Part shown: positions 1 through 64,000 of the stretch, one piece after another
Layout: the number at the start of each line of letters is the position of its first letter
Position numbering within the stretch: position 1 is the stretch's first letter
Assembly: GCA_022800935.1 (NCBI GenBank)
Contig: JAAWRH010000012.1
Coordinates: forward strand, 1-64,000
Direction: 5' to 3'
Length of the DNA: 64,000 bases
DNA from: Oscillospiraceae bacterium
GTDB lineage: Bacteria > Bacillota > Clostridia > Oscillospirales > Ruminococcaceae
The notes under the pieces: model-generated
Seen by the model: only the letters and a program-made list of their open reading frames with translations
Database searches by the model: none
Told to the model about the DNA's origin: nothing
Program-made: the position numbers and the translations under genes

Positions 1-43
1 AGTAGAGTTCTGGATCAATCATCTTCCTAGAAAAATCTTCCAT
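1..43 (-). CDS. 5' end of an unidentified gene, cut by the window edge
   Basis: Fourteen codons are visible, reading MEDFSRKMIDPELY and running off the window. The ATG at 43 is preceded on the minus strand by a good GGAGG ribosome site (plus-strand CCTCC at about 48-52) with a short A/T spacer, which is the main reason for calling it. It is transcribed divergently from yicC. The stretch is too short to assign a family. Confidence 0.45.
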   Translation of the reverse strand, partial: MEDFSRKMIDPELY

Positions 44-135
44 TATTCCTCCGCTTCTGATCTCTTTTCTCGTGTCCTATTTGATATTGCAATTTAGAAT
101 TTCAAATAAACTTTTGGGGATAGCTGTCCGGTGTC

Positions 136-165
136 TTGACAATCTCTGGAAAGAGATGCTATAAT
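136..165 (+). promoter_or_regulatory. SigA-type promoter of the yicC-remA-gmk housekeeping operon
   Basis: TTGACA (136-141) and TATAAT (160-165) are both perfect consensus boxes, separated by 18 bases. Transcription would begin near 172, about 70 bases before the yicC start. It is the only strong promoter seen before the run of co-directional genes that follows. Confidence 0.8.
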
Positions 166-240
166 ACTAAATTGAGATAACATCGCAGATTTGTGCGAAT
201 TTCTGACAAACCGCCTCCGGCGGAAGGGAATGATCACAAC

Positions 241-1119
241 GTGATAATGAGTATGACCGGTTATGGCCGCGCCCAGCAGGTGATAGAGGGACACGATGTC
301 ACCGTCGAGCTCAGGTCGGTCAACCACAGGTATTTTGAATGCTCGGTTCGCACCCCCCGTGCCTATGGCTATCTGGAGGAGAAGTTGAAAAGCTGTCTCC
401 AGTCCAGAATGTCCAGGGGGAAGATTGAAGCCGGGATTTACATCCAGACCGTCGAGGGCCCTTCTGCCCAGGTGGAGATTAACCATGCCCTGGCGGGGGA
501 GTATCTTCAGGCGCTGCGGAATATGGGGAGCAGTCTGGGGATTCGGGACGATATCACCGTTTCCGCCATGGCGCGTTTCTCCGATATCTTCACTGTCCTG
601 AAGGTGCAGGAGGATGAGGATTATATCTGGAAGCTGGTTTCCCCGGTGGCCGACGAGGCTGTCGGGCGCTTTCTGGAAATGCGCCGTGCCGAGGGGGAAC
701 GGATGCAGCGGGATATTCTGGACCGGGCGGAGCAGGTCCGAAGGATGGTGGAGCGAGTTAAAGAGCGTTCCCCCGAAACGGTCCGCCTCTACCGGGAGCG
801 GCTGTACCAGAAGCTCCAGGAGGTCCTGGGGGACCGCCAGATCGATGAGCAGCGGGTCCTCACCGAAGCCGCCGTCTTTGCCGACCGGGTGGCGGTGGAC
901 GAGGAGACGGTCCGCCTGGAAAGCCATCTGTCCGCCTTGGAGGAGATTCTTCGCTCCCAGGGAGCCGTGGGGCGCAAGCTGGATTTCCTGGTCCAGGAGA
1001 TGAACCGGGAGGCCAACACCATCGGTTCCAAGGCCCAGGACATCGAAATTGCCCGCGTGGTAGTGGACATCAAGGCGGAGATTGAAAAGATTCGCGAGCA
1101 GATTCAGAATATAGAGTAA
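241..1119 (+). CDS. yicC: YicC/YloC family endoribonuclease
   Basis: A 292-residue protein matching the usual length of the YicC/YloC family (about 290 aa), single-strand-specific endoribonucleases implicated in RNA turnover. The N-terminal YicC_N domain opens with the family signature MIMSMTGYGRA. The C-terminal DUF1732 domain contains the conserved EMNREANTIGSKAQD segment and ends in a charged helix. I chose the GTG at 241 because it gives the canonical Met-Ile-x-Ser-Met-Thr-Gly start and lies about 12 bases after GGAAGGG; ATG 247 is the alternative. An in-frame GTG at 193 would add 16 unconserved residues. It is the first gene of the cluster, as in Bacillus subtilis yloC. The family assignment is firm; the cellular RNA targets are not known from the sequence. 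Confidence 0.93.
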   Translation: MIMSMTGYGRAQQVIEGHDVTVELRSVNHRYFECSVRTPRAYGYLEEKLKSCLQSRMSRGKIEAGIYIQTVEGPSAQVEINHALAGEYLQALRNMGSSLGIRDDITVSAMARFSDIFTVLKVQEDEDYIWKLVSPVADEAVGRFLEMRRAEGERMQRDILDRAEQVRRMVERVKERSPETVRLYRERLYQKLQEVLGDRQIDEQRVLTEAAVFADRVAVDEETVRLESHLSALEEILRSQGAVGRKLDFLVQEMNREANTIGSKAQDIEIARVVVDIKAEIEKIREQIQNIE

Positions 1120-1223
1120 CGCCCCAGAGGATTAAAACCGCTTTTGTACGTGGATAACAGCACCGCAGCGGGGAAGGGCCGCGCCTGTCCGGCTGCTGCC
1201 GTGGAAAGGATGTAAAGGACAGT

Positions 1224-1493
1224 ATGAAACTGATCAATATCGGCTTTGGAAACATGGTGTCCGCCAACCGGCTGGTCGCCATCGTCAGCCCGGAGTCGGC
1301 TCCCATCAAGCGTATCATTCAGGACGCAAAGGAAAAGGGAATGCTCATTGACGCAACCTATGGGCGGCGCACCCGCGCCGTCATCATAACCGACAGCGAC
1401 CATGTCATCCTTTCGGCGGTTCAGCCGGAAACTGTGGCCAACCGCCTGGTGGACGACGATGACGATGAGGATATGGAGGAGGATGAGTCATGA
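1224..1493 (+). CDS. remA: RemA-like DNA-binding regulator (DUF370)
   Basis: An 89-residue protein of the DUF370/RemA family. It begins [20 protein letters not shown] and contains the [19 protein letters not shown] block that is almost invariant in the family. In Bacillus, RemA is a DNA-binding activator of matrix and osmoprotection genes that forms ring oligomers; here the regulon is unknown and a broader architectural role is possible. The C-terminus carries a short acidic tail ([12 protein letters not shown]) beyond the conserved core. It lies between yicC and gmk, exactly as in other Firmicutes, and its stop overlaps the gmk start by four bases (ATGA), so the two are translationally coupled. 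The 104-base gap before it contains no convincing terminator. Confidence 0.93.
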
Positions 1494-2083
1494 CCGCTTC
1501 TGTTGGTTCCCCCAAAAATAAGGGGCGGATTGTGATTGTCTCCGGACCCTCCGGCGTGGGGAAGGGAACGGTTCTCAAGGAGCTGCTGGCCCGCAATCCC
1601 AGGATATTTCCCTCGGTTTCCGCCACCACCCGTTCCCCAAGGGAGGGGGAGAAGGAGGGCATCAACTATTATTTTCTTTCCAAAGGGGAATTTGAAGCCA
1701 AGATTGCCAGGGGCGAGATGCTGGAATACGCCAGCTACAGCGGCAATTACTATGGGACTCCCGCCGATAAGGTTCAGGAAAAGCTGGACCTGGGGATAGA
1801 CGTTCTGCTGGAGATTGAGGTCCAGGGGGCCAAAAAGGTGATGGATGCCCGTAAGGATGTAATCTCTATCTTCCTTCTCCCGCCCAGCCGGGAGGAGCTG
1901 GAACGCCGTCTGGTGGGCCGGGGAACCGAGGACGCTGAAACCATCCGCAGGCGGCTGGAGGCGTCGGGGTATGAAATGGGTATGGCCGGACTGTATCAGC
2001 ATCAGGTGGTCAACCACACCGTGGAGCAGGCGGCAGAGGAGATTGAAAAAATTCTTCATGCTGGCTGCGGTCAAATGGATTAA
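1490..2083 (+). CDS. gmk: Guanylate kinase
   Basis: A 197-residue cytosolic enzyme that phosphorylates GMP to GDP with ATP, essential for GTP and dGTP supply and linked to (p)ppGpp control in Firmicutes. The P-loop GPSGVGKGT is at residues 19-27, followed by the GMP-binding segment [19 protein letters not shown] and the lid region [13 protein letters not shown]. The length is typical, with about 11 extra N-terminal residues before the first strand. It overlaps remA by four bases and is followed by rpoZ after 23 bases, the classical gmk-rpoZ order. No unusual features. Confidence 0.97.
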
Positions 2084-2106
2084 TATGTTTGTATGGAGGG
2101 TCTGTT

Positions 2107-2601
2107 ATGGTTAAGATAGAGGTAGACAAGTATTTAAAATCGGACGAAAGCTATTATTCCTTTGTCATCGGCGTGGCGAAGCGGGCCAGGGAGATCACCG
2201 AGGAGCAGCTCCACAAGATGAAGGACCTTTCCGAGCAGGAAAAAACCAAAAATACCGTCATTGACCGGACCAAGCAGCTCCCGGAGGAGCTCTCCACCAA
2301 GCCGGTACGTCTGGCCATTGAGGACATCAAGGCGGGCAGGTGCAGGCTGAATATCGAAAGCGTCGAGGAGGTTCTGGAACGGGAGGAGCAGGAGCGCATC
2401 CTGAAGCTGATGGAGCATCAGCGGGCCCTGGAGGGCGTTTCGGAGGAAGACCTGTCCGAAGAGGAGGGGCAGCCGGAAGAAAAACTCCAGGAGGGGGCTT
2501 CCCTGGAGGAGCCCCGGACATCCGGGGAAGCCGGGGAGCCGGATGAATCTGCTGAAGACGCCGGAGAAACCGGTAAGCAGGATGAAGAAGACGTGTTTTA
2601 A
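2107..2601 (+). CDS. rpoZ: RNA polymerase omega subunit with long acidic C-terminal tail
   Basis: A 164-residue protein. Residues 1-70 form the omega core: an early helix containing SYYSFVIGVAKRAREI, then a conserved segment KPVRLAIEDIKAGRCRL. Omega assists folding and assembly of the beta-prime subunit. The ATG at 2107 follows GGAGGG (2095-2100) by six bases; an in-frame ATG at 2089 lacks a ribosome site. The odd feature is the last 80 or so residues: after an EEVLEREEQERIL helix comes a low-complexity Glu/Asp/Gly tail ending KQDEEDVF. Typical omega subunits are 65-90 residues, so this tail roughly doubles the protein. It sits after gmk as expected; coaBC, often the next gene, is missing. 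Confidence 0.9.
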   Translation: MVKIEVDKYLKSDESYYSFVIGVAKRAREITEEQLHKMKDLSEQEKTKNTVIDRTKQLPEELSTKPVRLAIEDIKAGRCRLNIESVEEVLEREEQERILKLMEHQRALEGVSEEDLSEEEGQPEEKLQEGASLEEPRTSGEAGEPDESAEDAGETGKQDEEDVF

Positions 2602-2620
2602 AAGACAATAGCTCAATGGA

Positions 2621-2649
2621 TTAAGGCACGCCCTCCGGTAGTGCCTTAA
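2621..2649 (+). terminator. Perfect 9-bp hairpin between rpoZ and priA, possible weak terminator
   Basis: TTAAGGCAC (2621-2629) pairs perfectly with GTGCCTTAA (2641-2649) around an 11-base loop. Only a modest T-rich stretch follows (TTGCGTTTTAG), so it may attenuate rather than stop read-through. The bases just before it resemble a tRNA D-arm (TAGCTCAATGGAT), but no complete tRNA can be drawn. Confidence 0.45.
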
Positions 2650-2743
2650 TTGCGTTTTAGATTCCGAAATTCTCTCCGGCCGGACAGACAGGGGGGGCGG
2701 CGGGGCTGTCCGCCGTATTTCATTGCAAAGGGGGCGTTTCTTT

Positions 2744-5233
2744 ATGCCAGAGTCAAATGCCGGCGCGCCGGTCTGCGCGGCCAAGGTTGCCGTGGATAAA
2801 TCGGCTTACCACTTTGACAAACCCTTTGATTATTTGATTCCCCCGGAGCTGCGGGAAAAGGTGCGGGTGGGGTGTCGCGTTCTTGTCCCCTTTGGCGGGG
2901 GGGACCGCCAGCGCCAAGGGGTAGTGCTGGGCGTTTCCACTGAAACGGGCGGACAGAACCTAAAGGAAATTACCGCCCTCCTGGACGAATCCCCTTCCCT
3001 CACCCCCCAGATGCTGGAGCTGATGAAATATCTCCGGGCCAACACCTTTTGTACCTGGTATGACGCCGTTCATGTGCTTCTGCCCCTCGGCGCACAGGTG
3101 CGGGTGAAATGGCGGTATACAGCACAGCCGCAGCTCCCCGAAGCACTGGAGGCGTTTGGTTTGACAGAGGAGGAAGCGGCCCTCTATTCCCTGGCGCTCT
3201 CCCGTTCCAAGGGAATTGCCGGGAAGGAGCTGACCCGGCTTTCCGGGCTGGAGGAAAACAGCCGCGCTGTCAGGCGGCTGCTCACCTTGGGCTTGCTCCA
3301 AAGGGCGGAGGAGGCCAAGCGCCGGGTGGCCGGTGAAACGGAGACTATGCTCCGCCTCACCGAGCAGTGCCTTTCCAGAGAGGGCTTTTCCGCCGACGGA
3401 CTTCCCACCAAGCAGAAGGCAGTGACGGAGCTGCTCCTCCGCTCCGGGGAGGTCCCGCTGAAGGAGGCGCTCTACCTCTGCGCCTCCACCAAGGCGGTGG
3501 TCAAGGGGCTGGAGAAAAAGGGGATAGTCGAGCTGTTTGAGCAGCCGGTCCGCTGGAAGCCCAAAGGGCCCTCCGCCCCCGCCGGGGAGGAGCCCGCCCT
3601 GCTGACGCCGGAGCAGCAGACTGCCCTGGACGCCCTCTGGGCCAGATACGAAGAGGGAAAGGCCTGCGTCTCCCTGCTCCACGGGGTGACGGGAAGCGGG
3701 AAGACACAGGTGTATCTGGCGATGATTCAGCGGGTGCTGGAGCAGGGAAAAAACGCCATTGTGCTGGTGCCGGAAATCTCCCTGACCCCCCAGGCGGTCT
3801 CCCGCTTTCAAAAGCGGTTCGGCGGGCTGGTGGCAGTGCTCCACAGCGGGCTCACCCCCAAGGAGCGGATGGAGGCCTGGGAACGCCTGCGGGAGGGGGA
3901 GGCCCGCATTGCGGTGGGGACCCGCTCGGCGGTGTTCGCCCCCCTGGAGAACATCGGGCTGATTGTCATCGACGAGGAGCAGGAATCCACCTACAAATCC
4001 GAGCAGTCCCCCCGGTACCACGCCAGGGATGTGGCTAAATTCCGCTGTTGGCAGAATGGGGCCATGCTCCTTTTGGCCTCTGCCACGCCCAGCATTGAAA
4101 GCTATTATCACGCGGTACACGGGAAGTACCAGCTTGTCACCTTAAGCGCCCGGTTTGCCGGGAATCCCCTGCCCGGTGTGCGGGTGGTGGATATGAACGA
4201 CCAGCCCTATCAGGTGCAGGAGTGGGGAATCAGCGTACAGCTTGCCGAGGAGATTGGCCGCAACCTGGAGGAGGGCAAGCAGACCATCCTCCTCCTCAAC
4301 CGCCGGGGGTACAACACCATCGTCCGGTGCAGCCAGTGCGGAGCAGTGGCCGTCTGTCCCAACTGCTCCATCTCCCTGACCTACCATGCCAGCAACCGGC
4401 AGCTTATCTGCCACTACTGCGGCTTTACCAGGGAGGCCATCTCCGCCTGCGATGTGTGCCACAGCAAGTATGTGCAGTATTCCGGCCTCGGCACCCAAAG
4501 GGCGGAGCAGCGCCTTCAGGAGCTGTTCCCCCAGGCCCGCATCCTGCGCATGGACGCGGACACCACCATGGCCAAGTTCTCCCATGAAAAGCTGTTCTCC
4601 GCCTTTGCGGAAAAGAAGTACGACATCATGATCGGCACCCAGATGGTGGCCAAGGGGCTGGACTTCCCCGACGTGACCCTGGTGGGGGTGCTCACCGCCG
4701 ATATGTACCTCTATCACGAGGACTACAAGAGCGCCGAGCGGACCTTCAATCTCCTGACCCAGGTGGTGGGGAGAAGCGGCAGGGGAGAAGACCTGGGCAG
4801 GGCCTGCGTCCAGACCTTTTCCCCCAACAACGATGTCATTATGCTTGCGGCCAAGCAGGATTACCTGGGTTTTTACCAGGAGGAGATTGCCGCCAGAAAG
4901 ATGCTGCTCTACCCGCCCTTCTGCGACCTGTGCGCCGTGGGCTTTTCCGGGGCGGACCAAAACAAGACCCTGGCCGCCGCGGAATACTTCTGGAATCTGC
5001 TCAAGCAGTCCCTGACCGCTGAGTTCCCGGACCTTCCCATAAGGGTGATGGGACCGGTGGAGAGCACTGTCCTCAAGGTGAATAACCAGTTCCGGTATAA
5101 GATCATTTTAAAGTGCCGCAACAGCAAAAGATTCCGGGAGATGATGTCAGGGCTGCTGAGGGAGTTCGGGACATCCAAGGCCGCGGCCGGGATTCGCTAT
5201 TACGCCGATATGGGGTTTGACGGGATGGTGTGA
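2744..5233 (+). CDS. priA: Primosomal replication-restart helicase PriA
   Basis: An 829-residue 3'-to-5' superfamily-2 helicase that recognises stalled forks and reloads the replicative helicase. The N-terminal fork-binding domain opens AAKVAVDKSAYHFDKPFDYL. Walker A GVTGSGKT is near residues 313-320 and the DEAH-equivalent VIDEEQE near 408. A zinc module lies at roughly 528-583 with the four Cys pairs CSQC, CPNC, CHYC and CDVC, followed by helicase motifs V and VI (GTQMVAKGLDFP; QVVGRSGRG). Start: ATG 2744 lies nine bases after AAAGGGGG; an in-frame TTG at 2723 has no ribosome site. It follows rpoZ directly, and its stop overlaps the next open frame. Confidence 0.96.
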   Translation: MPESNAGAPVCAAKVAVDKSAYHFDKPFDYLIPPELREKVRVGCRVLVPFGGGDRQRQGVVLGVSTETGGQNLKEITALLDESPSLTPQMLELMKYLRANTFCTWYDAVHVLLPLGAQVRVKWRYTAQPQLPEALEAFGLTEEEAALYSLALSRSKGIAGKELTRLSGLEENSRAVRRLLTLGLLQRAEEAKRRVAGETETMLRLTEQCLSREGFSADGLPTKQKAVTELLLRSGEVPLKEALYLCASTKAVVKGLEKKGIVELFEQPVRWKPKGPSAPAGEEPALLTPEQQTALDALWARYEEGKACVSLLHGVTGSGKTQVYLAMIQRVLEQGKNAIVLVPEISLTPQAVSRFQKRFGGLVAVLHSGLTPKERMEAWERLREGEARIAVGTRSAVFAPLENIGLIVIDEEQESTYKSEQSPRYHARDVAKFRCWQNGAMLLLASATPSIESYYHAVHGKYQLVTLSARFAGNPLPGVRVVDMNDQPYQVQEWGISVQLAEEIGRNLEEGKQTILLLNRRGYNTIVRCSQCGAVAVCPNCSISLTYHASNRQLICHYCGFTREAISACDVCHSKYVQYSGLGTQRAEQRLQELFPQARILRMDADTTMAKFSHEKLFSAFAEKKYDIMIGTQMVAKGLDFPDVTLVGVLTADMYLYHEDYKSAERTFNLLTQVVGRSGRGEDLGRACVQTFSPNNDVIMLAAKQDYLGFYQEEIAARKMLLYPPFCDLCAVGFSGADQNKTLAAAEYFWNLLKQSLTAEFPDLPIRVMGPVESTVLKVNNQFRYKIILKCRNSKRFREMMSGLLREFGTSKAAAGIRYYADMGFDGMV

Positions 5234-5298
5234 CCGTCAGAAGGCCTGTCCCTTTGAAACCCGGTTCACAAGATTCTTGCGGGAGGTGCGAAGCTGCT

Positions 5299-6018
5299 GT
5301 GAATTATCTCTTCATCCAAAATATGGCCATCCAATGGGACCAGATCAGCCGTTCCAGCTATATCCGGCGGATTGAGGCGCTCCGCAGCCTTGATGCCCTG
5401 CACTTCACCAAACCCGTCACTTTCTTTGTGGGCGAAAACGGAAGCGGCAAATCCACCCTTCTGGAGGCCATCGCCGTCGCCGCCGGCTTTAACCCGGAGG
5501 GAGGAACCAGAAATTACGTCTTCTCTACATTTGATTCCCATTCGGAGCTGTGCGGCGCCATCCGGCTGACCAAGGGCTTCCACCGGCCCCGCTGGGGATA
5601 CTTTCTCCGCGCCGAAAGCTTTTATAACGTGGCTACCAAGGAAATGGATTATACCGACCCCGACCATCCCTCCGCCAGGCTCCATGAAAAATCCCATGGG
5701 GAAAGCTTCCTCGCCATCGCCCAGGAAAATTTCCAGGGGGACGGCATCTACCTCCTGGACGAGCCGGAGGCCGCCCTCTCCCCCCAGAGACAGCTCACCC
5801 TTTTGGCGGAAATCTATCAGTGCGCCAGCGAGGGAGCCCAGTTTATCATCGCAACCCATTCACCCATCCTCCTGGGAATGCCGGACGCGGAAATTCTCTC
5901 CTTCGACAGCGGCAAGGTCCACCCCTGCCGCTATGAGGATACCGACAGCTACCAGGTGACGGAGATGTTCATCAACCACCGGCGTTCCATGCTGAAGGGC
6001 CTTTTAAGCGAAGAATAA
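5299..6018 (+). CDS. Small AAA/ABC-type ATPase (RecF/SMC-like head, COG3910-like)
   Basis: A 239-residue stand-alone ATPase. Walker A GENGSGKST is at about residues 45-53, an ABC-signature-like HGESF near 133, the Walker B/D-loop YLLDEPEAALSP near 151-162, and the switch-histidine motif THSPIL near 186. The spacing between Walker A and B is very short, with no room for coiled-coil arms, as in the small 'predicted ATPase' family that includes E. coli COG3910 members. No substrate can be deduced. The GTG start at 5299 follows GGGAGG (5281-5286); an earlier in-frame GTG at 5230 overlaps the priA stop and would add 23 unconserved residues. It sits inside the housekeeping operon between priA and def, where other Firmicutes usually have nothing. 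Confidence 0.8.
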   Translation: MNYLFIQNMAIQWDQISRSSYIRRIEALRSLDALHFTKPVTFFVGENGSGKSTLLEAIAVAAGFNPEGGTRNYVFSTFDSHSELCGAIRLTKGFHRPRWGYFLRAESFYNVATKEMDYTDPDHPSARLHEKSHGESFLAIAQENFQGDGIYLLDEPEAALSPQRQLTLLAEIYQCASEGAQFIIATHSPILLGMPDAEILSFDSGKVHPCRYEDTDSYQVTEMFINHRRSMLKGLLSEE

Positions 6019-6110
6019 AACGTCTTCTTTCAAAGAGGTCTGTCTATATCAATGAGGAAAAAAGACGTCCGGTCAAGCAGAAAACCGGACAAACGGGAGG
6101 TTTTGGTTTT

Positions 6111-6584
6111 ATGGCAATCCGCAATATTGTAAAAGAGGGAGACGAAATTCTCCGCAAGCAGAGCCGGGAAGTGACCGCCTTTGACCGGAAGCTGTGGGAC
6201 CTTCTGGACGATATGGCCCAGACCATGTACAAGGCCAACGGCGTGGGCTTGGCCGCGGTGCAGGTGGGGGTTCTCCGGCAGGCTGTAGTCATCGATGTGG
6301 GAAAGGGACTCATTGAGCTGGTAAACCCGGTCGTCACCAAGAAGAAGGGCGGCGAGGTTATGGATGTGGAGGGCTGCCTTTCCTCTCCGGGGGAGTATGG
6401 GATGGTTCCCCGGCCCAAAAAGGTGGAGGTCAAGGCGTTCAACCGCTACGGCAAGCCCATCACCGTAAAGGGGGACGACCTGCTGGCCAGGGCCCTCTGC
6501 CATGAAATCGACCACCTGAGCGGGCGGATTTTTAAGGACCTGGTCTACCGGATGCTCACCAAAGAGGAGATTGAAAAGCTCTGA
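6111..6584 (+). CDS. def: Peptide deformylase
   Basis: A 157-residue cytosolic metallo-hydrolase that removes the formyl group from the N-terminal methionine of nascent proteins. All three family motifs are present: GVGLAAVQVG (residues 44-53; most family members have GLAAPQVG, so Val replaces Pro), EGCLSSPG (around 87) with the metal-binding Cys, and HEIDHLSG (around 131) with the two metal-binding His and catalytic Glu. GGGAGG at 6095-6100 precedes the ATG. It is followed by fmt, its functional partner in the formylation cycle. Confidence 0.96.
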   Translation: MAIRNIVKEGDEILRKQSREVTAFDRKLWDLLDDMAQTMYKANGVGLAAVQVGVLRQAVVIDVGKGLIELVNPVVTKKKGGEVMDVEGCLSSPGEYGMVPRPKKVEVKAFNRYGKPITVKGDDLLARALCHEIDHLSGRIFKDLVYRMLTKEEIEKL

Positions 6585-6612
6585 ATCAAAAGAGAAGGGG
6601 AATGAAAAGAGG

Positions 6613-7542
6613 ATGAAGGTTGTTTTTTTCGGCACGCCGGACTTTGCGGCGGCAAGCTTGAAGCGTTTGATAGAGGACGGTTATGAGGTTTTGGCGGCCT
6701 TTACCCGCCCGGATATGCCTAAGGGGCGGGGGTACCGCCTGGTTCCGCCGCCGGTCAAGGAGCTTGCTGTGGCCCACGGGATTCCGGTGTACCAGCCCAC
6801 CAAGCTGAAAAACGGCGCGGTGGCCCGCCAGCTCCGGGAGCTGGGGCCGGATATCATTGTGGTGGTGGCTTATGGGAGGATTCTGCCCAAGGACATTCTC
6901 GACGTTCCGCCTTTGGGGTGTATCAATGTTCACGGCTCCCTGCTTCCCGCCTACCGGGGGTCCGCGCCCATCCAGTGGACGGTGCTCAACGGGGAAAGGG
7001 AGGGGGGCGTCACCACCATGTATATGGCGGAGGGGCTGGACTGCGGGGATATCATTCTCAAATCCTCCGTCCCGGTGGGGGAAAACGAGACCTCCGAGGA
7101 ATTGTATGACCGGCTGGAGGCTTTGGGGGCCCAGTGCCTCTCCGATACTATGAAGCTGTTTGATGGCGGAAAGAAAGCCCCCGCCGTCCCCCAGGACGAC
7201 AGCAAAAGCAGCCTTGCTCCCATGCTGGAGAAGGCCATGGGCAGGCTGGATTTTTCCAGGACAGCCCAGGAGGTCCACAACTGGATACGGGGAATGAATT
7301 CCTGGCCTTCCGCCTTCACAAGCTATAACGGCAAGCTGCTGAAGGTCTACCGCTCGGTTGTTGCGGAGCGGGAGGGTGTTTTGGGCAGGCCGGGAGAGGT
7401 CATTGACCCGGAAAACTTTGTGGTTGCCTGCGGGAAGGGCTCGGTCTGCTTTACCGAGGTACAGCTGGAAGGGGCAAAGCGGATGGCGGCGGAGGTGTTC
7501 CTGCGGGGGAAATCCCTGAAAAAGGGTGAAGTACTGGGATAA
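6613..7542 (+). CDS. fmt: Methionyl-tRNA formyltransferase
   Basis: A 309-residue enzyme that transfers a formyl group from 10-formyl-THF to initiator Met-tRNA. The N-terminal Rossmann-like domain starts MKVVFFGTPDFAAASLK; the catalytic region carries NVHGSLLPAYRGSAPI with the essential Asn/His and SLLPxYRG signature near residues 105-120, and the C-terminal OB-fold domain ends RGKSLKKGEVLG. I use ATG 6613, where the conserved start lies, rather than an upstream in-frame ATG inside the def coding end. The gap from def is 28 bases, so they are co-transcribed and jointly control N-terminal formylation. Confidence 0.96.
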   Translation: MKVVFFGTPDFAAASLKRLIEDGYEVLAAFTRPDMPKGRGYRLVPPPVKELAVAHGIPVYQPTKLKNGAVARQLRELGPDIIVVVAYGRILPKDILDVPPLGCINVHGSLLPAYRGSAPIQWTVLNGEREGGVTTMYMAEGLDCGDIILKSSVPVGENETSEELYDRLEALGAQCLSDTMKLFDGGKKAPAVPQDDSKSSLAPMLEKAMGRLDFSRTAQEVHNWIRGMNSWPSAFTSYNGKLLKVYRSVVAEREGVLGRPGEVIDPENFVVACGKGSVCFTEVQLEGAKRMAAEVFLRGKSLKKGEVLG

Positions 7543-7573
7543 GCCGATCACTTAGCAAAGGAGGTTTTGCACT

Positions 7574-8146
7574 GTGGCAGATAATTTGGCTTATCAGGAG
7601 GAAGACTGGGAGGAGCTGCTGGACGGAGAGGTCGTTTTGATGTCCCCGCGCCCACGGATAGACCACAATAGAATCGCGCTGAATATTGCGAATTCCCTAA
7701 AGAATCAAATCGAGGGAACGGGCAAGCCCTGCGAAACCTTTGTGGACGGGACAGATGTGTATCTGGGGGAAAAGGACCGGGTGATACCGGATGTGATGAT
7801 TATCTGCAAAAAGGAGATCATCCGGGAGGACGGGATTCACGGCGCTCCCAGCCTGATTGTGGAGATTCTCTCTCCGAGCACGAGAAAGAGGGACAAGGGA
7901 TATAAAAAAGACTTGTACGAAAGATACGGCGTGCTGGAATACTGGATTGTAAGCCCCACTGAACGCACGGTGGAGGTCTATCTGCTGGAGGACGGGCAGT
8001 ACCGGCTGGATGAGGTGTACGAGCTGCCCTCCGGTTACGACAGCCTGGACAAAGAGGAGCGGAAAATCTATAAAACCGTCATCCCCGTCTCCCTTTACGA
8101 CGACGTCTTTGTCCCCCTGAAGAGCATGTTCAGAAATGTCACCTGA
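7574..8146 (+). CDS. Uma2 family putative endonuclease (DUF820)
   Basis: A 190-residue protein of the Uma2/DUF820 family, a PD-(D/E)XK nuclease fold common in cyanobacteria and present in some Clostridia. Visible family features are the initial ELLDGEVVLMSPRPRIDHN block, the catalytic-type VIPDVMII, then LIVEILSPSTRKRDKGYKK and YGVLEYWIVSP. The GTG start at 7574 follows a strong AAAGGAGG at about 7557-7564. It is inserted between fmt and the zinc peptidase within the core operon, an unusual position. Its biological role is unknown throughout the family; a mobile-element or defence link has been proposed elsewhere but nothing here proves it. Confidence 0.85.
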   Translation: MADNLAYQEEDWEELLDGEVVLMSPRPRIDHNRIALNIANSLKNQIEGTGKPCETFVDGTDVYLGEKDRVIPDVMIICKKEIIREDGIHGAPSLIVEILSPSTRKRDKGYKKDLYERYGVLEYWIVSPTERTVEVYLLEDGQYRLDEVYELPSGYDSLDKEERKIYKTVIPVSLYDDVFVPLKSMFRNVT

Positions 8147-8192
8147 GCAGCTTCTCTTTTCTGAGAAAATTCATGAATTGGTTAAATATATA

Positions 8193-8219
8193 TTGACGGA
8201 CTGTGGTATCATGTATCAT
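8193..8219 (+). promoter_or_regulatory. Possible internal promoter before the zinc peptidase gene
   Basis: TTGACG (8193-8198) and TATCAT (8214-8219) with a 15-base spacer, in the only sizeable AT-rich gap (8147-8265) of this operon. The spacer is shorter than optimal, so this is tentative. It would give the downstream rsmB-prkC block its own transcription. Confidence 0.35.
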
Positions 8220-8265
8220 GGGAAGATTGTAAAACCAGTTCCCGCCGGGGAAAGGAGGTCGCTTT

Positions 8266-8958
8266 ATGTATATTGATCCCTACTATATCATTCTGGTGAT
8301 ACCCGCGCTGCTTTTGGGCATATGGGCCCAGCACCGGGTAAATTCCACCTTTCAGAAGTATTCCCAGGTTTCCGGCAGCCGGGGCTGTACCGGCGCCATG
8401 GCCGCCGAAATGATTCTGCGCAGCAACGGCATCACTGATGTACAGGTGGAGCACATCTCCGGAAAACTCACCGACCACTTTGACCCCTCCGCCGGGGTGA
8501 TTCGCCTGTCCGACTCGGTTTATAGCAGCCGCTCCATCGCCGCCGTGGGGGTGGCCGCCCATGAGGCGGGCCACGCTGTCCAGCATAGCGTGGGGTACGC
8601 GCCCATCAGGATACGGAACATGTTTGTCCCCATAGCCAACATCGGCTCAAAGGTGTCCATTCCCCTTATCTTTTTGGGGCTGATCCTGTCCTTCCAGAAG
8701 GTGGTTTCCTTTGGAATTCTGCTGTTTGCCTCGGTGGCGCTGTTTCAGCTGATTACCCTGCCGGTGGAGTTCAACGCCAGCAGCCGGGCTCTGGAGGTTA
8801 TCGAGGAACAGGGGCTTTTGGCGGAGGAGGAAATCTCCGGCGCAAGGAAGGTCCTCAGCGCTGCGGCCATGACCTATGTGGCGGCGCTGATTGCCTCGGT
8901 GGCCCAGCTTCTGCGGCTCATCGGCCTGTATGGAAACCGGGGGCGGAGAAACGATTGA
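8266..8958 (+). CDS. Membrane neutral zinc metallopeptidase (YugP-like)
   Basis: A 230-residue integral membrane protein of the Zn_peptidase_2 family (PF04298, B. subtilis YugP). The zinc-binding motif HEAGH is at about residues 98-102, with a further acidic ligand expected in the PVEFNASSRALE segment. Membrane segments are visible at about 6-24 (YIILVIPALLLGIW), at about 125-165 (IPLIFLGLILSF and FGILLFASVALFQ) and at the C-terminus (AALIASVAQLL). Substrates of the family are not established. It is preceded by GGAAAGGAGG and ends 25 bases before rsmB. The same neighbour relation with rsmB is common in Clostridia. Confidence 0.9.
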   Translation: MYIDPYYIILVIPALLLGIWAQHRVNSTFQKYSQVSGSRGCTGAMAAEMILRSNGITDVQVEHISGKLTDHFDPSAGVIRLSDSVYSSRSIAAVGVAAHEAGHAVQHSVGYAPIRIRNMFVPIANIGSKVSIPLIFLGLILSFQKVVSFGILLFASVALFQLITLPVEFNASSRALEVIEEQGLLAEEEISGARKVLSAAAMTYVAALIASVAQLLRLIGLYGNRGRRND

Positions 8959-8983
8959 ATGACGTCAGGAAAGGAGGCGGCCT

Positions 8984-10327
8984 ATGGCGACGGCCAGACA
9001 GCTTGCGGCGGAGGCGCTGCTCCGGGTGGAGCAGGACGGAGCCTATTCCAACATCGCCCTTGACAAAAAGCTGGAACAATATCAAAAAAACGCCGGAAAG
9101 GACGGGGAAGCCCGCGCCAGGTCGGAGGCCGCCTTTGCCAGCACTCTGTTCTATGGGGTGCTGGAACGCCGCCTGACCCTGGACTGCTGTATAGAGAACT
9201 ATGCCGCCAAGGGACTGAAGGGGATGTCCCCGGAGGTGCTTCAAATTCTCCGGGTGGCCTTTTACCAGCTGCTGTTTATGCCCAACATCCCCGAAAGCGC
9301 GGTGGTCAACGAGGCGGTGAAGCTCACCCGGCAGATGCGCCGTTCCAGCGCCAGCGGCTTTGTCAACGGGGTGCTGCGGTCCTTTCTGCGGGACGGGCGG
9401 GCCCTTCCCCACTTTGACGACCCCCTCAAGGAGCTGAGCATCCTGTACAGCATCCCCCAGTGGATGTTCGCGGAGTGGCAGAGGGACTATGGTCTGGAGA
9501 CCGCGGAGCAGATGGCCTCGGCCTTTAACCGTCCCGCGCCGGTATTTGTCCGCTGCAATCCCCTGAGATGTACGCCGGAGGAGCTGTGTACTGGGCTGGA
9601 GCGGGAGGGGATTTCCGCCGGGGAGGAGGAAGGGCTTCCAGGCTGCGTCCGCCTTTCCCATACCGGGAATCTGCGGCGGCTGGAGGCGTTCCGGGCGGGC
9701 TGGTTCCATGTGCAGGACAAATCCTCTCAGCTCTGCGCCTTGGCCCTGGGGGCCAAGGCGGGGGAGCGGGTGCTGGACCTGTGCGCCGCGCCGGGGGGCA
9801 AGACCTTCACCGCTGCCCAGGGGATGGAGAACCGGGGACAGGCGGACGCCTTTGACCTCTATGAAAAGCGGGTGGAGCTCATCCGGCAGGGGGCGGAGAG
9901 GCTGGGCCTTACCTCTGTTGCCTGCGGCGTGAGGGATGCCCTGGAATTCCGCCCTGATTCCCCGCTCTATGACCGGGTGCTCTGCGATGTGCCCTGCTCC
10001 GGGCTGGGGGTTTTGGGGCGCAAGCCGGAAATCCGCTACAAGGACCCCGACGATTTTGCCGGTTTGCCCCGGATTCAGTATAAAATTCTGGAAAACGCCT
10101 CAAAATATGTAAAAGAGGGCGGAACGCTGGTCTATTCCACCTGCACCCTGCGCCGGGAGGAAAACCAGGAGGTGGTCCATCGATTTTTGAAGGAACACCC
10201 TGACTTTTCCGTTGTCCCCCTCCCCGCGGAGTGCGGCGCATATGGAGGAAGGGAAGGGGAACTGACCCTTCTGCCCCATGTGGATGGAACCGACGGATTT
10301 TATATCTGCCGCATGGAAAAGAAATGA
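8984..10327 (+). CDS. rsmB: 16S rRNA (cytosine-967-C5) methyltransferase RsmB
   Basis: A 447-residue SAM-dependent methyltransferase that makes m5C967 in 16S rRNA. Residues 1-130 form the NusB-like RNA-binding domain (ARQLAAEALLRVEQDGAYSN at the start). The Rossmann domain has the SAM-binding DLCAAPGGKTF near 265-275, the catalytic-loop DVPCSGLG near 335 (Cys about 338) and the nucleophile-containing YSTCTLRREEN near 383 (Cys about 386). AAAGGAGG precedes the ATG. The order rsmB-rlmN-prpC-prkC-rsgA matches B. subtilis yloM-yloN-prpC-prkC-cpgA. Confidence 0.95.
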   Translation: MATARQLAAEALLRVEQDGAYSNIALDKKLEQYQKNAGKDGEARARSEAAFASTLFYGVLERRLTLDCCIENYAAKGLKGMSPEVLQILRVAFYQLLFMPNIPESAVVNEAVKLTRQMRRSSASGFVNGVLRSFLRDGRALPHFDDPLKELSILYSIPQWMFAEWQRDYGLETAEQMASAFNRPAPVFVRCNPLRCTPEELCTGLEREGISAGEEEGLPGCVRLSHTGNLRRLEAFRAGWFHVQDKSSQLCALALGAKAGERVLDLCAAPGGKTFTAAQGMENRGQADAFDLYEKRVELIRQGAERLGLTSVACGVRDALEFRPDSPLYDRVLCDVPCSGLGVLGRKPEIRYKDPDDFAGLPRIQYKILENASKYVKEGGTLVYSTCTLRREENQEVVHRFLKEHPDFSVVPLPAECGAYGGREGELTLLPHVDGTDGFYICRMEKK

Positions 10328-10354
10328 TCCCAAACAAAACCAAGAGGTGATCGA

Positions 10355-11452
10355 ATGCCCTGTTCTGGCAAGATGGATATCAAGGCCCTGACCCTCCCCC
10401 AACTGAGAGAGGAGCTGGTGCGGATGGAGGAAAAGCCCTTCCGGGCAGGCCAGATATACCGCTGGCTGCACCGCGCTGGAGACGGGCGTGTCCGCGCCAA
10501 GGCGTTTTGGCAGATGACGGATATTTCCTCTGCCCTTGCGGAGAAGCTGGACCAAAGGTTCTACATAAACAGCCTGTCCATCCGGCGCAAGCTGGTCTCC
10601 AGGCTGGATGGAACCGTAAAGTATCTGCTGGAGCTCTCTGACGGCAACTGTGTGGAGGCGGTGGTCATGCGGTATAAATACGGGAACAGCTTGTGCATTT
10701 CCACCCAGGTGGGGTGCCGGATGGGCTGTAACTTCTGTGCCTCTACCCTGGCGGGCTGGGTGCGGAACCTGACGCCGTCGGAGATGCTCGACGAGGTGTA
10801 CGCCGCCGAGGAGGACACCGGCGAAAAGATAGCCAGTTTGGTCTTGATGGGCATCGGGGAGCCGCTGGACAACTTTGACAATGTGGTCCGGTTCCTGGAA
10901 ATCCTCTCCTCCCCGGAGGGGGAGAACCTGAGCCTGCGCCATGTGTCCCTTTCCACCTGCGGGTTGGTGGACCGGATTTATGATTTGATGAAGTTAAAGC
11001 TGGGGCTGACCCTTTCCATCTCCCTCCACGCCCCCAACGACCGGATACGGGGGGAGACCATGCCAATCAGCCGCCGGTACGATATGGATACGCTGCTGAA
11101 GGCTTGCCGGGATTATTTTGACTATACCGGGCGGAGGATATCCTTTGAATACGCCCTCATCGATGGGCTCAACGATACCCCGGAGTGCGCCGGGGAGCTT
11201 GCGGGAAGGCTGACAGGGATGCCCTGCCATGTCAACCTGATACCGGTCAACCCGGTGCGGGAGCGGGGCTACAAGCGGGGGAGCAGGCAGAATATCCTGC
11301 GCTTTCAGAAGCTGCTGGAGCAAAAGGGAGTAAACGCCACCATCCGGCGGGAGCTGGGCAGCGACATCAACGCCGCCTGCGGCCAGCTCCGCCGGGAAAG
11401 CCAGCAGCTTCCAAACGATGCATCACAGAAAAGGGGGGAACTCCCATGCTGA
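10355..11452 (+). CDS. rlmN: Dual 23S rRNA/tRNA adenine-C2 methyltransferase RlmN
   Basis: A 365-residue radical SAM enzyme that methylates C2 of A2503 in 23S rRNA and A37 of some tRNAs. The 4Fe-4S cluster motif CRMGCNFC gives Cys 121, 125 and 128; MGIGEPLDN and the SAM-binding SLHAPNDRIR follow. The second catalytic Cys lies in the C-terminal AACGQLR segment. The N-terminal accessory domain contains REELVRMEEKPFRAGQIY. Its end overlaps the prpC start by seven bases, which implies translational coupling. Confidence 0.96.
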   Translation: MPCSGKMDIKALTLPQLREELVRMEEKPFRAGQIYRWLHRAGDGRVRAKAFWQMTDISSALAEKLDQRFYINSLSIRRKLVSRLDGTVKYLLELSDGNCVEAVVMRYKYGNSLCISTQVGCRMGCNFCASTLAGWVRNLTPSEMLDEVYAAEEDTGEKIASLVLMGIGEPLDNFDNVVRFLEILSSPEGENLSLRHVSLSTCGLVDRIYDLMKLKLGLTLSISLHAPNDRIRGETMPISRRYDMDTLLKACRDYFDYTGRRISFEYALIDGLNDTPECAGELAGRLTGMPCHVNLIPVNPVRERGYKRGSRQNILRFQKLLEQKGVNATIRRELGSDINAACGQLRRESQQLPNDASQKRGELPC

Positions 11453-12243
11453 CAGCTGAGGGGATCACCGATATTGGCCTTTGCCGCGATACCAACCAGG
11501 ACGCGTATGACATTATAAAGCTGCCCGGCGGCGCTGTGGCAGTCATCCTGTGCGACGGCATGGGCGGAGAAAACGGCGGCAATGTGGCCAGCGATCTGTC
11601 CGTGAAGACCATTGCTGCCCAGCTGCGGCGGGGGTATCACCCTGCCCTGGGGGAGGCCTCCCTCAGGGGGCTGCTCCTTTCAGCGGTCTCGGTGGCCAAT
11701 GCCCTGGTCCATGACAGGGCCAAAAGGGACGAGGCGCTTTCCGGCATGGGCACCACCGCCGAGGTGGTGCTGGCCCGGGGACGGACTGCCTGCATCGCCC
11801 ATGTGGGAGATTCCAGCGTCTTTTCCCTCTCTCCAAATGGAGAGGGATCTCCCTTGGAGGGGAAGATTGAAAAGCTCACCTGCGACCACACCAGGGTCCA
11901 GCAGCTGCTGGACCAGGGAGTGATTACCGCCCAGGAGGCGGACAACCACCCGGAACGGCATTACATCGTCCGGGCGGTGGGGGTTGCCAGCGCTGTCAAC
12001 CCCGATTACGACCAGTTCACCCTCCCTGAGGGGGGCGGGCTGCTGATCTGCTCCGACGGGCTGACCAACCATGTGGAGCCCCAGGAAATCTGCCGGATTC
12101 TTCTGCCGGCCATCCGGTCCGGAGAGCTGAGGAACGGCGTGCAGAAGCTGGTGGAAGCCGCCAACCGCTTCGGCGGGGCGGACAATATCACCGCCGTGGT
12201 TATTGCGGACCAGGCGGAAGGGGAGGCGCGGTCCAATGGATAA
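11446..12243 (+). CDS. prpC: PP2C-family Ser/Thr protein phosphatase PrpC
   Basis: A 265-residue metal-dependent PPM/PP2C phosphatase that reverses the phosphorylation made by the adjacent kinase. Conserved motifs: the DIGLCRDTNQDAY start, the metal-binding CDGMGGENGG, GTTAEVVL, HVGDSSVF, LICSDGLTN and the final GGADNITAVVI. ATG 11446 is chosen because the family start lies there and GGGGGGAA precedes it; the open frame extends upstream through rlmN without homology. It overlaps rlmN by seven bases and prkC by eight, a fully coupled kinase/phosphatase pair. Confidence 0.95.
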   Translation: MLTAEGITDIGLCRDTNQDAYDIIKLPGGAVAVILCDGMGGENGGNVASDLSVKTIAAQLRRGYHPALGEASLRGLLLSAVSVANALVHDRAKRDEALSGMGTTAEVVLARGRTACIAHVGDSSVFSLSPNGEGSPLEGKIEKLTCDHTRVQQLLDQGVITAQEADNHPERHYIVRAVGVASAVNPDYDQFTLPEGGGLLICSDGLTNHVEPQEICRILLPAIRSGELRNGVQKLVEAANRFGGADNITAVVIADQAEGEARSNG

Positions 12244-14392
12244 ATTTATCGGCAAGCGGCTGGACGGACGGTACGAAATTCAGGAGATGATCGGCGTCGG
12301 CGGTATGGCCAACGTGTACAAGGCTAAGGATATCATGGACGACAAGGTGGTGGCGGTCAAGATACTCCGGGAGGAGTACATGACCAACGAGCAGTTCACC
12401 CGCATGTTTCAGAACGAGTCCAAGGCCATTGCCATCCTCTCCCATCCCAATATTGTAAAGGTTTATGACGTCATTTTTACCGAGCGGGTGCAGTCTATCG
12501 TCATGGAGTATATTGACGGCATCACCCTCAAGGAGTATATCGACCAGCAGAAGGTGCTGCGGTGGAAGGAAGCGGTCTACTTCACCACCCAGATGCTCCG
12601 CGCCCTCAACCATGCCCACTCCAAGGGAATTGTTCACCGGGATATCAAGCCCCACAACATCATGCTCCTTTCGGACGGCACCGTCAAGATGATGGACTTC
12701 GGCATCGCCAGCTTTGCCCGCAGCGAGGCCAGGAGCTCCACCGACAAGGCCATCGGCTCGGTCCACTATATCTCCCCGGAGCAGGCCCAGGGGGGCGGCA
12801 TCGACGGGAAGAGCGACATCTATTCGGTGGGCATCGTCCTCTTTGAGATGCTCACCGGCCAGCTCCCCTTTGAGGCGGAGACGCCGGTTTCAGTGGCCAT
12901 CAAACAGATACAGAACAAGCCCGTTCCCCCCAGCCGGCTGAATCCCTCTATCCCCAAGGGCCTGGAGGAGATCACCATGAAGGCCATGGAAAAGGACCCG
13001 TCCAGGCGCTACCGCTCCGCTGCCGAAATGCTGGCGGATATCGACGCCTTTAAGCGGGACCCCAACATTGAGTTTTCCTATCAGCAGATGGAGGGAGACG
13101 AGCCGGATGCCCGCGCGGTGGAGGCGGCCCGTAAGGACCAGTCCCGGCGGCAGCGCTCCTACAGCCAGGAGCTGGAACGGCGCAGGCAGGAGGAACAGCA
13201 GAAGGGGCGTTCCAAGCCGTCACTGGCCTCCGAAGGGGTGTATGGCTTTGGGGACAAGGCGGTAAAGGGCGGGGAATCCGGCCTGGAAACCCGTCAGGAC
13301 CGCCGCCTCCGGGAGCGGGCCGAAGGAAAGGAGCGGAAGAAAAAGGAAATGGAACGGCGCTCGGTGCCCTATCAGCCCATTGAACGGGTTCGCATCCAAT
13401 CCCACGCGCTGCCTGTACTGGGGGGGATTGCCCTGGCCTTTGTTGTGGCAACCGCCATCTTTGTCTTTACCCTCCTGTATTATAACGACCCCTTTTCCCG
13501 CACGCCGGAAACCTCCATGCCCAACCTGGTGGGGCTGAGCTATGAGGAAATCCGGGATTCCGCCCAATACGACTATATCGAGATGGTGGTGGACGGGGAG
13601 CCCGCCTACCATGAACAGTACGGGCGGGGCGTCATCTACGACCAGCTCCCGCTGCCGGGCAAGTCCATCAAGGAGGGGGCGGTGGTCAAGGTCAAGGTCA
13701 GCAGCGGAACCAAGCAGATTTCCCTCCCCTCCTATATCCGCGAGGAGGCCACAGAGGTTTACAATCGCCTCCATGACCTGGGACTGGAGTACACCTCCCT
13801 GGACGTCAATGACGACTCCATCCCCAAAGGCTATGTGGTGCGCACCGTGCCGGAGGCGGGGGCGTCTGTTCCGGCGGGGCAGGTGGTGACGGTATACGTC
13901 AGCCTGGGCAGCGACAAGAAGATGGTGGAGGTTCCCAACCTGAAGGGCCTGAACATCGCCAACGCCCAGACCATGCTGGAGACCTTTAACCTGAAGCTGG
14001 GGAACATCTCCCCGGTGGAGGACAGCAGCAGGCCGGAGGGCACGGTCATTGCCCAGAATCCCCAGGAGGGCAGCCAGCTGTTGGAGGGCTCTACTGTGGA
14101 CCTGAACGTGAGCAGCGGCGGCGGAAACAGCGCCTCCACCTCCCGAATCATGACCATTGAACTGCCCAGCTCCATCAACGAGATATGCACCGTACAGGCC
14201 ACCCAGGACGGGGTGGAAAAGCATCGGGAGCTGTTAAACCCCAGGGAGGTGGGGAACTGGAAGGTCTCCTTTACCGGAGAGGGAAGCTCCAACATCAAGA
14301 TACTCATCGACAACAAGCTGTATATGGAGTACACCCTGAATTTTGAGGAAAACACCTATCGGGTGCTCACCGACAATTCAGGAAACTTCTGA
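12236..14392 (+). CDS. prkC: PASTA-domain Ser/Thr protein kinase PrkC/Stk
   Basis: A 718-residue membrane kinase. The cytoplasmic kinase domain (about 10-275) shows the Gly-rich loop GVGGMANVYKAKD, AVKIL, catalytic HRDIKPHN (134-141), DFGIA (about 155) and the SPEQAQGG activation segment end. A basic/charged linker leads to one transmembrane helix at about 391-417 (ALPVLGGIALAFVVATAIFV). Outside are three PASTA repeats at about 426-491, 494-560 and 563-630, which in the family sense muropeptides and lipid II, then a C-terminal beta-rich domain of about 85 residues that is a common Clostridia extension. GGAGG lies nine bases before ATG 12236. It is expected to signal cell-wall state and spore germination cues together with PrpC. 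Confidence 0.95.
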   Translation: MDKFIGKRLDGRYEIQEMIGVGGMANVYKAKDIMDDKVVAVKILREEYMTNEQFTRMFQNESKAIAILSHPNIVKVYDVIFTERVQSIVMEYIDGITLKEYIDQQKVLRWKEAVYFTTQMLRALNHAHSKGIVHRDIKPHNIMLLSDGTVKMMDFGIASFARSEARSSTDKAIGSVHYISPEQAQGGGIDGKSDIYSVGIVLFEMLTGQLPFEAETPVSVAIKQIQNKPVPPSRLNPSIPKGLEEITMKAMEKDPSRRYRSAAEMLADIDAFKRDPNIEFSYQQMEGDEPDARAVEAARKDQSRRQRSYSQELERRRQEEQQKGRSKPSLASEGVYGFGDKAVKGGESGLETRQDRRLRERAEGKERKKKEMERRSVPYQPIERVRIQSHALPVLGGIALAFVVATAIFVFTLLYYNDPFSRTPETSMPNLVGLSYEEIRDSAQYDYIEMVVDGEPAYHEQYGRGVIYDQLPLPGKSIKEGAVVKVKVSSGTKQISLPSYIREEATEVYNRLHDLGLEYTSLDVNDDSIPKGYVVRTVPEAGASVPAGQVVTVYVSLGSDKKMVEVPNLKGLNIANAQTMLETFNLKLGNISPVEDSSRPEGTVIAQNPQEGSQLLEGSTVDLNVSSGGGNSASTSRIMTIELPSSINEICTVQATQDGVEKHRELLNPREVGNWKVSFTGEGSSNIKILIDNKLYMEYTLNFEENTYRVLTDNSGNF

Positions 14393-14419
14393 CCGGCGGC
14401 TTTGGACAGGGGAAGGGAT

Positions 14420-15316
14420 ATGGAAAGGAAAGAGGGCCGTATCATCAAGCTTCTGGGCGGCTTCTACTATGTGGATACCGGAGAGGGCAGCGTGATTGAA
14501 TGCCGCGCCAGGGGCGTTTTTCGCAAAGAGAATTTCTCCCCCTGCGTGGGGGACATAGCCTCTGTGGAGATGACCGCCTCCGGCAAGGGGTATATCATGG
14601 AGACAGCGCCCCGGAAAAACCAGCTTCTCCGGCCGCCTTTGGCGAATCTGGATCAGCTTGTCTTTGTCTGCTCTGCCGCCGACCCTGCCCCCAATCTGTT
14701 TGTGCTGGACAGTATGATTGCCATCTGCGAAAAAAAGGGGATAGAGCCCTTTGTGGCCTTTACCAAAAAGGACCTGGCCGACCTGGAGCCCTATGTCCGC
14801 GTTTACCGGCATGCGGGCTTTCCGGTGGCGGAGGTCTGCGGCCTGACCGGGGAAGGGGTGGACTGGGTGAAGGAGGCCTTGGCGGGAAAGATATCCGCCT
14901 TTACCGGCAACTCCGGGGCGGGGAAGTCCACCCTGCTCAACGCCATCGACCCCCGCCTGGGACTGGAGACGGCTCAAATCAGCGAAAAGCTGGGCAGGGG
15001 GCGGCACACCACCCGCCATGTGGAGCTGTATCCCCTGGAAAACGGGGGATGGGCGGCGGACACCCCCGGCTTTTCCGCCATGGATTACCAGAGGTTTGAA
15101 ACCATCCTGAAGGGGGAGCTCCCCGACTGCTTCCGGGAATTCGCCCCCTTTGCCGGGGAGTGCCGATTCACCGGCTGTTCCCACACGGCGGAAAAGGGCT
15201 GCGCGGTGCGGGAGGCCCTGAAGAAGGGGGAGATTGCCCCCAGCCGGTACGAGAGCTACTGCGCCATGTATGAGAGGGCCAAAAACATCAGGGAATGGGA
15301 GAGAAAAGAGCAGTGA
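14420..15316 (+). CDS. rsgA: Ribosome small-subunit-dependent GTPase RsgA
   Basis: A 298-residue circularly permuted GTPase that checks late 30S assembly. An N-terminal OB-fold (GRIIKLLGGFYYVDTGEGS) is followed by G4 (FTKKD, about 114-118), then G1 (GNSGAGKST, 164-172) and G3 (DTPGF, about 214), the diagnostic permuted order. The C-terminal zinc domain has the Cys/His set FAGECRFTGCSHTAEKGCAV. ATG 14420 is preferred to an in-frame TTG at 14402. It follows prkC by 27 bases and overlaps thiN by 22. The rpe gene that usually lies next is absent. Confidence 0.95.
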   Translation: MERKEGRIIKLLGGFYYVDTGEGSVIECRARGVFRKENFSPCVGDIASVEMTASGKGYIMETAPRKNQLLRPPLANLDQLVFVCSAADPAPNLFVLDSMIAICEKKGIEPFVAFTKKDLADLEPYVRVYRHAGFPVAEVCGLTGEGVDWVKEALAGKISAFTGNSGAGKSTLLNAIDPRLGLETAQISEKLGRGRHTTRHVELYPLENGGWAADTPGFSAMDYQRFETILKGELPDCFREFAPFAGECRFTGCSHTAEKGCAVREALKKGEIAPSRYESYCAMYERAKNIREWERKEQ

Positions 15317-15957
15317 AGGACATAAAAGGGGGCACGGCGCTGATTCTCTGCGCGTCGCCGGAGTGGGACAGCGGGCTGGCGGCGGAGCAGGCGAAGAAAG
15401 CGGACCTGGTAATCTGCGCCGACGGGGGATACCTGCGGGCAGAGGCAGCGGGCATCGTCCCCGATGTATTGATGGGGGACTTTGATTCCTGCGCCCTGGA
15501 GAAGGTGCGGGAGCTGGAGAAGATCGTTTATCCCGTGCGCAAGGATGATACCGACCTGATTCTGGCCCTGCGGTACGCCCTGGAACGGGGATGCAAAAGG
15601 GCGGTAGTCCTGGGCTGCTTTGGCGGCAGGCTGGACCACACCATAGGGAATTTGCAGTCCATCGCCTACGGGTGGAGGCACGGCCTTTCGGTGACGCTGA
15701 TGGACGCGAGAAACCGGGCTTTCCCGGTGGGGGAGGGACGGACGGTGATTCCCAGGGAGGAAAACTGTTATATCAGCTTTTTTGCCATGGGGGAGAGATG
15801 CCGGGGAATTACCTATCAGGGGCTTTCCTATCCCCTGACCGATGCGGTGCTGACGGCGGACTACCCCCTGGGAATCAGCAATGAGTTTGTGGAGGATGAG
15901 GCGGTTGTCACCCTGGAGAAGGGGCTGCTGCTCTGTGTGATTGCCAAAAAGGGATAA
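15295..15957 (+). CDS. thiN: Thiamine pyrophosphokinase
   Basis: A 220-residue enzyme that transfers pyrophosphate from ATP to thiamine, giving thiamine diphosphate. Visible family motifs are ICADGGYLRAEAAGIVPD with VLMGDFDS, KDDTDLILAL (metal/ATP site) and GCFGGRLDHTIGNLQS, then a beta-sandwich thiamine-binding half. ATG 15295 overlaps rsgA; GTG 15313 is a possible alternative start because AGAGAAAAGAG lies before it. It is the last gene of the operon, closed by the terminator at 15971. In B. subtilis thiN also ends this cluster. Confidence 0.93.
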   Translation: MGEKRAVKDIKGGTALILCASPEWDSGLAAEQAKKADLVICADGGYLRAEAAGIVPDVLMGDFDSCALEKVRELEKIVYPVRKDDTDLILALRYALERGCKRAVVLGCFGGRLDHTIGNLQSIAYGWRHGLSVTLMDARNRAFPVGEGRTVIPREENCYISFFAMGERCRGITYQGLSYPLTDAVLTADYPLGISNEFVEDEAVVTLEKGLLLCVIAKKG

Positions 15958-15970
15958 AGCTAATAAACAA

Positions 15971-16001
15971 GGGGGACGCACTCCAAAGGCGTCCCCCTTT
16001 T
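15971..16001. terminator. Intrinsic terminator between convergent thiN and the aldolase gene
   Basis: GGGGGACGC (15971-15979) pairs perfectly with GCGTCCCCC (15989-15997), followed by TTTT on the plus strand. The minus-strand reading has a weaker T-rich tail, so it can serve both convergent genes. Confidence 0.88.
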
Positions 16002-16006
16002 CACCG

Positions 16007-16897
16007 CTATTTCAGCAATTCCGGGTAATGCTCTCTCAGGGTTTTCATCAGAACCGGGTCCCAGGCGGTGTAGTCCCCGTCAAAGGGCGCCCGCGCCGGG
16101 CCGACGGGATATCCAATCAGGTTTGCCGCCCGCTTGATCACCGAATTGGGGTTTCCCAGCTTCAGGCAGTCCCGGATGGGGCGGATGGAATCCTGAAGGG
16201 CTGTCGCCTTGGCGATGTCCCCCGACTCCCAGGCGTTGTACATCTCCACCAGCCGCTCCGGGAAGATGTTTCCGGTTCCGGCAATGGCCCCCACACCCCC
16301 GGCCATCAGGGTGGAGAGAATCAGGGAGTCGTTGCCGGCAATGACCGCAAATTTCCGGTCGGTGGCTTCCAGGTATTGGAGGGTGTTGTCAAAGTTGCCG
16401 CTGGAATCCTTGATGCCGATGATGTTCTCCACCTGGGCGAGCTCCGCGACGGTTTCGCGGGAGATACTGTTGCCGGTTCTGGCGGGGATGTTGTACATCA
16501 GGATGGGGAGGCTGACCGCTTTTGCCACGGCCTTATAGTGCCCGACCATAGCCTTCTGGCTGACCTGGCCGAAATAGGGGGTGATGACCGACAGGGCGGT
16601 GGCCCCCGCCTGCTCCGCCCGCTTGGAGAGCCGGATGGTCTCCTCGGTGGTGACGCACCCGGTTCCCACCCAGACGGGGATTCTCCCGGCGGTCTTTTCG
16701 ATGACCGTCTCCATCACCTGAACCTTTTCGTCAAAGCTCAGGGCGTAAAATTCCCCGTTGGTGCCCAGGGTGAAGATGGCGTGGACACCGCTTTTGATAA
16801 ACCGTTCTACCTGATTGCCCAGCTCTTCCAGATTTAGGGAACCGTCCTGGCGAAAGGGAGTTGCCATAGCGGGGATGATGCCTTTTGGATGATACAT
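16007..16897 (-). CDS. Dihydrodipicolinate synthase / N-acetylneuraminate lyase superfamily protein
   Basis: A 296-residue TIM-barrel aldolase of the DHDPS/NAL superfamily. The Schiff-base lysine is K163 in IGIKDSSG and the partner tyrosine is Y135 in YNIPARTG. At residues 45-49 it has GTNGE, where true DapA enzymes have GTTGE; the second threonine of that pair takes part in the DapA proton relay. That, and its isolated position away from lysine genes, makes a sugar-acid or N-acylsugar aldolase as likely as 4-hydroxytetrahydrodipicolinate synthase. AAGGAGAAC lies just upstream of the ATG. The next gene upstream on this strand ends 23 bases away. Confidence 0.85.
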   Translation of the reverse strand: MYHPKGIIPAMATPFRQDGSLNLEELGNQVERFIKSGVHAIFTLGTNGEFYALSFDEKVQVMETVIEKTAGRIPVWVGTGCVTTEETIRLSKRAEQAGATALSVITPYFGQVSQKAMVGHYKAVAKAVSLPILMYNIPARTGNSISRETVAELAQVENIIGIKDSSGNFDNTLQYLEATDRKFAVIAGNDSLILSTLMAGGVGAIAGTGNIFPERLVEMYNAWESGDIAKATALQDSIRPIRDCLKLGNPNSVIKRAANLIGYPVGPARAPFDGDYTAWDPVLMKTLREHYPELLK

Positions 16898-16920
16898 ATT
16901 CTGTTCTCCTTGTTTTATCG

Positions 16921-18921
16921 TTACTTTACGTGTGCGTCAAACCACTCTGTGATTTCCTTTAACCTGCGAATCCTGTGCTTCGGCTTTCCGGACCTGGAAA
17001 GCTCGTGGTTCTCCCCCTTGAAGTAGCACAGCCGCGCCTCACACCCGTGGTATTTCAGGGCCGTGAACATCTGTATCCCCTCCGACTGCCAGCAGCGGTA
17101 GTCCTCCCCAGAGTGGATGAACAGAGTGGGGGTGGTACACTTGTCTGCGTACTTCAGCGGGGAGAACCCCCACATCTTGTCAAAGTCTGTCCACGGGGTG
17201 GACTGCATGGCATCCATGTTGTGGTAGTAGCCGATATCGGTGGTGAGACATTTGCTGATCCAGTTGGAGATGGACCGCTGGGAAACCGCCGCCGCAAACC
17301 GGTCGGTATGCCCGATGATCCAGTTGGTCATAAATCCGCCGTAGCTTCCGCCGGTCTCACATACCTTCTTCTGGTCAATCTGGGGGTATTTCTCCAGCAC
17401 ATTGTCCGCAAATTCCATCAGATCGCTGTAATCGACGGTGCCGTATTTGCCCCGCAGGTCCGCGAACTCGTTGCCCCGCCCGTCAGAGCCCCTGGGGTTG
17501 CAGAAGAAGACGAAATAGCCCTCGCTGGCCCAGTACTGCATCTCGTGATTGAACACCGCTCCATAGGCCGCCTTGGGGCCGCCGTGGATGTCGAATACTG
17601 CGGGATAGTTCTTGTTCGGGTCATAGGCATAGGGCTTCATGACCCAGCCGTCGATTCTCACCCCGTCCTTGTCGGTAAAGGAGAGGGGTTCCGGCAGGGA
17701 GACGTAATATTTTTCAGTGATTTCCTCGTTGAAGCCGGTGAGCCGCTTCTCCTCACCGGTGGAAAGGTCAAAGTCATACAGCTCCTGCAAGCGCATATCC
17801 CGCATTCCGATGAACAGAGTCTTGCCGTTTGCCATGTCAAAGCAGTCGATGGAGCCGTTGTCCGCCGTCAGGGGGTGGACCGAGCCGTCCTTGTCCATGC
17901 GGCAGAGATAGGAGGTGTTGTCCAGGGTAAAGAGGGAGTAGATGATCCCATCCACAATCTTAAAGCCCCTGCCCGCCCCCAGGCGGCAGTCGGAGCCCAC
18001 CGAGTTGTTGGCGGCCCGGTCAGGATCGGCAAAGAGCTTGACCTCCTTGGTGGCAGGGGAGACAGTGTAGAATTTGGCGTTTTCACTGGTGCCGTAATGC
18101 TTGCGGTCCGAGCCCGCGAACAGCACACAGTCCCCATAGAAAGCCGCCCGCATGATGGTGTAGGTTCCGCCCTCCACCAGGGTTTCCGTTTTGCCGGAGG
18201 GAATGTCGTAGAGCATTAACGCGGAAAACTGGGGGTTGACCGAATCGTAATCCGGACCCGCGTAGACAACCTTTGTCTTATCGTCGCTGAGGGACACCGC
18301 GCCCACGTTGCAGGTGGGGGAGCTGATGGGGGTAAGCTGGCCAGAGGCAGCGTCAAACAGGTAGAGGCGGCTGCGCTGCTTGTTGGTGACTCCCTTTCCG
18401 TTGACCCAGAAGGGGAGCTCGTCAAAGACGTAATAATCCTTCTCCTCCTTGAGCTGTTTCAGGGCCTTGGACTGCTCTTCCCCGGACATGTTCTCCACAT
18501 CGGGACGGCCAATTTCATAGAGGGCCTCCAGCAGATATTTGCCCTTCTCCAGGAAATGAATGCCGCTGACCCGCAGGGGAACGGTAAAGGCCTCGGTGGC
18601 CTCGCCGCCGCTGATGGACATCCGTTGATAGACGGTGAGGTATTTGCCGGATTCTATTTCCTTTTTGTGTTTATTTTTGCGCACCGCGGGGAAAAGGATG
18701 GTGTCCTCGTCCTCCCAGATAAAGCTTCGCTCGCTGTCCATACCGGTGAGACGGGAAACCCGCTGGCTGTCCCCGTGGTAAAGCCAGATGTTGTGGTCAT
18801 AGCCGTTGGTCTCCATATTGGCCTGACTGACGGTAAAGGCGGCGTGGGCACCGTCCGGGGCAAAGGACAGATTGCTGAGGAATTTGTATTTGGTGAACAG
18901 GTCCAGGGTTATTTTTTCCAT
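16921..18921 (-). CDS. S9 family prolyl oligopeptidase-type peptidase
   Basis: A 666-residue serine peptidase without a signal sequence, so probably cytosolic and acting on oligopeptides or acyl-peptides. Residues 1-400 form a beta-propeller built from WD/PD40-like blades. The alpha/beta-hydrolase domain holds the nucleophile in GGSYGGFMTNW (Ser near 525), the acid in HSGEDYRC (Asp near 604) and the base in GENHELSRSG (His near 639). The HELSRSGKP(K/R)HR ending is characteristic of acylaminoacyl-peptidase-like S9C members. AGGAGTG precedes the ATG. It is followed by the DHDPS-family gene with only 23 bases between, so the two may be co-transcribed. Confidence 0.92.
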   Translation of the reverse strand: MEKITLDLFTKYKFLSNLSFAPDGAHAAFTVSQANMETNGYDHNIWLYHGDSQRVSRLTGMDSERSFIWEDEDTILFPAVRKNKHKKEIESGKYLTVYQRMSISGGEATEAFTVPLRVSGIHFLEKGKYLLEALYEIGRPDVENMSGEEQSKALKQLKEEKDYYVFDELPFWVNGKGVTNKQRSRLYLFDAASGQLTPISSPTCNVGAVSLSDDKTKVVYAGPDYDSVNPQFSALMLYDIPSGKTETLVEGGTYTIMRAAFYGDCVLFAGSDRKHYGTSENAKFYTVSPATKEVKLFADPDRAANNSVGSDCRLGAGRGFKIVDGIIYSLFTLDNTSYLCRMDKDGSVHPLTADNGSIDCFDMANGKTLFIGMRDMRLQELYDFDLSTGEEKRLTGFNEEITEKYYVSLPEPLSFTDKDGVRIDGWVMKPYAYDPNKNYPAVFDIHGGPKAAYGAVFNHEMQYWASEGYFVFFCNPRGSDGRGNEFADLRGKYGTVDYSDLMEFADNVLEKYPQIDQKKVCETGGSYGGFMTNWIIGHTDRFAAAVSQRSISNWISKCLTTDIGYYHNMDAMQSTPWTDFDKMWGFSPLKYADKCTTPTLFIHSGEDYRCWQSEGIQMFTALKYHGCEARLCYFKGENHELSRSGKPKHRIRRLKEITEWFDAHVK

Positions 18922-19133
18922 GCTGACGCACTCCTTTTTGTGTATGATTCTCCGTGAAGGGCCGGACAGGCTTAGACATCGTTTATATTAACGGTTCAAA
19001 GTCCTAAAGCGGCTCTCCACAAACATTATATTCCTTTTTCGCTGTGTCTTCAACTGCCGGAGGCATATTCCCAGTCAATTTATAACTACAGATGAGCATA
19101 TTAAAAGTTTTGGAGGGAATGTGCAGGGAATTC

Positions 19134-19385
19134 TTAACCCTTTAGACCCCGTGCCTGCCGGTCCATATCCTCAATGACGATGTCGTGGATTTCCCCCAGG
19201 GAGGCGCAGTATTTCAGCACATCCCAGGGCTCGTTGGTGTGGAAGTGAATTTTGATTAACTCCTCGTCTCCCACGGCCAGGAGGCAGTCCCCCTTGAAGG
19301 TGCGGAGAAAATAGTCGTTGATGGCGTCCTCGTCCAGGTTCTTTCCCTCAATGAGAAGCTGTGTGTCGTATCTGAATTCAATCAT
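19134..19385 (-). CDS. Free-standing FakA/YloV-like middle domain protein
   Basis: An 83-residue protein whose sequence (FRYDTQLLIEG..., LLAVGDEELIKIHFHTNEPW, VIEDMDRQ) resembles the domain that follows the nucleotide-binding DAK domain in fatty-acid kinase FakA/YloV, including the GD(D/E)E-IKIHxHT signature. FakA works with DegV-type FakB proteins to phosphorylate fatty acids. Here the kinase-type N-terminal and the C-terminal parts are absent, so this is a separate small protein, not a kinase. The start at 19385 follows AGAGGA by six bases; a longer frame up to 19421 overlaps the upstream gene. Function unknown. Confidence 0.65.
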   Translation of the reverse strand: MIEFRYDTQLLIEGKNLDEDAINDYFLRTFKGDCLLAVGDEELIKIHFHTNEPWDVLKYCASLGEIHDIVIEDMDRQARGLKG

Positions 19386-19405
19386 GGCCTGTCCTCTTTT
19401 CGCAA

Positions 19406-19930
19406 TCAGTTTTCCTTCCATCTTCCCTGGCCCTTTTCCACCCGCCTTTGAATGAGCATGGCGGCCTCCAGGGCGCTGATGGAGGTGACGTCGATTTTTT
19501 CGGTATCCATATCCCAGTAATTTTGCAGCCTGGGGACGCTGCGTTCGATGATATCCTCCATGCGGGTCCCCTCCGCTACGTCCCCGAAGAGGCGCAGGAC
19601 AAGTGCCTGTTCCGAGCAGACCAGGGAGAAGCAGTAGGCCTGGAAATCTCCCTTCAGGCGGGAGAGAACCTGGCGCAGGATTTCCTCCTTGTGCATAACC
19701 CAGCAGAAGATGATATGCTCATAGGCGGAGCAGGATAAAAAGTTGTTGAGCAGGTGGGTGATATTGTCCATGACCATTGATTTCGTTTCCTCGGTGGGGG
19801 TAAAGGGGTAAGAGGTCCAGCACCAATCCCCGTCGAGGAAGACGCTGTTGGGCAGGAGCTTCATCAGCTCCTGACTGGTGGAGGATTTCCCCACCCCCAT
19901 GGTACCGTTTATGATAATTAACTTTTTCAA
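19406..19930 (-). CDS. P-loop nucleotide/small-molecule kinase-like protein
   Basis: A 174-residue protein starting LKKLIIINGTMGVGKSSTS, a clear Walker A motif (GTMGVGKS). It has the general size and layout of adenylate/shikimate/chloramphenicol-phosphotransferase-type P-loop kinases, with an acidic LDGDWCW segment after strand 2 where the acceptor usually binds. The substrate cannot be inferred. The TTG at 19930 is chosen because an AAGGAGGG ribosome site precedes it by seven bases; an upstream in-frame extension to 19987 is AT-rich and unconserved. It reads into the 83-residue gene 20 bases downstream. Confidence 0.7.
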   Translation of the reverse strand: MKKLIIINGTMGVGKSSTSQELMKLLPNSVFLDGDWCWTSYPFTPTEETKSMVMDNITHLLNNFLSCSAYEHIIFCWVMHKEEILRQVLSRLKGDFQAYCFSLVCSEQALVLRLFGDVAEGTRMEDIIERSVPRLQNYWDMDTEKIDVTSISALEAAMLIQRRVEKGQGRWKEN

Positions 19931-20078
19931 GGATTTACCCTCCTTTTCTCTACCATTGTACACATTTTTTCCCATTTTGTCCATCAAAAAATATTTTGTT
20001 TTTAAACACGTTTAAAAGGAAGAGCGGCTGGGCACCGGCAAAAACACACCTCCAATTATAAAAGACGGAAAAATATAA

Positions 20079-20107
20079 TGGAAACTCCGTATCGGATATG
20101 GTATAAT
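20079..20107 (+). promoter_or_regulatory. Probable promoter in front of the transposase-nuclease remnant
   Basis: A perfect TATAAT (20102-20107) with a weak -35 match TGGAAA (20079-20084), 17-base spacing. A strong GGAGG (20126-20130) and ATG at 20139 follow. Confidence 0.5.
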
Positions 20108-20138
20108 AGAGAAAAGAGAGTAACAGGAGGAATTACAG

Positions 20139-20374
20139 ATGGCGGGAAATTTACTGATGAGCATCAGCCAGGATGAAAATGAGCATGCCGTATTCCGCAG
20201 CCGCCGGATGTATGAGTCGGATTTGATTTCCAATCTAGCCACGGCGGAAGATGTGGGCAGAAAGGAAGAAAAAAAGATGTAGCTAGGCTAATGCTGTCCG
20301 CTGGTGAACCTATCAGTAAAATTACGCTGTTTACAGGTCTGACTGAGAAAGAAATCAAGGGCTTGCTGTCATAA
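20139..20374 (+). pseudogene. Remnant of Rpn-family recombination-promoting nuclease/transposase, in two frames
   Basis: Frame one, ATG 20139 to TAG 20282, encodes 47 residues (MAGNLLMSISQDENEHAVFR... to EEKKM). The frame one base back continues the protein without a break: KKDVARLMLSAGEPISKITLF through TGLTEKEIKGLLS, stopping at 20374. This is the C-terminal tail typical of Rpn/PD-(D/E)XK family putative transposases (SRRMYESDL... TGLTEKEIKGL). The nuclease domain is absent, so it is an N-terminally truncated remnant. The frame change lies exactly at an A-run (20269-20275) that reads A AAA AAG in the zero frame, a classical -1 slippery heptamer, so either an indel or genuine frameshifting explains it. 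A good GGAGG site precedes the ATG. Confidence 0.65.
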
Positions 20375-20542
20375 TGACAAAATCGGGGCTGTGGAGAAGG
20401 AGGGTTCCTTTTTTACAGTCCCGTTACGCTGCTGAAGTACCATTGCCGCTAAACTTTTTTATTTACCTGCCCCGACACTATGTATGTTCCGAAACAAACA
20501 AGCATAGGTATATTACATCTAAACAAAAGGCAGGTGTCAACT

Positions 20543-21544
20543 GTGCGTATCATCGGATTTGGAAAAATGAAAAAGCGTCTGGCCGCTTTGGCCGCAGCAG
20601 CGCTGCTCTGTACCGGGGGCATCGTCTTTTTCGCCAGAGGGGGCAGCGCTCTCCCCGCCCAGGCGAAGTCAGACCGAATCCCTATCTACAGCGTAGAACC
20701 TTCCGATTCCCAGGCCAAGCCAATCGCCCTTACCTTTAACTGTGCCTGGGACAACGGGGATGTGCAAACCATTCTGGATATCTTAAAACAAAATGAAATC
20801 ACCGCCACCTTTTTCCTGGTGGGCCAGTGGGCGGAAAAATACCCAGATTCCGTTAAGGCAATCTCCCAGGCAGGGCATGAAATCGGCAATCACTCTTATT
20901 CCCATGCCGACTTTGCCACCCTGGAGGAAAAACAGCTTGTGGAGGAAATTTCCAAGTGCAGCAGCGCCATTGAGCAGATCACAGGCCGTGTCCCGGAATT
21001 TATGCGTCCGCCGTCCGGCTCCTACAGCGACGCATCCATAGCGGTAATTGAGCGGATGGGCATGACCCCCATTCAGTGGGATGCGGATTCTCTGGACTGG
21101 AAATCCGTTTCCGCCCGGCAGATTGTGAAAAACGTGACCAAAAAGGCCCAGCCCGGCTCCATTGTCCTGCTCCACTGCGGGGCGAAAAACACCGCCGCGG
21201 CGCTGCCCAACCTGATAGCCAAGCTGCAAAAGGACGGGTACACTTTCACGACGGTGGGCAAGCTAATCTACCGGGATAACTACTCCCTGGACCACGCGGG
21301 GAGGCAGCATCTCCAGCAGGATACCGCTTCCGGGAAAGATTCCAAGGGCAGCGCGTCCTCCCGCTCCTCCGAGTCCAGCAAAGATTCTCGTTCCCAAAGT
21401 CAATCTGAACCGGCGTTGACGCCGTCCAGCGCTTCCTCCAAGTCCTCAAAGCCGGAAAAGGAGTCCAGCTCCTCCGGCAGCACGGATGAAGAGGATGTAG
21501 TGGTCAGCGAAGAGGTGATAGACGGGGTTGTGGTCGCCTCCTAA
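20543..21544 (+). CDS. Secreted polysaccharide deacetylase (NodB domain) with Ser-rich tail
   Basis: A 333-residue exported protein. A hydrophobic signal/anchor (about 9-35, RLAALAAAALLC...) precedes a NodB carbohydrate-esterase-4 domain. Motif 2 NHSYSH supplies the two metal His; motif 3 RPPSGSYS and motif 4/5 residues (WDADSLDWK; VLLHCGAKN) are present. Motif 1 reads LTFNCAWDNG rather than TFDDG, so the first Asp, the usual catalytic base, is Asn. About 85 C-terminal residues are a Ser/Lys/Glu low-complexity tail that could span or sit on the wall. The GTG at 20543 follows AGGCAGGTG; ATG 20567 is the alternative. Likely substrates are peptidoglycan or cortex glycans, with PdaA/PdaB-like sporulation proteins as closest functional analogues. 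A terminator follows. Confidence 0.85.
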   Translation: MRIIGFGKMKKRLAALAAAALLCTGGIVFFARGGSALPAQAKSDRIPIYSVEPSDSQAKPIALTFNCAWDNGDVQTILDILKQNEITATFFLVGQWAEKYPDSVKAISQAGHEIGNHSYSHADFATLEEKQLVEEISKCSSAIEQITGRVPEFMRPPSGSYSDASIAVIERMGMTPIQWDADSLDWKSVSARQIVKNVTKKAQPGSIVLLHCGAKNTAAALPNLIAKLQKDGYTFTTVGKLIYRDNYSLDHAGRQHLQQDTASGKDSKGSASSRSSESSKDSRSQSQSEPALTPSSASSKSSKPEKESSSSGSTDEEDVVVSEEVIDGVVVAS

Positions 21545-21569
21545 AACAGAAGAAAATGTGTATGGAAGA

Positions 21570-21609
21570 AATCTGCCGCATAAGCCAGACCGGCCGCGGC
21601 AGATTTTTC
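21570..21609 (+). terminator. Intrinsic terminator of the deacetylase gene
   Basis: AATCTGCCGC (21570-21579) pairs perfectly with GCGGCAGATT (21596-21605), followed by TTTTCTTG. It lies 26 bases after the stop codon. Confidence 0.85.
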
Positions 21610-21699
21610 TTGTCCGGTGCAGCGATGTATGCTATCATGGATTTGGCGCTGGGGATAGAAGAAGGAGCCCTACTGGACCGGGAAAGGAGCAATCGAAAA

Positions 21700-22164
21700 A
21701 TGAAACTGACAACAAAACGCTGTGCCGTCCGCCCTTTTACAATGGACGACGCCCCGGATTTATATAAAATTCTCTCCGACAAGGAGGTTATGAGGCATAT
21801 AGAACCACCCTTTGACCTGGAGCAGACAAGGGAATTCATCAGGACTGCGGGCCTCTGCGAGCCGCCTTTGGTGTATGCCCTAATCTGGAGGGAGACTGGT
21901 GAAGTGATTGGACATGTTATTTTCCACCCCTATGACCAAAGCGGCTGGGAGATCGGCTGGGTCCTCGGCAGGGCCTACTGGGGAATGGGAATTGCACAGG
22001 AGACAACCGAAGCAATGGTAAATTATTCCAGAACCACAGGAATCAAAAGCTGCGTGATTGAGTGCGGCAAGGCGCAGACGGTAAGCAGGCATATTGCGCT
22101 GAAAAATCACTTTGCCCCGGAAGGGGAGGAGAACGGGAGGTATATTTACCGTCTGGGCCTTTAA
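21700..22164 (+). CDS. GNAT family N-acetyltransferase
   Basis: A 154-residue GNAT protein of the RimJ/RimL-like acetyltransferase_3 group. It starts MKLTTKRCAVRPFTMDDAPD, then VIGHVIFHPY (beta-4), IGWVLGRAYWGMGIAQE (the acetyl-CoA pyrophosphate-binding segment, here a degenerate Q/RxxGxG/A as YWGMGIA) and an AxSRHIALKNHF helix. Small-molecule or N-terminal amine acetylation is the family activity; the substrate is not deducible. ATG 21700 follows GGAAAGGAGC by about ten bases; the frame is open further upstream but through the terminator hairpin. Confidence 0.82.
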   Translation: MKLTTKRCAVRPFTMDDAPDLYKILSDKEVMRHIEPPFDLEQTREFIRTAGLCEPPLVYALIWRETGEVIGHVIFHPYDQSGWEIGWVLGRAYWGMGIAQETTEAMVNYSRTTGIKSCVIECGKAQTVSRHIALKNHFAPEGEENGRYIYRLGL

Positions 22165-22198
22165 GATGGATTTTTACAGAAAAAAGGAAAAGATTTGA

Positions 22199-22227
22199 TT
22201 GACAGATTCTCTAAATTCTACTACACT
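22199..22227 (+). promoter_or_regulatory. SigA-type promoter of the GH28 gene
   Basis: TTGACA (22199-22204), 17-base spacer, TACACT (22222-22227). The start ATG is at 22334, so the leader is about 100 bases. No operator was recognised. Confidence 0.75.
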
Positions 22228-22333
22228 TAATACATAGGATTTTATATATAGTAAACGATGTGATCCGTTCTCCCCAGGTCGGGGAAGGAGGGATGCCGTT
22301 TGCTGTGAAAACATTTGAAAGGGGTCCAAAACG

Positions 22334-23713
22334 ATGAGCTCGTATACCTTTGATATCACTGCCTACGGCGCGGTGGGCGACGGCAAAACCAGCTCCACCA
22401 AGGCCATCGCCGCCGCTGTGGCGGCCTGTAAGGAAGCCGGGGGCGGCATGATTTATGTCCCGGTGGGGACCTTCCTCACCGGCGCTATCCAGCTTTTCAG
22501 CAACATGGAGCTGCACCTGGAAACCGGAGCGACCCTCCTGTTCTCCAACGACATGGAGGAGTATCCCCCTGTCATGTCCCGGTGGGAGGGCGTTGACCGG
22601 ATGGTCCATATGTCCTGCGTCTATGCGGAAAATGGCCGCAATATCTCGGTGACTGGCCGGGGAACCTTGGACGGCCAGGGCAAGTTCTGGTGGGATGTCC
22701 TCAAGCAGGACCGGGAATACCCCGATTTTCCCAAGCCCCACATCAAGTACCCCCGTCCCAAGTTTATCAGCTTTGACAACTGCGAGGATGTTTACATCGA
22801 AAAGGTCAGGATTATCAACTCTCCCTCCTGGACCATTAACCCCATCCGCTGTCACAATGTCCATGTGGAGGGCGTGACCATCGTCAACCCCTATGATTCC
22901 CCCAATACCGACGGCATTGACCCCGATAGCTGCCGGAATATGCACATCTCCAACTGCCACATCGACGTGGGCGACGACTGCATCGCCATCAAGGCGGGCA
23001 CCGAGCAGGCCAAGGAGAACATCCCCACCGAAAATATTACCATCACCAACTGTGTCATGGCCCACGGCCACGGCGGCGTGGTGCTGGGCTCCGAGATGAG
23101 CGGCAACATCCGCAACGTCACTGTCTCCAACTGCGTGTTCCAGGATACCGACCGGGGCATCCGCCTCAAGACCAGAAGGGGCCGGGGCGGCGTGATAGAG
23201 AATCTGCTGGTCTCCAACATCATGATGGACCGGGTGCTCTGCCCCACAGTGGTGAATATGTACTATGGCTGCGGACCCAAGGGAGGGGACAAGGTGGTAT
23301 GGGACAAGAACCCCCAGCCTATCACCGAAATCACCCCTGCTGTCCGGCACCTGAAGTTCTCCAACATCACCGCCACAGACGTCCGGGCCTCCGCAGGGTT
23401 CTTCTATGGGCTGGCTGAGATGTTTGTGGACGATGTTTCCTTTGACAGCATTTCCGTCACCATGTCCGACGAGCTGGTTCCCGGTGAGCCCGATATGCTG
23501 GCAGGGATGCAGCCCGTTGCGGGACAGGGCTTCTACATCAACAATGTCAGCAACTTCTCCTTCAACCGGGTTTCTGTCCGCAACTACCTGGGCAGCGCTT
23601 TCCGCGTCGGCAAGTCCGAGGCGGTGGAGTTTACCGCGTGCAGCGCTTCCTCCAAGCGCTCCGATGGGGAGATGATCGAGCACAACGCGCCGGATATCAC
23701 CAACGCGCAGTAA
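22334..23713 (+). CDS. Glycoside hydrolase family 28 (polygalacturonase-like)
   Basis: A 459-residue right-handed parallel beta-helix enzyme. It begins YTFDITAYGAVGDGKTSSTKA, the pectate-lyase-3-type N-terminal block, and has GH28 active-site motifs NTDGIDPDSC and GDDCIAIKAG (the three catalytic/general acid Asp), then GHGGVVLGSEMSG and the RLKTRRGRGG substrate-binding motif. There is no signal peptide, so it acts in the cytoplasm on imported galacturonate- or rhamnogalacturonate-type oligosaccharides, most likely as an exo-enzyme. AAAGGGG precedes the ATG. It is monocistronic, with its own promoter and terminator. The GH105 gene at 50 kb is a plausible pathway partner. Confidence 0.93.
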   Translation: MSSYTFDITAYGAVGDGKTSSTKAIAAAVAACKEAGGGMIYVPVGTFLTGAIQLFSNMELHLETGATLLFSNDMEEYPPVMSRWEGVDRMVHMSCVYAENGRNISVTGRGTLDGQGKFWWDVLKQDREYPDFPKPHIKYPRPKFISFDNCEDVYIEKVRIINSPSWTINPIRCHNVHVEGVTIVNPYDSPNTDGIDPDSCRNMHISNCHIDVGDDCIAIKAGTEQAKENIPTENITITNCVMAHGHGGVVLGSEMSGNIRNVTVSNCVFQDTDRGIRLKTRRGRGGVIENLLVSNIMMDRVLCPTVVNMYYGCGPKGGDKVVWDKNPQPITEITPAVRHLKFSNITATDVRASAGFFYGLAEMFVDDVSFDSISVTMSDELVPGEPDMLAGMQPVAGQGFYINNVSNFSFNRVSVRNYLGSAFRVGKSEAVEFTACSASSKRSDGEMIEHNAPDITNAQ

Positions 23714-23750
23714 AGGCGTTTGAATGTCGGATTTAGCTCCATAAAATGTA

Positions 23751-23799
23751 AAAAACGCACCTGAAAACCTAAAACAGTGGTTTTCCGGTGCGTTTTTTT
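23751..23799. terminator. Bidirectional terminator between GH28 and the DivIVA-like gene
   Basis: AAAACGCACC near 23752-23761 pairs with GGTGCGTTTT beginning at 23787, with further pairing of GAAAACC and GGTTTTC inside. T-runs occur at both ends (TTTTTTT on the plus strand, TTTTTTAC on the minus strand), matching the convergent genes. Confidence 0.88.
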
Positions 23800-23825
23800 G
23801 CCATTTATTGAGGATAGCTTAAGTA

Positions 23826-24647
23826 TTATTCCGCTGTGACGGCTGCCGGTTCCCCGGCCTCTGTTTCCGTCGTGGTCTTCTCTACAGGGACCTCGCTGTG
23901 GGAAAACAGAAAGCGTTCGGATTGATCCAGCGTGTCCGTCATGTTGGAAAAGTTGTCCTTCAGATTCTTCACTGTGAGGAAAACAGATTCCTGCATCTTT
24001 TCAAGCTCCTTGCGGAATTCCCTGAGATGCTCTCCCATCTGGTTGGCGGCCGCGTTGGCTTCCCCACGGACCCGCTCCGCCTCTTCGTTGGCGTTTTTTA
24101 CAATCTGGTTGGCGGTGTGCTCCGCCTCCAGCACAATGGACCCCACGTTGGTGGAGATGATGTCGTACTTGCGGCCCTTTTCCATCATTTCCTTCTGGCG
24201 GTTGACCATCTGTTCACTCTGGGCGCGCAGATAGGTCAGGGCGTCCTCCTTCTGCCCCAAAAGCTGACGGGATTTTTCCAGGTCCTTGGTCAGGGCGTTG
24301 AGGCGGGCCTTCAGCTGGGCGATCTCCTGGTCCTTGTCCGAAAGCTGCTCCGAAACGGCGTCGCCCTTGCCCAAAAGCTCCTCCTGCTTCCGCAGTACCT
24401 CCGACTGGGCGCGGAGCTGTTCCTCCTGCCGGCCAAGCAGCTCGTCCTGCTGGGAAAGCTGGCCGTTTAGCTTTTCCGCCTGCTCCAGCAGCCGTTCGTT
24501 TTCCTGCCTTAAATTTTCGGCTTCCGCAGCCTGCTTTTCGCTTTCCGTGTGAAACATGGTGCATATCTGGTCTATGTAATTGAGCACTGACTGCTTTTCA
24601 AACCCCATCAGCACCGTCTTAAATATGACCTGGTTTTTTTCTGACAT
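23826..24647 (-). CDS. DivIVA-like coiled-coil protein
   Basis: A 273-residue protein. The first 40 residues (VIFKTVLMGFEKQSVLNYID) resemble the membrane-binding DivIVA N-terminal domain, which usually reads FxxxxxGYDxxEVDxFLD. A long heptad-rich coiled coil follows (about 45-140, rich in Gln, Glu, Leu and Arg), then a second helical segment around SIVLEAEHTANQIVKNANEEAE, typical of DivIVA/GpsB-like and Wag31-like tails. The C-terminus is a Glu/Thr/Ala tail. DivIVA proteins mark curved membrane at poles and septa and recruit partners in division or sporulation. ATG 24647 follows GGAGG by eight bases; an upstream frame to 24689 is not supported. It faces the GH28 gene and is divergent from sipL. 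Confidence 0.75.
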   Translation of the reverse strand: MSEKNQVIFKTVLMGFEKQSVLNYIDQICTMFHTESEKQAAEAENLRQENERLLEQAEKLNGQLSQQDELLGRQEEQLRAQSEVLRKQEELLGKGDAVSEQLSDKDQEIAQLKARLNALTKDLEKSRQLLGQKEDALTYLRAQSEQMVNRQKEMMEKGRKYDIISTNVGSIVLEAEHTANQIVKNANEEAERVRGEANAAANQMGEHLREFRKELEKMQESVFLTVKNLKDNFSNMTDTLDQSERFLFSHSEVPVEKTTTETEAGEPAAVTAE

Positions 24648-24826
24648 TCTTTTTTCCTCCAATACTAGGCCGGTCCCATAATGAATCATTCGTATAGATT
24701 ATACAATAAAACAACCCGCCTAACAACCCCTAAAGGCAGATTTTCTTGATTTTTTCCCATATTTTCGGCTTGTTTCTGCCATTTGTCCAGAAAGGCATAT
24801 TGCCTCACTGGTTTAGCGCCGGTCAG

Positions 24827-24856
24827 GACATATCCCACAGCCTGTTCGCATATAGT
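24827..24856 (+). promoter_or_regulatory. Putative SigE-dependent promoter of sipL-spoIVA
   Basis: GACATATC (24827-24834) and CATATAGT (24849-24856) with a 14-base spacer resemble the SigE boxes (-35 near GTCATATT, -10 near CATACAAT). No good SigA promoter was seen before sipL. Both downstream genes are known mother-cell SigE targets in other spore formers, which supports the reading. The leader to the ATG is about 130 bases. Confidence 0.55.
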
Positions 24857-24990
24857 TTGTTAGAACGGCAATCTTTGTCCCCATTTTCCGAACGGTTCTC
24901 ATTACAAATTTAACAGGGTCTATTGGAAACGGCGCAGATGGGCCGAGGCGGCGCCGCTTTGCGATAGCGTCTAAAGGAGAGGAACAGACT

Positions 24991-26559
24991 ATGGATCTGC
25001 AAATGACCAAGCAAACCATCGCGGTATCGGATGTGATATTGGACTCCTTCCTGGAACAGGGTGTGGAGTGCGATATGATCCTCCCGGACTACTGCCCGGA
25101 TGTGGTGAAAATCCTCAAGTGCAGCGTCACCCCTGTCATCCTGTCAACCCAGCTCAGCGGTGACAGGATAGAGGCGGAGGGTACGGCCTCCATCCGGCTG
25201 TATTATCTTTCGGAGGGCGGGGCGCTCCATTGCTATGAGCAGAAGTATCCCTTTGAGAAGAGCGCCGAGCTCAAGGAAACGCCCCTTCGCCCGGTGGCGG
25301 AGGCGTCCGCGTCCCTGGATTATGTTAACTGCCGGGCCATGAGTCAGAGAAGGGTGGACATCCGAGGGGCCGTCACCGTACATCTGCGGGTAGAGGGCCA
25401 GAAGGAACAGAGTGTCGTGGGCTCTGCCCAGGGCGGCGGCGTGTGCCTGCACAGCCGGGATTTCACTGTCACCCGTCTGACCGGGGCCGTTTCCCGCCAG
25501 TTTTCCATCCGGGAGGAGCTGGACCCTGTGCCCGGCAATCCGCCCATTGACACCATTCTCCATGCCCGCGGCTGCGCGGCCCTCACCGAATACAAGGTGA
25601 TTTCCGGTAAAATTGTAGCCAAGGGGGAGCTGCGCCTTCAGATACTCTGCCGTTCCCAAGGGGACGGAGAGGGGACGACGGAGGGCCCTGTCACCATGGA
25701 TTACCGCCTGCCGATAAGCCAGATTCTGGATGTTGACGGCGCGGAGGAGGGAAGCCGCTGCCAGGTGAGCTTTGAACCGGCGGACATTGTCGTCACCCTG
25801 AAGAACGAGGGCGCTCCAGGGGAGGAAAAGATATCCCTTTCGGCGCTGCTGTTTGCCAGGGCGCGGGTTTACGACAACATGGAGATATCCCTGGCTGACG
25901 ACTGCTACTCCACCCAATACGCCTGTACCTATGCCGCGGCCCCCATGCGCCTGGAGCAGACTTCCGCCATGGTGGATGAACGCCGCCAGCAGCGGGCCAG
26001 CGTAGAGCTGCCGGAGGAGGTATCGGGGGAGGTAATCTCCCTTTGGGGGGACATTTCCACGGTGACGCTGACCGAGGAGGGGCTTGCGGCCCAGCTGGAC
26101 CTTCATCTGCTGGCCTGTGACAGCGAGGGGACACCGGTATACTTTGAGCGCTCGCTGGAGCTGCCCGTGCCGGTTCCGTTGCAGCCGGGGGAGGAGATGG
26201 CGGACCCGGCGATTCAGTTGGAGGAGATTGGCTACACCAGGTCGGGGGATCATCTGGAGCTGAGCTGTGATCTGCGGGTGACCTGCCGGAGGGTAATTTC
26301 AAACATCTTCTCGGCGATACAGGAGATCAATATAGACGAGGGCCGACCCAATCCGCCCAGAACGGCGGCGCTCACCATATTCTTTGCGCGGAAGGGCGAG
26401 AGCCTGTGGGAGATTGCCAGGCAATACAGCACCTCTATGGAGGCGATTATGGAGGAGAACAGTTTGGCGGAGGATGTGCTGACAGAAAACCGGATGCTGA
26501 TGATCCCCATGGTTGCCGCCCAAAGAAGGGGGACGGACAGCCAACTGGAAGAGGCGTAA
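24991..26559 (+). CDS. sipL: SipL-like spore coat morphogenetic protein (DUF3794 plus LysM)
   Basis: A 522-residue protein. The N-terminal half contains SPOCS/DUF3794 repeats (MTKQTIAVSDVILDSFLEQG, then LPDYCPDVVKILKCSVTP, a signature of the family, with a second copy around DFTVTRLTGAVSRQFSIREE). A single LysM domain occupies about 459-507 (FFARKGESLWEIARQYSTS to LMIPMV). This is the architecture of Clostridioides difficile SipL, which binds SpoIVA through its LysM domain and attaches the coat to the forespore. The next gene is spoIVA, which strongly supports the assignment. It acts in the mother cell. The preceding AAAGGAGAGG is a strong ribosome site. Confidence 0.88.
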   Translation: MDLQMTKQTIAVSDVILDSFLEQGVECDMILPDYCPDVVKILKCSVTPVILSTQLSGDRIEAEGTASIRLYYLSEGGALHCYEQKYPFEKSAELKETPLRPVAEASASLDYVNCRAMSQRRVDIRGAVTVHLRVEGQKEQSVVGSAQGGGVCLHSRDFTVTRLTGAVSRQFSIREELDPVPGNPPIDTILHARGCAALTEYKVISGKIVAKGELRLQILCRSQGDGEGTTEGPVTMDYRLPISQILDVDGAEEGSRCQVSFEPADIVVTLKNEGAPGEEKISLSALLFARARVYDNMEISLADDCYSTQYACTYAAAPMRLEQTSAMVDERRQQRASVELPEEVSGEVISLWGDISTVTLTEEGLAAQLDLHLLACDSEGTPVYFERSLELPVPVPLQPGEEMADPAIQLEEIGYTRSGDHLELSCDLRVTCRRVISNIFSAIQEINIDEGRPNPPRTAALTIFFARKGESLWEIARQYSTSMEAIMEENSLAEDVLTENRMLMIPMVAAQRRGTDSQLEEA

Positions 26560-26684
26560 AAGGGGAGCGATCCGGACCTTTTGACCCAGCGAAACAGCGT
26601 TCAGACCAATCGGTCGCATCAACCGGCCAGGAGAATTGCAATCGTCATAACCGATTCGGAAAAGCACATGGAAGGAGAATCGAC

Positions 26685-28178
26685 ATGCAGCAAGCGACAC
26701 AGCAGAGGGAAACGGTATATCGGGACATCGCCAGCCGGACGGGGGGCGATATCTATATTGGAGTGGTGGGACCGGTGCGGACCGGAAAATCCACCTTTAT
26801 TAAGCGGTTCATGCAGACGCTGGTGCTGCCCCACATGGAAAATTCCATCCAGCGGGAGCGGATGGTGGATGAGCTGCCCCAGTCGGCAGCGGGGCGCACC
26901 ATTATGACCACCGAACCCAAATTTATCCCGGAGGAAGCGGTAAAGATAGCGGTGGATGAAAGTGCCTCCGCATCGGTCCGGCTGATAGACTGCGTGGGGT
27001 ATATTGTCCCCAGCTCCATCGGGTATGTGGAGAACGAACAGCCCCGCATGGTAATGACCCCCTGGTTCACCCAGGAGATTCCCTTTAATATGGCGGCGGA
27101 GATCGGCACCCGGAAGGTGATCACCGAGCATTCCACCATCGGCCTGGTCATCACCACCGACGGCTCCATCAGCGATATCCCCCGCAGCGAGTACGAGGAA
27201 GCGGAGGAGCGGGTTATCGGGGAGCTGCGGGAGCTGCAAAAGCCTTATGTGGTGCTGCTCAACTGTGTGGACCCCAAAAGCGCGGCCAGTCAGGAGCTTT
27301 CCCAGGCGCTGGAGGAGAAATACGGGGTTCCGGTCAAGGCGGTCAACTGCCTGGAGCTGGACGAAGGGGATATCCGGGATATCCTGACCGATGTCCTGTA
27401 CCAGTTCCCGGTCCGGGAAATTTCCTTTGACATTCCCCGCTGGCTGGTGGCCCTGGAAAAGGAGCACTGGCTGAAAAGCGCGGTGTACGAGGCAATCGGT
27501 CAGAGCGCCTCCAGGCTCAGCCATATCAGGAGCATCCGCCGGGAATTTGAACAGATGGATGGCTGCGAGTATATAGAGCGCTCCCAGGTGGCGGCAGTGG
27601 ACCCCGGAAAGGGGAGCGCCAGGGTGCTGATCACCATTCCCAGCAAGCTGCTCTATCAGGTGATGGAGGAGAAGACGGGGTTGAACATCCGGTCAGAGGA
27701 GGAGCTGATGCCCTGCCTGGTGGAGCTGGCCCAGATGAAGCGGCAGTACGAAAAGATAAAGGGCGCCCTGGAGGAGGTAAACGCCACCGGCTACGGCATC
27801 GTCATGCCCGCCCTGGAGGAGCTGCACCTGGAGGAGCCGGAGATCATCAAGCAGGGGGGAAGGTACGGTGTAAAGCTGCGGGCCTCCGCGCCGTCCATCC
27901 ACCTGATGCGGGCGGATATCACCACCGAGGTTTCCCCCATCGTGGGCAGCGAAAAGCAGTCGGAGGAGCTGGTGGCCTACCTGATGCAGGAGTTTGAGGA
28001 GAGCCCCCAGAAGATATGGGAGTCCAACATCTTTGGAAAATCCCTCCACGAGCTGGTGAACGAGGGCCTGCACAACAAGCTGTACCGGATGCCGGGGGAC
28101 GCCAGGGTGAAGCTCCAGGAGACCATAGAGCGGATTATCAACGACGGGTGTTCGGGACTGATTTGTATTATTCTATAG
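26685..28178 (+). CDS. spoIVA: Stage IV sporulation protein A (coat basement-layer ATPase)
   Basis: A 497-residue cytoskeletal ATPase that polymerises on the forespore outer membrane as the base of the spore coat. The N-terminal TRAFAC-type P-loop GPVRTGKST is at about 29-37, followed by EPKFIPEEAVKI, the Walker-B-like RLIDCVGY and an NCVD-type motif. The C-terminal membrane-targeting region ends CSGLICIIL, as in B. subtilis (492 aa). ATG 26685 is used because it matches the family start MQQATQQRETVYRDIASRTGG-like region and follows GGAAGGAGA; the open frame extends upstream into sipL without homology. The 125-base gap after sipL has no terminator, so both are probably one transcript. Confidence 0.96.
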   Translation: MQQATQQRETVYRDIASRTGGDIYIGVVGPVRTGKSTFIKRFMQTLVLPHMENSIQRERMVDELPQSAAGRTIMTTEPKFIPEEAVKIAVDESASASVRLIDCVGYIVPSSIGYVENEQPRMVMTPWFTQEIPFNMAAEIGTRKVITEHSTIGLVITTDGSISDIPRSEYEEAEERVIGELRELQKPYVVLLNCVDPKSAASQELSQALEEKYGVPVKAVNCLELDEGDIRDILTDVLYQFPVREISFDIPRWLVALEKEHWLKSAVYEAIGQSASRLSHIRSIRREFEQMDGCEYIERSQVAAVDPGKGSARVLITIPSKLLYQVMEEKTGLNIRSEEELMPCLVELAQMKRQYEKIKGALEEVNATGYGIVMPALEELHLEEPEIIKQGGRYGVKLRASAPSIHLMRADITTEVSPIVGSEKQSEELVAYLMQEFEESPQKIWESNIFGKSLHELVNEGLHNKLYRMPGDARVKLQETIERIINDGCSGLICIIL

Positions 28179-28198
28179 AAAAGATAGGCTGTATTTCC

Positions 28199-28239
28199 AA
28201 AAACGAACCGAAAACACTTTTGCTTTCGGTTCGTTTTTT
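28199..28239 (+). terminator. Intrinsic terminator of sipL-spoIVA
   Basis: AAACGAACCGAAA (28201-28213) pairs perfectly with TTTCGGTTCGTTT (28224-28236) and runs into a T-tract. It lies 20 bases after the spoIVA stop. Confidence 0.9.
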
Positions 28240-28303
28240 GCGGTTATTTATATATCCTCCATATTTCCGTGACATAATTTTCCAGGATTCGCATCGTGAA
28301 AAA
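28233..28303 (+). repeat. Copy 1 of a duplicated promoter segment (orphan copy), followed by a gene-free gap
   Basis: This stretch is a near copy of 44452-44523: 56 of 63 bases match from 28241 on, and all seven differences are transitions. It carries the extended -10 box TGACATAAT ending at 28278. At the other copy the segment leads directly to a ribosome site and a flavoprotein gene. Here no ribosome site or credible gene follows: 28304-28535 holds no supported CDS, and a strong terminator begins at 28536. The whole 28284-28585 span could be a short transcript or a decayed gene. Confidence 0.7.
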
Positions 28304-28535
28304 GGCCTGCAACTGAACCACTACCGGCTTCAGTCTAACTGTTTTGGCAACAAGACGACAAAAGACACGGCTGGCCGCTGTGCCTCTTACCGTATTTTTA
28401 TTGTAACAGAGGTAATGTACCTGCACCACCACGATTTATACCTGTCAGCCGCTAGATTGGTAGTCCAGGCAGTTTTCCCTAATGCAAAACAATCCAGAAA
28501 AATATGCCTTGTATGTGAAACTTTATAAAAGCTAT

Positions 28536-28586
28536 GGTCTCGGAAACAAACCTATTCATCGGTTTGTTTTCGAGACCGGTTTTTTG
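28536..28586. terminator. Strong 17-bp terminator hairpin
   Basis: GGTCTCGGAAACAAACC (28536-28552) pairs with GGTTTGTTTTCGAGACC (28561-28577) with one G-T wobble, then GGTTTTTTG. It lies 46 bases from the end of the minus-strand dehydrogenase gene and may serve both strands. Confidence 0.88.
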
Positions 28587-28631
28587 CGCTAATTGTTGAT
28601 ATAGACAAATTTCATGTTTATTACAGGCTTC

Positions 28632-29591
28632 TCAATTTATCCGGTTGACTGGAGTTCCATTCATCCACTGCCGGAGGTTTTCTGCGGCGATATCCATCAG
28701 ACGTTTCCGGGACTCCCTTGGGGCCCACGCGATGTGAGGGGTGATAATACAGTTTGGCGCCTTCAGCAGAGGATTGTCTCCATGAATCGGCTCGGTGGAA
28801 ACCACATCCAGCGCCGCGCCCGCCAGCTTGGCGGATGCCAGCGCATCCGCCAAATCCTGTTCCGCCACCAGGGGACCGCGGGAGGTGTTGATCAGCATAG
28901 CCCCGTCTTTCATCCGCGAAATTGTATCTCGGTTCATAATCCCTTCTGTTTCCGGGAGAAGGGGACAGTGAAGGCTTACCACGTCCGATGCCTCAAGGAG
29001 CCGTTCCAACGGCACATACTCCGCCAGCTCCCTGCCCGCCTCGCACGGGTACGCATCAAAGGCGAGAACCTTCATCCCAAAGGCTTTGGCAATTTCCGCC
29101 GTCCTTTGACCGATGCGCCCGAAGCCGATGATCCCCATTGTCTTCCCCGCCAGCTCTGTCAGCGGGTAGTCCCAAAAGCACCAATCGGCATTATTTTCCC
29201 ACCGTCCACTGTGGACCGCCTCACTGTGGTGGGCGGTATGGTGACAGAGCTCCAGCAGCAGTGCGAAAACATATTGGGCCACTGCCGCCGTTCCATAGGT
29301 GGGTATGTTGCAGACCGGGATACCGCATCGTGCCGCCGCCTTTACGTCTACTACATTATAACCGGTAGCTAGTACGCCGATGTACTTTAATTTGGGACAG
29401 CGATCCAGTATGGCGGAGGCCAGCGGCGTTTTGTTGGTGAGCACAGCCTCTGAATCCCCGATTCGCTGTACGATAATATCGTCCTCAAGGGGAGTGCGGG
29501 GATATACGGACAGTTCCCCCATCTGGGAAAAGGAATCCCAGCTTAAATCTCCGGGATTAAGGGTATAGCCGTCAAGTACTGTTATTTTCAT
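28632..29591 (-). CDS. D-isomer-specific 2-hydroxyacid dehydrogenase (hydroxypyruvate reductase-like)
   Basis: A 319-residue NAD(P)-dependent enzyme. The Rossmann motif is GFGRIGQ (in TMGIIGFGRIGQRTAEIA), and the catalytic triad is visible as Arg in NTSRGPLV, Glu in DVVSTEP and His in ITPHIAWA. The TGYNVVDVKAA and GIPVCNIPTYGT segments resemble glycerate dehydrogenases (HprA). Likely reactions are hydroxypyruvate or glyoxylate reduction to D-glycerate or glycolate. Its start overlaps the stop of the AraC-type regulator by four bases, so both are translated from one message, divergent from the ABC/catabolic operon at 32.4 kb. I infer that it belongs to the same pathway. Confidence 0.9.
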   Translation of the reverse strand: MKITVLDGYTLNPGDLSWDSFSQMGELSVYPRTPLEDDIIVQRIGDSEAVLTNKTPLASAILDRCPKLKYIGVLATGYNVVDVKAAARCGIPVCNIPTYGTAAVAQYVFALLLELCHHTAHHSEAVHSGRWENNADWCFWDYPLTELAGKTMGIIGFGRIGQRTAEIAKAFGMKVLAFDAYPCEAGRELAEYVPLERLLEASDVVSLHCPLLPETEGIMNRDTISRMKDGAMLINTSRGPLVAEQDLADALASAKLAGAALDVVSTEPIHGDNPLLKAPNCIITPHIAWAPRESRKRLMDIAAENLRQWMNGTPVNRIN

Positions 29592-31915
29592 TTTTTTGCC
29601 CCTTTCTTTTGGCTGGCGGATACATCCTGCTCCGGCTTACCGTTTTCAAAATGCTTTTGACGATAGGCTCCCGGAGTGGAGCCGTCATATTTTTGAAAGG
29701 CTCTCGCCAATGCCAGATAGTTTGTAAAGCCGGAACGCTGGGCGATAGCGCTGAGGGTAAAGGCTGGGTTGGCCATCAGCCTTTTTGCCTCCGTAAGCCG
29801 CATTTTTTGGACGCAGACGCTGAAATTTTCCCCATAGCTTTTTTTGAACAGAGAGCTTAAATACTGAGGTGTAATGTGAAAATGGTCTGCAGCCTGCTCA
29901 AGGGAAAAGGTATTATCCAAATAATGTGCGTCCAAATACTCCATAATCTTCTCCATTCTCCAGCTGTATTCCCGAACGCCGCCGTCCTCCTGGGCGTTCA
30001 TATGGCTGAATGTACATAGGGAGCGGAAGATAAAATCCAGCTGATCATGGGCCTCCCGGATATTGAGGCAGGAGGTCAGCATTGCAATAGGGGGTATCTG
30101 GTACACAGGTTCGCCGTCTGTCTGTAGCTGATACTCAATTTTATAAGCGGTATTCATAAGGGCGCTTAAAAATGTATTAGCGGCCTCAACCGTCAGCATC
30201 CGCCCTTCAATATTTGTCTGAAAAAGCTGCTCTAAAAGCTTGGCTACCGTTTCCTCCTCACCTTTTAAAGCCGCCTTCATCAGCTGATTTTCTGTCTCCT
30301 GGGGATAGTGATATTTTGTGCTGAGGTTTTGGATGGATGCAGCGTCAAAAACCACTTGATCCGGCCGAAGAAAAGCGGTTTCCAATGCCGTCTGCGCCTG
30401 CCGGTATGAGAGGGAAAGCTCTTCAGCCTCCACCTGTGTGCCCAGGCCAAAGGTACAGTTCTTTAGCTCCTGATTCTCTGCAAGTGCTTTCAGCTCCACC
30501 ATCAGGGTCTCCTTCTGCCCGTTTGTGATGCTTCCCGCAAAGTTCAGGACAACCGCGCTTAGGGATTCATTGACCTGGATTCGATGGGAATACGTCGGAA
30601 GTTCCAACGCCCGCTCAATAGCGGTCCGAAAGCTGTTCCAGAACAGATGATCCTGTATCCGCACCAAGCCGCTTTTGCACAGCACCACCATGGCCTGGGG
30701 ACAGGGGAGCTCCAGCCCATAGGAGGACAGCCTTTCCCGATATTTTTCATCCTGCCCGCTTCTTCCCTCCAAAAGCCTGAGCAGGTACTCGTCTCCCATG
30801 ATTCTCCGGCTGATGATGAGCTCCTGATCGGCCTGCTGCTGCCGGCTCATAATGCGTGTCAGGGAGTGACGGATATAGGAATAGCCGCTCTCATCCTTGC
30901 TGACGGGGATATCCTGTTTTTGGCTCAGCCAACCCACCAGCTCCCCCAGCGGACGGTAGGCGATATATGTAAACACAATTGCCAAAACCACACCGACCAG
31001 GATGATAATCACCAATGTGCTGCGGAATTGATGATAGACATTCCAAAGCTGTACCATAAACGAATCCCCTGTCACATGGTAGACCAGCGCTGCGGACAGG
31101 GAGGGCATTTCATAGACGGTTGTAATAGAGTTGGAGGAGAGACTGTAGAAGCTGCGCTTCTCCGGATCAAACCGAATATTTTGGATGGAGCCCTGTGACG
31201 CAATCACCGGCGCTCCCTCGCTGTTGTAAATGCTGATCTCCCCGTCCACATCTAAGGAAGAGGACAAGCATGTGGAGGAAAGGGCTTCTCTGGAAATCAG
31301 AAGCACCATAACCGGCTGTTCGTCATTGTGGGAAACGGCAAGCTTATTGACATAGAGGATGCTTTTTCGGTAATCGGCGGAGGACACCAAACCGGGGTTG
31401 GTGGTATAAAAGGTTCCGAACTGTCCGTGGTTCTGGAGCATGGACAGCCAGCTCTCATAGCTTATCAGGTCCTGCAAATCCCATTGATAAAACTGCTCCG
31501 CGGAGTAGGTGCCTGTGGCGGACAAAATCTGCCCACTCCTTGGAAAAAAGATGTAGAAATCGGAGATCAAAGGATACTGGGCCAGCTTTGCCGGGATTTT
31601 CTGAAGCAAGCGGTAAATGTCAAGGCGGAGAAAGGGGTCAAAGGAGTCCGCAAGGGTGCATTCCTGGATGGTTAAGGCAGTCCCCATCTCAAAGGAAAAA
31701 AGGGATGCCTGCTGTAGCTGCGCCTGGATTGCGTTGGCATACCGCTCCAAAATCATCTGGCTGTGGTTTTGAATATTGGTATCCAAATGCTGGTTGGCGT
31801 AGCCCAATGCCTGAAGACTGACCACAATAGGGATTAAAAGCATACATAAATATGTAAAGAACTGCCGGTAAAACCATTTTCCGCGGTACATCGTTTTATC
31901 AGAGCGTTTGAACAT
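29588..31915 (-). CDS. Membrane-bound AraC family transcriptional regulator
   Basis: A 775-residue sensor-regulator of the kind that controls LplA/B/C-type sugar importers in Firmicutes. A transmembrane helix near 15-40 (FFTYLCMLLIPIVVSLQAL), an extracellular Cache-like sensor region of about 250 residues, a second helix near 300-320 (LVIIILVGVVLAIVFTYIAY), a cytoplasmic middle domain and a C-terminal AraC DNA-binding domain with two helix-turn-helix units (LEQAADHFHITPQYLSSLFK and LSAIAQRSGFTNYLALARAF). ATG 31915 is six bases after GAGGA, better placed than ATG 31921. It probably senses the extracellular substrate or the loaded binding protein and activates the divergent operon through the direct repeats at 32195-32228. 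Confidence 0.9.
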   Translation of the reverse strand: MFKRSDKTMYRGKWFYRQFFTYLCMLLIPIVVSLQALGYANQHLDTNIQNHSQMILERYANAIQAQLQQASLFSFEMGTALTIQECTLADSFDPFLRLDIYRLLQKIPAKLAQYPLISDFYIFFPRSGQILSATGTYSAEQFYQWDLQDLISYESWLSMLQNHGQFGTFYTTNPGLVSSADYRKSILYVNKLAVSHNDEQPVMVLLISREALSSTCLSSSLDVDGEISIYNSEGAPVIASQGSIQNIRFDPEKRSFYSLSSNSITTVYEMPSLSAALVYHVTGDSFMVQLWNVYHQFRSTLVIIILVGVVLAIVFTYIAYRPLGELVGWLSQKQDIPVSKDESGYSYIRHSLTRIMSRQQQADQELIISRRIMGDEYLLRLLEGRSGQDEKYRERLSSYGLELPCPQAMVVLCKSGLVRIQDHLFWNSFRTAIERALELPTYSHRIQVNESLSAVVLNFAGSITNGQKETLMVELKALAENQELKNCTFGLGTQVEAEELSLSYRQAQTALETAFLRPDQVVFDAASIQNLSTKYHYPQETENQLMKAALKGEEETVAKLLEQLFQTNIEGRMLTVEAANTFLSALMNTAYKIEYQLQTDGEPVYQIPPIAMLTSCLNIREAHDQLDFIFRSLCTFSHMNAQEDGGVREYSWRMEKIMEYLDAHYLDNTFSLEQAADHFHITPQYLSSLFKKSYGENFSVCVQKMRLTEAKRLMANPAFTLSAIAQRSGFTNYLALARAFQKYDGSTPGAYRQKHFENGKPEQDVSASQKKGAKK

Positions 31916-32194
31916 AATCATTCCTCACAAATCTACCATCCACCATCCAGAATCCACTGCCGGATAATGTTGGCTGACAATATGATTTCTTACCTGTTAA
32001 ATTTAGTATACATAAAACAAGGAAAAAAAGCTATTCCCATAATTTAATATTCGACTTTCGTTTTATAAGAAATAAACATTTTTTTGATATTATCAAATAT
32101 AAAATAGTGTTATTTGTACATAACAAACAATGGAAATTTCTACAAAATACCTTTTCCCAAAAACGTCTTCCTGATGCGGGTTGTGATTGCACAG

Positions 32195-32228
32195 GGGTGA
32201 AAGAATGATATATTGGGTGAAATACTGA
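32195..32228 (+). promoter_or_regulatory. Tandem direct-repeat operator, probable AraC-regulator binding site
   Basis: GGGTGAAAGAATGA (32195-32208) and GGGTGAAATACTGA (32215-32228) match at 12 of 14 positions and are exactly 20 bases apart. The second copy ends four bases before the -35 box. Two phased direct half-sites next to -35 are the classical arrangement for activators of the AraC family, and such a regulator is encoded divergently. Confidence 0.7.
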
Positions 32229-32231
32229 GCG

Positions 32232-32260
32232 TTGACCATTCAGTTTAAACCATTTACAAT
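32232..32260 (+). promoter_or_regulatory. Promoter of the ABC-importer/catabolic operon
   Basis: TTGACC (32232-32237), 17-base spacer, TACAAT (32255-32260). The message would start near 32267, giving a leader of about 138 bases. The rest of the divergent gap (31916-32231) is AT-rich, with one symmetrical TTTGATATTATCAAA at 32083-32097 of unknown meaning. Confidence 0.75.
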
Positions 32261-32404
32261 CAAAAACGTGGAAAAAATCTGGCGTATTTCCACAAACGCC
32301 AGAAGCGGACGCATTGAAAAGGTATCTATCAGTTCCAATGGACGAACGGTTCATCCAACGGCCCATCACCACCCAGTCATACAAGAAAGAGGTGTCAAAC
32401 GATT

Positions 32405-34117
32405 ATGAAGAAAAAACGGAACGTATTGGCGGCCATTTTGTCCCTGTGCATGTTGTGCGCGTGTTCCGGGCAGCCCTCTCAGTCCCAGAGCGTATCCAAC
32501 ACGTCCTCGGCTTCTCAACCCTCTCAACCCTCTCAACCCTCCGGAAGTGTTGCCTCATCTGCTTCCGTCAGCCAAGATGCCGGTTCTGCGGGGACAGGCG
32601 GACCATATACCTTACCCTTGACCGATAAGCCAATCACTCTGACCTGCTTTATCGCCATGGACAGCAAGGCGGGACTTACACTTACCAACCTTTCGGAAAA
32701 CCTCGGTCTTCAGGATTATGAGAAGATTACCGGCATTCATGTGGAATATAACCACCCCTCCAGCGCCACCAGCACCTCTCAGGCCCTGAACATCATGATT
32801 GCCTCCAACGACCTGGACGACATCATTTACAACATCAACAGTGTTTCCGGCGGTCTGGACAGCATTGTCAAATCCGGACAGATTCTCCGTCTCAACGAGA
32901 TGATTGAGGAGTACGGCTATTACCTCAACCAAACCTTCCAGGAGTACCCTGAGTTCAAGGCCCAGGTGATGACCTATGAGGGAAATATCGCCAACTATCC
33001 CTCTGCCCGTCTGGCGGATACCACCCATTACTTTGAATCCCTTATCATCAGAAAGGACTGGCTGGACAAGCTGGGCCTGGAGGTCCCCACGGATTTGGAA
33101 TCCTGGTACACCGTTCTGACCGCCTTTAAGGAAAAGGACCCCAACGGCAACGGGCAGCAGGATGAACTGCCCTTTATTTCCAACTCAACTGAGGAAATGG
33201 GAATCCTGCGTCTGGGCTGCTTCTATGGCCTAAATGCCACCTGGTTTCGATGGGAGGCCACCGGCATTGAGGATGGAAAGGTGGTATTCGCCCCCTTTAA
33301 GCCGGAATTTAAAGACTATCTGACCACTATGAACCAGTGGTATACCGAAGGATTGATCGACCCCGAATATCTGAGCACCGACGCCAAAGGTTTCAGCGCC
33401 AAGGTCCTCAACGACCAGGGCGGTGCCTTCTACGGCAAGATGAACGGCGGCATCGCCACCTTCATGAGCTCCTCTAAAACCGAGGGCTTTGAGGTTTCCC
33501 CGGTTCCCTATCCCATTACCGCGGACGGAAAGAGCTATGACCTTTACAGCCAGGATATCTCCGATGCAGGCGGCGCGGCCATTTCCGCCTCCTGCAAATA
33601 TCCGGTGGAAGCCCTGCGCTGGCTCGATTACCGGTACAGCCCAGAGGGACAGATTCACTCCTCCTTTGGCATTGAAGGCATCACCTACAATATGGTGGAC
33701 GGAGCTCCCCAGTATTCTGATATGATTGTCAACAATACCGAGGGCTGGTCCCTGACCAACGCCATTGCCCATTACACCACCGGCGGCATTGCCCCCAGGC
33801 TGGTCAACGACGAATTCTATTGGAACGCGGTTATGCTCTACCCGCAGCAGCGGCTGGTCTACCCCACGGTCAGCGCCTCTACCGATGAGCGGAAGATGCA
33901 CGCCCTCAAGTACTCCCAGGAGGATCAGGCAAAGCTGGACAGCCTGCTCAACGACCTGGGAACCTATTACACCGAAAACGTCCATGCCTTTGTCATGGGA
34001 ACCAAGCCTCTTTCCGAGTATGACAGCTTTGTGGAAACCCTCAAATCCATGGGCGCGGAGGAGGTCATCTCCCTCAAGCAAAAGGCTTACGAACAGTATC
34101 TGGCTTCGATGAAATAG
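32405..34117 (+). CDS. Extracellular solute-binding lipoprotein (LplA-type)
   Basis: A 570-residue ABC-importer binding protein. The lipobox LCAC puts the lipidated Cys at residue 20, followed by a Ser/Gln/Pro linker and the domain start YTLPLTDKPITLTCFIAMDS. The long lobes, with NQWYTEGLIDPEYLSTDAK and YRYSPEGQIHSSFGIEG, are characteristic of the 550-residue LplA/YtcQ group of family-1 binding proteins that serve oligosaccharides, often uronate-containing ones. GAGGTG precedes the ATG. It is the first gene of the operon and by far the best candidate for defining the substrate. The two permeases follow; no ATPase is encoded, so a shared MsmX-type ATPase is assumed. Confidence 0.92.
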   Translation: MKKKRNVLAAILSLCMLCACSGQPSQSQSVSNTSSASQPSQPSQPSGSVASSASVSQDAGSAGTGGPYTLPLTDKPITLTCFIAMDSKAGLTLTNLSENLGLQDYEKITGIHVEYNHPSSATSTSQALNIMIASNDLDDIIYNINSVSGGLDSIVKSGQILRLNEMIEEYGYYLNQTFQEYPEFKAQVMTYEGNIANYPSARLADTTHYFESLIIRKDWLDKLGLEVPTDLESWYTVLTAFKEKDPNGNGQQDELPFISNSTEEMGILRLGCFYGLNATWFRWEATGIEDGKVVFAPFKPEFKDYLTTMNQWYTEGLIDPEYLSTDAKGFSAKVLNDQGGAFYGKMNGGIATFMSSSKTEGFEVSPVPYPITADGKSYDLYSQDISDAGGAAISASCKYPVEALRWLDYRYSPEGQIHSSFGIEGITYNMVDGAPQYSDMIVNNTEGWSLTNAIAHYTTGGIAPRLVNDEFYWNAVMLYPQQRLVYPTVSASTDERKMHALKYSQEDQAKLDSLLNDLGTYYTENVHAFVMGTKPLSEYDSFVETLKSMGAEEVISLKQKAYEQYLASMK

Positions 34118-34147
34118 AGCCTGATTCCCTGAAAAGGAGGGATGCAG

Positions 34148-35089
34148 ATGCCGGTCAAAGAGACGCGCACGTCCAAAAAAAGCCTGATGCAGCGGATACG
34201 CCGGGAGCTTGTTGTCAACCGGTACAACTTCCTGCTGCTGGCCCCAGTTCTACTCTATTATATCCTATTCCACTACTGGCCGATGTACGGGGCACAGATC
34301 GCTTTCCGGGATTACTCCCCGGCAAAGGGTATCCTGTCCAGCCCCTGGGTGGGCTTCCAGTACTTCCAGCAGTTTTTTACCTCCTACTACTTCGGCCGGT
34401 TGATTGTCAACACCGTCAAGCTGAGCGTTTTTAACCTATTGTGGGGATTCCCCGCGCCGGTTCTGCTGGCGCTGCTGCTCAACGAGGTAACGCACCAGGG
34501 CTTCAAGCGTGTAGTCCAAACCATCACCTATCTTCCTCACTTTATCTCTTTGGTGGTGATTTGCGGCATTATTTTGGACTTTACCAAGCTGGACGGGGTG
34601 GTAAATCAGCTTATTGCCCTCTTTGGGGGAGAACCGATCTCCTTTATGCTTTCTCCCCAGTGGTTCCGAACCGTTTACATCTCCACAAGCATCTGGCAGG
34701 AAATTGGATGGGGCTCCATCATCTATCTTTCCACCATCTCCAGTATTCCCCAGGACCTCTATGAGGCGGCGGAGATGGACGGGGCGGGGCGAATCCTGCA
34801 AACCATTCATATTACCCTGCCAGGCATCACCCCAACCATTACTGTACTGCTGATCCTGCGGGTTGGACGGCTGATGAGCCTGGGATATGAGAAGGTTCTG
34901 CTGCTCTATAACGAGAGCACTTATGAAACGGCGGATATTATCTCCACCTATGTGTACCGCCGGGGCATTCTCAACGCGGAATACAGCTTTAGTGCGGCAG
35001 TAGGGCTTTTTAACTCGGTAATCAATTTGTTCCTAGTGGTAGCGGTCAATTACATCAGCGGCAAGGTGAGCGAAAACAGTCTGTGGTAA
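34148..35089 (+). CDS. Sugar ABC transporter permease (LplB family)
   Basis: A 313-residue membrane protein with six predicted helices, starting with NFLLLAPVLLYYILFHYWPM, then YGAQIAFRDYSPAKGILSSPWVGF, the LplB hallmark. The cytoplasmic coupling (EAA) loop reads EAAEMDGAGRILQTIHITLPG. It pairs with the downstream LplC-type permease to form the channel of an oligosaccharide importer. ATG 34148 is seven bases after AAGGAGG; the ATG at 34142 is too close to it. The gene lies 30 bases after the binding-protein gene. Confidence 0.93.
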   Translation: MPVKETRTSKKSLMQRIRRELVVNRYNFLLLAPVLLYYILFHYWPMYGAQIAFRDYSPAKGILSSPWVGFQYFQQFFTSYYFGRLIVNTVKLSVFNLLWGFPAPVLLALLLNEVTHQGFKRVVQTITYLPHFISLVVICGIILDFTKLDGVVNQLIALFGGEPISFMLSPQWFRTVYISTSIWQEIGWGSIIYLSTISSIPQDLYEAAEMDGAGRILQTIHITLPGITPTITVLLILRVGRLMSLGYEKVLLLYNESTYETADIISTYVYRRGILNAEYSFSAAVGLFNSVINLFLVVAVNYISGKVSENSLW

Positions 35090-35186
35090 AACGGCCTGCG
35101 CATCCGCCGGAACAACCGTTCCCCGCCAATGCCGGTCCCGATTCCCGTCAACGGCATCCCGGTTCCGAAAGGTCAGGTGATTATTT

Positions 35187-36062
35187 GTGATAAAAAAGAC
35201 CCCAGCCCGAAAGGCTTTTCTCATCTGCAACGCGATTTTTCTTGTTTTTCTCTGTATTATTACCCTTTATCCTATTTTGTTTGTCCTCTTTGCTTCCTTC
35301 AGCGATCCCGGACTCATGATGAAACACACCGGGCTCCTCCTCAAGCCGGAGGGCTTTTCCCTGGAGGCGTACCGTGCGGTGATGCAGAATCCAAATGTCT
35401 GGAGGGGATACGGCAATACTCTGTTTGTTGTTCTGATTGGAACCTTTTTGAGCCTGATGACCACCGCTATGGCAGCCTATGCCCTGTCCAGAAGAAGTAT
35501 GGCGACTCGGCGGTTTTTCATGCTGATGATTATCTTTACCATGATGTTTTCTGGCGGACTGATTCCCCTGTTCCTCGTTGTCCGGGACATTGGACTGTAC
35601 AATACCCGCTGGTCCCTTATCCTGCCGGTAATGGTCAACGCCACCAATCTGACCATTATGCGCACCTCCTTTCAGGAGCTGCCCGTCAGCCTGGAGGAAT
35701 CGGCTAAAATTGACGGGGCCAACGATTTGGTGATTTTTGCCCGCATTTGCCTGCCCCTGTGCAAGGCAACCATGGCGGTCATGTGTTTGTACTACGGAGT
35801 GGCCTATTGGAATTCCTGGTTCCAGGCCTCTATCTACCTGCGCAGGCGCGAGCTGTTTCCCCTACAGTTAATCTTGCGGGAAATCCTGATTATGAACGAC
35901 ACCTCCTCCATGGACGGGGGAAGCGTCGGCGACCAGGAGATGATAGGAGAAACCATCAAATACGCCACTATTATCATATCCACCCTGCCCATTCTGGTCC
36001 TGTACCCGTTTTTGCAGAAATACTTTGTCAAAGGGGTCATGATTGGGGCGGTAAAGGGCTGA
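35187..36062 (+). CDS. Sugar ABC transporter permease (LplC/YtcP family)
   Basis: A 291-residue permease with six membrane segments (first: AFLICNAIFLVFLCIITLYP). The EAA loop reads ESAKIDGANDLVIFARICLPL, and the C-terminus has the LplC/YtcP ending YPFLQKYFVKGVMIGAVKG. The GTG at 35187 is preceded by AGGTGA. The 97-base spacing after the first permease is longer than usual but has no terminator. Together with the previous two genes it makes a complete importer except for the ATPase. Confidence 0.93.
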   Translation: MIKKTPARKAFLICNAIFLVFLCIITLYPILFVLFASFSDPGLMMKHTGLLLKPEGFSLEAYRAVMQNPNVWRGYGNTLFVVLIGTFLSLMTTAMAAYALSRRSMATRRFFMLMIIFTMMFSGGLIPLFLVVRDIGLYNTRWSLILPVMVNATNLTIMRTSFQELPVSLEESAKIDGANDLVIFARICLPLCKATMAVMCLYYGVAYWNSWFQASIYLRRRELFPLQLILREILIMNDTSSMDGGSVGDQEMIGETIKYATIIISTLPILVLYPFLQKYFVKGVMIGAVKG

Positions 36063-36110
36063 TGAAAAAACATACCAATTTTTGCTAAATATTTTAAGGA
36101 GGTAACTTTT

Positions 36111-36791
36111 ATGTATCAGGTCGTAAAATCCTACCCGCGTCCTTCGGAGGAGCTTCTCAAGCAGTATCAGTCCATGCAGGCGGCAACGCTCCACGAGGTC
36201 ATGGGAAAGCGCGGGGCAATGACCCATGATATCCGTCCCGTCTGGCCGGGAAGCTTTGTTGTTGGCTCTGCGCTGACCGTCAAAGCACGCCCCGGTGACA
36301 ACCTGATGCTCCACAAGGCGGTGTCCATGGCCCGTCCCGGCGATATTCTGGTGGTGGATGTGGACGGCTTCTGCGAGGGGGGCATCTGGGGTGAAATCAT
36401 CACCACTGCCGCCAAAATGAAGGGTATCTGCGGCATTGTCACCAACGGCTCGGTTCGGGACACCATGCCCATCCGGGAGCTGGATTTCCCCATGTTCTGC
36501 CGCGGCATTTCCATGAAGGGCACCACCAAAATGACCCCCGGTACCATCAACAATCCCGTCATTGTCTGTGGCGTTACGGTACATCCCGGCGACATCGTTC
36601 TGGGGGACAATGACGGCGTGGTGGTGGTCCCCCTGGCAGAAGCGGAAGAGGTTCTCAAGGCGGCCCGGCAAAAGGAGGCAGCGGAGGCCGCCATCATGGA
36701 AAAGGTGCGCGCCGGAGAATGCACCATGGACCTGCTGGGGATTCAAAAGGCATTTGACGCCCTGGGGCTTTCGGAGGAACAGGAGGGATAA
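36111..36791 (+). CDS. RraA/HMG-CHA aldolase family protein
   Basis: A 226-residue protein of the RraA fold. It has the aldolase signature: the GIVTNGSVRDTMPIRE segment with the Arg-Asp pair used by 4-hydroxy-4-methyl-2-oxoglutarate aldolases for substrate and metal binding, and GDIVLGDNDGVVVVPL near the C-terminus. Catalytic members cleave 4-hydroxy-2-oxo diacids to pyruvate or decarboxylate oxaloacetate; true RraA RNase E inhibitors lack this catabolic context. Here it follows the importer by 48 bases and precedes two dehydrogenases, so a retro-aldol step releasing a 2-oxoacid is the working guess. AAGGAGG precedes the ATG. Confidence 0.85.
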   Translation: MYQVVKSYPRPSEELLKQYQSMQAATLHEVMGKRGAMTHDIRPVWPGSFVVGSALTVKARPGDNLMLHKAVSMARPGDILVVDVDGFCEGGIWGEIITTAAKMKGICGIVTNGSVRDTMPIRELDFPMFCRGISMKGTTKMTPGTINNPVIVCGVTVHPGDIVLGDNDGVVVVPLAEAEEVLKAARQKEAAEAAIMEKVRAGECTMDLLGIQKAFDALGLSEEQEG

Positions 36792-36794
36792 GCA

Positions 36795-37844
36795 GTGCGT
36801 TTTTCCATATCGACGCTGAAAACCTTTACCCTGGCCATTCTGGAAAAGGCGGGATACTCCGGCGAGGACGCGGCGTATTTTGCGGACAGCCTTCTGTTTG
36901 CCAATGAGCGCGGAGTGGATTCCCACGGCGTCACCCGCCTGCGGACCTACGCCAAGCGGATTGCCAGCGGCGTGGTAGACTCACACGCCCATGTCAAAGT
37001 AACCAATGACAGCGATACCTTCCTGGCGGTAGACGGTGCCAACGCCATGGGAGTAATCATCTGCCGGGAAACACTGGACCTATGCATAGAACGCGCCCGG
37101 CGGTTCGGAAGCTGCTTTGCGGCGGTCAGCCATGGAAACCACTTTGGAACCGGCGCTTTTCACGCTCTATACGGGGCCGAGCGGAGTATGATTACTGTCG
37201 CCCTCTCCAACACCTCCCCCTGCGTTGCCCCTACAGGAGCGCGTACCGCGTTCCTGGGAACCAATCCCCTGGCCATCGCATTTCCCAGCCGCAAATACGG
37301 CGCGCTGGTACTGGACATGGCCACCTGCACTGTTGCGCAGGGCAAGGTGATATTGGCGGAAAAGGAGGGGAAAAAGATTCCCCTCGGCTGGGCGGTTGGC
37401 CCGGACGGCAGTCCAACGGACGATCCCAAAGCGGCGCTTCAAGGGGCCATGCTCCCCTTTGGAGGGGCAAAGGGATATGGAATCTCCCTGGTGATTGAAG
37501 TCCTTTGCAGCGTCCTTTCCGGCGCGCCTATCTCCAAGGACACCAGGTCCTTCTGGAATGATTTTGAGCGTCCCCAGGATTTAGGGTTCTTCCTGGGAGT
37601 GATGGACATCGCCGCACTTCTGCCGCTGGAGCTATTCCTGGACCGGGTGGATGAGGTGTTTGACCGGATTAAGGCGCTGCCAAAGGCCCCAGGCGTGGAG
37701 GAAATCTATCTGCCCGGAGAGCTTGAAACGCTGCACGCCCGGCGCGCCCAGACAGAGGGGATTGAACTGGGAGAGGGCGTCCGACGGGATTTGCTCCAGC
37801 TGGCTGAGGAGTATGGCGTCCCCACATCGCTGCTGGACGGCTAA
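36795..37844 (+). CDS. Ldh family (type 2 malate/L-lactate dehydrogenase) oxidoreductase
   Basis: A 349-residue NAD(P)-dependent enzyme of the MDH/LDH type-2 family, which includes ureidoglycolate, sulfolactate and 2,3-diketo-L-gulonate dehydrogenases. Visible motifs are ERGVDSHGVTRLRTYAKRI with the conserved catalytic His, SHGNHFGTGAFHA, the cofactor region GTNPLAIAFPS and GAKGYGISLVIEVLC. The GTG start at 36795 follows AGGAGGG and lies three bases after the RraA-family stop; its end overlaps the ribosome site of the next gene. It would oxidise or reduce a 2-hydroxyacid in the pathway. The precise substrate is unknown. Confidence 0.9.
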   Translation: MRFSISTLKTFTLAILEKAGYSGEDAAYFADSLLFANERGVDSHGVTRLRTYAKRIASGVVDSHAHVKVTNDSDTFLAVDGANAMGVIICRETLDLCIERARRFGSCFAAVSHGNHFGTGAFHALYGAERSMITVALSNTSPCVAPTGARTAFLGTNPLAIAFPSRKYGALVLDMATCTVAQGKVILAEKEGKKIPLGWAVGPDGSPTDDPKAALQGAMLPFGGAKGYGISLVIEVLCSVLSGAPISKDTRSFWNDFERPQDLGFFLGVMDIAALLPLELFLDRVDEVFDRIKALPKAPGVEEIYLPGELETLHARRAQTEGIELGEGVRRDLLQLAEEYGVPTSLLDG

Positions 37845-37861
37845 TGAAAGGAGGAAGCTTT

Positions 37862-38758
37862 ATGCCGGATATTAAAACAATCGGATTTGTGGGCCTGGGG
37901 AATATGGGCGGACCAATGGCTAAAAACCTTATCAAGGCCGGATACAGTCTTTGGGTTTATGATCTCAACCCCGCCGCTGTCAAAGCGCTCACAGAGCTGG
38001 GAGCAAATCCCGCCTGTTCTTTGGGAGAACTGACGGAGCGGTCGGATGCCATCGTAACCATTTTGCCCGCCGACAAGCAGATTAGGGAGGTTTACACCGG
38101 CCAAGACGGCATCCTGGACCACATCTCCGCTCCCAAGCTCTGTATTGAGATGACCTCGGCTATGGGCTCCACCCTGCGGGAGGTCGCCCAAGAGGCAAAA
38201 AGGCGGGAATGCCCTGCCAGGTTTGTGGACGCTCCGGTCAGCGGAGGCGTTCCAGGGGCAGAAGCAGGGACCCTTACCATTATGGTGGGCGGAGAGGAAA
38301 GAGATGCGGAAAGGGCGTGGCCGGTTCTCTCAGTATTGGGCTCAACCTTAAAGCGGGCGGGAAGGCTGGGTGACGGCAAAGCCTTTAAGATGCTCAACCA
38401 AATGCTGAACGCTATGAACACTGCGGCACTCTGTGAGGCGCTTTTATTGGCCGATAAGCTGAACCTGGACGGCTGGCGGCTTCTGGAAATTCTGGGGGAA
38501 AGCAGCGGCGGCTCCTGGGTATCCGCCCATAACGGGGAAAAGTTTCTCCTTTCCGGCCAGTACCAGGGCGGGTTTAAGGTCTCCCTGATGAAAAAGGACG
38601 TGGGGCTCGCCATGGCGGAGGCACGGCGGCTCGGTTTGGAGCTGCCCGCCGCAAACTTGGTTATGGAGTCGCTGGAAAAAACAGTGGAACGGTTTGGGTC
38701 GGACCCCAATTATAACATTCTCTTTGAGTGGATGAAAGGAGCGTATCAAAATGGCTGA
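37862..38758 (+). CDS. 3-hydroxyisobutyrate / tartronate-semialdehyde reductase family dehydrogenase
   Basis: A 298-residue beta-hydroxyacid dehydrogenase. The cofactor motif is GFVGLGNMGGPMAKNL; the substrate signature DAPVSGGVPGAEAGTLTIM and the catalytic lysine region GDGKAFKMLNQMLNA are complete. GarR/GlxR-type members reduce tartronate semialdehyde to glycerate; others act on 3-hydroxyisobutyrate or L-threonate. ATG 37862 follows AAAGGAGG; the earlier in-frame ATG at 37844 lies before that ribosome site. Its stop overlaps the start of the next gene by eight bases. With the hydroxypyruvate-reductase-like gene on the other strand it suggests three-carbon products. Confidence 0.9.
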   Translation: MPDIKTIGFVGLGNMGGPMAKNLIKAGYSLWVYDLNPAAVKALTELGANPACSLGELTERSDAIVTILPADKQIREVYTGQDGILDHISAPKLCIEMTSAMGSTLREVAQEAKRRECPARFVDAPVSGGVPGAEAGTLTIMVGGEERDAERAWPVLSVLGSTLKRAGRLGDGKAFKMLNQMLNAMNTAALCEALLLADKLNLDGWRLLEILGESSGGSWVSAHNGEKFLLSGQYQGGFKVSLMKKDVGLAMAEARRLGLELPAANLVMESLEKTVERFGSDPNYNILFEWMKGAYQNG

Positions 38759-39920
38759 AACGGCAAAAACAAAGGATTACCACAACAGCTTGCTTTTTCA
38801 AAAAATACATGGATACATAGCCGCCGGATCGGTGGGAAACTCCATGGGGGAGCTGATGGAGGGCTTTACGGTGGAGGAACGGCGGAAATACTGGGGATGG
38901 GTGGATTACCTGCCGGAGGTCACTAAAGTAAACGGCGGGCGCCCGCAGGAGAGCGTCAACCATCGCGCCTCCAACCCCTTTGACGTGGGTCTGGGACATC
39001 CCCCCTGCGGCAAAACCCAGACGCGCAAGCCCGGCACCACCGAGGACGGGGAGGAGCGTTTCCGCATTTTATCCTCCGCGATTATCAAAAAGGGCGGCCG
39101 GATTGATCTGTGGGACCTGGCCACAGCCTGGGCGGAAATGGTCACTCCCGATAAATTCGGCTGGCTGCTGGGGAGTCAGGACCAGGTTATCTACTATTCC
39201 ATCAAGGCGGGCATCCCTCCATGGGATGTAGGGGTGCACGCCTCCTGGCCCGGACTTTACGGAACCACCAAGATGATGGGCGCGGTAGGCGTAGTCAACG
39301 CCTGTTATCCGGAACAGGCGGCCCAGGACGCGCGGGAACTGGCCCGCCTCAAGGATGTTCGGGGCGTTCCGGGCAACTATGCGGTAGAGGTAGCGGGGGC
39401 ACACTGCGCCGGTGTGGCAGAGGCCCTCAAGCCTACAGCCACCATTGACAGTGTGATTCAGGCAGCGGCAAAAGAGCTTGGTCCAGCCCCCCGCAGGGAA
39501 TTCCTCGACGTACAGGAGATGGCCCGCAGCTGCGGGAAGGACCCGGAGGCCTTCGGGATACAGCTTCAGGATAAGTATGAAAACCGTCAGGTATCCAACG
39601 CTGTGGAGATTCTCAGCGCGGCCTATGGACTGCTTTACATCAGCGATGCCGATCCAAGGAACGCCATTGTCTATGCGGTCAACTCTGGCCGGGACACCGA
39701 CTGCCGGGCGCACACTGTTGGTTCTCTCGCTGGGGCGCTGAAGGGAATTGATGCGGTTCCCGTCGAATGGTGGCAGCTGGTAGATGAAACCATGAAGACT
39801 GACCCGCACACTGTATCCAATCGAACTTCGGTGGAGACGGCGGAGGGATTATATCAGGCGGCCGTCAACAATATGGAGCGGATGCGCCGGGCTGTTGAGG
39901 AGGTAGAGAGCCTCATATAA
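38751..39920 (+). CDS. ADP-ribosylglycohydrolase family protein
   Basis: A 389-residue all-helical protein of the ADP-ribosylglycohydrolase (ARH) superfamily. The first metal-binding region reads GSVGNSMGE then TTEDGEE (canonical ARH enzymes have a TDDT-type motif), and the second reads SGRDTDCRAHTVGSLAGA (canonical GGDTDT). The fold is thus kept while metal ligands differ, which points to a changed substrate. ARH enzymes cleave N- or O-glycosidic bonds to ribose. As the last gene of a sugar-uptake operon it may hydrolyse an imported glycoside or nucleoside-like conjugate and not protein-bound ADP-ribose. GAAAGGAG precedes the ATG; it overlaps the previous gene by eight bases. Confidence 0.88.
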   Translation: MAETAKTKDYHNSLLFQKIHGYIAAGSVGNSMGELMEGFTVEERRKYWGWVDYLPEVTKVNGGRPQESVNHRASNPFDVGLGHPPCGKTQTRKPGTTEDGEERFRILSSAIIKKGGRIDLWDLATAWAEMVTPDKFGWLLGSQDQVIYYSIKAGIPPWDVGVHASWPGLYGTTKMMGAVGVVNACYPEQAAQDARELARLKDVRGVPGNYAVEVAGAHCAGVAEALKPTATIDSVIQAAAKELGPAPRREFLDVQEMARSCGKDPEAFGIQLQDKYENRQVSNAVEILSAAYGLLYISDADPRNAIVYAVNSGRDTDCRAHTVGSLAGALKGIDAVPVEWWQLVDETMKTDPHTVSNRTSVETAEGLYQAAVNNMERMRRAVEEVESLI

Positions 39921-39990
39921 TGTTGCTTTGTGATGATTGCATGCACCAAGAGTGTGAGCAAATCTAATGATTGGATAAATAACTGAAAAG

Positions 39991-40032
39991 AGGACGTATA
40001 TCTGCCGGAAATGCAGGGATACGTCCTTTTTA
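39991..40032 (+). terminator. Terminator of the catabolic operon
   Basis: AGGACGTAT (39991-39999) pairs with ATACGTCCT (40019-40027), with an inner CTGC/GCAG pairing, and is followed by TTTTT. It lies 70 bases after the last gene. Confidence 0.88.
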
Positions 40033-40070
40033 ATGTTATTTTCCAAGATATAGTCATGTGATCTTACGGC

Positions 40071-41345
40071 TTAAAAAAATTCGACGCGGCCAAGGAGCAG
40101 ATCTATCAGATTGCAATGAAAAATTCCGTTGTCATCATAGAAGTGATGTGGAATATCCATACGGACGATAATTTTTTTGAAAAAGTCCTTTGTCAGCATT
40201 AAAGATGTCAGTTCAGAGGATTCTTTTTTATCTGTATCCATTTGGAAAGCTGACTGGATATAGATTTTTTTGTCTGCATCATTCACAACAAAGTCTATTT
40301 CCTTTTGTGCATTTGTACCGCCAATACGGTCAGTCACAACACCAACATCGACAGAATATCCCCGACGCAGAAGCTCGTTATAAATGATGTTTTCCATAAG
40401 GTGTCCGGGGTCATATTGGCGGTAATTCAATCTCGCGTTGCGAAGACCAATATCTGTGTAGTAATATTTGTTAGGATATTTAAAATAGGTTTTTCCTTTC
40501 ACATCATAGCGCTTTGCCATAGAAACAAGGAAAGAATCAATAATGTGCTGTACATAGTTGGAAACCAATGTGGAATTGACCTTTTCATTCTTTATGCTGG
40601 TCAGTGCATTGGCAATATTTGTAGGGTTGGTCAGAGAACTAATCTGTGAAGCGAGAAAGTCCAGAATATCATTTAGAATATCCTCACGTTCGATACTGTT
40701 GCGCTCAACAATATCCTTTATATACAATTCGCTGTATAGGGAGGTCAAATAGTCTTTTTTATCCTTTTCCTCTTTTAGTGCCAGCAGGCGCGGCATGCCG
40801 CCGTAAAGCATATAGGTGTCCAGTGCCTTTCGTTCATCACCGCCTATATGGGAGTAGAACTCTTCAAAGGACAATGGGAAGACGTGAATTTGTGCAGCAC
40901 GGCCGCGGAACTCTGTAGCGATATCTTTTGAAAGCCCCTTTGAGTTACTGCCTGTCACATATACATCCAAATTCTTATATGCTTTGAGTTCGTTCAGCAT
41001 ATCGTAAATGGAAACTTCAATCCCACCGTTTTCCTTATCAATGATCCTTGCAGTAAGCTGCACCTCGTCAATGAAAAGATAAAATTTTTCACCCTTCTGC
41101 TCTGCAACAAGGTTTTCAACATATTCACAAAGGGTGATAGGATTTCTGAACTTATAATAGCGTCTCTGGTCCAATTCAATTTTTATGATGTGGTCTTGCT
41201 GAACACCCTGTGAGAGAAGATACTCATAAAACAAGTCAAACAGCAGTACCGACTTTCCGCAGCGGCGGATGCCGGTGATTACCTTGACCTCTCCGTTCCA
41301 CATGTTATGAATCATGCGATTCAAATAAAAATCTCGTTTAATCAT
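40071..41345 (-). CDS. ATP-binding protein with DUF4143 domain
   Basis: A 424-residue protein of the widespread AAA_14/DUF4143 family. The P-loop GIRRCGKSVLL lies near residue 25, Walker B as FYLFIDEVQL near 95, sensor-like VYVTGSNSKGLS near 130, and the C-terminal DUF4143 nuclease-like part contains GHLMENIIYNELLRRGY and KEIDFVV, as in restriction-fold proteins. The biological role is unknown; the family is common in gut Clostridia and often strain-variable. ATG 41345 follows GAGGTG by about six bases. Base composition is clearly more AT-rich than the flanking operons, suggesting acquisition. The 41346-41764 gap upstream holds nothing I can name. Confidence 0.88.
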   Translation of the reverse strand: MIKRDFYLNRMIHNMWNGEVKVITGIRRCGKSVLLFDLFYEYLLSQGVQQDHIIKIELDQRRYYKFRNPITLCEYVENLVAEQKGEKFYLFIDEVQLTARIIDKENGGIEVSIYDMLNELKAYKNLDVYVTGSNSKGLSKDIATEFRGRAAQIHVFPLSFEEFYSHIGGDERKALDTYMLYGGMPRLLALKEEKDKKDYLTSLYSELYIKDIVERNSIEREDILNDILDFLASQISSLTNPTNIANALTSIKNEKVNSTLVSNYVQHIIDSFLVSMAKRYDVKGKTYFKYPNKYYYTDIGLRNARLNYRQYDPGHLMENIIYNELLRRGYSVDVGVVTDRIGGTNAQKEIDFVVNDADKKIYIQSAFQMDTDKKESSELTSLMLTKDFFKKIIVRMDIPHHFYDDNGIFHCNLIDLLLGRVEFF

Positions 41346-41764
41346 TATAATCACCTCGTACTTGCAACAAATTCGTCTCTACTTTCTTGTATAGTATACC
41401 ATGATTTGCGAAAATTATCAATAGAAATGCGGAAGTCCATACATAATAGTTACGACAAATACGTCGCAAGTACAATGTGAGGAGTGTCAGATGCTGTCCA
41501 GGATTCAGGTATTGGGGCAAAAACCCATTTACGGGTAGCAAAAAACAGACCTATGCAAATGCCATACCGTGCCAACCCAACTCAGCTTGCTGGCAGGGGG
41601 CTTCGTCTTTGCTATGAGATTTGACGTTTGCTTTCAAACAGGTCCTAGTATCTCCTATTTTTATTCAGAGGTGCGAAACAGAGCGTTTTAGATATAATAC
41701 ACAATAAAGTCGTTTATTCGCACTTATATATGTAAAAGAATACTATTAAAAACACAAAGTGTTA

Positions 41765-41793
41765 TTGACTTACACATATAGACCTGTTACACT
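41765..41793 (+). promoter_or_regulatory. Promoter of the second LplB/LplC transporter operon
   Basis: TTGACT (41765-41770), 17-base spacer, TACACT (41788-41793). The leader before the TTG start is about 155 bases. No copy of the GGGTGAAA repeat is present here. Confidence 0.65.
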
Positions 41794-41956
41794 AAAAATA
41801 GTTTTACAACATATTTTCGTCGTTTCTGACAGATTTTTTGCACATAGGTCTACAGCCTTTATCACTCTTTATACTCGGTTTATCGTAAGTGATTTGCTGG
41901 ATATATAAGCTGATGCTCCAAATAGATAGACTTATTTTCCGATAGGAGGGTTTTTC

Positions 41957-42907
41957 TTGTCCAAACATAAAAAACGATTGATAGGAGATACATCTGCTAA
42001 TTTAAGGACATCAATTATGAAAGTCATCCGAAATGATTGGCAGCTGTATTTACTCATTCTCCCTGCGGTTGTCTATGTCTTTATTTTCCATTATATTCCG
42101 ATGTACGGTGTACAAATCGCGTTTAAAGATTTCAGCACCCGTCTCGGCATATGGAATAGCCCATGGGTTGGTTTCAAGCATTTTATTCGGTTTGTTACCT
42201 ATCCCAATTTTAAAAAAATTATCTGGAACACCCTGTCGATTACGCTGTACAACCTGATGACCTATCCGATTCCTATTATCTTGGCGCTGCTTATCAATGA
42301 GCTAAACAACCAGCGTTTTCGTAAAGTGGTGCAGATGGTGAGTTATGCGCCGCATTTCGTTTCAACTGTAGTTGTCTGTTCCATGCTCATTCTTTTTACC
42401 GATAATAATAACGGACTGTTTAACCACATCATTCGGGCTTTAGGCGGGACTGGAAGCGATTGGTTAAGCAAGCCCTCTCTATTCCCCAGCCTATATGTCT
42501 GGTCAAGCGTTTGGCAGAGCGCCGGGTGGAGTACAATTATCTTCCTTGCCGCTTTGGCTGGAGTATCGCCGGAACTATATGAGGCCGCTTATATGGATGG
42601 CGCTTCCCGCTTGCAGATCATCCTGCACGTCAATATCCCGGCTCTTGCGCCTACGATTATTACAATGTTTATCATGCGTGTAGGGCAGATCATGTCTCTC
42701 GGCTTTGAAAAGATTTACCTGCTGCAAAATTCTTTGAATCTGGATGCTTCTCAAGTTATTTCCACCTATGTTTATGAAATGGGTGTGCGCAATGGGCAAT
42801 TCAGTTATGCGTCCGCTATCGACCTATTCAACACGGTCATTAATATCCTGCTGCTTCTTGTGGTCAATAAAATCAGCCAACGGAGTGCAGGCGTCGGCAT
42901 CTGGTAA
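41957..42907 (+). CDS. Sugar ABC transporter permease (LplB family), second copy
   Basis: A 316-residue permease similar in layout to the one at 34.1 kb: LYLLILPAVVYVFIFHYIPM, then YGVQIAFKDFSTRLGIWNSP, EAA loop EAAYMDGASRLQIILHVNIPA, and a C-terminus ending KISQRSAGVGIW. The TTG start at 41957 is seven bases after AGGAGGG. Codon and base usage are AT-richer than at 34 kb, so this is not a recent local duplication. It is followed after 13 bases by its LplC partner. Confidence 0.93.
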   Translation: MSKHKKRLIGDTSANLRTSIMKVIRNDWQLYLLILPAVVYVFIFHYIPMYGVQIAFKDFSTRLGIWNSPWVGFKHFIRFVTYPNFKKIIWNTLSITLYNLMTYPIPIILALLINELNNQRFRKVVQMVSYAPHFVSTVVVCSMLILFTDNNNGLFNHIIRALGGTGSDWLSKPSLFPSLYVWSSVWQSAGWSTIIFLAALAGVSPELYEAAYMDGASRLQIILHVNIPALAPTIITMFIMRVGQIMSLGFEKIYLLQNSLNLDASQVISTYVYEMGVRNGQFSYASAIDLFNTVINILLLLVVNKISQRSAGVGIW

Positions 42908-42920
42908 AGGAGGAAGCAGA

Positions 42921-43853
42921 TTGAATATCCAAAGAACCAATACACATCGAATCAAAAAGACAAGAGCTGACAGAATGTTCGATTTCTGCAATGTTTTCAT
43001 CATGCTTGTTCTGATTATAATCATGGCATATCCGCTTTATTTTATTGTTATTGCGTCCTTATCCGATCCTTATAAGGTTATCAATGGAAAGGTATACCTA
43101 TGGCCGGCTGATTTTACGCTTGATTCCTATATCAACGTCTTTCGGGAAAGCAGTATCTGGAAGGGGTATTACAATACCATTAGGTATACTTTTTGGGGAA
43201 CTTTGTTCAATCTGGCATTGACTATCCCGGCAGCTTATATCTTATCTAAAAAGAAGCTGGCTGGTCGGAAATTTCTTTCCTTCTATTTTCTGATCCCCAT
43301 GTACTTTAGCGGAGGCTTGGTCCCCACTTATTTGCTGGTAAATAATATTGGGTTGATGAACAAGCCCTATACCTTGATCTTCCTAGGAGGAATTAGTATC
43401 TATAACCTGATCGTTACCCGCATTTTTTTTCAGACCTCCATACCAGAGGAGCTGTATGAGAGCGCTAGTATGGATGGAGCATCCCATTTTCGAGTGTTCT
43501 TCCAGATAGCTATGCCACTTGCCAAGCCTATCATTGCTGTTATGGCGTTATACTATGCAGTCGCCCACTGGAATAGTTATTTTAACGCGCTCATCTACAT
43601 ATCGAACGACGCCTATCAGCCTCTGCAGATTGTACTGCGCAACATTCTTATCAATAATCAGATGCTGCTTGTCGGTATGGACACTTCCGCTCTAAGCGCT
43701 GATGAGGCGCTGGCAGCCGCCCGAAGACAATACATGGCTCAGGGAATGAAATATGCTCTAATTTTTGTATCTTCTGCGCCGTTGCTTGTCGCTTATCCGT
43801 TTGTACAAAAGCACTTTGTCAAGGGGGTAATGATAGGCTCACTCAAAGGATGA
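42921..43853 (+). CDS. Sugar ABC transporter permease (LplC/YtcP family), second copy
   Basis: A 310-residue six-helix permease. It contains the first helix VFIMLVLIIIMAYPLYFIVI, the coupling loop ESASMDGASHFRVFFQIAMP and the terminal YPFVQKHFVKGVMIGSLKG. The TTG start at 42921 follows AAAGGAGG by seven bases; an open frame reaches further up through the first permease but is not conserved. The cognate binding-protein gene comes next and is truncated, so this importer is probably inactive or uses another binding protein. Confidence 0.92.
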   Translation: MNIQRTNTHRIKKTRADRMFDFCNVFIMLVLIIIMAYPLYFIVIASLSDPYKVINGKVYLWPADFTLDSYINVFRESSIWKGYYNTIRYTFWGTLFNLALTIPAAYILSKKKLAGRKFLSFYFLIPMYFSGGLVPTYLLVNNIGLMNKPYTLIFLGGISIYNLIVTRIFFQTSIPEELYESASMDGASHFRVFFQIAMPLAKPIIAVMALYYAVAHWNSYFNALIYISNDAYQPLQIVLRNILINNQMLLVGMDTSALSADEALAAARRQYMAQGMKYALIFVSSAPLLVAYPFVQKHFVKGVMIGSLKG

Positions 43854-43935
43854 AAGACACCCGGTATCTGCCTCTGGCCGGCAATCCGAGTGTCTGAAAT
43901 AGAATCTTGTCTATAAAAATTTAGGAGGATGTAAC

Positions 43936-44355
43936 ATGAAAACAAGGCTTCGTTCCCTGATATCACTGCTCATAGGCACATCTCTGTTGTTGAGCGCATG
44001 CAGTCAATCCCCTCAATCTGCTGAATCGTCTGCACCGCCCGTATCTTCAGCCCCGGCTTCCCAGTCCTCCAGCGAATCACAGTCCCAGTCAGAGACAGCT
44101 GCCCCTGAAGAAACCTATGATTATACGGATTACCGTGCTCACAGCCAGTTTCCTTTGACCAAACAAACTCCCCTGACGCTTGCCGTCCGCCGGGAGACAG
44201 GCTCCACATTTTGCTACGCCGAAGCGTCCGCCATCCGGCGGGATTTTACAGAGACGATGCCCTATGGCTTCGCTTGCTGGGAAAACGATATGCCGGTGGG
44301 GCTGATTAGCTGCTATATCTTAGAGCCCCTGCTTACAGTCCCGCACACTGTTTGA
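43936..44355 (+). pseudogene. Truncated LplA-type solute-binding lipoprotein
   Basis: The first 85 or so codons are a normal binding-protein start: signal peptide with lipobox LSAC (Cys 22), Ser/Gln/Pro linker, and the domain entry FPLTKQTPLTLAVRRE, parallel to FPLTDKP-type starts of the family. After that the homology stops and about 50 unrelated residues (GSTFCYAEASAIRRDF... to LLTVPHTV) lead to a stop at 44355. Full-length relatives have about 550 residues, so over 450 are missing, consistent with a deletion. The ribosome site (AGGAGG before ATG 43936) and position after LplC are intact. If made, the product would be a short lipoprotein unable to bind sugar. Confidence 0.75.
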
Positions 44356-44396
44356 ATGCGGTCTTTTTTGCATCTGCGTCCTTGAAAGTCAAAATA

Positions 44397-44422
44397 GGCC
44401 GCCTCTTTCAGGCGACCTTTAT
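44397..44422 (+). terminator. Imperfect terminator-like hairpin
   Basis: AGGCCGCC and GGCGACCT (with one mismatch) flank TCTTTCA, followed by TTATTG. It lies between the truncated binding-protein gene and the duplicated promoter segment. Confidence 0.45.
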
Positions 44423-44451
44423 TGTCTTGTGGCTCTTTTTTCAGCCCGTTT

Positions 44452-44523
44452 GTTTTTTTGCGGTTGTTTATATATCCTCCATATTTCTGTGATATAATCT
44501 TCCAGAATTCATATCGTGAAAAA
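44452..44523 (+). repeat. Copy 2 of the duplicated promoter segment, driving the flavoprotein gene
   Basis: Near copy of 28233-28303. It contains an extended -10 promoter, TGATATAAT with TATAAT at 44493-44498, and no good -35. The AAGGAGG ribosome site of the flavoprotein gene begins within the last base of the repeat, so here the segment is in functional context. Confidence 0.72.
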
Positions 44524-44541
44524 AGGAGGATGGAAACGCCT

Positions 44542-45579
44542 ATGTATGACGTTATCGTAATCGGCGCGGGACCGGCGGGCTGTACTGCGGCGAAGGTCTT
44601 GGCGGAAAATGGATATCAGGTCCTCTTGGCGGAAAAGTTCAAAATGCCCCGGTATAAGTCCTGTTCCGGGCAGTTGATCAAAAAGTCGATTGACCTGGTG
44701 CGGAGGTATTACGGCGCGGAGGTCCCCGAATCGGTGCTGTGTACCCCGACGAAGAACCGGGGGATGATCTTCACCGACGATAAGGGGAAGGAATACCGCT
44801 TTGAACAGCAGGGGCTGAATATCTGGCGCAGCGCCTTTGACTGTTGGCTGGCGGAAAGGGCGGCGGAATCCGGCGCAGAGGTCTGGGACGGAGCTGCCGC
44901 AGTTTCCTGCGCACAGGGGGATGGAGATGTAACCGTCACATTCCGCGGCGGGAAGGTGGATGTGGAAACGGCAAGGTACGTGATAGACTGTGAGGGCGTC
45001 GTCGGTTCCATCAAACGGAAGCTCCTTCCAACCGCCGCCGTGCCCCGGTACATAACCACCTTCCAGACCTACAACCGGGGAAGGATAGACTTGGATTACC
45101 GCTATTTCCACGCCTATTTGCAGCCGGAGCTGTCCGGGTACGACGCATGGTTTAACGTAAAGGACGAAATGCTTGTGCTGGGGGTATCGGTGAGGGATGG
45201 AAAGGGGATAGAGGACTACTACCAAAGGTTTATTGACTATATGAAAAAGCACCATCATCTGAAGATTGACCCGCACCGACAGCTCCGGACCGACAGATGG
45301 CTGATGCCCCGCGTCCTCCCCGGATGCCCCATTGATTACGGAGTCGGGCGGGTGCTGTTTGCCGGAGAGATTGCGGGGTTCCTCAACCCCATGGGTGAGG
45401 GAATTTCCGCCGGGCTGGAGAGCGGCTTCTGTGCGGCCCAGGCGGTTATGGGGAATTTTGGCGATGAAGAGGCGATCCTTTCGGACTACCATGAGAGAAC
45501 CGAGGACCTGCACAATTACATGAAGCGGCAGTGGCGCTTTGCCGGCGGACTCGCGGAGACCTTTGGTGATATGAAGTAG
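44542..45579 (+). CDS. Geranylgeranyl reductase family FAD-dependent oxidoreductase
   Basis: A 345-residue flavoprotein. The N-terminal FAD-binding motif is YDVIVIGAGPAGCTAAKVLA (GxGxxG at 8-13), followed by the family segment MPRYKSCSGQLIKKS, whose PRxKxCxG pattern is typical of geranylgeranyl reductases and related flavin oxidoreductases. The second FAD motif is VLFAGEIAGFLNPMGEGISA, corresponding to GDAAG-xxP-x-GEGI. Possible roles are reduction of isoprenoid or other unsaturated lipid chains. ATG 44542 is 12 bases after AAGGAGG; ATG 44530 touches the ribosome site and is less likely. It is followed by the glycyl-radical genes, which have their own promoter. Confidence 0.85.
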   Translation: MYDVIVIGAGPAGCTAAKVLAENGYQVLLAEKFKMPRYKSCSGQLIKKSIDLVRRYYGAEVPESVLCTPTKNRGMIFTDDKGKEYRFEQQGLNIWRSAFDCWLAERAAESGAEVWDGAAAVSCAQGDGDVTVTFRGGKVDVETARYVIDCEGVVGSIKRKLLPTAAVPRYITTFQTYNRGRIDLDYRYFHAYLQPELSGYDAWFNVKDEMLVLGVSVRDGKGIEDYYQRFIDYMKKHHHLKIDPHRQLRTDRWLMPRVLPGCPIDYGVGRVLFAGEIAGFLNPMGEGISAGLESGFCAAQAVMGNFGDEEAILSDYHERTEDLHNYMKRQWRFAGGLAETFGDMK

Positions 45580-45654
45580 AAACAGACGGTATAAAAGCGC
45601 ATATCTTCAACCTGTCATTTTTCCCATGCAGTGTCCGCAATACGGAATTAGGGA

Positions 45655-45683
45655 TTGAAAATACCTCTGGTTTCCTGTATGAT
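45655..45683 (+). promoter_or_regulatory. Promoter of the glycyl-radical activase gene
   Basis: TTGAAA (45655-45660), 17-base spacer, TATGAT (45678-45683). Leader of about 38 bases to the TTG start at 45728. Confidence 0.6.
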
Positions 45684-45727
45684 TTTACTGGATATTTTCG
45701 TTGGCAGCAGAATGGAGGACGATTTTC

Positions 45728-46663
45728 TTGCCGCTTTTCATCACAAACATTCAGAGGTGTTCCTTCCACGACGGACCCGGAATCCGGACCACCGTTTTTT
45801 TAAAGGGCTGCTCTTTGCGCTGTTTTTGGTGCCATAATCCGGAAACGCTCCACAGCGGCTATGGGCTCAGGTATATTTCTTCCCGCTGCATTCAGTGCGA
45901 GGCTTGTGTGGAGGCCTGCCGCCAGGCGTCCGGACTGGATTGCCGGTCTCCCTGGCAGCTGGTGGAATATGCGAAAACCCAGGACGGCTGCTCCGGATGC
46001 GGGCAGTGTGTAAGCTGCTGTCCCTCCCAGGCTCTGGTGTCCACGGCAAAGGCATATGAAAGGGAGGAGCTTCTGCCCCTGCTGCTGGCGGACCGGGCCT
46101 ATTACGAAAGCAGCGGCGGCGGGGTGACATTTTCCGGAGGGGAACCGCTGCTGCAGTCAGAGGAGTTGGCCCCCCTGATAGGGCTGCTGAAGAATGAGGG
46201 AATTTCCGCCGCAATCGATACGGCCGGAAATGTCCCCTGGAAAGCCTTTGAGCAGGTGCTGGAGTCTGAAAAGGGAAGGGCGGATTTGTTCCTCTTTGAC
46301 CTGAAGGCGGCGGACCCCCAGCTGCACCGGCAGATTACCGGAAGCACCAATGAGCGGATTCTGGATAACCTGGACCGCCTTTGCCGGGAAAAGGCCGCTG
46401 TCCGAATCCGCATTCCGCTGATTCCGGGGGTGAACACCACGCCGGAGGAACAGGAGCGAATGGCGGAAATTTTGGCAAGGTATCCCAATCTGGAGGGGGT
46501 GGATCTGCTGCCCTTCCATCGCACCGCCCTTTCCAAATACCGTCAGCTGGGGATGGACTATGAGGCGGGGGAGCTGAACCCCCCCGATTCCCAAACCCTG
46601 CTGCGGATTGAGCGGGAGATGAAGCAGCGGCTTTCGGTTCCGGTTGCCTGCCGGGGCCTGTGA
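45728..46663 (+). CDS. Glycyl-radical enzyme activating protein (radical SAM)
   Basis: A 311-residue activase of the PflA-like family that abstracts H from the glycine of a glycyl-radical enzyme. The sequence starts LFITNIQRCSFHDGPGIRTT, then the radical-SAM cluster CSLRCFWCHNPE, an inserted ferredoxin domain with two 4Fe-4S sets (CIQCEACVEAC and CSGCGQCVSCCP), and SGGGVTFSGGEPLLQ. The inserted clusters are typical of activases for eliminase-type glycyl-radical enzymes, in contrast to classical PflA. The TTG at 45728 is chosen because GGAGG (45714-45718) precedes it by nine bases; a TTG at 45701 lacks a ribosome site. The target enzyme is the next gene. Confidence 0.93.
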   Translation: MPLFITNIQRCSFHDGPGIRTTVFLKGCSLRCFWCHNPETLHSGYGLRYISSRCIQCEACVEACRQASGLDCRSPWQLVEYAKTQDGCSGCGQCVSCCPSQALVSTAKAYEREELLPLLLADRAYYESSGGGVTFSGGEPLLQSEELAPLIGLLKNEGISAAIDTAGNVPWKAFEQVLESEKGRADLFLFDLKAADPQLHRQITGSTNERILDNLDRLCREKAAVRIRIPLIPGVNTTPEEQERMAEILARYPNLEGVDLLPFHRTALSKYRQLGMDYEAGELNPPDSQTLLRIEREMKQRLSVPVACRGL

Positions 46664-46783
46664 AATCAACGCGAGCCGGATTGAATTTTGCCCTACATAA
46701 AAAGCAAAACGGAAAGGAAAATTTTATCCGACCTGCGATAAAGATATATCTGTTTACAGCAAATCAATAAAGAAAAAGAAAGG

Positions 46784-48499
46784 ATGCTGTGGAAGATGAT
46801 GAAGGATGGATTGACCAAGCGTGTACAAATGGTAATGGACGGTATCTCAAAGGAGGAGCCGAAGGCTTCAACAGAGGAGCTGCTCTCCCTTTGGCGTGCC
46901 ACAGGAGAGCGGGAGGAAAACTACGCTCTGCGCAGGGGAAAATTTTTCCGCTTCTGTATGGGGAAAATTGAAACCCCCATCTATGAAGGGGAAAGGATTG
47001 TGGGACATTTCCCCTATAAGGAATGGAACTGCAACCGCTGCTGTCTGCCGGACCCCCTTACTCCCGAAGAACGGGAACAGGCCTTTGCCCGGATTGACAA
47101 GGAATTTATGGCCCGTACCGGCCGGGACAGCGTTCCGGACTTTCAAAAATGGCGGGACGTTACCCTGGGCGGAATGCTCCCTGACGGTACCGACGGGGTC
47201 AATCCCCTGACCTATCTGGCCCTTAACGCCACCCGCCGTCTGAAAATTTTCCAGCCAAAGCTCAACGCCCGCATATGGGAGGGCTCGCCGGAGGAATATG
47301 TCGCCGCCTGCGTCCAAACAGCCCGGCAGAACTGCGGGCCGATGATTTACTGCGACGAGGTTTCCATTGCGGCGCTGGAAAAGTACGGTTATTCCCGGCA
47401 GGACGCCAGAAACTATGGCATTATCGGCTGCTATGAGATGGCCGCCCCAGGGAAAGAGTGCGGGAATCCAATGGGCGGCGCTGTCAATGTGGGTAAATTT
47501 TTGGAGCTTGCCATGAACAACGGCGCTTTTATCTCAACCGGGGAGCAGATCGGTCCCCAGACCGGGTATCTCGACCAATTTGAGAATCTGGACCAGCTGA
47601 GGCAGGCATTTCAGAAACAGACTGAATTCGCCTTGGATGTGCTGGAGCAGCGTTTGATTTACGATGCCCTGCGCCACAGCCTGCTTATCCCCCATGCCCT
47701 GGAATCTGTATTGGTGGAGGGATGTCTACAAAGCGGAAGGGACGTGTCCCAATCCGGGGCAAGGCTGACCACCGTAGGGATGCGGATGAGCGGCCTGGTG
47801 CAGACGGCGGACAGCTTTACCGCACTGCAAAAGCTGGTGTTCCAGGAAAAGGTTCTGCCGGTGGAACGTTTGTGGGCGGGAATCCGCACCAACTTTGCCC
47901 AGGACGAGGTGCTCCGGGCAATGCTTGTCAACCGTGCCCCAAAATACGGCAACGACTGTGATGAGGCGGACCAGATGGTCCGGGAGCTGGGACAGTATCT
48001 GTGCGGGGAGATTCAGAAAAGGCATCACATTTCCGGCGCACCCCTTCGTCCGGGGCTGTTCAGCTTTTTACAGTTTATGAATGGAGAGCGCTGTTCCGCC
48101 CTGCCCGACGGCCACAGGGAGGGCCAGCCCTTTGCCAACGGGGTCAGCCCGACCCATGGAGCGGACCAGCAGGGTCTGACCGCCATGCTGCGCTCCGCCG
48201 CCAAGCTGGACTACTCCCTTTCCAATAATGCCGCCACCCTGGATGTAAAGCTTCCGCTGGACCTGTTCTCCGGCGAAAACGGGGTGAAAGCTTTGTCCCA
48301 AATCCTGCGGACCTTTTTCCGGGAAGGCGAGATGCAGGTCCAGCTCTATTTCCTCTCTGAGCGGGAGCTGCGGGAGGCCCAGAAGCGGCCGGAAGAGTAT
48401 GCGGGGCTGATTGTCCGGGTGACCGGCTACAGCGCCTACTTTACCGAGCTGGATAAAAACCTTCAGGAGGAAGTTATCATGAGGACAGCCGCATTTTAG
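46784..48499 (+). CDS. Compact glycyl-radical enzyme (PFL/eliminase family, 571 aa)
   Basis: The glycyl-radical loop IVRVTGYSAYFTELDKNLQEE is intact, with Gly 548. The active-site Cys is C216 in IIGCYEMAAPG, a GCxE motif with the catalytic Glu of dehydratase/lyase-type members. The Cys-to-Gly distance (332) equals that of choline trimethylamine-lyase CutC (489 and 821). The N-terminal LRRGKFFRFCMGKIETPIYE-GERIVG block is also family-like, but it is followed almost at once by the VTLGGMLPDGTDGVNPLTYL block, which normally lies about 250 residues further on. Family members are usually 750-850 aa, so a large internal part of the first half-barrel is missing without a frameshift. ATG 46796 is an alternative start. 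The activase lies 120 bases upstream. Confidence 0.85.
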   Translation: MLWKMMKDGLTKRVQMVMDGISKEEPKASTEELLSLWRATGEREENYALRRGKFFRFCMGKIETPIYEGERIVGHFPYKEWNCNRCCLPDPLTPEEREQAFARIDKEFMARTGRDSVPDFQKWRDVTLGGMLPDGTDGVNPLTYLALNATRRLKIFQPKLNARIWEGSPEEYVAACVQTARQNCGPMIYCDEVSIAALEKYGYSRQDARNYGIIGCYEMAAPGKECGNPMGGAVNVGKFLELAMNNGAFISTGEQIGPQTGYLDQFENLDQLRQAFQKQTEFALDVLEQRLIYDALRHSLLIPHALESVLVEGCLQSGRDVSQSGARLTTVGMRMSGLVQTADSFTALQKLVFQEKVLPVERLWAGIRTNFAQDEVLRAMLVNRAPKYGNDCDEADQMVRELGQYLCGEIQKRHHISGAPLRPGLFSFLQFMNGERCSALPDGHREGQPFANGVSPTHGADQQGLTAMLRSAAKLDYSLSNNAATLDVKLPLDLFSGENGVKALSQILRTFFREGEMQVQLYFLSERELREAQKRPEEYAGLIVRVTGYSAYFTELDKNLQEEVIMRTAAF

Positions 48500-48547
48500 C
48501 GGTTGACATACCCTTGACCTTTCCGAAAAAGTCCATATTTTCAGCCG

Positions 48548-48591
48548 AAACCTCCCTTTTGAGTGGGATTGAACTCAAAAGGGAGGTTTTT
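48548..48591. terminator. Terminator after the glycyl-radical enzyme gene
   Basis: AAACCTCCCTTTTGAGT (48548-48564) pairs perfectly with ACTCAAAAGGGAGGTTT (48573-48589), 17 bp, followed by TTCCC after a T-run. Confidence 0.92.
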
Positions 48592-48722
48592 CCCGGAAAA
48601 TTTTTTACCCCGGTGCAGCGCAATTCAAAATGAAAATAAACAATAATACTTCCATTTTACAGAGACAAGCACCGGAAAATATGTTAAAATAGAATAAGAT
48701 AACCAGAGAGGAGAGATTTTTC

Positions 48723-49898
48723 ATGAAAACCTTAGTGAAACGCCGTCCCTTTGGGGCAACCGGGCTCCAGGTGTCCGAGGTGGGCTTTGGGGCCATGAAT
48801 CTGCGGATGCTCAATACCCGCGACGAGGGCATTGCCCTGGTCAACTATGTCCTGGACCAGGGGATCAATCTGATCGATACCGCCCGCGGCTATAAGGGCG
48901 TCAACGGTTCCGGCCAGGAGGTGGAGAGCGAGGATATGGTGGGCTCCGCCATTGAGGGGCGCACCGATATTGATGAACCCATCGTCATTGTCACCAAGGG
49001 ACACGGCTATACCCCGGAGACCTTCGATGAGGACCTTTGGGACAGCCTGAAAACCCTGAAAATCAAAAAGACCGACAAGGGCCTGTTCATCGGACAGACC
49101 GAGATAAAGCTGGTCAACTTTTTCCACGGAATCAAGGAGGACCGGTGGGAATCCATGACCAAAACCGGCGTGATTGAGCATGCCAAAAAGCGCCAGGAGG
49201 AGGGCTGGTTTACATATCTGGGCTTTTCCAGCCATTACGGCGATGTCAAGGAGATCAAAGCTGCCCTGGATACCGGCGCTTTCCAGGTGATGGAGCTGCC
49301 CTATAACATCTACAACCGCTCCATCGGGGAGGATGGGGAACTGGACCTCCTGAAATATGCCCACGACAAGGGTGTGGCCATTGTCAACATGAAGGCATTT
49401 AACGGCAATTCCATGGTTGCCACCTCCAAGCTGATCGGGGACCTTTGCTCCATCCGGTACAGCGATATGCTGCGGTTCTGTCTGTCCAACCCCAATATCT
49501 CCACAGTGGACGCGGGCGCACGGTATGCTGAGGAGTTCCAGTCGGACATTCAGGCCTCCCTGCTGCCGCCCATGACCCAGGAAGAGCGCGCCGCGCTGAA
49601 GGTGGAAGCGGACAAGATTTCCGGGCTGTTCCGGAACATCTGCCGGGAGTGTATGCACTGTCTGGAGAAGTTTGAATGCCCCCAGGGCATCGACTTCCCA
49701 TCGATTCTGGGTAACCACTCCAGATATCAGATAGCGAAGAAGCTGGGCAAGGACGCGGCCCCCTATGTGGAGAACTACCGCAAAATGGAAGGCCTGAAGG
49801 CGGACAGCTGTGTGGGCTGCGGCGGCTGTGTGGAATGGTGCGAATACCACCTGGACATTCCCGCCATGATGATACGCGCCAGGGAAGATTTGGAGTAA
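48723..49898 (+). CDS. Aldo/keto reductase with C-terminal 4Fe-4S ferredoxin domain
   Basis: A 391-residue protein. The AKR barrel has VSEVGFGAMNLRML at the start, the catalytic Asp/Tyr in NLIDTARGY, Lys in IVTKGHG, His in VNFFHG and the YLGFSSHYGD loop. The C-terminal 100 residues carry eight Cys in two groups: CRECMHCLEKFECPQGIDFP and CVGCGGCVEWCEYHLDIP, typical of the large bacterial 'aldo/keto reductase, 4Fe-4S' family of anaerobes. It probably couples ferredoxin-type electrons to carbonyl reduction; the substrate is unknown. GAGAGGAGAG precedes the ATG. It stands alone between two terminators. Confidence 0.9.
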   Translation: MKTLVKRRPFGATGLQVSEVGFGAMNLRMLNTRDEGIALVNYVLDQGINLIDTARGYKGVNGSGQEVESEDMVGSAIEGRTDIDEPIVIVTKGHGYTPETFDEDLWDSLKTLKIKKTDKGLFIGQTEIKLVNFFHGIKEDRWESMTKTGVIEHAKKRQEEGWFTYLGFSSHYGDVKEIKAALDTGAFQVMELPYNIYNRSIGEDGELDLLKYAHDKGVAIVNMKAFNGNSMVATSKLIGDLCSIRYSDMLRFCLSNPNISTVDAGARYAEEFQSDIQASLLPPMTQEERAALKVEADKISGLFRNICRECMHCLEKFECPQGIDFPSILGNHSRYQIAKKLGKDAAPYVENYRKMEGLKADSCVGCGGCVEWCEYHLDIPAMMIRAREDLE

Positions 49899-49942
49899 TA
49901 CGCCGAAGTTTTCATACGAATCTCTGATAAATTGCAGAAAAA

Positions 49943-49979
49943 AATCATGCCGCGATGTCCTAAATATCGCGGCATGATT
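49943..49979. terminator. Bidirectional terminator between the AKR and GH105 genes
   Basis: AATCATGCCGCGAT (49943-49956) pairs perfectly with ATCGCGGCATGATT (49966-49979). The A-run before it gives a TTTTTT tail on the minus strand, matching the convergent GH105 gene, and GCATTTTAG on the plus strand. Confidence 0.9.
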
Positions 49980-50000
49980 GCATTTTAGAAAAGGGGAAAA

Positions 50001-51155
50001 TTACCGAATCAGCTCGGTGTAGGTCATCAGCATGGGGGCGACGCCCTTGGCCTCGTTTTCCACCACCGGTTCGCTGAGGTAGTATTCCACCGTTCCGTTC
50101 CGTCTTGTGGAACCGGAGCCGCTTCCGCCGCCCAGTCCCGCCACCAGGCAGATGCCGCCCAGCTTCAGCTCCCCGTCCTCTGTGGCGGTGAGATAGTGGT
50201 CGGCGGTACCGTAGAAGGCCTTTTCGCCGTACTTCCGGTATTCCTCCGGCAACAAGCCCAGTCGAACTCCCTTCAGGATGCCGCAGGCAATCAGCATGGT
50301 GCCGCTGGTCTCCAGGTAATTTCCCTCCACATCCGGGCGGTTGACCACCTGGTAGAACATTCCGCTCTCATGCTGCCAGGGGAGAAGGGCGTCGATGAGG
50401 TCCTTCAGGATGCGCTGGAGATTCTTTTTCTCCTCCGCCATGGACGCGGGCATCCGCTCCATGGTATCGGTGAGGGCCAGGGTGAACCAGCCGATGGCCC
50501 GGAGCCAGAAGTTCTGGGAAAGGCCGGTTTCCGGGTCAGCCCAGAAGATTTTCTTGGTGGAATCGTATCCGTGGAAATACAGTCCGGTTTTGGGGTCCTT
50601 CATGCGCTTTTCCACGGTGAGGAACTGCTGGTAGGAATCCTGGCAGCCCTTGCAGCCGTTGTATCTGGCCTCGTACTCCATGTAGAAGGGCTGGGCCATA
50701 AAGAGCCCGTCCAGCCATACCTGCTGAACATAGATGTCCTTGTGCCAGAAGCTGTTGTCCGCCGTGCGGGGGTGGTTGTCCAGCTGGCTGCGGATGGTGT
50801 CCAGGGCCCGGCGGTATTTCTCCTTGCCGGTCAGGTCATAGAGGGTAAAAAGGGTGCGGCCGGGGGCGATGTTGTCCAGATTGAAGTTTTCGGGGGAATA
50901 GGTGTTGACGGTGCCGTCCTCCTGGACGAAAAACCCCATAAAGCTGTCGCAGAAGTCCAGGTATTTCCGGTCCTTGGTGATGTCGTAAAGGGCCAGAAGG
51001 GCGGTGATCATGCAGCCGTCCACATAGTTCCAGCGGTTGGGATGATTCCCGCCCCGAACCCGTTCCATGTTCCAGGCGGGGTTTTCGGCGCTGCTGGTTT
51101 CCATCAGGCTGTCGATATATTTTGCCAGGCGGTCGAGCGTCTGCTGCTGCGTCAT
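50001..51155 (-). CDS. Glycoside hydrolase family 105, unsaturated (rhamno)galacturonyl hydrolase
   Basis: A 384-residue (alpha/alpha)6-barrel enzyme similar to YteR/RhiN. It hydrates the unsaturated uronate left by pectin or rhamnogalacturonan lyases, releasing a 5-keto-4-deoxyuronate. Family features are WNYVDGCMITALLALYD, the catalytic Asp in QVWLDGLFMAQPFY, and FWLRAIGWFTLALTDTMERMP. No signal peptide, so it works on imported oligomers. A Gly/Ser-rich insert (GLGGGSGSGSTRRNG) lies near the C-terminus. GGAGAAC precedes the ATG. The racemase-like gene is 19 bases upstream on the same strand, so the two are co-transcribed. Confidence 0.93.
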   Translation of the reverse strand: MTQQQTLDRLAKYIDSLMETSSAENPAWNMERVRGGNHPNRWNYVDGCMITALLALYDITKDRKYLDFCDSFMGFFVQEDGTVNTYSPENFNLDNIAPGRTLFTLYDLTGKEKYRRALDTIRSQLDNHPRTADNSFWHKDIYVQQVWLDGLFMAQPFYMEYEARYNGCKGCQDSYQQFLTVEKRMKDPKTGLYFHGYDSTKKIFWADPETGLSQNFWLRAIGWFTLALTDTMERMPASMAEEKKNLQRILKDLIDALLPWQHESGMFYQVVNRPDVEGNYLETSGTMLIACGILKGVRLGLLPEEYRKYGEKAFYGTADHYLTATEDGELKLGGICLVAGLGGGSGSGSTRRNGTVEYYLSEPVVENEAKGVAPMLMTYTELIR

Positions 51156-51174
51156 GATGTGTTCTCCTTTATTT

Positions 51175-51852
51175 TTATTGTTGGACAGATAACCGGGAGA
51201 TTTCCTCGGCGGCCCTTTTCACCGCCTGTGCGCCGAACCGGGGGCTGGAGAGGGTCTCTTTGCCGCTGGCCTGGGCGATGCGGTCCTCACAGAGGGCCAT
51301 GGAAGCCTGAGCCAGGACAATGATGTCAACCTGGTCCTTGATTTTTTCTGCCTGCTCCACCAAGAGCTGTTCCATCTCCGGCTGGCTTTTGCCGAAAGCG
51401 TCCGCCAAAGCGTCTACCAGCTGGATTTCCGTTCCATGTTCTTTGGCGCGGCTGCGCAGGAGATTCTTGGTGGGCTCCAGGGTGGTGGGGAGGGTGGCGA
51501 TCACGCCAATGCGCTTTCCGTGCTGAACCGCGTAATCCGCCATATCCCAGTCAATGCGGACGAATTCCGCACCCATCCACCGGACGGCAGGGGCGGCCGC
51601 GTCCGCAACCTCTCCCACCGACGAGCATATGTTGTATATGATGTCCGCCCCGGCAAAGGCGGCGTCGGTGTACAGCTTGATCAGGCGCTTGGCCTGTTCC
51701 GGGCCCACGGAACCTCGCTCCGTGACCTCTGAAATAATGGTGGGGTCCGTATAGGTGCGGATGACAGCGGAAGGAAGCTGTTTTTTCAGCTCCAGCTCCA
51801 CCTTCTCCATCAGGGAACAGGGGGCCCCGGTATAGACTGCCGCGACTACCAT
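51175..51852 (-). CDS. Aspartate/glutamate racemase family protein lacking the second Cys
   Basis: A 225-residue Asp/Glu/hydantoin racemase-like protein. The first catalytic Cys is present in IIYNICSSVGE. At the site of the second Cys, usually within a GCT-like motif, the sequence reads IIVLAQASMA, so a classic two-base racemase mechanism is not possible; a decarboxylase, isomerase or one-Cys variant is conceivable. The segment IGVIATLPTTLEPTKNLL is family-typical. ATG 51852 has AAAGGA ten bases upstream; GTG 51861 is too close. Being co-transcribed with GH105 it may act on a small acid from uronate breakdown, but this is inference. Confidence 0.8.
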   Translation of the reverse strand: MVVAAVYTGAPCSLMEKVELELKKQLPSAVIRTYTDPTIISEVTERGSVGPEQAKRLIKLYTDAAFAGADIIYNICSSVGEVADAAAPAVRWMGAEFVRIDWDMADYAVQHGKRIGVIATLPTTLEPTKNLLRSRAKEHGTEIQLVDALADAFGKSQPEMEQLLVEQAEKIKDQVDIIVLAQASMALCEDRIAQASGKETLSSPRFGAQAVKRAAEEISRLSVQQ

Positions 51853-51909
51853 ATGCAACACATCCTTTTCTATTTTATATCATCAAAGCCTAAAAACCCC
51901 AAAACCCAA

Positions 51910-51934
51910 ATCCCCCTTCCGCGGAAGGGGGGGA
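51910..51934 (-). terminator. GC-rich terminator of the small secreted-protein gene
   Basis: TCCCCCTTCCG (51911-51921) pairs with CGGAAGGGGGA; on the minus strand it is followed by TTTGGGTTTTGGGG, an imperfect T-rich tail. Confidence 0.65.
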
Positions 51935-51962
51935 TAAAACCGAGCTGCCGCCGGAGGTGTTT

Positions 51963-52403
51963 TTAGCAGCCGCAGTGTGCTCCGGCGTGTACGGCACAGG
52001 GGGCGCTGAGCGTTCCGCAGGATTGGGTGTGCTGGTGGTCCGGAGCAAAGTGCGGGGTGCAGCGCTGGCATACGTAAGCGCCGGATTCATCCATTTCCCA
52101 CTGGTGAACGGTTTCATGGCGGACAGTTCTGGTCAGTACCTGCCCGCAGAGGTTGCAGGTGGCGCTTTGGGTTTCCACCAGCCAGCAGCAGGTGGAATCG
52201 TTGGAAGCCTGTACCTCAGGAAATTCGTAAGTGGAGCTGGAAGCGGTCCAGAGACTGCACCGGCTATGGGAACAGACCGGGGCGTAATATCCGCTGTGGT
52301 GCCCCCCGTTTCTGCGTCCATGGCAGCCGCCGTGAGCAAACACCGAGGTAGCGGAGGCGGCAGCTATCATGACGCACAAGGCGAACGACATGATACGTTT
52401 CAT
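51963..52403 (-). CDS. Small secreted His/Cys-rich protein of unknown function
   Basis: A 146-residue protein with a clear signal peptide (KRIMSFALCVMIAAASATSVFA, cleavage before HGG). The mature part is rich in His and Cys: HGGCHGRRNGGHHSGYYAPV, CSHSRCS, TCNLCGQVLT, CQRCTPHF, and the end HAGAHCGC. The spaced CxxC pairs could bind zinc or form disulfides, and the His clusters could bind metal. I do not recognise a family. ATG 52403 follows GAAAGGA by about nine bases; an open frame continues upstream without a ribosome site. It lies downstream of the collagen-like gene on the same strand but is separated from it by a terminator. Confidence 0.75.
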   Translation of the reverse strand: MKRIMSFALCVMIAAASATSVFAHGGCHGRRNGGHHSGYYAPVCSHSRCSLWTASSSTYEFPEVQASNDSTCCWLVETQSATCNLCGQVLTRTVRHETVHQWEMDESGAYVCQRCTPHFAPDHQHTQSCGTLSAPCAVHAGAHCGC

Positions 52404-52507
52404 TACAATGCATCCTTTCTGATGGCAGAAATGAGAATTATGAACAATATCAGTATAGCAATTGCAAATGAATAAGTCAATCTTTTTTGTCCTGTTCTCT
52501 AAAAAAG

Positions 52508-52536
52508 GCGGCGTGAAGCCAGTAACTTCACGCCGC
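52508..52536 (-). terminator. Terminator of the collagen-like gene
   Basis: GCGGCGTGAAG (52508-52518) pairs perfectly with CTTCACGCCGC (52526-52536). The A-run at 52501-52506 gives TTTTTT on the minus strand, the direction of the collagen-like gene. Confidence 0.9.
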
Positions 52537-52563
52537 ACGGAGTTTATACGAATACTTACAAAA

Positions 52564-53949
52564 TCAGTTCCCGTTGGGGCCCGTGGGCCCTGTAGCGCCG
52601 CGGGGGAGCACAAGGTTCAGTACAAAGTTTGGTGCTGCGCCGGTAATGGTGGCCGATGCGGCTGAACCTGGCGCGCCGGTCTGAACCGTTCCGATGGTCA
52701 ATGTTGGAGCGGCTCCGGCAGGTCCGGTGGCTCCGGAGGGTCCGGTAGGCCCGGCAGGTCCGGTGGCTCCGGAGGGCCCGGTAGGTCCGGCAGGTCCGGT
52801 GGCTCCGGAGGGTCCGGTAGGCCCGGCAGGTCCGGTGGCTCCGGAGGGCCCGGTAGGTCCGGTAGGCCCGGCAGGTCCGGTGGCCCCGGAGGGTCCGGTA
52901 GGCCCGGCAGGTCCGGTGGCTCCGGTGGCTCCGGAGGGTCCGGTAGGCCCGGCAGGTCCGGTGGCTCCGGTGGCTCCGGAGGGTCCGGTAGGCCCGGCAG
53001 GTCCGGTGGCTCCGGAGGGCCCGGTAGGTCCGGCGGGTCCGGTGGCTCCAGAGGGTCCAGTAGGCCCGGCAGGTCCGGTGGCTCCAGAGGGTCCAGTAGG
53101 TCCGGCAGGTCCGGTGGCTCCGGAGGGCCCGGTAGGTCCGGTAGGCCCGGCAGGTCCGGTGGCTCCAGAGGGTCCAGTAGGCCCGGCAGGTCCAGCGGAA
53201 CCCTGAGGTCCCTGCGGACCTGTAGCGCCTTGGGTTCCAGCGGGACCCTCAGGTCCCTGCGGACCTGTAGCGCCTTGGGCTCCAGCGGGACCCTGAGGTC
53301 CCTGCGGACCTGTAGCGCCTTGGGCTCCGGCGGGACCCTGAGGTCCCTGCGGACCTGTAGCGCCTTGGGTTCCAGCGGGACCCTGAGGTCCTTGCGGACC
53401 TGTGACGCCCTGGGCTCCGGCGGGTCCCTGAGGTCCTTGCGGACCTGTGGCGCCCTGGGCTCCGGCGGGTCCCTGAGGTCCTTGCGGACCTGTGACGCCC
53501 TGGGCCCCAGCGGGTCCCTGAGGTCCTTGCGGACCTGTGGCGCCCTGGGCTCCGGCGGGTCCCTGAGGTCCTTGCGGACCTGTGGCGCCCTGGGTTCCGG
53601 CGGGGCCCTGAGGTCCTTGCGGACCTGTGGCGCCCTGGGCCCCAGCAGGTCCCTCAGGTCCTTGCGGGCCTGTGACGCCCTGGGCTCCAGCAGGACCCTG
53701 GGGGCCGGGGAATCCCTGGAGTCCCTGAGGTCCAACAGGTCCCTGGGGACCGCGGGGACCCGTTGGTCCAGGCACCCCTTGGGGGCCTTGGGGGCCCATA
53801 GGTCCCTGTGCCCCTACACATGGACACGGGCACGAACAGGGCGGCACAGGATGTTCCGGAGGCATTGGAGGAGGACAGCAGGACGGCCGTCTGTCCGAGC
53901 TGTTTCCTCCATTATAAGGGTAAACCTTTACGCGCTCATAATCATACAT
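52564..53949 (-). CDS. Collagen-like (Gly-X-Y) spore-surface protein, BclA-like
   Basis: A 461-residue protein. A short N-terminal region ([15 protein letters not shown]... with Cys-Pro-rich [21 protein letters not shown]) precedes about 370 residues of unbroken Gly-X-Y triplets starting [16 protein letters not shown], first in [15 protein letters not shown] units, then in [12 protein letters not shown] units. The C-terminal 45 residues ([20 protein letters not shown] to [20 protein letters not shown]) are the typical globular end seen in clostridial collagen-like proteins. BclA-type proteins form hair-like filaments of the exosporium; the Thr-rich triplets are O-glycosylation sites. AAAGGAAAA lies before the ATG. 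A glycosyltransferase gene lies 56 bases upstream on the same strand. Confidence 0.92.
52720..53195 (-). repeat. Tandem 36-base coding repeats ([12 protein letters not shown] units)
   Basis: About 13 near-identical units, with occasional 9-base insertions that add GAT or GPT triplets. Third-position changes are few, suggesting recent expansion by slippage or recombination. Confidence 0.9.
53196..53700 (-). repeat. Tandem 45-base coding repeats ([15 protein letters not shown] units)
   Basis: About 11 units of 45 bases with small variations (ATG/VTG, AGA/AGT, Q/E). They encode the N-terminal half of the collagen-like stalk and are a different repeat type from the neighbouring 36-base units. 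Confidence 0.9.
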
Positions 53950-54005
53950 AAAGGCATTTTCCTTTCTTCAGTCGTAATATGATCCTTAGGGGAGGACCGG
54001 CGACG

Positions 54006-55097
54006 TCATTCGTTGCCGGTATGCAGTCCCGCGAAAAAGGAACGATTATATAGGAAAGCTTCTGAGTCAGGTTTTATTTTTCCTGCCCTTTCATTATATT
54101 CCTCCGCTTTTATTTGGTTACCCAGATGATAGCAGCAGACACAGAGCTGAATACAGGGAAGATATTCGTAGCAATCCTCTATCATAAATGCTCCGGCGCC
54201 TTCCTTCCGCTCTGCCTCCAGCGCCCGGCCATACCAGAAAGCCGCCTCTTTCCAGCGCCGCCGGTTAAAAAAATGTTCTCCCAGGTCGCAGCACAGTTCT
54301 GCCCTTGGGGGAGCGTAGGAGAGGGCCCACAGCAGGGCCTGGAGGGATTCGTCCTCTTTTCCTTGTGCCAGGAGACAACGTCCCAGAAGGCGGCAGGCGT
54401 CCAGATTGTTTTCAACCCAGCCCTTTCCCTCCTTCAGGAACTGTGAGAGCACCTTTTGCGCCTCCGCGTATTCCCCATGGTCCAGCAGTTCGCGGGCATA
54501 GTAGAACTGCTGTCTTGGCTCTAAGGACTCCCCCTGGGCAAGCTGTTCCCGATATATCCGCAGGTTACGGTCCGGGTCGCCGGGTTTTTCCTTCCGGTGC
54601 TCCACGGCGGCGGAGGTATAGAGGATTTCCCCAGAGGGGGCGATTGCCTCGTGAACCCGTCCCGCCCAGCGAAAATTCCCTTCCCGGCGGAGGAGCCTTT
54701 CCCGGTAATAGGTAAATGCAGGGGAGTCGTTTTGGTCAAAGGCGGCGTGATAAGGGGCCATTACCACATCGGCGGGAGGAGACGTCCGGTCAAGCTGCCG
54801 CTTCAGGGAGAGCCAGGAATCCAGGGAACCAGATGGAATCACATCATCCGCGTCCAGCCACATGCAGTAATCCATGGAGGCTTTGGAGAAGGACTCGTTG
54901 CGGGCGGCGGAGAAGTCATCACGCCAGGGGAAGGAAAAGACTTTAGGGGTAAAACCGAGGGCGATTTCCTTGGTGCGGTCAGTGGAGCCGGTATCGATGA
55001 TGATGATTTCGTCCGCGATAGGGGAGGCGGAGCGGAGGCAGCGTTCCAGGACCGCTTCCTCGTTGCGGACGATCATGCAAAGGCTGATGGTGGACAA
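54006..55097 (-). CDS. Family 2 glycosyltransferase with TPR-like C-terminus
   Basis: A 363-residue protein. The GT-A domain begins STISLCMIVRNEEAVLERCL, with IIIIDTGSTDRTKEIA and the metal-binding DAD in CMWLDADDVIPSGSLDSW; the acceptor part contains WAGRVHEAIAPSG. From about residue 190 there are helical TPR-like repeats (QQFYYARELLDHGEYAEAQKVL and following). Such GT2-TPR enzymes often glycosylate surface proteins; in C. difficile a GT encoded next to BclA modifies the collagen stalk. Because the collagen-like gene is 56 bases downstream on the same strand, I infer it is the acceptor. The TTG start follows AAGGAGTGATG. Confidence 0.87.
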   Translation of the reverse strand: MSTISLCMIVRNEEAVLERCLRSASPIADEIIIIDTGSTDRTKEIALGFTPKVFSFPWRDDFSAARNESFSKASMDYCMWLDADDVIPSGSLDSWLSLKRQLDRTSPPADVVMAPYHAAFDQNDSPAFTYYRERLLRREGNFRWAGRVHEAIAPSGEILYTSAAVEHRKEKPGDPDRNLRIYREQLAQGESLEPRQQFYYARELLDHGEYAEAQKVLSQFLKEGKGWVENNLDACRLLGRCLLAQGKEDESLQALLWALSYAPPRAELCCDLGEHFFNRRRWKEAAFWYGRALEAERKEGAGAFMIEDCYEYLPCIQLCVCCYHLGNQIKAEEYNERAGKIKPDSEAFLYNRSFFAGLHTGNE

Positions 55098-55297
55098 GAC
55101 ATCACTCCTTTTGGGTTTTGGGCAGAAAGTTGGAGGCGGGAGAAAGTTTCCGTTTATGTATATGCAGAAAAAGAGAAAAGAAGACTACGGCGTTTTCTTC
55201 CGTCGGGGTTTGCGTATGGCCGCCTGTGTTTGGAGCTTTTTTATCGAGAATGTGATGTGATTTAGGCTTTGAACTAAAAATCTGTCACAAAATGCCC

Positions 55298-55326
55298 TTT
55301 TCAGCGCCGAAAGATTGTGATACAAT
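55298..55326 (+). promoter_or_regulatory. Possible promoter and GC-rich leader of azlCD
   Basis: TTTCAG (55298-55303) and TACAAT (55321-55326), 17-base spacer. The roughly 105-base leader can form two GC-rich hairpins (GCGCCC/GGGCGC near 55335-55355, and CAGGCGC/GCGCCTG near 55377-55390), which could attenuate expression. Confidence 0.4.
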
Positions 55327-55437
55327 AGGGTGCGCCCTCATTTTTGCCTGGGCGCCCCGCCTGATCCAAATTCCGCAGGCGCGGCGCCTGAAAAATTGAG
55401 CGACATTCGTGTCAAAAAGGTGGGAATCATCTACTAT

Positions 55438-56202
55438 ATGTCATCTTCCAAATCCAAAGAAGAAGCTTCAGAAAATGCCCATACGCAATCCATATTCTCC
55501 AACAGCGAAACCTGGAAGTATGCCCTCGTCCAGTCTCTTCCCGTGTTTTTCGGCTACCTGTTTCTGGGAATCGCCTTCGGAATACTGCTGGAGCAGGCGG
55601 GCTTCCGAGCGGGCTGGGCGCTGTTGAGCAGTCTGGTTATTTACGCGGGTTCCGGACAATTCCTGCTGGTCAGCCTGCTGAGGGACAACGCGTCTCTGGC
55701 CGCTGTCTCCGCCATGACGCTGCTGATCAATGGGCGGCACATTTTTTACGGCCTTTCCTTTGTGGAGAAATTCCGGGCCATGGGGCGTAAGGGCCTTTAT
55801 ATGATATTCTCCCTCACCGACGAAACCTATTCCGTCCTCTGTTCCATCCACCCCCCGGCGGCGGTGGACCCTAAAAAGGCCATGTTCCGCATCGCACTGC
55901 TGGATCACAGCTATTGGATTTTAGGTTCCCTGACAGGGGCGCTGATGGGCCAGCTGATTCCCTTTGACTTTGAGGGAGTGGATTTTTCCATGACGGCGCT
56001 GTTTGTGGTTATCTTCCTGGACCAGTGGAAGTCCATGCCGTCCCATATTCCGGCGGTTGTGGGCATTTTCTCCTCGGTCTTCTTTCTGCTTCTGCTGGGG
56101 CCGGACCGGTTTCTGCTGCCCTCCCTGGCGGCGGCTGCCATTATCCTGTTTTTATGTAAGCGCTGGATTGTACCCAAGCTGGAAGGAGGCGGGGAGGGAT
56201 GA
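55438..56202 (+). CDS. azlC: AzlC family branched-chain amino acid exporter subunit
   Basis: A 254-residue membrane protein with about seven or eight hydrophobic segments. Family motifs: SLPVFFGYLFLGIAFGIL, VIYAGSGQFLLVSLL and LLINGRHIFYGLSF. AzlC with AzlD exports branched-chain amino acids and analogues such as 4-azaleucine. ATG 55438 is about 13 bases after AAGGTGGG; an in-frame GTG at 55420 is an alternative. It overlaps azlD by four bases (ATGA), a coupled two-subunit transporter. Confidence 0.92.
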   Translation: MSSSKSKEEASENAHTQSIFSNSETWKYALVQSLPVFFGYLFLGIAFGILLEQAGFRAGWALLSSLVIYAGSGQFLLVSLLRDNASLAAVSAMTLLINGRHIFYGLSFVEKFRAMGRKGLYMIFSLTDETYSVLCSIHPPAAVDPKKAMFRIALLDHSYWILGSLTGALMGQLIPFDFEGVDFSMTALFVVIFLDQWKSMPSHIPAVVGIFSSVFFLLLLGPDRFLLPSLAAAAIILFLCKRWIVPKLEGGGEG

Positions 56203-56543
56203 CCCCTGGAAGAACACTGCTGGTAATCGGAATCGCCGCGGTCTGCACCTTTTTAACCCGCGCCTTTCCCTTCTTGCTGTTCGGCGGGAAAAAGGAGCTG
56301 TCCCCTGCCGTCCGGTTTCTGGGCAACTGCCTGCCCTCGGCGATTATCGCCGCTTTGGTGGTGTACTGCCTGCGGAGCGTTTCCTTTGATGCGGCGGGCT
56401 GGCTGAATGGGGTGATTCAGCTGGTCTCGGTGGGAATTGTGGCCGGGCTGCACCTATGGAAAAGAAATATTCTGTTGAGCATCGGCGGCGGCACCGTCTG
56501 CTATATGGCGCTGCTGCGGATTGTCCCCGCGCTGCTTTCCTGA
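56199..56543 (+). CDS. azlD: AzlD family branched-chain amino acid transporter small subunit
   Basis: A 114-residue protein with four hydrophobic segments, starting MTPGRTLLVIGIAAVCTFLT with the AzlD signature RAFPFLLFGGKKE and AVRFLGNCLPSAIIAALVVY. The usual partner of AzlC. The GGAGGCGGGGAGGG before the ATG lies in azlC, so translation is coupled. Confidence 0.92.
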   Translation: MTPGRTLLVIGIAAVCTFLTRAFPFLLFGGKKELSPAVRFLGNCLPSAIIAALVVYCLRSVSFDAAGWLNGVIQLVSVGIVAGLHLWKRNILLSIGGGTVCYMALLRIVPALLS

Positions 56544-56581
56544 ACAAGATTTTTGAGTATTCATTACGAAAGGAAGTATTT

Positions 56582-57097
56582 ATGCTGAAACCTTTTTTAG
56601 AGGCCGGAAAAATCGTAACGACCCACGGGCTGAAGGGCGAGGTCAAGGTTTTTCCCTGGACCGATTCCCCGGAGGAGCTTTTGGATATCGACGTCCTTTA
56701 CTTTAACAAGGGCCAGACTCCTGTGGAGATTGAAACCGCCAGACTCCAGGGAAATATGGCGCTGCTGAAGTTCCAAGGGATAGACACCATTGAGGAGGCC
56801 CAGGGCTTTCGGGGAAAAATCCTCTATGCGGACCGAAAGGACATTCCCCTGGAGGAGGGACAGTATTTTATCCAGGATATTATCGGCTTGCGGGTGCTGG
56901 ACGCGGATGACGGCCGCCTTTACGGCACTGTCGCCGATGTGAGCAAAACCGGAGCCAACGACGTTTACCATATCCAATTTGCGGACGGGAAAATCCGCCT
57001 GGTGCCGAAAATTCCGGAGGTGGTCCTGAAGATTTCCCCGGAGGAGGGGGAGATGATCATCCGTCCGCTGAAGGGGCTGTTTGACGATGAGAATTGA
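56582..57097 (+). CDS. rimM: 16S rRNA processing protein RimM
   Basis: A 171-residue 30S maturation factor that binds S19 near the head of the subunit. The RimM N-terminal domain has EAGKIVTTHGLKGEVKVFPW; the linker and PRC-barrel C-terminal domain contain GQYFIQDIIGLRVLDADD and the DVYHI...LVPKIPEVV...I end. ATG 56582 follows AAAGGAAG. It overlaps trmD by 11 bases, as in the common rimM-trmD pair; rpsP and KH-domain genes that often precede are not here. Confidence 0.95.
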   Translation: MLKPFLEAGKIVTTHGLKGEVKVFPWTDSPEELLDIDVLYFNKGQTPVEIETARLQGNMALLKFQGIDTIEEAQGFRGKILYADRKDIPLEEGQYFIQDIIGLRVLDADDGRLYGTVADVSKTGANDVYHIQFADGKIRLVPKIPEVVLKISPEEGEMIIRPLKGLFDDEN

Positions 57098-57845
57098 TAT
57101 CGCCACGCTGTTTGTGGAGATGTGCGAAAGCGTCTGCGGGGAGAGCATCATCGGGAGGGCCTGCCGAGGCGGGTATCTGGACGTCCGCTGCCACCGCATC
57201 CGCGATTACACCACCGATAAGCACAACCGGGTAGACGACACTCCCTACGGCGGCGGTATGGGGATGCTGATGCAGGCGGACCCCATCTACCGCTGTTACG
57301 AGGCTGTGACCAAGGAACTGGAGAAAAAGCCCCATGTCATCTACCTTTCCCCCCAAGGGCAGGTGTTCAACCAGAAAAAGGCGGTGGAGCTCTCCCAAAG
57401 GGAACACCTCTTTCTCATCTGCGGCCACTATGAAGGTGTGGACCAGCGGCTGTTGGACGAGATTGTGGACGAGGAGATTTCCATCGGGGACTATGTGCTG
57501 ACCGGAGGGGAGCTGGGGGCGCTGGTGGTCATGGACGCGGTGGCCCGGCTGTGCGAAAATGTGCTGGCAGACGAGGTATGCTTTACCGACGAGAGCCACT
57601 TTTCCGGCCTGCTGGAATACCCCCAGTACACCAAGCCCGCCGTCTGGCACGGGCGGGAGGTTCCGGAGGTGCTTACCTCAGGGCACCATAAAAAAATACG
57701 GGAATGGCAGCGGGAAAGGGCGCTGGAGAACACCTGGCGTAAGCGCCCGGACATGCTGGAACGGTGTGAACTGACCCCTGAGGACAAGTGTTTTCTGCAA
57801 ACCCTGGAGGAGCGCCAGCAGGAAGAAAATGGGAATTACAGGTAA
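57087..57845 (+). CDS. trmD: tRNA (guanine-37-N1)-methyltransferase TrmD
   Basis: A 252-residue SPOUT enzyme that makes m1G37 in tRNAs with G36, preventing frameshifts. Motifs: RCHRIRDYTTDKHNRVDDTP, YGGGMGML, ICGHYEGVDQRLLDEIVDEE, ISIGDYVLTGGELGALV (the SAM-binding knot), and HFSGLLEYPQYTKPAVWHGR. ATG 57087 is used, not the TTG six bases before it. The C-terminus ends EERQQEENGNYR. Confidence 0.96.
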   Translation: MRIDIATLFVEMCESVCGESIIGRACRGGYLDVRCHRIRDYTTDKHNRVDDTPYGGGMGMLMQADPIYRCYEAVTKELEKKPHVIYLSPQGQVFNQKKAVELSQREHLFLICGHYEGVDQRLLDEIVDEEISIGDYVLTGGELGALVVMDAVARLCENVLADEVCFTDESHFSGLLEYPQYTKPAVWHGREVPEVLTSGHHKKIREWQRERALENTWRKRPDMLERCELTPEDKCFLQTLEERQQEENGNYR

Positions 57846-57990
57846 ATCAATGGTGGATAACCTGTTGAAAAAAATGACCATGTTGCTGATAATGTTGAAA
57901 ACATTATAGGTAAAACGCACAACTCAGGGCTTTTTTTAGGGGCTCTAACTATAAAACAAGCAGAAATTACCTGAAAAAGCCCGAATTCGA

Positions 57991-58019
57991 TTGACGAAAA
58001 GAAAAGTTAAGCCTATAAT
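57991..58019 (+). promoter_or_regulatory. Strong SigA-type promoter of ptsH
   Basis: TTGACG (57991-57996), 17-base spacer, TATAAT (58014-58019). Transcription from about 58026 gives a 127-base leader. Confidence 0.88.
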
Positions 58020-58039
58020 GGATATTGTTCAAAGGGTTT

Positions 58040-58107
58040 GGGTTCGCAGCGGGATAGAGGGACACCTGCGCAGGTGTGCGGGCGCTGTTCCACTCCGATA
58101 TGAACCC
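58040..58107 (+). promoter_or_regulatory. Nested, structured RNA leader of ptsH
   Basis: Three stems nest within 68 bases: GGGTTC/GAACCC (58040-58045 with 58102-58107), CAGCG/CGCTG (58047-58051 with 58083-58087), and a perfect ACACCTGC/GCAGGTGT (58062-58077). No T-tract follows, so it is not a simple terminator. It may act as a mRNA stabiliser or a regulatory element. I do not recognise a known riboswitch. Confidence 0.55.
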
Positions 58108-58152
58108 GCCTTATTTCACCTTTTTCACTTTAATTAACAGGAGAGAAGTAAA

Positions 58153-58416
58153 ATGTACGTAAAAGATGTCATGGTACAGAATCAGGTTGGGCTGCACGCT
58201 CGTCCCGCTACCTTCTTCATCCAGAAAGCTAACGAATATAAGTCTTCTATCTGGGTAGAGAAGGAGGAGCGCCGGGTAAACGCGAAGAGCCTGCTGGGCG
58301 TTTTGTCCCTGGGGATTGTCGGCGGAACACAGATTCGCGTGATTGCTGACGGCTCTGACGAGCAGGAAGCGGTCGAGAATCTGATCAAGCTGGTGGAATC
58401 CGGTTTTACGGAGTAA
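58153..58416 (+). CDS. ptsH: Phosphocarrier protein HPr of the PTS
   Basis: An 87-residue phosphotransfer protein. The His phosphorylated by enzyme I is in NQVGLHARPATFF (His 15), and the HPr kinase site is Ser 46 region in VNAKSLLGVLSLGI, so both the transport and the carbon-catabolite signalling functions are kept and it is HPr and not Crh. It is monocistronic here: ptsI does not follow. AGGAGAG lies before the ATG. Confidence 0.95.
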   Translation: MYVKDVMVQNQVGLHARPATFFIQKANEYKSSIWVEKEERRVNAKSLLGVLSLGIVGGTQIRVIADGSDEQEAVENLIKLVESGFTE

Positions 58417-58487
58417 TTTTGCTGGTCAGCTGGGAAGCGCCGCGCCATATTGGCCGGCGTTTCCCCAAACGCAGAAGCGTACCCCCG

Positions 58488-58527
58488 GCCGCGCCGTTTT
58501 TGAGACGGTGCGGCATTCTTTATTTTT
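58488..58527 (+). terminator. Terminator of ptsH
   Basis: GCCGCGCCGT (58488-58497) pairs with ACGGTGCGGC (58505-58514), one G-T pair, followed by ATTCTTTATTTTT. Confidence 0.85.
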
Positions 58528-58578
58528 ATGTGACAGGTTTGCTGCTTTTGCGCTTCTTTTTCATTTTTATCAGAAAGG

Positions 58579-60525
58579 GTGGGGACTATTTCTAGTCGTT
58601 GGGAGGAAATTGCCGCCAGAGCCGGTAAGCTGGATTTCCTGGCGGAAAAAGCCCGCCAGCTTCCGCTGGAACCGGGGGTCTACCGGATGCGGGACAAAAA
58701 CGGCCATATTATCTATGTGGGAAAGGCCAAAGCCCTCCGCAGTCGGGTGAGCAGCTATTTCCGCAGTGTGGAAAAGCATACCGAAAAGGTCTATAGTATG
58801 GTCATGAATGTCTGGGATTTCGATACCATTATCTGCGACAGCGAATTTGAGGCCCTCATCCTGGAGTGCAGCCTCATCAAGCAGAACAATCCCAAATACA
58901 ATATCCTCCTGAAGGACGACAAGGGCTACCACTATATCCAGATATGGCCCAAAGAGTGGAGCCGAATCACCGCCCAGAAAAATAAACCCCAGGAGGGAGC
59001 CAGGCTGATAGGACCGTATATCAGCTCCTTTACCGTCCATGAGACGGTGGACGAGGTCAATAAAATTTTCTGCCTGCCCACCTGCAGCCGAAAATTTCCC
59101 CAGGACTTCGGGCGGGAAAGGCCCTGCCTGAACTACCACATCCACCAGTGCATGGGAGTGTGCCAGGGAAAGATTTCCCTGGAGGAGTACCAGGAGATCA
59201 TTGAGCAGGCGGTGGACTTTATCAACGGCGGTTCGGCGGAAACCCTGAAGCGGCTGAAGGAACAGATGGAGCTTGCCGCCGAAAATCTTGACTTTGAAAA
59301 GGCCGCCCGCTGCCGGGACCGTATCAATGCCATCCAGAAGATTGGCGAGCACCAGAAGGTGGTTTCCACCCATGTGGAGGATATGGACGCTGCCGCCTTT
59401 GCCCAGGACGGGGAATCCATCTGCGGCGTGATTCTGAAGATACGCGGCCAGCGCCTGCGGGACAAGCAGGAGTTTCTGCTGGGCAAGAACGAGGCCCTCA
59501 CCCTGGCCGACGCCCGGCGGGAGCTTGTCATGCGCTACTACGCCAGCGGCCAGGAGGAGATTCCAAAGCTGATTGCCCTGGACGAGGACTTTGAGGATTC
59601 CTCGCTGGTACAGCAGATGCTCCAGGAAAAAGCCGGGAGGAAGGTGGAGCTGTTCGTGCCCGCAAGGGGGGACAACCGCAAGCTGGTGGAGATGGCCCGG
59701 AACAACGCCTCCCAGCGATTGGCCGCCAACAAGCCCTATTCCAACCGGGATGTGGCTGCCCTGGACGAGCTGGCTCGTCTGCTGGGGCTGAAAAATCCTC
59801 CGAAATACATTGAAGCTTATGACATTTCCAACATCGGCTCCGAGACGGTGGTGGCGGGGATGGTGGTCTTTGAGGACGGCAAGCCGCTGAAAAACGCCTA
59901 TAAGCGGTTTTCCATCAAGACGGTGGACGGCACCGACGACTATGCCTCCATGCGGGAGGTGCTGACCCGGAGGATCAACCGGTACTTTGAGGAGCAGGAA
60001 AAGCCGGACTCCACCTTCCGGCGGCTGCCGGATTTGGTGCTGCTGGACGGCGGAAAGGGCCATGTCGCCGCCGTGGAGCCCATCTTCCGGGAGCTGGGCT
60101 TTGACGTGCCCCTGTTCGGCATGGTCAAGGACAGCCGCCACAAAACCAGGGCCATCGCCGGGGACGGTGGGGAGATAGCTATTTCCACCGTCCGCTCCGC
60201 CTTTACCCTGGTGTCCAAAATTCAGGAGGAGGTTCACCGGTATTCCATCGCCTATTCCCGTTCCAAGCACCAGAAATCCGGCTTTGCCATGGAGCTGACC
60301 TCGGTGCCGGGCATCGGCCAGACCAGGGCGAAAAAGCTGTTCCAGCACTTCAGGACCGTCAAGGCGATGAAGGCCGCGTCCCTGGAGGAGCTGGAGGCGG
60401 CCCCCGGCATGACCAAGCAAACCGCCCAGGCGCTGTACGCCTACCTGCGAGAGGAGTTTCCGCCGGAGGAGGGGACGGAACGCCCGGATGGAGAGAATCT
60501 CAACAAAAATACCGCCGAAGGTTGA
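58579..60525 (+). CDS. uvrC: UvrABC excinuclease subunit C
   Basis: A 648-residue nucleotide-excision-repair nuclease that makes both incisions around a lesion. The N-terminal GIY-YIG domain has PGVYRMRDKNGHIIYVGKAK; the UVR domain (about 205-240) has EQMELAAENLDFEKAARCRD; the RNase H-like domain contains EAYDISNIGSE, DGGKGHVAAV and the acidic catalytic residues; two helix-hairpin-helix motifs end the protein (SVPGIGQTRAKKLFQHF and AAPGMTKQTAQAL). The start is uncertain: GTG 58579 has AGAAAGG almost touching it. The last codons overlap the open frame leading to rsmD. Confidence 0.95.
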   Translation: MGTISSRWEEIAARAGKLDFLAEKARQLPLEPGVYRMRDKNGHIIYVGKAKALRSRVSSYFRSVEKHTEKVYSMVMNVWDFDTIICDSEFEALILECSLIKQNNPKYNILLKDDKGYHYIQIWPKEWSRITAQKNKPQEGARLIGPYISSFTVHETVDEVNKIFCLPTCSRKFPQDFGRERPCLNYHIHQCMGVCQGKISLEEYQEIIEQAVDFINGGSAETLKRLKEQMELAAENLDFEKAARCRDRINAIQKIGEHQKVVSTHVEDMDAAAFAQDGESICGVILKIRGQRLRDKQEFLLGKNEALTLADARRELVMRYYASGQEEIPKLIALDEDFEDSSLVQQMLQEKAGRKVELFVPARGDNRKLVEMARNNASQRLAANKPYSNRDVAALDELARLLGLKNPPKYIEAYDISNIGSETVVAGMVVFEDGKPLKNAYKRFSIKTVDGTDDYASMREVLTRRINRYFEEQEKPDSTFRRLPDLVLLDGGKGHVAAVEPIFRELGFDVPLFGMVKDSRHKTRAIAGDGGEIAISTVRSAFTLVSKIQEEVHRYSIAYSRSKHQKSGFAMELTSVPGIGQTRAKKLFQHFRTVKAMKAASLEELEAAPGMTKQTAQALYAYLREEFPPEEGTERPDGENLNKNTAEG

Positions 60526-60605
60526 CAAGCGGCCCCTTTTGCAAGATAATAGAGAGGTACCGCCCAGAGCGGAAAAAAGAGAGTGGTTTGAAAGGAATAT
60601 CGCAG

Positions 60606-61160
60606 ATGAGAGTAACGACTGGCACAGCCCGCGGCCGGAACCTGGCCGCACCGCCGGACAGCAATATTACTCGGCCGACCTCGGACATGACCAAGCAGGC
60701 GATTTTCAATATCATACAGTTTGAGGTGGAGGGAGCGGTGGTGGCGGATCTGTACGCAGGCTCCGGACAGCTGGGGATAGAGGCCCTCAGCCGCGGCGCG
60801 CGGCGGGCGACCTTTGTGGAAATCAACGCCGGGGCCATGGATACCATTGTACAGAACCTGAAGACCTCCGATATGACAGGCCGCGCGCGGATTATGCGGA
60901 TGGATGTAGACGCCTATCTGGCGCGGAACCAGGACACCTATGATATCGCTTTCCTCGACCCCCCTTACGAGCAGGGAAAGTACGAGGGGACCCTGCCCCT
61001 GGTAGTCCAGAGGATGAACCCCGGCGGGGTAATCCTGTGTGAAACCTCCAAGGAGGAGATATTGCCCGATGAGGTGGGGGACTTCTGCAAGCAGAAGGAA
61101 TACCGCTATGGAAGGGCTAAGCTGACGGTATACCGCAGGAAGGAGACGGAGGAGGAATAG
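60606..61160 (+). CDS. rsmD: 16S rRNA (guanine-966-N2)-methyltransferase RsmD
   Basis: A 184-residue SAM-dependent enzyme. Start MRVTTGTARGRNLAAPPDSN, then TRPTSDMTKQAIFNII (family signature), SAM-binding VADLYAGSGQLGIEALSRGA and the NPPY-type catalytic motif as FLDPPYE. ATG 60606 follows AAAGGAA by about nine bases. rsmD-coaD is the normal order in Firmicutes; coaD starts 44 bases later. Confidence 0.95.
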   Translation: MRVTTGTARGRNLAAPPDSNITRPTSDMTKQAIFNIIQFEVEGAVVADLYAGSGQLGIEALSRGARRATFVEINAGAMDTIVQNLKTSDMTGRARIMRMDVDAYLARNQDTYDIAFLDPPYEQGKYEGTLPLVVQRMNPGGVILCETSKEEILPDEVGDFCKQKEYRYGRAKLTVYRRKETEEE

Positions 61161-61204
61161 CCCTCCACGGGTAAATAAACCAACCGGAAAGGGTTTGACG
61201 GAAA

Positions 61205-61684
61205 ATGGCAATCGCGATATGTCCGGGCAGCTTTGACCCGGTCACAAACGGACATCTGGACATCATTCACCGGGCAAGCAGGCTCTTTGAAAAGGTCATT
61301 GTCCTGGTAATCATCAACCCCGACAAGACGCCGCTTTTTACCAGTGAGGAACGGGTGGAGATGATCCGCCGGTCCATCGACCTGCCCAATGTGGAGGTGG
61401 ACTCCTACCGGGGGCTGCTGGCCGATTATGTAAAGCGGTCGGGGGCGACGGTGATTGTAAAGGGCCTGCGGGCTGTGACGGATTTTGAGTATGAATTCCA
61501 GATGGCGCTAATCAACAAAAAGCTTGCTCCCTTTGCGGAGACGATGTTCCTGACCACTGACGCGTCTAATATGTATCTCAGCTCCAGTGTGGTGCGGCAG
61601 GTGGGGAGCTTTGGGGGGGATATATCCCCCTTTGTTCCGGAGCAGATCAGGGAGCAGATTGCAGGGCGGCTGAAAAGCCTTTAA
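61205..61684 (+). CDS. coaD: Phosphopantetheine adenylyltransferase
   Basis: A 159-residue enzyme of coenzyme A synthesis that adenylates 4'-phosphopantetheine. The nucleotidyl-transferase motif is present as [18 protein letters not shown] (T/HxGH), with [20 protein letters not shown] and the C-terminal [20 protein letters not shown]. Short spacing after rsmD points to one transcript. Confidence 0.96.
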
Positions 61685-61715
61685 CAATGCAGACTTGTAA
61701 AGGAGGTTATCCGTT

Positions 61716-62186
61716 TTGAATATCGAAGAAATTCTGGAGACCATAGACGACATGCTGGAGCATGCCTGGAGCCTGCCGCTGACCGGGGGCAGGTGTGTTG
61801 TTGACGCGATGAAGGTGCGGGACCTGATTGAGGAGATTCGGCTGAACCTGCCGGCTGAAATCAAGATGGCCAGGGAGATTGTATCGGACCGCAACGAGAT
61901 ACTCAACGAGGCGAAGCGGGAGGGCGAGGCCACGGTCCGCAAGGCGGAGGAGCGGGCGCGGGCGCTGATCGCCCAGGAGGCCATTGTAAGGCAGGCCCAG
62001 GAGCGTGCCCAGGAGGTGACGAGCCAGGCGCAGATCAAGGCCAGGGAGCTGCGGTCGGCGTCCCACAGCTACAGTGACAAGATGCTGGGGGATGCGGAGG
62101 AAGCGCTGACCGAGGCGCTGAAGAGCGTAAAGACGACGCGCAGCGCCTTGAGGAGCGCCAGCTCCGGCAACCGTTTAAAGGGCTAA
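61716..62186 (+). CDS. Coiled-coil protein downstream of coaD, function unknown
   Basis: A 156-residue protein starting MNIEEILETIDDMLEHAWSL, with PLTGGRCVVDAMKVRDLIEEI and a long Ala/Glu/Arg-rich helix (about 55-145; AREIVSDRNEILNEAKREGE, ARALIAQEAIVRQAQERAQE). It resembles ATP-synthase b-subunit or DivIVA-like stalks but lacks a membrane segment. Similar small coiled-coil genes occur next to coaD in other Clostridia; the function is unknown to me. The TTG start at 61716 follows AAAGGAGG. Confidence 0.75.
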   Translation: MNIEEILETIDDMLEHAWSLPLTGGRCVVDAMKVRDLIEEIRLNLPAEIKMAREIVSDRNEILNEAKREGEATVRKAEERARALIAQEAIVRQAQERAQEVTSQAQIKARELRSASHSYSDKMLGDAEEALTEALKSVKTTRSALRSASSGNRLKG

Positions 62187-62238
62187 GCACCGAGCGCTGA
62201 CCCTGCTGCGGAATCTCAAATCACGTTTAAAAGCTTTG

Positions 62239-62300
62239 GCCGCTTTCTCGAAAGCGGCAGAGTCCAGAGACAGAGTCTCTGGTCGCGCCCGCAGGCGCGA
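62239..62300. repeat. Cluster of three perfect hairpins in an intergenic gap
   Basis: GCCGCTTTC/GAAAGCGGC (62239-62258), CCAGAGAC/GTCTCTGG (62264-62282) and TCGCGCC/GGCGCGA (62283-62300) follow each other with almost no spacing. No T-tract follows. This looks like a mobile intergenic palindromic element; no second copy was seen in this window. Confidence 0.6.
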
Positions 62301-62355
62301 AACACCCTGCACGAACTAAAAAACGCGTAAACTCCACCTAAAAACCACTAAAATC

Positions 62356-62439
62356 AAAAAGCCCGTGTAAATCCCCCTCCGGTGGTGAATTAACGATAGT
62401 TTTTGTAAACCGACATAAGGATGGCCATCCGGGCTTTTT
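62356..62439 (+). terminator. Long-loop terminator-like structure
   Basis: AAAAAGCCCG (62356-62365) pairs perfectly with CGGGCTTTTT (62430-62439) around a 64-base loop. It could close the uvrC-rsmD-coaD transcript. A further GGCGGCC/GGCCGCC hairpin sits at 62459-62475. Confidence 0.5.
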
Positions 62440-62617
62440 GGCCCAGCGAAAGCCTGGAGGCGGCCACGGGCCGCCGACGGCATCTTTCGCGGACCGGGAG
62501 ATGGCGCTAAGGGAAGCAGATGAAGGCGCAGCCCCGGCGCTCCGACCCATGAAAATTGTGGAAAACTCGGTTGGCTTTTGGCTGACCGTACAGTATTCCT
62601 ATAAAAAAGATGTCTTT

Positions 62618-62661
62618 CAGCACCGAAAAATAATGGTTTACATCATTGTTTTTCAGTGCTG
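62618..62661. repeat. 18-bp imperfect inverted repeat upstream of the SGNH gene
   Basis: CAGCACCGAAAAATAATG (62618-62635) matches the complement of CATTGTTTTTCAGTGCTG (62644-62661) at 16 of 18 positions, with an 8-base loop. It lies 40 bases before the promoter and could be an operator or element end. Confidence 0.5.
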
Positions 62662-62701
62662 ATTTGCGTTTAAGCCTGATTTGAAATTTTTGGATTTCCC
62701 T

Positions 62702-62730
62702 TTGACATTTCCACCTGGACAGGGTATAAT
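62702..62730 (+). promoter_or_regulatory. Perfect consensus promoter of the SGNH hydrolase gene
   Basis: TTGACA (62702-62707), exactly 17 bases, TATAAT (62725-62730). The leader to ATG 62812 is about 75 bases. Confidence 0.92.
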
Positions 62731-62811
62731 GATAGAAGCAAAGGTATCATTTTTAGGGCGATTCATCTTTCGTACATATCAAAAAGTTCCGATAGAAAAG
62801 GATGGCTGAAC

Positions 62812-63852
62812 ATGACCGCAATCCACGACAGAATCTCCTTCCACAATGTGGACCACCTGGAAAAGAAGGGGGAGCTCCCCGGACTGCTTCTCCAAAGGTT
62901 TCCCGACCCGGTTCGCCTGGCCCTGGGACAGGGCGACCACGAAAGAGGCCGCTTCTTTGCCCAAGTTTCCACCGGATGTGAAATACGGTTTGTCACCGAC
63001 GCCTACTTCTACCGCCTCTCCCTTTCCTCCTATCTGGAGGATACCCATGTCATGATTTTCTGCGGGGACTACCTCCATTCCGTCCACCAGATTCCTGCCG
63101 GTAAGGTGACAACCCTGCATATCGAAATCCCCCCGTCTCTGTTCCGGAGCGAAAGCTGGGTCAGAGAGGGTGGGCGGTTTGACTGCCGGGTGTGGCGGGT
63201 GCTGTTCCATAAACAGTCCTGCGGGGTATTCTGCGAGCTGGACGCCTTTGGCCATGAGGTCCGCCCGCCGGAGCCCCAGGAGGTCCCCCAGATCAAATGG
63301 CTGGCCTATGGCTCGTCCATCACCTTTGGCGGGGACGTGCATCTGGCCTCCAACGCCTATGTCCTCCAGGCCGCCAGACGGCTGGGGGCGGACGTGTACA
63401 ATAAGGCCGTCGCCGGAAGCTGCTTCTGTGACAGCGCCATGATTGAATACCTCTCCTCCCTGAAGGGGTGGGATATCGCCACCCTGGAGCTGGGCATCAA
63501 TATACTCAACCGCTTTACGGTGGAGGAGTTTGAAAACCGCTCCCGCGACCTCACCCAGGCTTTGTTAAAGGCCAACCCCGGAAAACCGGTGGTGCTGATT
63601 ACCGCCTATCCCGCCCACGCCCTGTTCGGCGGAAACGCGGCCCAGAAGGAAAAATACCTGGCTTTTGAGGAAATCCTGAAAAAAATCAGGCAGGAGGACA
63701 AATCCCGCTGCCTGCATTTGATAGAAGGAAAGGATATTTTAAGGGACGTCCAGGGCCTTACCGTGGACATGACCCATCCCTCCGACGATGGGCACATTAT
63801 GATGGGCCAGCGCCTGGCGGAAGAGCTGGAGCGCATTCTCAAGGAAATTTGA
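62812..63852 (+). CDS. SGNH/GDSL-type carbohydrate esterase with N-terminal jelly-roll-like domain
   Basis: A 346-residue intracellular esterase (no signal peptide). Residues 1-155 look like a beta-sandwich domain (RFVTDAYFYRLSLSSYLEDT). The SGNH part starts KWLAYGSSITFGG with the nucleophile Ser, then block II Gly in NKAVAGSCFC, block III Asn in LELGINILN and block V Asp/His in VDMTHPSDDGH. Such two-domain SGNH proteins deacetylate oligosaccharides in Clostridia and Bacteroidetes; acetylated pectin fragments are a possible substrate given GH28 and GH105 nearby, but this is inference. It is a single gene with a very strong promoter. Confidence 0.87.
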   Translation: MTAIHDRISFHNVDHLEKKGELPGLLLQRFPDPVRLALGQGDHERGRFFAQVSTGCEIRFVTDAYFYRLSLSSYLEDTHVMIFCGDYLHSVHQIPAGKVTTLHIEIPPSLFRSESWVREGGRFDCRVWRVLFHKQSCGVFCELDAFGHEVRPPEPQEVPQIKWLAYGSSITFGGDVHLASNAYVLQAARRLGADVYNKAVAGSCFCDSAMIEYLSSLKGWDIATLELGINILNRFTVEEFENRSRDLTQALLKANPGKPVVLITAYPAHALFGGNAAQKEKYLAFEEILKKIRQEDKSRCLHLIEGKDILRDVQGLTVDMTHPSDDGHIMMGQRLAEELERILKEI

Positions 63853-63896
63853 TTTTTTCTCCCTTTTTATGCAGTAAAATCCAGGCTTTTGAACAC

Positions 63897-64000
63897 TTAT
63901 AGAATAGTGATGGGTACATCCGCCATGGATTCCCTGGGAGTAAGGATGCTTAACGCCTGGGGGAGAACCGAAATCTCCACCTCAGAGGGATTCCCGCCGA
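63897..64000 (-). CDS. 3' end of an unidentified gene, cut by the window edge
   Basis: An open frame enters from the right edge and ends with TAA at 63897-63899. The visible residues read GNPSEVEISVLPQALSI and end ADVPITIL. The codon use is gene-like, but no family can be named from about 34 residues. It would be convergent with the SGNH gene. Confidence 0.4.
   Translation of the reverse strand, partial: GGNPSEVEISVLPQALSILTPRESMADVPITIL

Follow-up and report, generated by a model that had tools for sequence, protein, structure and literature searches.

A clean in-frame 525-bp deletion in a glycyl-radical enzyme gene of an Oscillospiraceae bacterium

The window (i.e. the whole stretch of 64,000 nucleotides analyzed, from contig JAAWRH010000012.1 of an Oscillospiraceae bacterium of the gut) carries a gene for a radical-SAM activase and, beside it on the same strand, an uninterrupted open reading frame for a shortened glycyl-radical enzyme (GRE). 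The coordinates of both genes and of the retained parts of the GRE are given in Table 1. Features of the eliminase superfamily are present, i.e. a Gly loop, a GCxE Cys loop, and the adjoining activase. Working from the letters alone, a first-pass annotation had pointed to a GCYE active site (C216), an RVTGYS glycine loop (G548), and a distance of 332 residues between them. All three were recovered in the 571-aa frame; the distance equals the C387-G719 spacing of a full-length orthologue, and the columns of G215-C216-Y217-E218 are nearly invariant in the family alignment. The activase, described there as intact, scored above the TIGR02494 cutoff and has kept all Cys motifs. It displayed 36 window-specific compared with 11 sister-specific residue changes, an excess that the adjoining GRE does not share.

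Table 1. Position of the truncated GRE gene, its parts, and the activase gene in the window
Feature	Position	Strand	Evidence
Radical-SAM GRE activase, all Cys motifs intact, 5' start uncertain	45701..46663	+	TIGR02494, 312.5 bits (cutoff 174.35)
Truncated GRE gene, 571 aa	46784..48499	+	ORF uninterrupted; Pfam/NCBIfam matches; orthologue alignment
Start common to orthologues (Met5 of truncated GRE)	46796	+	Orthologue alignment
Retained N-terminal block, orthologue residues 1-121	46796..47158	+	74% identity to same-genus orthologue
Deletion junction W-R-D-V (TGG CGG GAC GTT)	47150..47161	+	525 bp/175 codons of both orthologues absent, frame kept
Retained C-terminal block, orthologue residues 297-742 (beta3 onward, Cys loop, Gly-radical domain)	47159..48496	+	~86% identity
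Cys loop C216-Y217-E218 (thiyl Cys and Glu)	47429..47437	+	Sequence; alignment to solved GREs and orthologue
Codon of radical-site Gly548 in RVTGYS	48425..48427	+	Pfam; orthologue alignment

An internal, in-frame loss within the GRE had also been proposed, and Pfam matches, solved GREs, and orthologue alignments agree on it. The Gly_radical domain (PF01228) is complete (86.6 bits), and the match to the Pfam PFL-like domain (PF02901) covers profile positions 333-640 of 647 only. With nearly all solved full-length GREs, of which PDB entry 1r8w is the best match, the alignment begins only at window residue ~110-125, in most cases at 120-125. The proposed size of about 250 residues was too large. 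Alignment with the nearest orthologue (742 aa) puts the loss at exactly 175 codons (525 bp), which correspond to orthologue residues 122-296. In the window GRE, the gap falls between W-R-D125 and V126-T-L-G-G, and the junction is ambiguous within ~12 bp.

This orthologue is found in a mouse-gut MAG of the same genus (iMGMC-155, here G001; CATJCP010000172.1, L034:4974-7202). The two proteins share 83% identity over their common parts, the same adjoining activase, the GCYE and RVTGYS motifs, and the 332-residue spacing, but the G001 protein carries the 175 residues and its gene has different genes around it. The block is also present in a third orthologue (L070, genome G660), where it is 78% identical to that of G001. 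The block is thus common to both orthologues and to more distant full-length GREs, which makes its loss a derived state of the window lineage.

Upstream of the G660 gene lie genes encoding GH4, FGGY kinase, Gfo/Idh/MocA, and Zn-dependent dehydrogenase proteins, and the neighbors of the window GRE are different. These sugar-catabolism-type genes suggest sugar-derived substrates for the intact clade. The G660 gene is divided between two contigs (L070:7105-7151 and the end of L080, minus strand); the break, at residues 368/381, immediately precedes the catalytic Cys, and both break ends bear unrelated tails of 47-51 bp. A mobile-element insertion or an assembly break is the probable cause; the foreign tail occurs a single time in that bin.

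Both the short and the full-length form scored below every NCBIfam equivalog cutoff. For TIGR01774 (PFL2/glycerol dehydratase; cutoff 678.2), the window protein reached 348.2 and the full-length orthologue 468.5, and both were far below the cutoffs of the CutC, HypD, and sulfopropanediol dehydratase equivalogs. The best solved matches, in sequence as well as fold, were the B12-independent glycerol dehydratase of Clostridium butyricum (1r8w) and 1,2-propanediol dehydratases (9rco and 5i2a). They have the radical Gly, the thiyl Cys, and the Glu in common with the window GRE, but differ from it by a full barrel and are only ~30-34% identical. In the alignment, the clade of the window GRE holds Met at the position of D447 of glycerol dehydratase (numbered as in the 2004 structure); glycerol is therefore not predicted as a substrate. 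Comparable in shortness are the YjjI-type GREs (TIGR04040, a 497-position model), a known kind of ~500 aa. With 11.5 bits against a cutoff of 498.3, the window GRE is not of this type; YjjI is a different family and thus provides no precedent for the internal gap.

The ten-stranded barrel of two five-stranded halves is complete in the orthologue and incomplete in the window GRE. The lost block comprised barrel strands beta1 (orthologue residues 123-125) and beta2 (245-246, short) as well as six helices (136-155, 162-193, 198-214, 222-240, 250-263, and 269-284 in the orthologue model), after which beta3 (296-300) follows. The earlier statement that much of the first half-barrel was removed was right in kind; the extent is two of five strands plus the six helices. 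Four of the seven invariant columns of the family alignment lie inside the lost block (G143, G248, R249, and D251), which also holds H131, conserved at 90% or more. H131 of the orthologue aligns with H164 of glycerol dehydratase, within GHxxVDY, and motif comparison equates it with His160 of HypD. The HypD substitutions H160Q and D278N (D278 being located in strand beta2) each abolish activity (PMC7077986). In IslA, CutC, and HypD, part of the active site is built from residues of strands beta1 and beta2 (PMC8473560).

AlphaFold2 (AF2) returned a confident GRE model for the orthologue (pLDDT 89.3, pTM 0.91), with 1r8w as best match (TM 0.89/0.84) and with the residues of the lost block mostly at pLDDT 93-98. 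For the window protein, pLDDT was 79.9 and pTM 0.80; ahead of the junction most residues scored under 75, and two stretches (74-92 and 112-124) stayed under 50. Such confidence values judge a deletion only weakly. The window model matched solved GREs mostly over ~450 columns at 2-2.5 Å.

The retained parts of the window GRE show no sign of relaxed constraint. Stops and frameshifts are absent from them, and amino-acid changes are not in excess. Between the window and G001, dN/dS came to ~0.08 for the part before the gap as well as for the part after it, an approximate value with dS above 1. Taking G660 as outgroup, 32 residue changes were window-only and 29 G001-only (p = 0.80). The same count against 21 more distant GREs yielded 11 for the window and 12 for G001, and departures at conserved outgroup columns numbered 14 for each. 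An old pseudogene was rejected on these equal rates of change in the window and sister GREs. As a rough bound, at most ~6% of the window branch was free of constraint, in a sample of one genome of the window's species. This leaves two possibilities, a deletion of recent date or a short protein that remains under constraint, of which the loss of invariant residues favors the former. If the deletion inactivated the gene, the event would be confined to approximately the final 6% of the branch. Of the description as a cleanly deleted relic, the clean deletion stands; the word relic fits solely as a name for a recent loss, since what remains of the sequence shows no sign of decay.

The locus is most likely explained by a recent, clean, in-frame deletion of 525 bp within the gene for a full-length (~746-aa) eliminase-type GRE that falls below the equivalog cutoffs. 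The deletion allele is probably inactive. In the intact enzyme, the adjacent radical-SAM activase would generate the radical on Gly548, from where it would move to Cys216 for H-abstraction from the substrate, with Glu218 nearby. The deletion fuses the start of strand beta1 to strand beta3. Gone with it are beta1, beta2, and the six helices, and also the G-R-x-D motif around strand beta2 and the conserved His. The normally buried barrel should be open. The lost strands and residues, together with the models, thus point to a loss of catalysis in the short GRE. Possibly, the deletion formed by misalignment between the similar stretches coding for beta1 (VFYGGI) and beta3 (VTLGGM), which would account for the frame being kept. 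In G001, these 21-bp stretches are identical at ~12 of 21 positions, and their longest exact runs are a few bases. As a counterpoint to a recent loss, decay was not directly seen, and the same picture would be expected of a short protein that is functional and constrained.

An assembly error, i.e. a full-length true gene from which the assembler dropped 525 bp, is unlikely. The genome is fragmented (96 contigs) and the gap is seen in one genome only, but the similarity between the two flanks is limited to an imperfect stretch of 21 bp, far below usual assembly words, and the missing block is not on another contig. Across the window's own genome, the lost block was found only within two other full-length GREs, and a split gene or a piece supplied in trans was rejected on the grounds that these were the sole matches.

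It is very improbable that the gene encodes a functional minimal GRE, maintained by selection, with an eight-stranded barrel in which beta3 takes the place of beta1 and with a new or smaller substrate. Slightly harder still to credit is the specific case in which a single in-frame deletion yielded such an eight-stranded enzyme that is still activated by its own activase. The open frame, the retained activase, the presence of the catalytic Cys, Glu, and Gly, the strong constraint on the retained parts, and a junction that unites two similar strands in register all agree with a working protein. However, invariant residues are gone together with a His that is essential in HypD, the window branch displays no burst of compensating changes, and AF2 confidence falls around the junction. 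The new minimal architecture considered in the first-pass annotation is also not supported by the homologues: the nearest relatives keep the block (full length in G001, present in G660), and a full-length homologue in a close relative is what that annotation had itself named as refuting. GRE matches traced in 61 relatives, 298 family-level, and 299 phylum-level genomes included neither another gene with this gap nor a homologue of 550-600 aa carrying it.

Candidates for a wider family of short GREs were rejected. The short frames in G768 and G749 belong to genes running off contig ends, and a 574-aa frame in G937 is a frameshifted full-length gene. By their coordinates, the short GRE frames of G209 and G908 also sit at contig ends. 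The G937 gene, on contig C31 (L093) and next to an activase, is broken by a frameshift that separates its first half from its second. Close orthologues were absent from 394 order-level genomes, and neither a first scan of genome contigs with the window protein nor a scan of viral contigs found relatives.

The recent deletion matters mainly for annotation: neither a working GRE nor a new architecture should be recorded for this allele. The intact clade could merit substrate assignment. Were the short form active, neither two of the barrel strands nor the conserved His essential in HypD would be indispensable to a GRE.

Other genes were noted in the window. Two ABC sugar-type permease genes (41957-42907 and 42882-43853) precede a 139-aa ORF (43936-44355, + strand), which over its first ~75 residues aligns with the beginning of solute-binding lipoproteins of ~580 aa. 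This ORF, 2.4 kb from the truncated GRE, seems to be cut short as well. On the minus strand, positions 52564-53949 encode a collagen-like protein of 461 aa with long GPx/GxxGPxGPxG repeats.
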